DNA of 11,948 nt, taken from assembly GCA_021166815.1 (NCBI GenBank), contig JAJPEO010000211.1, positions 1 to 11,948 on the forward strand. Direction: 5' to 3'. The position numbers and the translations under genes are program-made. Under the pieces are notes generated by a model. The model made no database searches, was not told the origin of the DNA, and saw only the letters and a list, made by a program, of their open reading frames with translations. Below are positions 1 through 11,948 of the stretch, one piece after another (the stretch's first letter is position 1; every line of letters begins with the position of its first letter). The stretch is from Nocardioides sp. (GTDB lineage Bacteria; Actinomycetota; Actinomycetes; Propionibacteriales; Nocardioidaceae).

Positions 1-677
1 ATCGTCGCCAGCTCCAGGCACCGGGCTGCCTGCTCGGGGGTCGCGCCCACCCGCTCGACCAGCATCGCCGCGACCTCGTCGGCGGGGAGCTTGTCGAGCT
101 TGTCGATGACGCGGATCGCCTCGGTGACGTCCTCGATGCCCAGACCGCGGTAGAAGCCCTGGATCAGCTTGCGGTTGTTGAACTGGAACGACACTGGGGG
201 GATGGGCAGCCGGCCGAGTGCGTCCACCATCACCGACATCACCTCGACGTCGTGGTGGAACGACAGCGTGTCGCGACCGACGATGTCGACATCGGCCTGG
301 GTGAACTGGCGGTAGCGCCCCTCCTGGGGCCGTTCGCCGCGCCAGACCGGCTGGATCTGGAAGCGGCGGAACGGGAACTCCAGGTGTCCGGCGTGCTCCA
401 GGACGTAGCGGGCGAACGGCACCGTGAGGTCGAAGTGCAGGCCCAGGCCCGCGTCGCTGGAGCTGTCGTCGGCCTGGAGCCGGCGCAGGACGTAGATCTC
501 CTTGTCGATCTCGCCGCCCTTCGCGAGCCGCTCCAACGGCTCCACCGCGCGCGTCTCGATGTTGGCGAAGCCGTGCAGCTCGAAGGTCGAGGAGAGCGAC
601 GCGATGACGTCGCGCTCCACCACGCGCTGGGCGGGCAGCAGCTCCGGAAACCCGCTCAGCGGGCCGATCTTGCTCAT
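1..677 (-). CDS. hisS: Histidyl-tRNA synthetase, N-terminal part (C-terminus beyond window start)
   Basis: HisRS charges tRNA-His with histidine in the cytoplasm. About 225 codons are visible; the reading frame is open to the window edge, so the gene is partial. The class II core shows clearly: a motif-2 region at about residues 103-125 (FRRFQIQPVWRGERP followed by a GRYRQF block) and an upstream FDLTVPFARY block at about 82-91. That second block is the FDLT type, unlike the LRPEGT block of E. coli HisRS. The ATG at 675-677 is preceded by a good Shine-Dalgarno (GAAGGA) about 8 nt upstream. The gene follows the MBL-fold hydrolase gene with a 19-nt gap, so the two are probably cotranscribed. 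The same pairing exists in Mycobacterium tuberculosis (Rv2581c-Rv2580c). A HisZ-like paralogue is less likely because motif 2 is intact, but motif 3 is out of view. Confidence 0.93.
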   Translation of the reverse strand, partial: MSKIGPLSGFPELLPAQRVVERDVIASLSSTFELHGFANIETRAVEPLERLAKGGEIDKEIYVLRRLQADDSSSDAGLGLHFDLTVPFARYVLEHAGHLEFPFRRFQIQPVWRGERPQEGRYRQFTQADVDIVGRDTLSFHHDVEVMSVMVDALGRLPIPPVSFQFNNRKLIQGFYRGLGIEDVTEAIRVIDKLDKLPADEVAAMLVERVGATPEQAARCLELAT

Positions 678-696
678 ATGACGCTTCCTTCGCGGT

Positions 697-1407
697 TCAC
701 AGGCCTCGGGTGACCTGCCCGGCCGCGCCGTTGCGCTGGAGCTCGAGCAGGTAGGGGTTGGTGGCGCGCTCGCGCCCGATGCTGGTCTGCTCGCCGTGGC
801 CGGGCAGGACGACGACGTCGTCGGCCAGGGGCAGCACCTTGCCCACCAGGCTGCGCAGCATCGTCGGATGGTCGCCACCGGGAAGGTCCGTACGTCCGAT
901 CGACCCCGCGAAGAGCAGGTCACCGGAGAACATCACCTCGGACACGTCCTGCTGGTCGTACGGGGTGCGGAAGGTGACCGAGCCCCGGGTGTGCCCGGGC
1001 GTGTGGTCGACCACGAACTTCACCCCGGCCAGCTCGACCTCCTGCAGGTCGGAGAGCTCGCGCACGTCGTCCGGCTCGGCCCACTCGTAGCTGCCGCCCA
1101 GCAGCATCGAGGTCGTCTCGCGGCTCATGCCGGCCAACGGGTCGCTGAGCAGGTGGCGGTCGGCCGGGTGGATCCAGGCGGTGGCGTCGTACGTGCCCGC
1201 CACCGGCGCCACGCACCACATGTGGTCGACGTGGCCGTGCGTCACCAGCACGCTCACCGGCTTGAGCCCGTGCTCGCGCACGACCTCGTCCACGCCGGCC
1301 GCGGAGTCCTTGCCCGGATCGATCACCACGCACTCCGCGCCCGGGGCGGTCGCGACGACGTAGCAGTTCGTACCCCAGGGTCCAGCGGGGAAGCCGGCGA
1401 TGAACAC
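697..1407 (-). CDS. MBL-fold (glyoxalase II-like) metallohydrolase
   Basis: This 236-residue protein has the metallo-beta-lactamase fold. The metal-binding motif THGHVDH lies at 56-62, followed by further ligands in TPGHT (H139), SGDLLF (D163) and PGHG (H204). The length and motif spacing fit the small glyoxalase II/YcbL-like group, which hydrolyses thioesters such as S-lactoylglutathione analogues. The true substrate cannot be read from sequence. No signal peptide is visible, so it is probably cytoplasmic. The start is GTG at 1405-1407, with GAGGA about 10 nt upstream giving moderate support. It lies 19 nt ahead of hisS and is divergent from the DUF349 gene; 112 bp between the two contain a candidate promoter for each. 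The same gene sits before hisS in mycobacteria. Confidence 0.88.
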   Translation of the reverse strand: MFIAGFPAGPWGTNCYVVATAPGAECVVIDPGKDSAAGVDEVVREHGLKPVSVLVTHGHVDHMWCVAPVAGTYDATAWIHPADRHLLSDPLAGMSRETTSMLLGGSYEWAEPDDVRELSDLQEVELAGVKFVVDHTPGHTRGSVTFRTPYDQQDVSEVMFSGDLLFAGSIGRTDLPGGDHPTMLRSLVGKVLPLADDVVVLPGHGEQTSIGRERATNPYLLELQRNGAAGQVTRGL

Positions 1408-1453
1408 GTGAGTCAGGTCCTCGGATCGGTGGTGGCTCGCAGAGCACGGACGC

Positions 1454-1468
1454 GGCGCACAATGCGCC
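1454..1468. other. Short perfect inverted repeat between divergent genes
   Basis: GGCGCA and TGCGCC arms flank a 3-nt loop (CAA). The repeat lies downstream of the candidate -10 of the MBL-fold gene, so it would fall in that gene's 5' untranslated region, and upstream of the DUF349 promoter. It could be an operator or an mRNA hairpin. In GC-rich DNA a 6-bp stem can also arise by chance. Confidence 0.35.
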
Positions 1469-1476
1469 AGTGGGTC

Positions 1477-1482
1477 AGCCTA
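1477..1482 (-). promoter_or_regulatory. Candidate -10 element (TAGGCT) for the MBL-fold/hisS unit
   Basis: Read on the minus strand this is TAGGCT, which fits the actinobacterial TANNNT -10 pattern. It would start a transcript with a leader of roughly 60 nt before the GTG at 1407. The -35 region is not convincing. Confidence 0.35.
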
Positions 1483-1505
1483 CCGAGGAGCATCACGGGC
1501 ATGAC

Positions 1506-1511
1506 TACGAT
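1506..1511 (+). promoter_or_regulatory. Candidate -10 element (TACGAT) giving a leaderless DUF349 transcript
   Basis: TACGAT ends 8 nt before the ATG at 1520, so transcription would begin at or within a base or two of the start codon. No Shine-Dalgarno sequence precedes the ATG, which agrees with leaderless translation. No clear -35 box is seen. Confidence 0.5.
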
Positions 1512-1519
1512 GGGCGACC

Positions 1520-2773
1520 ATGAGCGCCGACAAGCAGTTCCAGGACGATTCGGCCCCGTGGGGTCGAGTGGCCGAGGACGGCACCGTCTACGTCCGTACC
1601 GCCGAGGGTGAGCGTCCCGTGGGCCAGTACCCCGAGGGCACCCCCGACGAGGCCCTGGCCTTCTACACCAAGCGTTTCGACGACCTGGCGTTCGAGGTGC
1701 AGCTGCTCGAGCAGCGTGTGGCTGCCGGTCGCCTCGGGCCCGACGAGGCCGCCGCGTCGGTGAAGACGGTGAAGGAGCAGGTCGTCGACGCCAACGCGGT
1801 CGGTGACCTCACCGCGCTTGCCGCCCGCCTCGACGCACTGGCGCCGCTCATCGCCGCCCAGCGCGCGGCCCGCCGCGAGGAGCGCGCCCAGCGCGCCGCG
1901 GAGTCGAAGGCCGACAAGGAGAAGATCGTCAGCGAGGCCGAGCGCCTGGCCGGGAGCAACGACTGGCGCAACGGTGCCAACCGCCTGCGCGACCTGCTCG
2001 AGCGCTGGAAGGCCCTGCCGCGGCTCGACCGCGCGACCGACGACGCCCTGTGGCGTCGCTTCTCCTCCGCGCGCACGACCTACACCCGACGCCGCAAGGC
2101 CCATTTCGCCGAGGAGAACGAGCGGCGCGACAGCGCTCGGAGCATCAAGGAGCGCCTGGTCCAGGAGGCCGAGGCGCTCTCCTCCTCCACCGAGTGGGGC
2201 CCCACGGCCGGGCGCTACCGCGACCTCATGCGTGAGTGGAAGGCCGCCGGCCCGGCGCCGCGCGACATCGACGACCAGCTGTGGCAGCGCTTCCGAGGCG
2301 CCCAGGATGCCTTCTTCGGCGCCCGAGACTCCGCCAACGCCGAGCTCGACAAGGAGTTCGCCGCCAATGCCGAGGTCAAGGAGGCGCTGCTCGCGGAAGC
2401 GGAGGCGCTGCTCCCCGTGGGCGACCTCGAGGCCACCAAGAAGGCCTTCCGCGACATCGCAGAGCGCTGGGACGCCGCCGGCAAGGTGCCCCGCGACCGC
2501 ATCAAGGACCTCGAGGGCCGCATGCGCAAGGTCGAGCAGGCCATCCGGTCGGTCGAGGACGACCACTGGCGCCGCAGCGACCCCGAGAAGTCCGCACGCG
2601 CCGACGACATGGTCTCCAAGCTCGAGGCCGGCATCGCCGAGGAGCAGGCCAAGCTCGACAAGGCCCGCGCCGCCGGCGACGACAAGCGCGTCAAGCAGCT
2701 CGAGGACTCACTGGCCAACAAGCAGGCCTTCCTCGACATGGCCCGCAAGGCCTCGGCCGAGTTCAGCCGCTGA
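1520..2773 (+). CDS. DUF349 repeat coiled-coil protein
   Basis: This 417-residue soluble protein is very rich in Ala, Glu, Arg and Lys. It contains three DUF349-type helical repeats at about residues 132-205, 208-280 and 285-350. The first two carry the signature W-K followed by D-x-x-LW-x-RF (for example ERWKALP then DDALWRRF). The N-terminal 60 residues include a short beta-rich part (WGRVAEDGTVYVRT). The C-terminal 350-417 is a long charged helix, probably a coiled coil. No catalytic motif, signal peptide or membrane segment is visible. The family's molecular role is not established, and I do not assign one. The ATG at 1520 is set by the TACGAT box just upstream and by the absence of another sensible start. 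The gene converges on relA across the nuclease cassette. In M. tuberculosis this plus-strand slot between relA and the glyoxalase-like gene holds ppiB instead. Confidence 0.85.
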   Translation: MSADKQFQDDSAPWGRVAEDGTVYVRTAEGERPVGQYPEGTPDEALAFYTKRFDDLAFEVQLLEQRVAAGRLGPDEAAASVKTVKEQVVDANAVGDLTALAARLDALAPLIAAQRAARREERAQRAAESKADKEKIVSEAERLAGSNDWRNGANRLRDLLERWKALPRLDRATDDALWRRFSSARTTYTRRRKAHFAEENERRDSARSIKERLVQEAEALSSSTEWGPTAGRYRDLMREWKAAGPAPRDIDDQLWQRFRGAQDAFFGARDSANAELDKEFAANAEVKEALLAEAEALLPVGDLEATKKAFRDIAERWDAAGKVPRDRIKDLEGRMRKVEQAIRSVEDDHWRRSDPEKSARADDMVSKLEAGIAEEQAKLDKARAAGDDKRVKQLEDSLANKQAFLDMARKASAEFSR

Positions 2774-2811
2774 CCCGCCCGGCGCCTCGCCTGGCAGGTG
2801 TGGTCGGTCCC

Positions 2812-2817
2812 GCGGCC
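2812..2817. repeat. Possible target-site duplication, left copy (GCGGCC)
   Basis: GCGGCC lies 3 bp outside the left perfect inverted repeat. The same hexamer lies 3 bp outside the right one at 4055-4060, in the same orientation. The symmetry suggests a 6-bp target duplication, but the hexamer is GC-rich and could match by chance. Confidence 0.3.
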
Positions 2818-2820
2818 GGT

Positions 2821-2901
2821 CGGTCGGTTTCCCCGCTTGAGCGGGGAACTGGGAACTGACAGGCCGTAATTTCGGCCAGCAGGTTCCCGGGTCGGCCAGC
2901 A
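2821..2901. repeat. Left inverted repeat of the nuclease cassette
   Basis: Bases 2821-2857 match the reverse complement of 4015-4051 without a mismatch. Bases 2858-2901 match the reverse complement of 3971-4014 at about 32 of 44 positions. It contains a hairpin (2829-2848), a tandem GGGAACT repeat (2844-2857), and the 13-mer TCGGCCAGCAGGT twice (2872-2884 and 2892-2904), starting exactly 20 bp apart. It begins 48 bp after the DUF349 stop. Confidence 0.9.
2829..2848. terminator. Strong hairpin in the left repeat; possible terminator for the DUF349 gene
   Basis: TTCCCCGC and GCGGGGAA form an 8-bp stem around a TTGA loop (9 bp if T-A closes inside). It lies about 55 nt downstream of the DUF349 stop. 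There is no U-tract, which is common for actinobacterial terminators but leaves the role open. The same hairpin faces relA at the other end of the cassette. Confidence 0.4.
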
Positions 2902-2907
2902 GGTCAG

Positions 2908-2922
2908 CGGGCGTCGCGCCCG
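2908..2922 (-). terminator. Hairpin after the nuclease-like gene; possible terminator
   Basis: CGGGCG and CGCCCG arms form a 6-bp stem with a 3-nt loop, starting about 18 nt after the stop codon at 2941. No U-tract follows. A perfect 10-bp palindrome GGCGTACGCC (2929-2938) lies between the stop and this hairpin. Confidence 0.35.
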
Positions 2923-2940
2923 AGAGATGGCGTACGCCGC

Positions 2941-3900
2941 TCAGCCTGCGCGGGTACGCGACTCCAGCAGGCGCTGGACCCGTGCGGCGGTGGCGGACGC
3001 TTTCTCGATGTCTGCCCATGACAGACGGATGCAGACCCAGCCGGTGAGCTGGCAGATGCGCTCCTCCCGTTGCTTTTCGCGCATCAGGAAGTCCTCGAGG
3101 GACTCGCCGCGTCGGCGGAACTGGTGGTACTTCGCCTTGCCGTCGGCCTCGAGGAACACACCGAGAGCGACCCACGCGAAGTCAACCCGGGCGAAGAGCA
3201 TGCCGGATTCGTCGAACACCTCGACCTGGGGCACCGGCGCCGGCAGCCGATGGGCGCGCAGCAGGTGGGCGGCCCGGGTCTCGAGGGCGGACTCGTGCCG
3301 CGGATCGGCAAGGCGCAGCACCACCTCGCACGTCAGCGAGTGCGGCCAGTGCTTGACCTGCTTCCGCGCCGCTGACAGTTCTTCGACTGCCGCGTCGACG
3401 AGTCGGAGCAGTCCGTCGACCGTCACCAACGCAGGCTCCACAGTGGCAATCGTCATCACCTCCAACGCAGCCCGCAGCGGGGCCGTGACGCGTACGCCGT
3501 TGATCGTGCGAACCTCCTGCTCCGGATCGAGCTCGCCACAGTGATGAACCACCCCGGCTTCACGGCGACGGGGCTTGCCGTCGGTTCTGGTCACATGGAC
3601 CTCGTCCAGCGCAATGCCCCAGACAGGCGCACCATGCTCGAGTGCGGCACTGACGTGTGACAGGACGGTGTTGGGGTGTGCGGTCCGCAGCACCGCCCTG
3701 GCCAGCAGCCGATGCCGGTCCTCGGCCGACAGCTCGTCCCACAGCCCGGCGTCGCAGTAGGCACCGTGACGGACGCGGCGCCAGGCACCGGCGCGGAGAT
3801 GGCGCTGGATCGTCTTGTCGTTGTAGCCGTGCTTCAGGAGATCGCGGCGCAGGAAGACCGCGCCGCTGAGGTCCCGCGTCGTCGTCATGCCGCAGAGCAT
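2941..3900 (-). CDS. AbiEi-type winged-helix plus DUF559 (Vsr-like PD-(D/E)XK) nuclease-like protein
   Basis: This protein has 319 residues. Residues about 15-52 (FLRRDLLKHGY, then RRVRHGAY) look like the winged-helix domain found at the N-terminus of AbiEi-type antitoxins. A middle region (about 75-170) has the family's SHVSAALEHGAP and VHVTR blocks. The C-terminal part resembles DUF559, a Vsr-related nuclease fold: E203 or E207, D240 (RVDFAW), E251 and D253 (FLEADGKAKYH), with K255 or K257, and a basic helix after 270. The acidic-Lys pattern of PD-(D/E)XK enzymes looks complete, so it may be an active DNA nuclease. Its substrate is unknown. No partner toxin or methylase gene is adjacent. 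The ATG at 3898-3900 lacks a clear Shine-Dalgarno, and an ATG four codons later (MTTTRDL) is an equally possible start. The gene stands alone inside inverted repeats, which suggests horizontal acquisition. Confidence 0.8.
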   Translation of the reverse strand: MLCGMTTTRDLSGAVFLRRDLLKHGYNDKTIQRHLRAGAWRRVRHGAYCDAGLWDELSAEDRHRLLARAVLRTAHPNTVLSHVSAALEHGAPVWGIALDEVHVTRTDGKPRRREAGVVHHCGELDPEQEVRTINGVRVTAPLRAALEVMTIATVEPALVTVDGLLRLVDAAVEELSAARKQVKHWPHSLTCEVVLRLADPRHESALETRAAHLLRAHRLPAPVPQVEVFDESGMLFARVDFAWVALGVFLEADGKAKYHQFRRRGESLEDFLMREKQREERICQLTGWVCIRLSWADIEKASATAARVQRLLESRTRAG

Positions 3901-3939
3901 TTCCCGCGAGGAGGTGGCGTACTCCTGCGTTTAGCCATC

Positions 3940-3948
3940 TGTGGACAA
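3940..3948 (-). promoter_or_regulatory. Perfect DnaA-box-like 9-mer (TTGTCCACA) upstream of the nuclease-like gene
   Basis: On the minus strand the sequence is TTGTCCACA, the preferred DnaA box of Streptomyces and mycobacteria. It lies 40 bp upstream of the ATG at 3900 and inside the cassette. A single box does not make an origin. It could tie expression or mobility to DnaA, or serve by chance as a -35-like region. The rest of 3901-3970 holds no gene that I can support. Confidence 0.45.
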
Positions 3949-3970
3949 CCCGCACCAGCCACGTACGGCT

Positions 3971-4051
3971 TGCTGGCCGAAGTTGCCACTTGCAGGCCGA
4001 AATTTCGGCCAGCAAGTTCCCAGTTCCCCGCTCAAGCGGGGAAACCGACCG
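3971..4051. repeat. Right inverted repeat of the nuclease cassette
   Basis: This is the mirror of 2821-2901, identical over 4015-4051. It contains the perfect 16-bp palindrome GGCCGAAATTTCGGCC (3995-4010), the near-identical half-sites TTGCTGGCCGAA (3970-3981) and TTGCAGGCCGAA (3990-4001) starting 20 bp apart, and tandem AGTTCCC (4015-4028). It ends 20 bp before the relA stop codon. Confidence 0.9.
4024..4043. terminator. Strong hairpin in the right repeat; possible relA terminator
   Basis: This is the same stem as at 2829-2848, with a TCAA loop on the plus strand. In the relA transcript it comes 28 nt after the stop codon. No U-tract follows. Its shape and sequence resemble the stem of type I-E CRISPR repeats. 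Confidence 0.4.
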
Positions 4052-4054
4052 GGA

Positions 4055-4060
4055 GCGGCC
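4055..4060. repeat. Possible target-site duplication, right copy (GCGGCC)
   Basis: Partner of 2812-2817, lying 3 bp outside the right perfect repeat and in direct orientation. Low information content makes this tentative. Confidence 0.3.
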
Positions 4061-4071
4061 AGACCGAGGGG

Positions 4072-6357
4072 TCAGTTGGTGACGCGGTAGGCGTCGAAGA
4101 CGCCGGGGACGCCGCGGACGGCGCGCAGCACGTTGTCGAGGTGGGCGGCGTCGGCCATCTCGAAGGTGAAGCGACTCTTGGCGACCCGGTCGCGAGTGGT
4201 CGTGAGGGTCGCGCTCAGGATGTTCACGTGGCCGTCGGACAGCGCCATGGTGATGTCGGAGAGCAGGCGCGCGCGGTCGAGTGCCTCCACCTGGATGTTG
4301 ACCAGGAACGTCGACTGCGAGGTCGGCGCCCACTCCACCTCGAGGACACGCTCGGGCTGCCCGAGCAGGCTCTCGGCGTTGGTGCAGTCGCGGCGGTGGA
4401 CCGACACTCCCCCGCCCTTGGTGACGAAACCGAGGATCGGGTCGCCCGGCACCGGCGTGCAGCACTTGGCGAGCTTGACCCAGACGTCGTCGACGCCCTT
4501 GACCACCACGCCGGAGTCGGTGGCGGTCCGGCTCGCGGGACGGCGACGGGAGCCGGTGATGGTGACGGCCTCGGCCAGGTCCTCGGCCGCGCCGTCCTGG
4601 CCACCGTGCAGGTCGATGACGCGGCGTACGACGGCCTGCGCGCTGAGGTTGCCCTCGCCCACCGCGGCGTACAGGGCCGAGACGTCGAGGTGGTTGAAGT
4701 GCTCGGCGACGGAGGCGAGGATGTCGTGCGACATCAGGCGCTTGAGGGGCAGGCCCTCCTTGCGCATCAGCTTGGCGATCTGCTCCTTGCCGCGCTCGAT
4801 GGCCTCTTCGCGCCGCTCCTTGGTGAACCACTGGCGGATCTTCGACTTCGCCCGGGGTGACTGGACGAAGTTGAGCCAGTCGCGCGAGGGCCCGGCGGTC
4901 GCGGCCTTGGAGGTGAACACCTCGACCACGTCGCCGTTGTCGAGGGATGACTCCAGGGGCACCAGGCGGCCGTTGACCCGGGCGCCGATGGTGTGGTGCC
5001 CGACCTCGGTGTGGACGGCGTAGGCGAAGTCGACCGGGGTCGACCCGCCCGGCAGGGGGATGACGTCGCCGCGCGGGGTGAAGACGTAGACCTGCGCCTG
5101 GTTCATCTCGAAGCGCAGCGACTCCAGGAACTCCCCCGGGTCCTCGACCTCGCTCTGCCAGTCGAGGAGCTGGCGCAGCCAGCGCATGTCCTCCTTGTCG
5201 GCCATGCGGTCGGTGTCGGCCCCGGTGCGCCCGTCCTCCTTGTACTTCCAGTGCGCCGCGACGCCGTACTCGGCTCGTCGGTGCTGGGCGAAGGTACGGA
5301 TCTGGACCTCCACCGCCTTGCCCTGCGGGCCGATCACCGTCGTGTGCAGCGACTGGTACATGTTGAACTTCGGCATCGCGACGTAGTCCTTGAACCGGCC
5401 GAGCACCGGGTTCCAGCGCGCGTGGATGACGCCGAGCGCGCTGTAGCACTCACGGTCCTCCTCGACGAGGATGCGGATGCCGACCAGGTCGTAGATGTCG
5501 GAGAACTCACGACCGCCCACGATCATCTTCTGGTAGATCGAGTAGTAGTGCTTCGGGCGGCCGGTCACCTTGGCCCGGATGCGTGCGGCCTTGAGGTCGT
5601 GCTGGACCTCGGCGATGACCTCGGCCAGGAACTGGTCTCGCGACGGCGCCCGCTCGGCGACCATGCGCACGATCTCGTCGTAGATCTTGGGGTGCAGCGT
5701 CGCGAAGGCAAGGTCCTCCAGCTCCCACTTGAGCGTGTTCATGCCCAGGCGGTGCGCCAGCGGTGCATAGATGTCGAGCGTCTCGCGGGCCTTGCGCTCC
5801 TGGGTCTCGGCCTTGAGGTACCGCAGGGTGCGCATGTTGTGCAGCCGGTCGGCGAGCTTGATGACGAGGACCCGGATGTCGCGGGCCATCGCGACGATCA
5901 TCTTGCGGATCGTCTCGGCCTGGGCGGAGTCGCCGTACTGGACCTTGTCGAGCTTGGTGACGCCATCGACGAGCCCGGCGACCTCGTCGCCGAAGTCGGC
6001 CCGCAGCTCCTCGAGGCCGTACGGCGTGTCCTCGACGGTGTCGTGCAACAGGGCGGCGACGAGCGTCGGCTCGGTCATGCCGATGTCGGCCAGGATCGTG
6101 GTGACCGCGAGCGGGTGGGTGATGTAGGGGTCGCCGCTCTTGCGCATCTGCGTTGCGTGCAGGCGCTCGGCCACGTCGTAGGCCCGCTCGAGCAGGGCCA
6201 GGTCGGCCTTGGGGTGGTTGGCGCGCACCGCGCGGAACAGCGGCTCGAGGACGGGGTTGGACGCGGGCGGCTTGGTGCCGATGCGCGCCAGGCGGGCCCG
6301 CATGCTCCGGGCGGAGGCCGGCACGGTCGGCCGTACGGGAGCGCGATCCTCAGCCAT
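4072..6357 (-). CDS. relA: Bifunctional (p)ppGpp synthetase/hydrolase (RelA/SpoT, Rel family)
   Basis: This 761-residue Rel makes (p)ppGpp from GTP or GDP and ATP under starvation and degrades it again. An HD hydrolase domain (about 60-200) keeps the metal motif HDTVED (105-110), so hydrolysis should be active. The synthetase domain (about 265-370) shows [25 protein letters not shown] and RFKDYVA followed by YQSLHTT. A TGS domain (about 422-483, [18 protein letters not shown]) follows. A conserved Cys region ([13 protein letters not shown], about 628-640) and a C-terminal ACT domain (about 684-760) sense the ribosome. The length is typical of actinobacterial Rel. The ATG at 6357 lies 6 nt after a TAGACT -10 box and has no Shine-Dalgarno, suggesting a leaderless transcript. 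It follows apt, as in M. tuberculosis, with a 56-bp gap. Confidence 0.97.
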
Positions 6358-6363
6358 TGGCCC

Positions 6364-6369
6364 AGTCTA
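6364..6369 (-). promoter_or_regulatory. Candidate -10 element (TAGACT) giving a leaderless relA transcript
   Basis: TAGACT on the minus strand ends 6 nt before the relA ATG. The expected transcription start coincides with the A of the start codon. The same hexamer precedes yajC. No convincing -35 box is visible. Confidence 0.55.
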
Positions 6370-6413
6370 GTGAGCGCGGGGGAAGCGCACCGACGGACCC
6401 GCCTTCTCGCGGC

Positions 6414-6959
6414 TCACAAGGCCAGCAGGGAGGCGACCGGGAAGTCGCCCAGCAGCTCGCGCGGCTGGAGGAAACCCAGCTCCATGAGCACCGACACGCC
6501 CACGCACTCGCCGCCGCAACGCTCGACCAGCTCGCGGGTGGCCTTGACCGTGCCGCCGGTGGCCAGCACGTCGTCGACGAGCAGGACGCGCTCGCCCGGG
6601 GCGATCGCGTCGCGATGCAGCTCGAGGGTGGCGCTGCCGTACTCGAGGTCGTAGGACACCGCGTGGGTCTCGCGCGGCAGCTTCCCGGCCTTGCGCACGG
6701 GTACGAAGCCGGCGCCCAGCTCGAGGGCCACAGGCGCGGCCAGGATGAAGCCGCGTGCCTCCATGCCGACCACCTTGTCGACGACCGGGCGGCCGCCTTC
6801 ACGCCCCATGGCCGCCAGCGCGTGGACCGTGGCCGTGAAGGCGGTGTGGTCGGCGAGCACGGGCGTGATGTCCTTGAAGAGCACGCCCGGTTCGGGCCAC
6901 TCGGGGACGTCGATGATCAGGCGCTGCAGAGCCTCCTGGGCTGTGCGCCGGTCAGGCAC
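6414..6959 (-). CDS. apt: Adenine phosphoribosyltransferase
   Basis: Apt converts adenine and PRPP to AMP in purine salvage, in the cytoplasm. The protein has 181 residues, close to the E. coli enzyme. It shows the Apt-specific blocks PGVLFKDITPVL (24-35), GMEARGFILAAPVAL (65-79) and VRKAGKLPRET (88-98), and the PRPP-binding motif VLLVDDVLATGGT (125-137). The start is GTG at 6957-6959. A strong GGAGG lies 6 nt upstream, inside the 3' end of yajC, and the two genes overlap by 8 nt, so translation is probably coupled. The two are likely an operon from the yajC promoter. In the standard actinobacterial cluster secD and secF lie between yajC and apt; they are missing here. Confidence 0.96.
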   Translation of the reverse strand: MPDRRTAQEALQRLIIDVPEWPEPGVLFKDITPVLADHTAFTATVHALAAMGREGGRPVVDKVVGMEARGFILAAPVALELGAGFVPVRKAGKLPRETHAVSYDLEYGSATLELHRDAIAPGERVLLVDDVLATGGTVKATRELVERCGGECVGVSVLMELGFLQPRELLGDFPVASLLAL

Positions 6960-7254
6960 CGCCGGCCTCCGTGGTGCCCTCGTCGGGTGCGTCGACCGGG
7001 TCGGGCTGCACGGTGCTCACCGCGCCGCGCGCGGCCTGGATGACGACGCCGTCGGCCACCTCGATGCTGACCCGGTCGTCGGCCAGGGCGGTGATGGTGC
7101 CGAAGATGCCGGAGGCCAGCATGACCCGCTGGCCCACCTCCAGGCTCTGCTGGAGTCGCACCATGTCCTTCTGGCGACGCGAGGCGGGTCGGATCACGAT
7201 GAGCCAGAAGAGCACGAGGATCGCGACGAGGGGCAGCAGCTGTGCCAAGTCCAT
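6952..7254 (-). CDS. yajC: Preprotein translocase accessory subunit YajC
   Basis: YajC is a small inner-membrane protein that associates with SecDF and SecYEG. The 100-residue product has one N-terminal membrane segment (about 5-22, LLPLVAILVLFWLIVI) followed by the family's RPASRRQKD basic patch. The soluble YajC core follows (about 33-83), with the typical VGQRVMLASGIFGTI block, and then an acidic Pro-rich tail. The start at 7254 is supported by a TAGACT box 8 nt upstream and the lack of a Shine-Dalgarno. It lies 35 bp after ruvB and overlaps apt by 8 nt. Its usual downstream partners secD and secF are absent from this window. Confidence 0.92.
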   Translation of the reverse strand: MDLAQLLPLVAILVLFWLIVIRPASRRQKDMVRLQQSLEVGQRVMLASGIFGTITALADDRVSIEVADGVVIQAARGAVSTVQPDPVDAPDEGTTEAGGA

Positions 7255-7262
7255 GGTCGCGG

Positions 7263-7268
7263 AGTCTA
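7263..7268 (-). promoter_or_regulatory. Candidate -10 element (TAGACT) for yajC-apt, near-leaderless
   Basis: TAGACT on the minus strand lies in the ruvB-yajC gap and ends 8 nt before the yajC ATG. This suggests that yajC starts its own transcription unit rather than depending only on the SOS-regulated ruv operon. Confidence 0.5.
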
Positions 7269-7289
7269 CGCACCGAGTGGGCGGGACAC

Positions 7290-8381
7290 TCAGTCCTCGT
7301 CGAAGAGCATCAGGTCGGTGCCGGCCGCACCCGCCGGGACCGCCAGGCCCAGGTGGTGCCAGGCGGCCGGCGTGGCGATGCGCCCGCGGGGCGTGCGCGC
7401 GAGCATGCCCATGCGCACGAGGAACGGCTCGGCCACCTCCTCGACCGTCTCGCGCTCCTCCCCGACCGCGACCGCGAGCGTGGAGACCCCCACGGGCCCA
7501 CCGCCGAAGCGCCGGCACAGCACGTCGAGGACGGCCCGGTCGAGCCGGTCGAGCCCGGACTGGTCGACCTCGAAGAGGTCGAGGGCCTGGTGGGCGATCG
7601 GCAGGGTGACGATGCCATCGGCGCGCACCTGCGCGAAGTCACGGACGCGGCGCAGCAGACGGTTGGCGATGCGCGGGGTGCCGCGAGAGCGCGAGGCGAT
7701 CTCGCTGCACCCGTCGTCGCGAACCTCCACGCCGAGCAGCCCGGCCGACCGACGCACGATCAGCTCAAGGTCGCTGGACTCGTAGAACTCCAGGTGGGCG
7801 GTGAAGCCGAAGCGGTCGCGCAGCGGCCCCGGCAGGAGCCCCGCCCGCGTGGTGGCACCGACCAGCGTGAACGGCGGGATCTCCAGCGGGATCGCCGTGG
7901 CCCCCGGCCCCTTGCCGATGACGACGTCGACGCGGAAGTCCTCCATGGCCATGTAGAGCATCTCCTCGGCGGGCCGCGACATGCGGTGGATCTCGTCGAC
8001 GAAGAGCACGTCGCCCTCGTTGAGCCCTGACAGGATCGCGGCGAGGTCGCCGGCATGGGTGATGGCCGGTCCACTCGTGACGCGCAGCGGCACGCCCATC
8101 TCGGCAGCGATGATCATGGCGAGGGTCGTCTTGCCGAGCCCGGGAGGACCCGAGAGGAGCACGTGGTCGGGCACCCGGCCCCGTCGGCGCGCCGCCTCGA
8201 GCACGAGGCCCAGCTGGTCGCGCACACGAGCCTGGCCGACGACCTCGTCGAGGGTCCGCGGACGCAGGGCCGCCTCGACCGCGCGATCGTCGCCCCCGGC
8301 TTCGGCGTCGGTGAGCCGCTGGAGGTACGCCGACTCGGCGGATCCCAGCTCCTCGTCGACGTCGGTGTCGTCCCAGTTCAT
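7290..8381 (-). CDS. ruvB: Holliday junction branch-migration ATPase RuvB
   Basis: RuvB is the AAA+ motor that pulls DNA through the RuvA-bound Holliday junction. The 363-residue protein has Walker A GPPGLGKT (78-85), Walker B LFVDEIH (126-132), the GATTRAG sensor block (175-181) and LRDRFG (187-192, arginine-finger region). A C-terminal winged helix follows ([17 protein letters not shown], then RTPRGR). The N-terminus is extended by about 30 acidic residues compared with E. coli. The ATG at 8381 has AGAGGAG at a good distance. It follows ruvA with a 20-nt gap. Confidence 0.98.
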
Positions 8382-8401
8382 CGCGCGTCTCCTCTCACGG
8401 C

Positions 8402-9001
8402 TCAGGCCTTGCTGAGCGTGCGCAGCGCTGCCCGCAGCAGCGCGCCGACGTCGGGCTGGTCACCGGCCTGGTCGGCGACGGCGTCCACCGCGCGGTCGGC
8501 GTCACGCGCGGACCAGCCCAGGCCCACCAGGCCCTGGTGGACCTGGTCGCGCCACACCGCGGCAGCCGTCCGGACGCCGGGGGCACCGGTCGTGCCGGGC
8601 ACGACACCGATGCGGTCGCGCAGCTCCAGCACGATGCGCTGGGCGCCCTTCTGCCCGATCCCCGGGACCGCCGTCAGCGTCTTGAAGTCCTCGTCGGCGA
8701 TCGCCTGGCGCAGCCGGTCGGGGCTGAGCACCGCGACCATGGCCTGCGCGAGCTTGGGGCCCACTCCCGAGGCGGTCTGCAGCATCTCGAAAAGGGACTT
8801 CTCGTCCTCGTCGGTGAACCCGAACACCGTGAGGGAGTCCTCCCTGACGACCATGCTGGTCGGCAGGGTCGCGACCTGACCGACCCGCAGCGTCGCCAGC
8901 GTGGCGGGGGTGCACTGCAGCTCCAGGCCGACTCCCCCGACCTCGACGACGGCGCTGGAGACGGTGATGGCGGCGACGGGGCCGCGCACGAAGGCGATCA
9001 T
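8402..9001 (-). CDS. ruvA: Holliday junction DNA helicase subunit RuvA
   Basis: RuvA binds the four-way junction as a tetramer and loads RuvB. In this 199-residue protein, domain I is an OB fold (about 1-62) with the acidic pin residues E54 and D55. Domain II holds two helix-hairpin-helix motifs, SGVGPK (78-83) and PGIGQK (113-118). Domain III (about 145-199) is the RuvB-contacting helical domain, joined by a flexible Gly/Pro linker. The ATG at 8999-9001 overlaps the ruvC stop as ATGA, and a strong GGGGAGGA lies just upstream within ruvC, so translation should be coupled. Confidence 0.97.
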
Positions 9002-9519
9002 CGGTTCCTCCCCGCCGCGGAGAGCGCGGCGTCGATGCGGGCCTGGGCGCCGCCGCGCCAGACGTGGGTGATGGCCAGGGCGAGGGCGTCGGCCGCGTCG
9101 GCCGGCTTGGGCGGACTCTCCAGGCGCAGGATGCGGGTGACCATCGCGCCCACCTGGTCCTTGGTGGCGCGACCGTTGCCGGACACGGCCGCCTTGACCT
9201 CGCTCGGGGTGTGCATCGCGATCGGCAGCCCCCGACGGGCCGCGACGACCATCGCGATGCCGCTGGCCTGGGCGGTGCCCATGATCGTGCTGGAGTCGGA
9301 GCGCGCGAAGACGCGCTCGACGGCGACCGCGTCGGGGCGGTGCTCCTCGAGCCACGCCGTCAGGCCCTTCTCGATGCTCAGCAGGCGCTGGGCGACGGGC
9401 AGGCTCGCGCTGGTGCGGATCACGCCCACGTCGACCATGGTCAGTGGTCGTCCGACGCTCCCGTCGACCACGCCGACGCCGCACCGGGTCAGGCCGGGGT
9501 CGATGCCGAGCACCCGCAT
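8998..9519 (-). CDS. ruvC: Crossover junction endodeoxyribonuclease RuvC
   Basis: RuvC resolves Holliday junctions by paired cuts. The 173-residue protein has the four catalytic acids: D7 (GIDPG), E68 (VAVERVF), and D141 and D144 (DAADAL). The length matches the family. I chose the ATG at 9517-9519 because MRVLGIDPG is the usual N-terminus and AGGGGAG lies just upstream. A longer frame reaches 9621 but would translate through the LexA box and lacks support. It is the first gene of a ruvC-ruvA-ruvB operon under a LexA box. Confidence 0.97.
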
Positions 9520-9549
9520 GCTGCTCCCCTTCCGACCGCGACGACTGTC

Positions 9550-9563
9550 CGAACACATGTTCG
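9550..9563. promoter_or_regulatory. LexA (SOS) box upstream of ruvCAB
   Basis: CGAAC and GTTCG arms surround ACAT. This fits the mycobacterial SOS-box consensus (TCGAAC, RNRY, GTTYGA) at all but the two outermost positions. It sits 30 bp upstream of the ruvC ATG and just downstream of a candidate -10, where a bound repressor would block initiation. Confidence 0.8.
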
Positions 9564-9569
9564 TTCCAG

Positions 9570-9575
9570 AGGCTA
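9570..9575 (-). promoter_or_regulatory. Candidate -10 element (TAGCCT) of the ruvCAB operon
   Basis: TAGCCT on the minus strand fits TANNNT. The predicted start site falls inside the LexA box, giving a leader of about 40 nt that contains the ruvC Shine-Dalgarno. Confidence 0.4.
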
Positions 9576-9637
9576 ACCCGACGGTCGCCCGGGTCCGCGC
9601 GCGACACGCGTGGACGCCCACGGGGTGCGCGGGTGCC

Positions 9638-10411
9638 TCAGTCCTCGGCGCCCTCGAGCTCGGCGAGCACGTCCTCGGGGATGTCGACGTTGGTGAACAC
9701 GTCCTGGACGTCGTCGAGGTCCTCGAGGGCGTCGACCAGGCGCATGACCTTGCCCGCGCCCTCGGCGTCGACAGGGATCTCCAGGCTCGCGACGAACTGC
9801 ACGTCGGCGGAGTCGTAGTCGATGCCCGCCTCCTGCAGGGCCGTGCGCACGGCGACCACGTCGGTGGCTTCGCTCTGCACCTCGAAGGCGTCGTCGAGGT
9901 CGTTGACCTCCTCGGCGCCCGCGTCGAGGGTCGCCTCGAGCACGTCGTCCTCGCTCACCTCGCGCCCCTCCTGGGACTTGGGCACCACCACGACGCCCTT
10001 GCGGGTGAACAGGCGCGAGACCGAGCCGGGGTCAGCCATGGTGCCGCCGTTGCGGGTGACCGCGGTGCGGACCTCCATCGCGGCGCGGTTCTTGTTGTCG
10101 GTGAGGCACTCGACGAGGAAGGCGACGCCCTGCGGGCCGTAGACCTCGTAGGAGATGCCCTGGTAGTCGACGCCACCGGACTCGGCGCCGGACCCGCGCT
10201 TGACCGCGGAGTCGATGTTCTTGTTGGGGACCGAGCTCTTCTTGGCCTTCTGGATGGCGTCGTAGAGGGTCGGGTTGCCCGAGGGGTCACCACCGCCCAT
10301 CTTCGCGGCGACCTCGATGTTCTTGATGAGCTTGGCGAAGAGCTTGCCGCGCTTGGCGTCGATCGCGGCCTTCTTGTGCTTCGTCGTCGCCCACTTGGAG
10401 TGGCCAGACAT
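9638..10411 (-). CDS. yebC: YebC/PmpR (TACO1) family protein
   Basis: This 257-residue protein shows the diagnostic N-terminus [18 protein letters not shown] and the [27 protein letters not shown] and LTDNKNRAA blocks. The C-terminus is strongly acidic. The family was long described as transcriptional regulators; more recent work links it and mitochondrial TACO1 to translation through difficult stretches such as polyproline. I cannot tell from sequence which role dominates here. The ATG at 10411 has AGAGGGA upstream. It follows pdxT with a 15-nt gap (probably one operon) and precedes ruvC, a conserved arrangement. Confidence 0.96.
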
Positions 10412-10426
10412 GCGTCCCTCTTTCGG

Positions 10427-11050
10427 TCAGTGCGTCGTCGGGTTCCGGGGCCCTGGGGCCGAGCGAACCACGTCCACGAAGAGGGCGTGCACCCGGCTGT
10501 CGCCGCCGACCTCCGGATGGAAGGAGGTCGCCATCAGCGAGCCCTGGCGAACCGCGACGATCCTACCCGCGGCGCTCCCGCCCTCCACGCGCGCCAGCAC
10601 CTCGACGTCCGGACCGACCTCCTCCACCCACGGCGCACGGATGAAGACCGCGTGCAGCGGGCCCTGGACCCCGACCATCTCCAGCTCCGTCTCGAAGGAC
10701 TCCACCTGGCGGCCGAACGCGTTACGGCGCACGGTGATGTCGAGGCCGCCGATCGTCTGCTGGCCCTCGACGCCGTCGAGGACGCGGTCGGCCAGCAGCA
10801 CCATTCCCGCGCAGGTGCCGAGCACCGGCAGGCCCGCCGCGACCGCGGCACGCAGGGGGTCGAGGAGGTCGAAGATTCCGGCGAGCTTGATCATCGTCGT
10901 CGACTCACCTCCCGGGATCACCAGGGCGTCGCAGGCGTCGAGCTCGTGGGTGCGGCGTACGGTCATGGGCCGGGCACCGGCGTGCTCGAGGGCGGTCAGG
11001 TGCTCGCGTACGTCACCCTGCAGTGAAAGCACGCCGATCGTCGGGGTCAC
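10427..11050 (-). CDS. pdxT: Pyridoxal 5'-phosphate synthase glutaminase subunit PdxT
   Basis: PdxT hydrolyses glutamine and passes ammonia to PdxS for PLP synthesis. The 207-residue protein has the class I amidotransferase triad C80 (LGTCAGM), H178 and E180 (FHPE), plus the PdxT-specific [12 protein letters not shown] (6-17) and PGGESTT (46-52). I chose GTG at 11048-11050, which gives the standard N-terminus ([12 protein letters not shown]). An upstream extension to 11194 would run into the divergent lipoprotein gene and is basic, low-complexity sequence. No Shine-Dalgarno is evident; a TAGGAT box lies 8 nt upstream. pdxS is not adjacent. Confidence 0.96.
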
Positions 11051-11058
11051 GAAGGGCG

Positions 11059-11064
11059 ATCCTA
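11059..11064 (-). promoter_or_regulatory. Candidate -10 element (TAGGAT) for pdxT-yebC, near-leaderless
   Basis: TAGGAT on the minus strand ends 8 nt before the pdxT GTG. It is back to back with the TATGCT box of the divergent lipoprotein gene, within a 44-bp intergenic region. Confidence 0.45.
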
Positions 11065-11082
11065 GGGTTTGCCGTTGCTTCC

Positions 11083-11088
11083 TATGCT
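11083..11088 (+). promoter_or_regulatory. Candidate -10 element (TATGCT) giving a leaderless lipoprotein transcript
   Basis: TATGCT ends 6 nt before the ATG at 11095, and no Shine-Dalgarno is present. The expected start site falls on or next to the start codon. Confidence 0.5.
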
Positions 11089-11094
11089 CACGCC

Positions 11095-11948
11095 ATGAGG
11101 ACCTGGCGCTGGCGGGCGGCCGTCGCCGGCCTGTGCGCCGTCCTGGTCTCGACCGGTTGCTCCACCGGTCCCGCCCCGTCGCAGGACCCGACACCGCGAC
11201 CCGCAGCGCCGCGGACGACCGCGGACGAGCGCGGCGACACCGGCGGCGTGGCGTCCTGGCCGACTGCCGACCCCGCGTCCCTGGGCCTGGACGGCCGGGC
11301 GCTGAGGCGCCTGGCCCGTGACGCGCGCCGGGCGCGGTCGAGCTGCTACGCCGTGGCCCGCGAGGGCGCCATCGCCGGGGAGTGGAACTGGCACCTCGGG
11401 GCCGACCAGCCTCGCCAGGTCTTCTCCATCACCAAGTCCGTCACCAGCGCGCTGGTCGGCATCGCCGTCGCGGACGGCGACCTGCGCCTGGACGACCCGG
11501 TCGCGCGCTACGTGCCGAGCTGGCGAGGCACCCCTTCGGCAAGGGTGACGGTGCGCAACCTGCTCGCCAACGACAGCGGCCGGTTCTGGTCCCTGCAGTC
11601 CGACTACACCGACCTGGTCCGGGCCCCCGACCGCACCGGGTACGCGATCGGGCTCACCCAACAGTTCGCGCCCGGGACCACCTGGGCCTACAACAACGCC
11701 GCGATCCAGGTGCTCGAGGCGGTGCTGAGCCGGGCGACCGGCACGCCGGTCGAGGAGCTCGCCGAGGAGCGTCTCTTCGCACCGCTGGGCATGGCCGACT
11801 CCTCGTTGATCGGGTCGGGCAGCGCCGCGGGAGCCCCGCTGTTCTTCGGCCTGCAGACCACCTGTCGCGATCTGCTGCGGTTCGGCCAGCTCTACCTCGA
11901 CGAGGGCCGCGTGGACGGCCAGCACCTCCTCCCCCGCAGCTTCGTGCG
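11095..11948 (+). CDS. Lipoprotein serine hydrolase, beta-lactamase (class C/NylB-like) family, C-terminus beyond window
   Basis: At least 284 residues are visible; the frame is open at the window end. A lipoprotein signal peptide (basic RTWRWR, hydrophobic stretch, then VSTGC with Cys22) implies a surface-anchored protein. The -3 lipobox residue is Ser, slightly off consensus. A Pro/Thr-rich linker (about 23-55) follows. The catalytic SxxK is S111-I-T-K114 (FSITKS), and the second motif is Y199-N-N201 (WAYNNAA). The third motif lies beyond the window. The usual LLxHTSG block is replaced by LLANDSGRF, and the [10 protein letters not shown] segment recalls 6-aminohexanoate-dimer hydrolase-like esterases/amidases more than true beta-lactamases. 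The substrate is unknown. It is divergent from pdxT with no functional link that I can see. Confidence 0.88.

Follow-up and report, generated by a model that had tools for sequence, protein, structure and literature searches.

RAYT genes have been reported to lie always between two REP sequences in inverted orientation, to co-vary with these REPs and to correlate with REP abundance (PMC2817692), while REP doublets that form hairpins are described as REPINs (PMC3116915). TIRtrons carry tyrosine transposases (PMC3733652). The homing endonuclease I-Bth0305I is described as phage-derived and as dimerizing on a target almost 60 bp long (PMC3943268). Here we describe a chromosomal cassette of Nocardioides sp. 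in which a single gene is framed by two inverted palindromic arms. It lies in a stretch of 11,948 nucleotides (contig JAJPEO010000211.1, our contig C284), referred to below as the window, which belongs to a host assembly of 2.83 Mb in 400 contigs. Its nearest named relatives come almost entirely from Nocardioides and Marmoricola, which points to Nocardioides as the genus. A preliminary description of this DNA had proposed that the nuclease-like product of the gene recognizes the palindromes and spreads or maintains them, as RAYTs do with REPs. The reading that we favor, and to which we give about even credence, is that the cassette belongs to a widespread family of actinobacterial single-gene elements, whose protein would recognize its own palindromes and whose cleavage would let these be copied into intergenic gaps.

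Architecture of the cassette and its protein

The cassette and its borders comprise the following features:

1520 to 2773, plus strand: DUF349 gene that borders the convergent gap on the left (domain scan)
2821 to 2901, plus strand: left inverted-repeat arm, which agrees with the right arm over all of its outer 37 bp; single-strand fold z -4.39
2829 to 2848, plus strand: left-arm outer hairpin with an 8-bp stem and a 4-nt loop
2862 to 2877, plus strand: inner palindrome of the left arm, read from the sequence and the fold
2941 to 3900, minus strand: cassette gene, 319 aa, encoding a predicted AbiEi-type DNA-binding protein with a C-terminal Vsr-like nuclease domain
2950 to 3291, minus strand: predicted nuclease domain like I-Bth0305I and Vsr, residues 204-317
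3304 to 3864, minus strand: predicted AbiEi-antitoxin-like part, residues 13-199 (winged helix and second domain)
3971 to 4051, minus strand: right inverted-repeat arm; single-strand fold z -4.32
3988 to 4017, minus strand: inner hairpin of the right arm (from the fold)
4024 to 4043, minus strand: outer hairpin of the right arm (from the fold)
4072 to 6357, minus strand: relA/spoT gene (RelA/SpoT), right border of the convergent gap (domain scan)

The arms are 81 nt long, 85% complementary and 1069 nt apart, and they were the longest among the 146 inverted pairs found in the window. They match at 69 of the 81 positions, and the run of identity covers exactly 37 bp at the outer end and continues no further outward, in agreement with the preliminary description. 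Their 23-bp core occurred twice in the window, compared to a mean of 0.00 in 200 shuffles when up to three mismatches were accepted. Within each arm, an outer hairpin is accompanied by an inner palindrome, and as a single strand each arm folded better than all 200 of its shuffles. The ranking among the 146 pairs, the shuffles and the same-locus framing control described below together rule out a chance origin of the repeats. The 319-aa ORF is the sole gene between the arms; the other ORFs listed there were listed mechanically and overlap it in other frames. The cassette thereby occupies the gap between the convergent DUF349 and relA genes, confirming the initial view of one enclosed gene between two convergent core genes. 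The gene between the arms had no transposase match; the cassette had been said to lack a transposase, which we can affirm, and an insertion sequence was rejected on this ground.

The same description had assigned the protein an AbiEi-type DNA-binding domain combined with a DUF559 PD-(D/E)XK domain. The AbiEi part stood: while the score of the window protein against Pfam AbiEi_4 fell just under the cut-off (24.4 versus 25 bits), this part was backed by PADLOC profiles (best E 3.4e-12) and by the structure model. Assignment to DUF559 by Pfam was rejected, as the window protein had no match to this family at E ≤ 1 and just one of 29 members had one (E 0.0043). At E ≤ 0.01, the Pfam scan across the 29 members returned AbiEi_4 (23 members), DUF559 (1) and MTES_1575 (1), and nothing else. 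A nuclease domain as such was nevertheless supported by the structure model, in which an AbiEi antitoxin is joined to a domain of the Vsr/I-Bth0305I homing-endonuclease type and which has restriction enzymes and Vsr among its fold neighbors. It was also supported by the invariance of E207, D240, E251, D253 and K257 in 29 aligned sequences (window-protein numbering, as identified in the alignment). Based on the model, the cassette protein is thus predicted to be an AbiEi DNA-binding part fused to a nuclease domain of the Vsr/homing-endonuclease type. In the divergent paralogues L080, L085, C79, L078 and C295, the residue at the D253 position differs, as judged by eye from the alignment. No HUH/Y1 domain of the Transposase_17 type appeared in the Pfam scan of the 29 members or among the structure-model matches. 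Three proteins submitted to NCBIfam were placed in no family, and a profile search of PDB sequences returned no relative and one unrelated weak match.

An AbiEi-type fold with restriction enzymes and Vsr among its neighbors could also belong to a conflict or defense system, in which a toxin- or restriction-like nuclease is controlled by binding to its own palindromes and renders the cassette addictive or protective. We regard this as improbable, since no partner gene lies inside the arms, neither neighbor is an AbiEii toxin, and tens of dispersed copies would be left unexplained. In addition, the window protein had no relative in collections of plasmids, phages and viral contigs at the sensitivity used; in the viral contigs, seven pattern stretches were found, none of which was confirmed. 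The lack of matches in these collections also leaves a phage or plasmid origin unsupported. An AbiE toxin-antitoxin pair was rejected because no AbiEii nucleotidyltransferase toxin adjoins the window gene, the arms enclosing one gene and the neighbors being DUF349 and RelA.

Framing, dispersal and abundance of the repeats

To score framing, the upstream 1500 bp of each gene were aligned to its downstream 1500 bp in reverse-complemented form. The first set comprised 32 loci, three from the host genome and 29 from relatives. Scores of at least 50 were obtained for 28 of the 30 valid loci (null median 28, 95% 36), where the cross-pair null includes four scores above 700 from shared flanks and where L063 and L069 were excluded as contig ends at which one palindrome was matched to itself (raw count 30 of 32). 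A second set of 40 loci, taken from well-assembled genomes and overlapping in part with the first in its genes, had 28 with scores of at least 40 (null 95% 35, the null including a single score of 1329 and three between 41 and 47). The 66 named loci, nearly all from Nocardioides or Marmoricola, gave scores of at least 40 in 64 cases and of at least 50 in 63 (null median 30, 95% 40, top values up to 65). About 5% of the 325 cross pairs in this null reached 40, the top twelve scoring 42 to 65, possibly because a CCCCGG-type core is common to arms from different loci. With flanks of 500 bp, framing at 40 or above was seen in 63 of the 66 loci, compared to 1 of 64 control segments of equal length taken 1.5-2 kb away at the same loci.

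Furthermore, the framing extended across the phylum. A family profile search at E ≤ 1e-20 detected members in 74 of 296 genomes and 61 of 199 genera, own genome included. When 40 loci from other genera (two of them in the same family) were scored, 23 reached at least 40 (null 99% 35, maximum 40), a count that includes the low-complexity sequence of L293, and 17 relatives remained below 40. Most genes of the family are framed by an inverted palindromic pair of their own, and dispersed solo copies were found too, where looked for. The preliminary description had asked whether other DUF559/AbiEi genes carry the same ends; other genes of the family have ends of their own, the repeats differing from gene to gene. 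At the divergent paralogues L080, L085, L089, L095, L098, L101 and L102, repeat arrays in inverted orientation, partly tandem, replace the single palindromes within ~500 bp on either side.

A search of the host genome with the left arm resulted in 10 matches and showed that the repeat is dispersed. Beyond the two arms, matches lay on contigs C253, C156 and C358 and at the edge of C335. The copies on C253, C156 and C358 are gene-free palindromes of 97-104 bp with the outer hairpin sequence at both ends, and these three complete solo copies have single-strand fold z values of -8 to -12. No relative was found by protein search on C253, C156, C358 or C335. Relatives are encoded at three further places in the genome, on C231 (53% identical), C79 (29%) and C295. 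The C231 and C79 paralogues are each framed by inverted repeats that differ in sequence from the window repeat; the C79 repeat gave 25 matches on 12 contigs, 11 of these other than C79, and the C231 repeat was matched on six further contigs. The C295 relative is located at a contig end and has short direct repeats on its far side. All four families that were searched genome-wide proved to be dispersed. The repeat units measure 75-104 bp here, and several families have more than one hairpin.

Repeat abundance was compared between genomes that have the cognate gene and genomes that lack it. When the 80-bp repeat of one gene of genome G012 served as the query, three genomes that encode a close homologue yielded 101, 91 and 38 matches, and four genomes without one yielded 0 or 1. 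As a control, a 201-bp flank from this locus was matched once each in four of the seven genomes and not at all in three. Among 59 genomes of the genus, 6 have a homologue of at least 65%; at least 17 matches of one repeat family were counted in 5 of these, versus 2 of the 53 others; these counts are lower bounds, at most 15 candidates having been scored per genome, and they refer to matches and not to places. The association in this family had a Fisher p of 2.4e-5, with thresholds picked after seeing the data and kinship uncorrected. G044 (37 matches, best homologue 49%) and G059 (25 matches, best homologue 30%) carry orphan repeats of this family that are possibly a remnant after gene loss, and G057 has a 65% homologue yet 2 matches. 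In 200 kb of G012, three of four native families had copies beyond their own gene, the matches of L078 being its own arms only, and 1 of 22 families foreign to G012 and G022 was matched, at places already holding native repeats. A 200-kb stretch of G022 had matches for four of six native families and for 3 of 22 foreign ones, the latter again at native copies. Both stretches were picked around known copies of one family, which inflates the count of that family. For the one family compared across the 59 genomes, repeat abundance goes with the cognate gene.

Conceivably, an unrelated transposase could spread the palindromes in trans, as for MITEs, the nuclease gene then being a passenger between two copies. 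Short inverted hairpin-forming elements in intergenic gaps are indeed MITE-like. However, one protein family is repeatedly framed while the repeats vary from gene to gene (in a search that started from the gene), and the abundance of one repeat family goes with the nuclease gene. A MITE origin is therefore very improbable in our judgment.

The position of the repeats relative to genes bears on whether they serve as regulatory sites. In 63 loci, the upstream arm ended a median of 120 bp before the aligned gene start, and the second arm was placed a median of 33 bp after the aligned gene end. Solo copies of one family occupied 24 gaps, of which 14 were convergent, 9 tandem and 1 divergent, whereas 49 of 189 control gaps were convergent and 44 divergent, the orientation being scored by a home-made ORF and GC3 rule. 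The set of 24 gaps equals the 30 fetched minus six, namely three gene arms, one element fetched twice and two weak single matches. All 30 together gave 15 convergent, 11 tandem and 3 divergent gaps and one position inside an ORF (p 0.008 for convergent, 0.15 for divergent). The copies in the own genome were distributed over 6 convergent, 11 tandem and 1 divergent gap, and one more sits at the edge of a contig. A repressor or chromosome-binding protein of the AbiEi type, for which the palindromes are binding sites at its own promoter and along the chromosome and whose nuclease-like domain does not spread them, would account for the upstream arm. Both AbiEi and Rv2827c are reported to bind inverted repeats of 23 bp that precede the gene encoding them (PMC7319586), and the copies common to G012 and G022 are conserved. 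Such a regulator would not readily account for the second arm, which has no obvious operator role, for the preference of solo copies for convergent gaps over divergent promoter-type ones, or for repeated units that are whole stretches of 75-100 bp and not short operators. In addition, the nuclease residues are invariant in the 29 aligned sequences, though some divergent paralogues change the D253 position. On balance, we consider a purely regulatory role unlikely.

Shared sites and inheritance of gene and arms

The preliminary description had pointed to the DUF349-relA junction in relatives as informative. The C-terminal part of relA was found in 39 of 40 genomes of the genus, and of the 30 loci of the genus that were fetched, 27 have DUF349 no more than 1.5 kb from relA, one of them in the other orientation. 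The nuclease gene was absent from the relA-DUF349 gap in 25 of these 27 loci and was present there in 2 of the 30, namely in the window and in G002. As a tree node with a support of 1.0 separates the proteins of the window and of G002 and their arms differ, this looks like two arrivals at one gap. The gap was ~65 bp or less, and hence empty, in 8 of the 30 loci; among the fetched loci of the genus, no alignable empty site for setting insertion boundaries or a target duplication was found there. Inspection by eye revealed that the gap holds arrays of the repeat type framing another G012 gene in G012 and G007, and the repeat type framing another G022 gene in G022. A second gap contains one repeat type in G012 and another in G022. 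At L181 (G046), L183 (G010) and L187 (G020), the relA-DUF349 gap is taken up by other apparent genes, collagen-like or secreted-looking by eye, so that it has the appearance of a landing gap. Directly beside a solo palindrome, short tandem arrays of the CAGCGGCGTT type were seen in each of two species (L164:10150-10250 and L165:11860-12240).

For a same-site comparison, we used the 63 loci with arms, 51 of which belong to seven clusters of sites common to species, with both flanks homologous. These provided 276 same-site pairs, which are non-independent and of which 212 come from one cluster of 24 loci. The left and right arms of one locus were 0.82 alike, a value favored by the exclusion of loci without detectable arms (63 of 66 kept), compared to 0.58 for orthologous arms and 0.86 for the flanks; the baselines were 0.50 for shuffled arms and 0.53 for arms of different loci. 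In 275 of the 276 pairs, and also in the average of every one of the seven clusters, arms were more alike within a locus than between species. This showed that the two arms of a shared site change together between species. Protein identity was correlated with arm similarity (Mantel 0.33; maximum of 2000 permutations 0.13), a correlation that is expected from common descent even without functional co-evolution because both reside on one cassette.

A comparison of solo copies with the arms from the same genome gave a mixed picture. The solo copies of G012 were 0.94 and 0.92 alike to the arms of G012 and 0.83 and 0.80 to those of G017, while the solo copies of G017 were 0.88 and 0.81 alike to their own arms and 0.86 and 0.85 to those of G012. 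On average, the G017 copies were thus no nearer to the arms of their own gene than to those of G012; the copies of both genomes had been found with a G012 query. In the sister species G012 and G022, eight orthologous copies (six solo copies and two gene arms) were on average 0.93 alike, and different copies inside one genome were 0.85 alike. Since orthologous copies are more alike than copies within a genome, the copies of these two species are mostly inherited, and recent activity in them is low.

The conservation of orthologous copies would also be compatible with a passive origin, in which ordinary gene conversion would have preserved the likeness of two old inverted repeats, the arms, while the solo copies would be old duplications. 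At one place, G012 has 3.3 kb between two direct repeat copies (L155:2232-5665) where G022 has a single copy (L156:18446-18525), a difference that is probably due to recombination between the copies, and such recombination is likewise compatible with passive change. However, conversion from arm to arm cannot make tens of copies mainly in genomes that carry the gene, nor does conversion explain a separate repeat for each paralogue. We therefore rate this the least probable of the explanations considered. At shared sites the gene is mostly inherited vertically and itself rarely moves, which, like the inherited copies of the two sister species and the repeats without a close homologue in G044 and G059, weighs against the reading that we favor. 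Repeats unique to the locus, the gene at the same site in all relatives and vertical divergence only would have spoken against the initial proposal; the window locus does not show this pattern, although elsewhere the gene is mostly vertical.

Proposed mechanism and relation to known systems

Recognition, cleavage and copying, which we infer from these observations, could proceed as follows. The AbiEi part would read the cognate palindrome, either as a duplex or as a hairpin extruded during replication. The nuclease domain would then nick or cut beside the palindrome or at a receptive intergenic site, and the recombination or repair machinery of the cell would copy the palindrome into the broken site or renew an existing one. 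Over time, palindrome and protein would change together, as REPs and RAYTs do, while the gene itself would move rarely. As to the likeness to RAYTs and REPs put forward at the outset, it is favored by the dispersal of the repeat, the gap without the gene in relatives, the ends proper to each gene and the abundance in one family, whereas the mostly vertical inheritance of the gene elsewhere weighs against it. More specifically, we tentatively propose, at somewhat less than even credence, a REP-like propagation system that would have arisen independently of transposases. In this system an AbiEi-guided protein of the homing-endonuclease type would spread and renew its own palindromes in actinobacterial chromosomes, each paralogue having its enzyme-palindrome pair and several such pairs coexisting in a genome. 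In the open-access literature, no description of an AbiEi/Vsr-like enzyme paired with its own palindromes was found among the matches listed.

If this proposal is correct, dispersed bacterial palindromes need not come from HUH transposases, and a nuclease of the repair or homing type can own and renew them. It would also provide a role for many orphan genes across Actinomycetota that are named AbiEi antitoxin, very-short-patch-repair endonuclease or hypothetical protein, and it could account for some of the variable palindromes in actinobacterial intergenic gaps. Moreover, many natural enzyme-target pairs would become available for reading DNA recognition by AbiEi-type domains.

With regard to known systems, the cassette shares the AbiEi fold with the AbiEi antitoxin and Rv2827c of type IV toxin-antitoxin systems, but it differs from type IV AbiE by having no adjacent AbiEii toxin, an added nuclease domain, and framing and dispersed repeats. 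According to the model, the fold of the catalytic domain is common to the cassette protein and the EDxHD enzyme I-Bth0305I. The latter is described as phage-derived, whereas the cassette gene is chromosomal and comes with an AbiEi DNA-binding part and palindromic ends. From the Vsr endonuclease, the cassette protein differs by the AbiEi-like part ahead of the nuclease domain. Short intergenic repeats and a framed gene are features in common with MITEs and TIRtrons, but no transposase is present between the arms. The closest likeness in architecture is to RAYT/TnpA-REP systems (REPtrons), which, according to PMC2817692 and PMC8266576, also have a single gene between two inverted palindromic units and dispersed gene-free copies, and in which gene and repeat co-vary, abundance follows the gene and the gene is seldom mobile. 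RAYTs, however, are HUH/Y1 transposases related to IS200/IS605, whereas the cassette protein is predicted to combine an AbiEi part with a Vsr-like fold and has no transposase domain match. Although the architecture alone would make the cassette a REPtron variant, we regard it as a kind apart, because the fold of its enzyme is unrelated and the matches listed from the open-access literature described no such pairing. The framing and dispersed repeats of the cassette gene, and the different repeats that accompany many related genes in the Actinomycetota, suggest an enzyme-and-repeat partnership of a previously undescribed kind.
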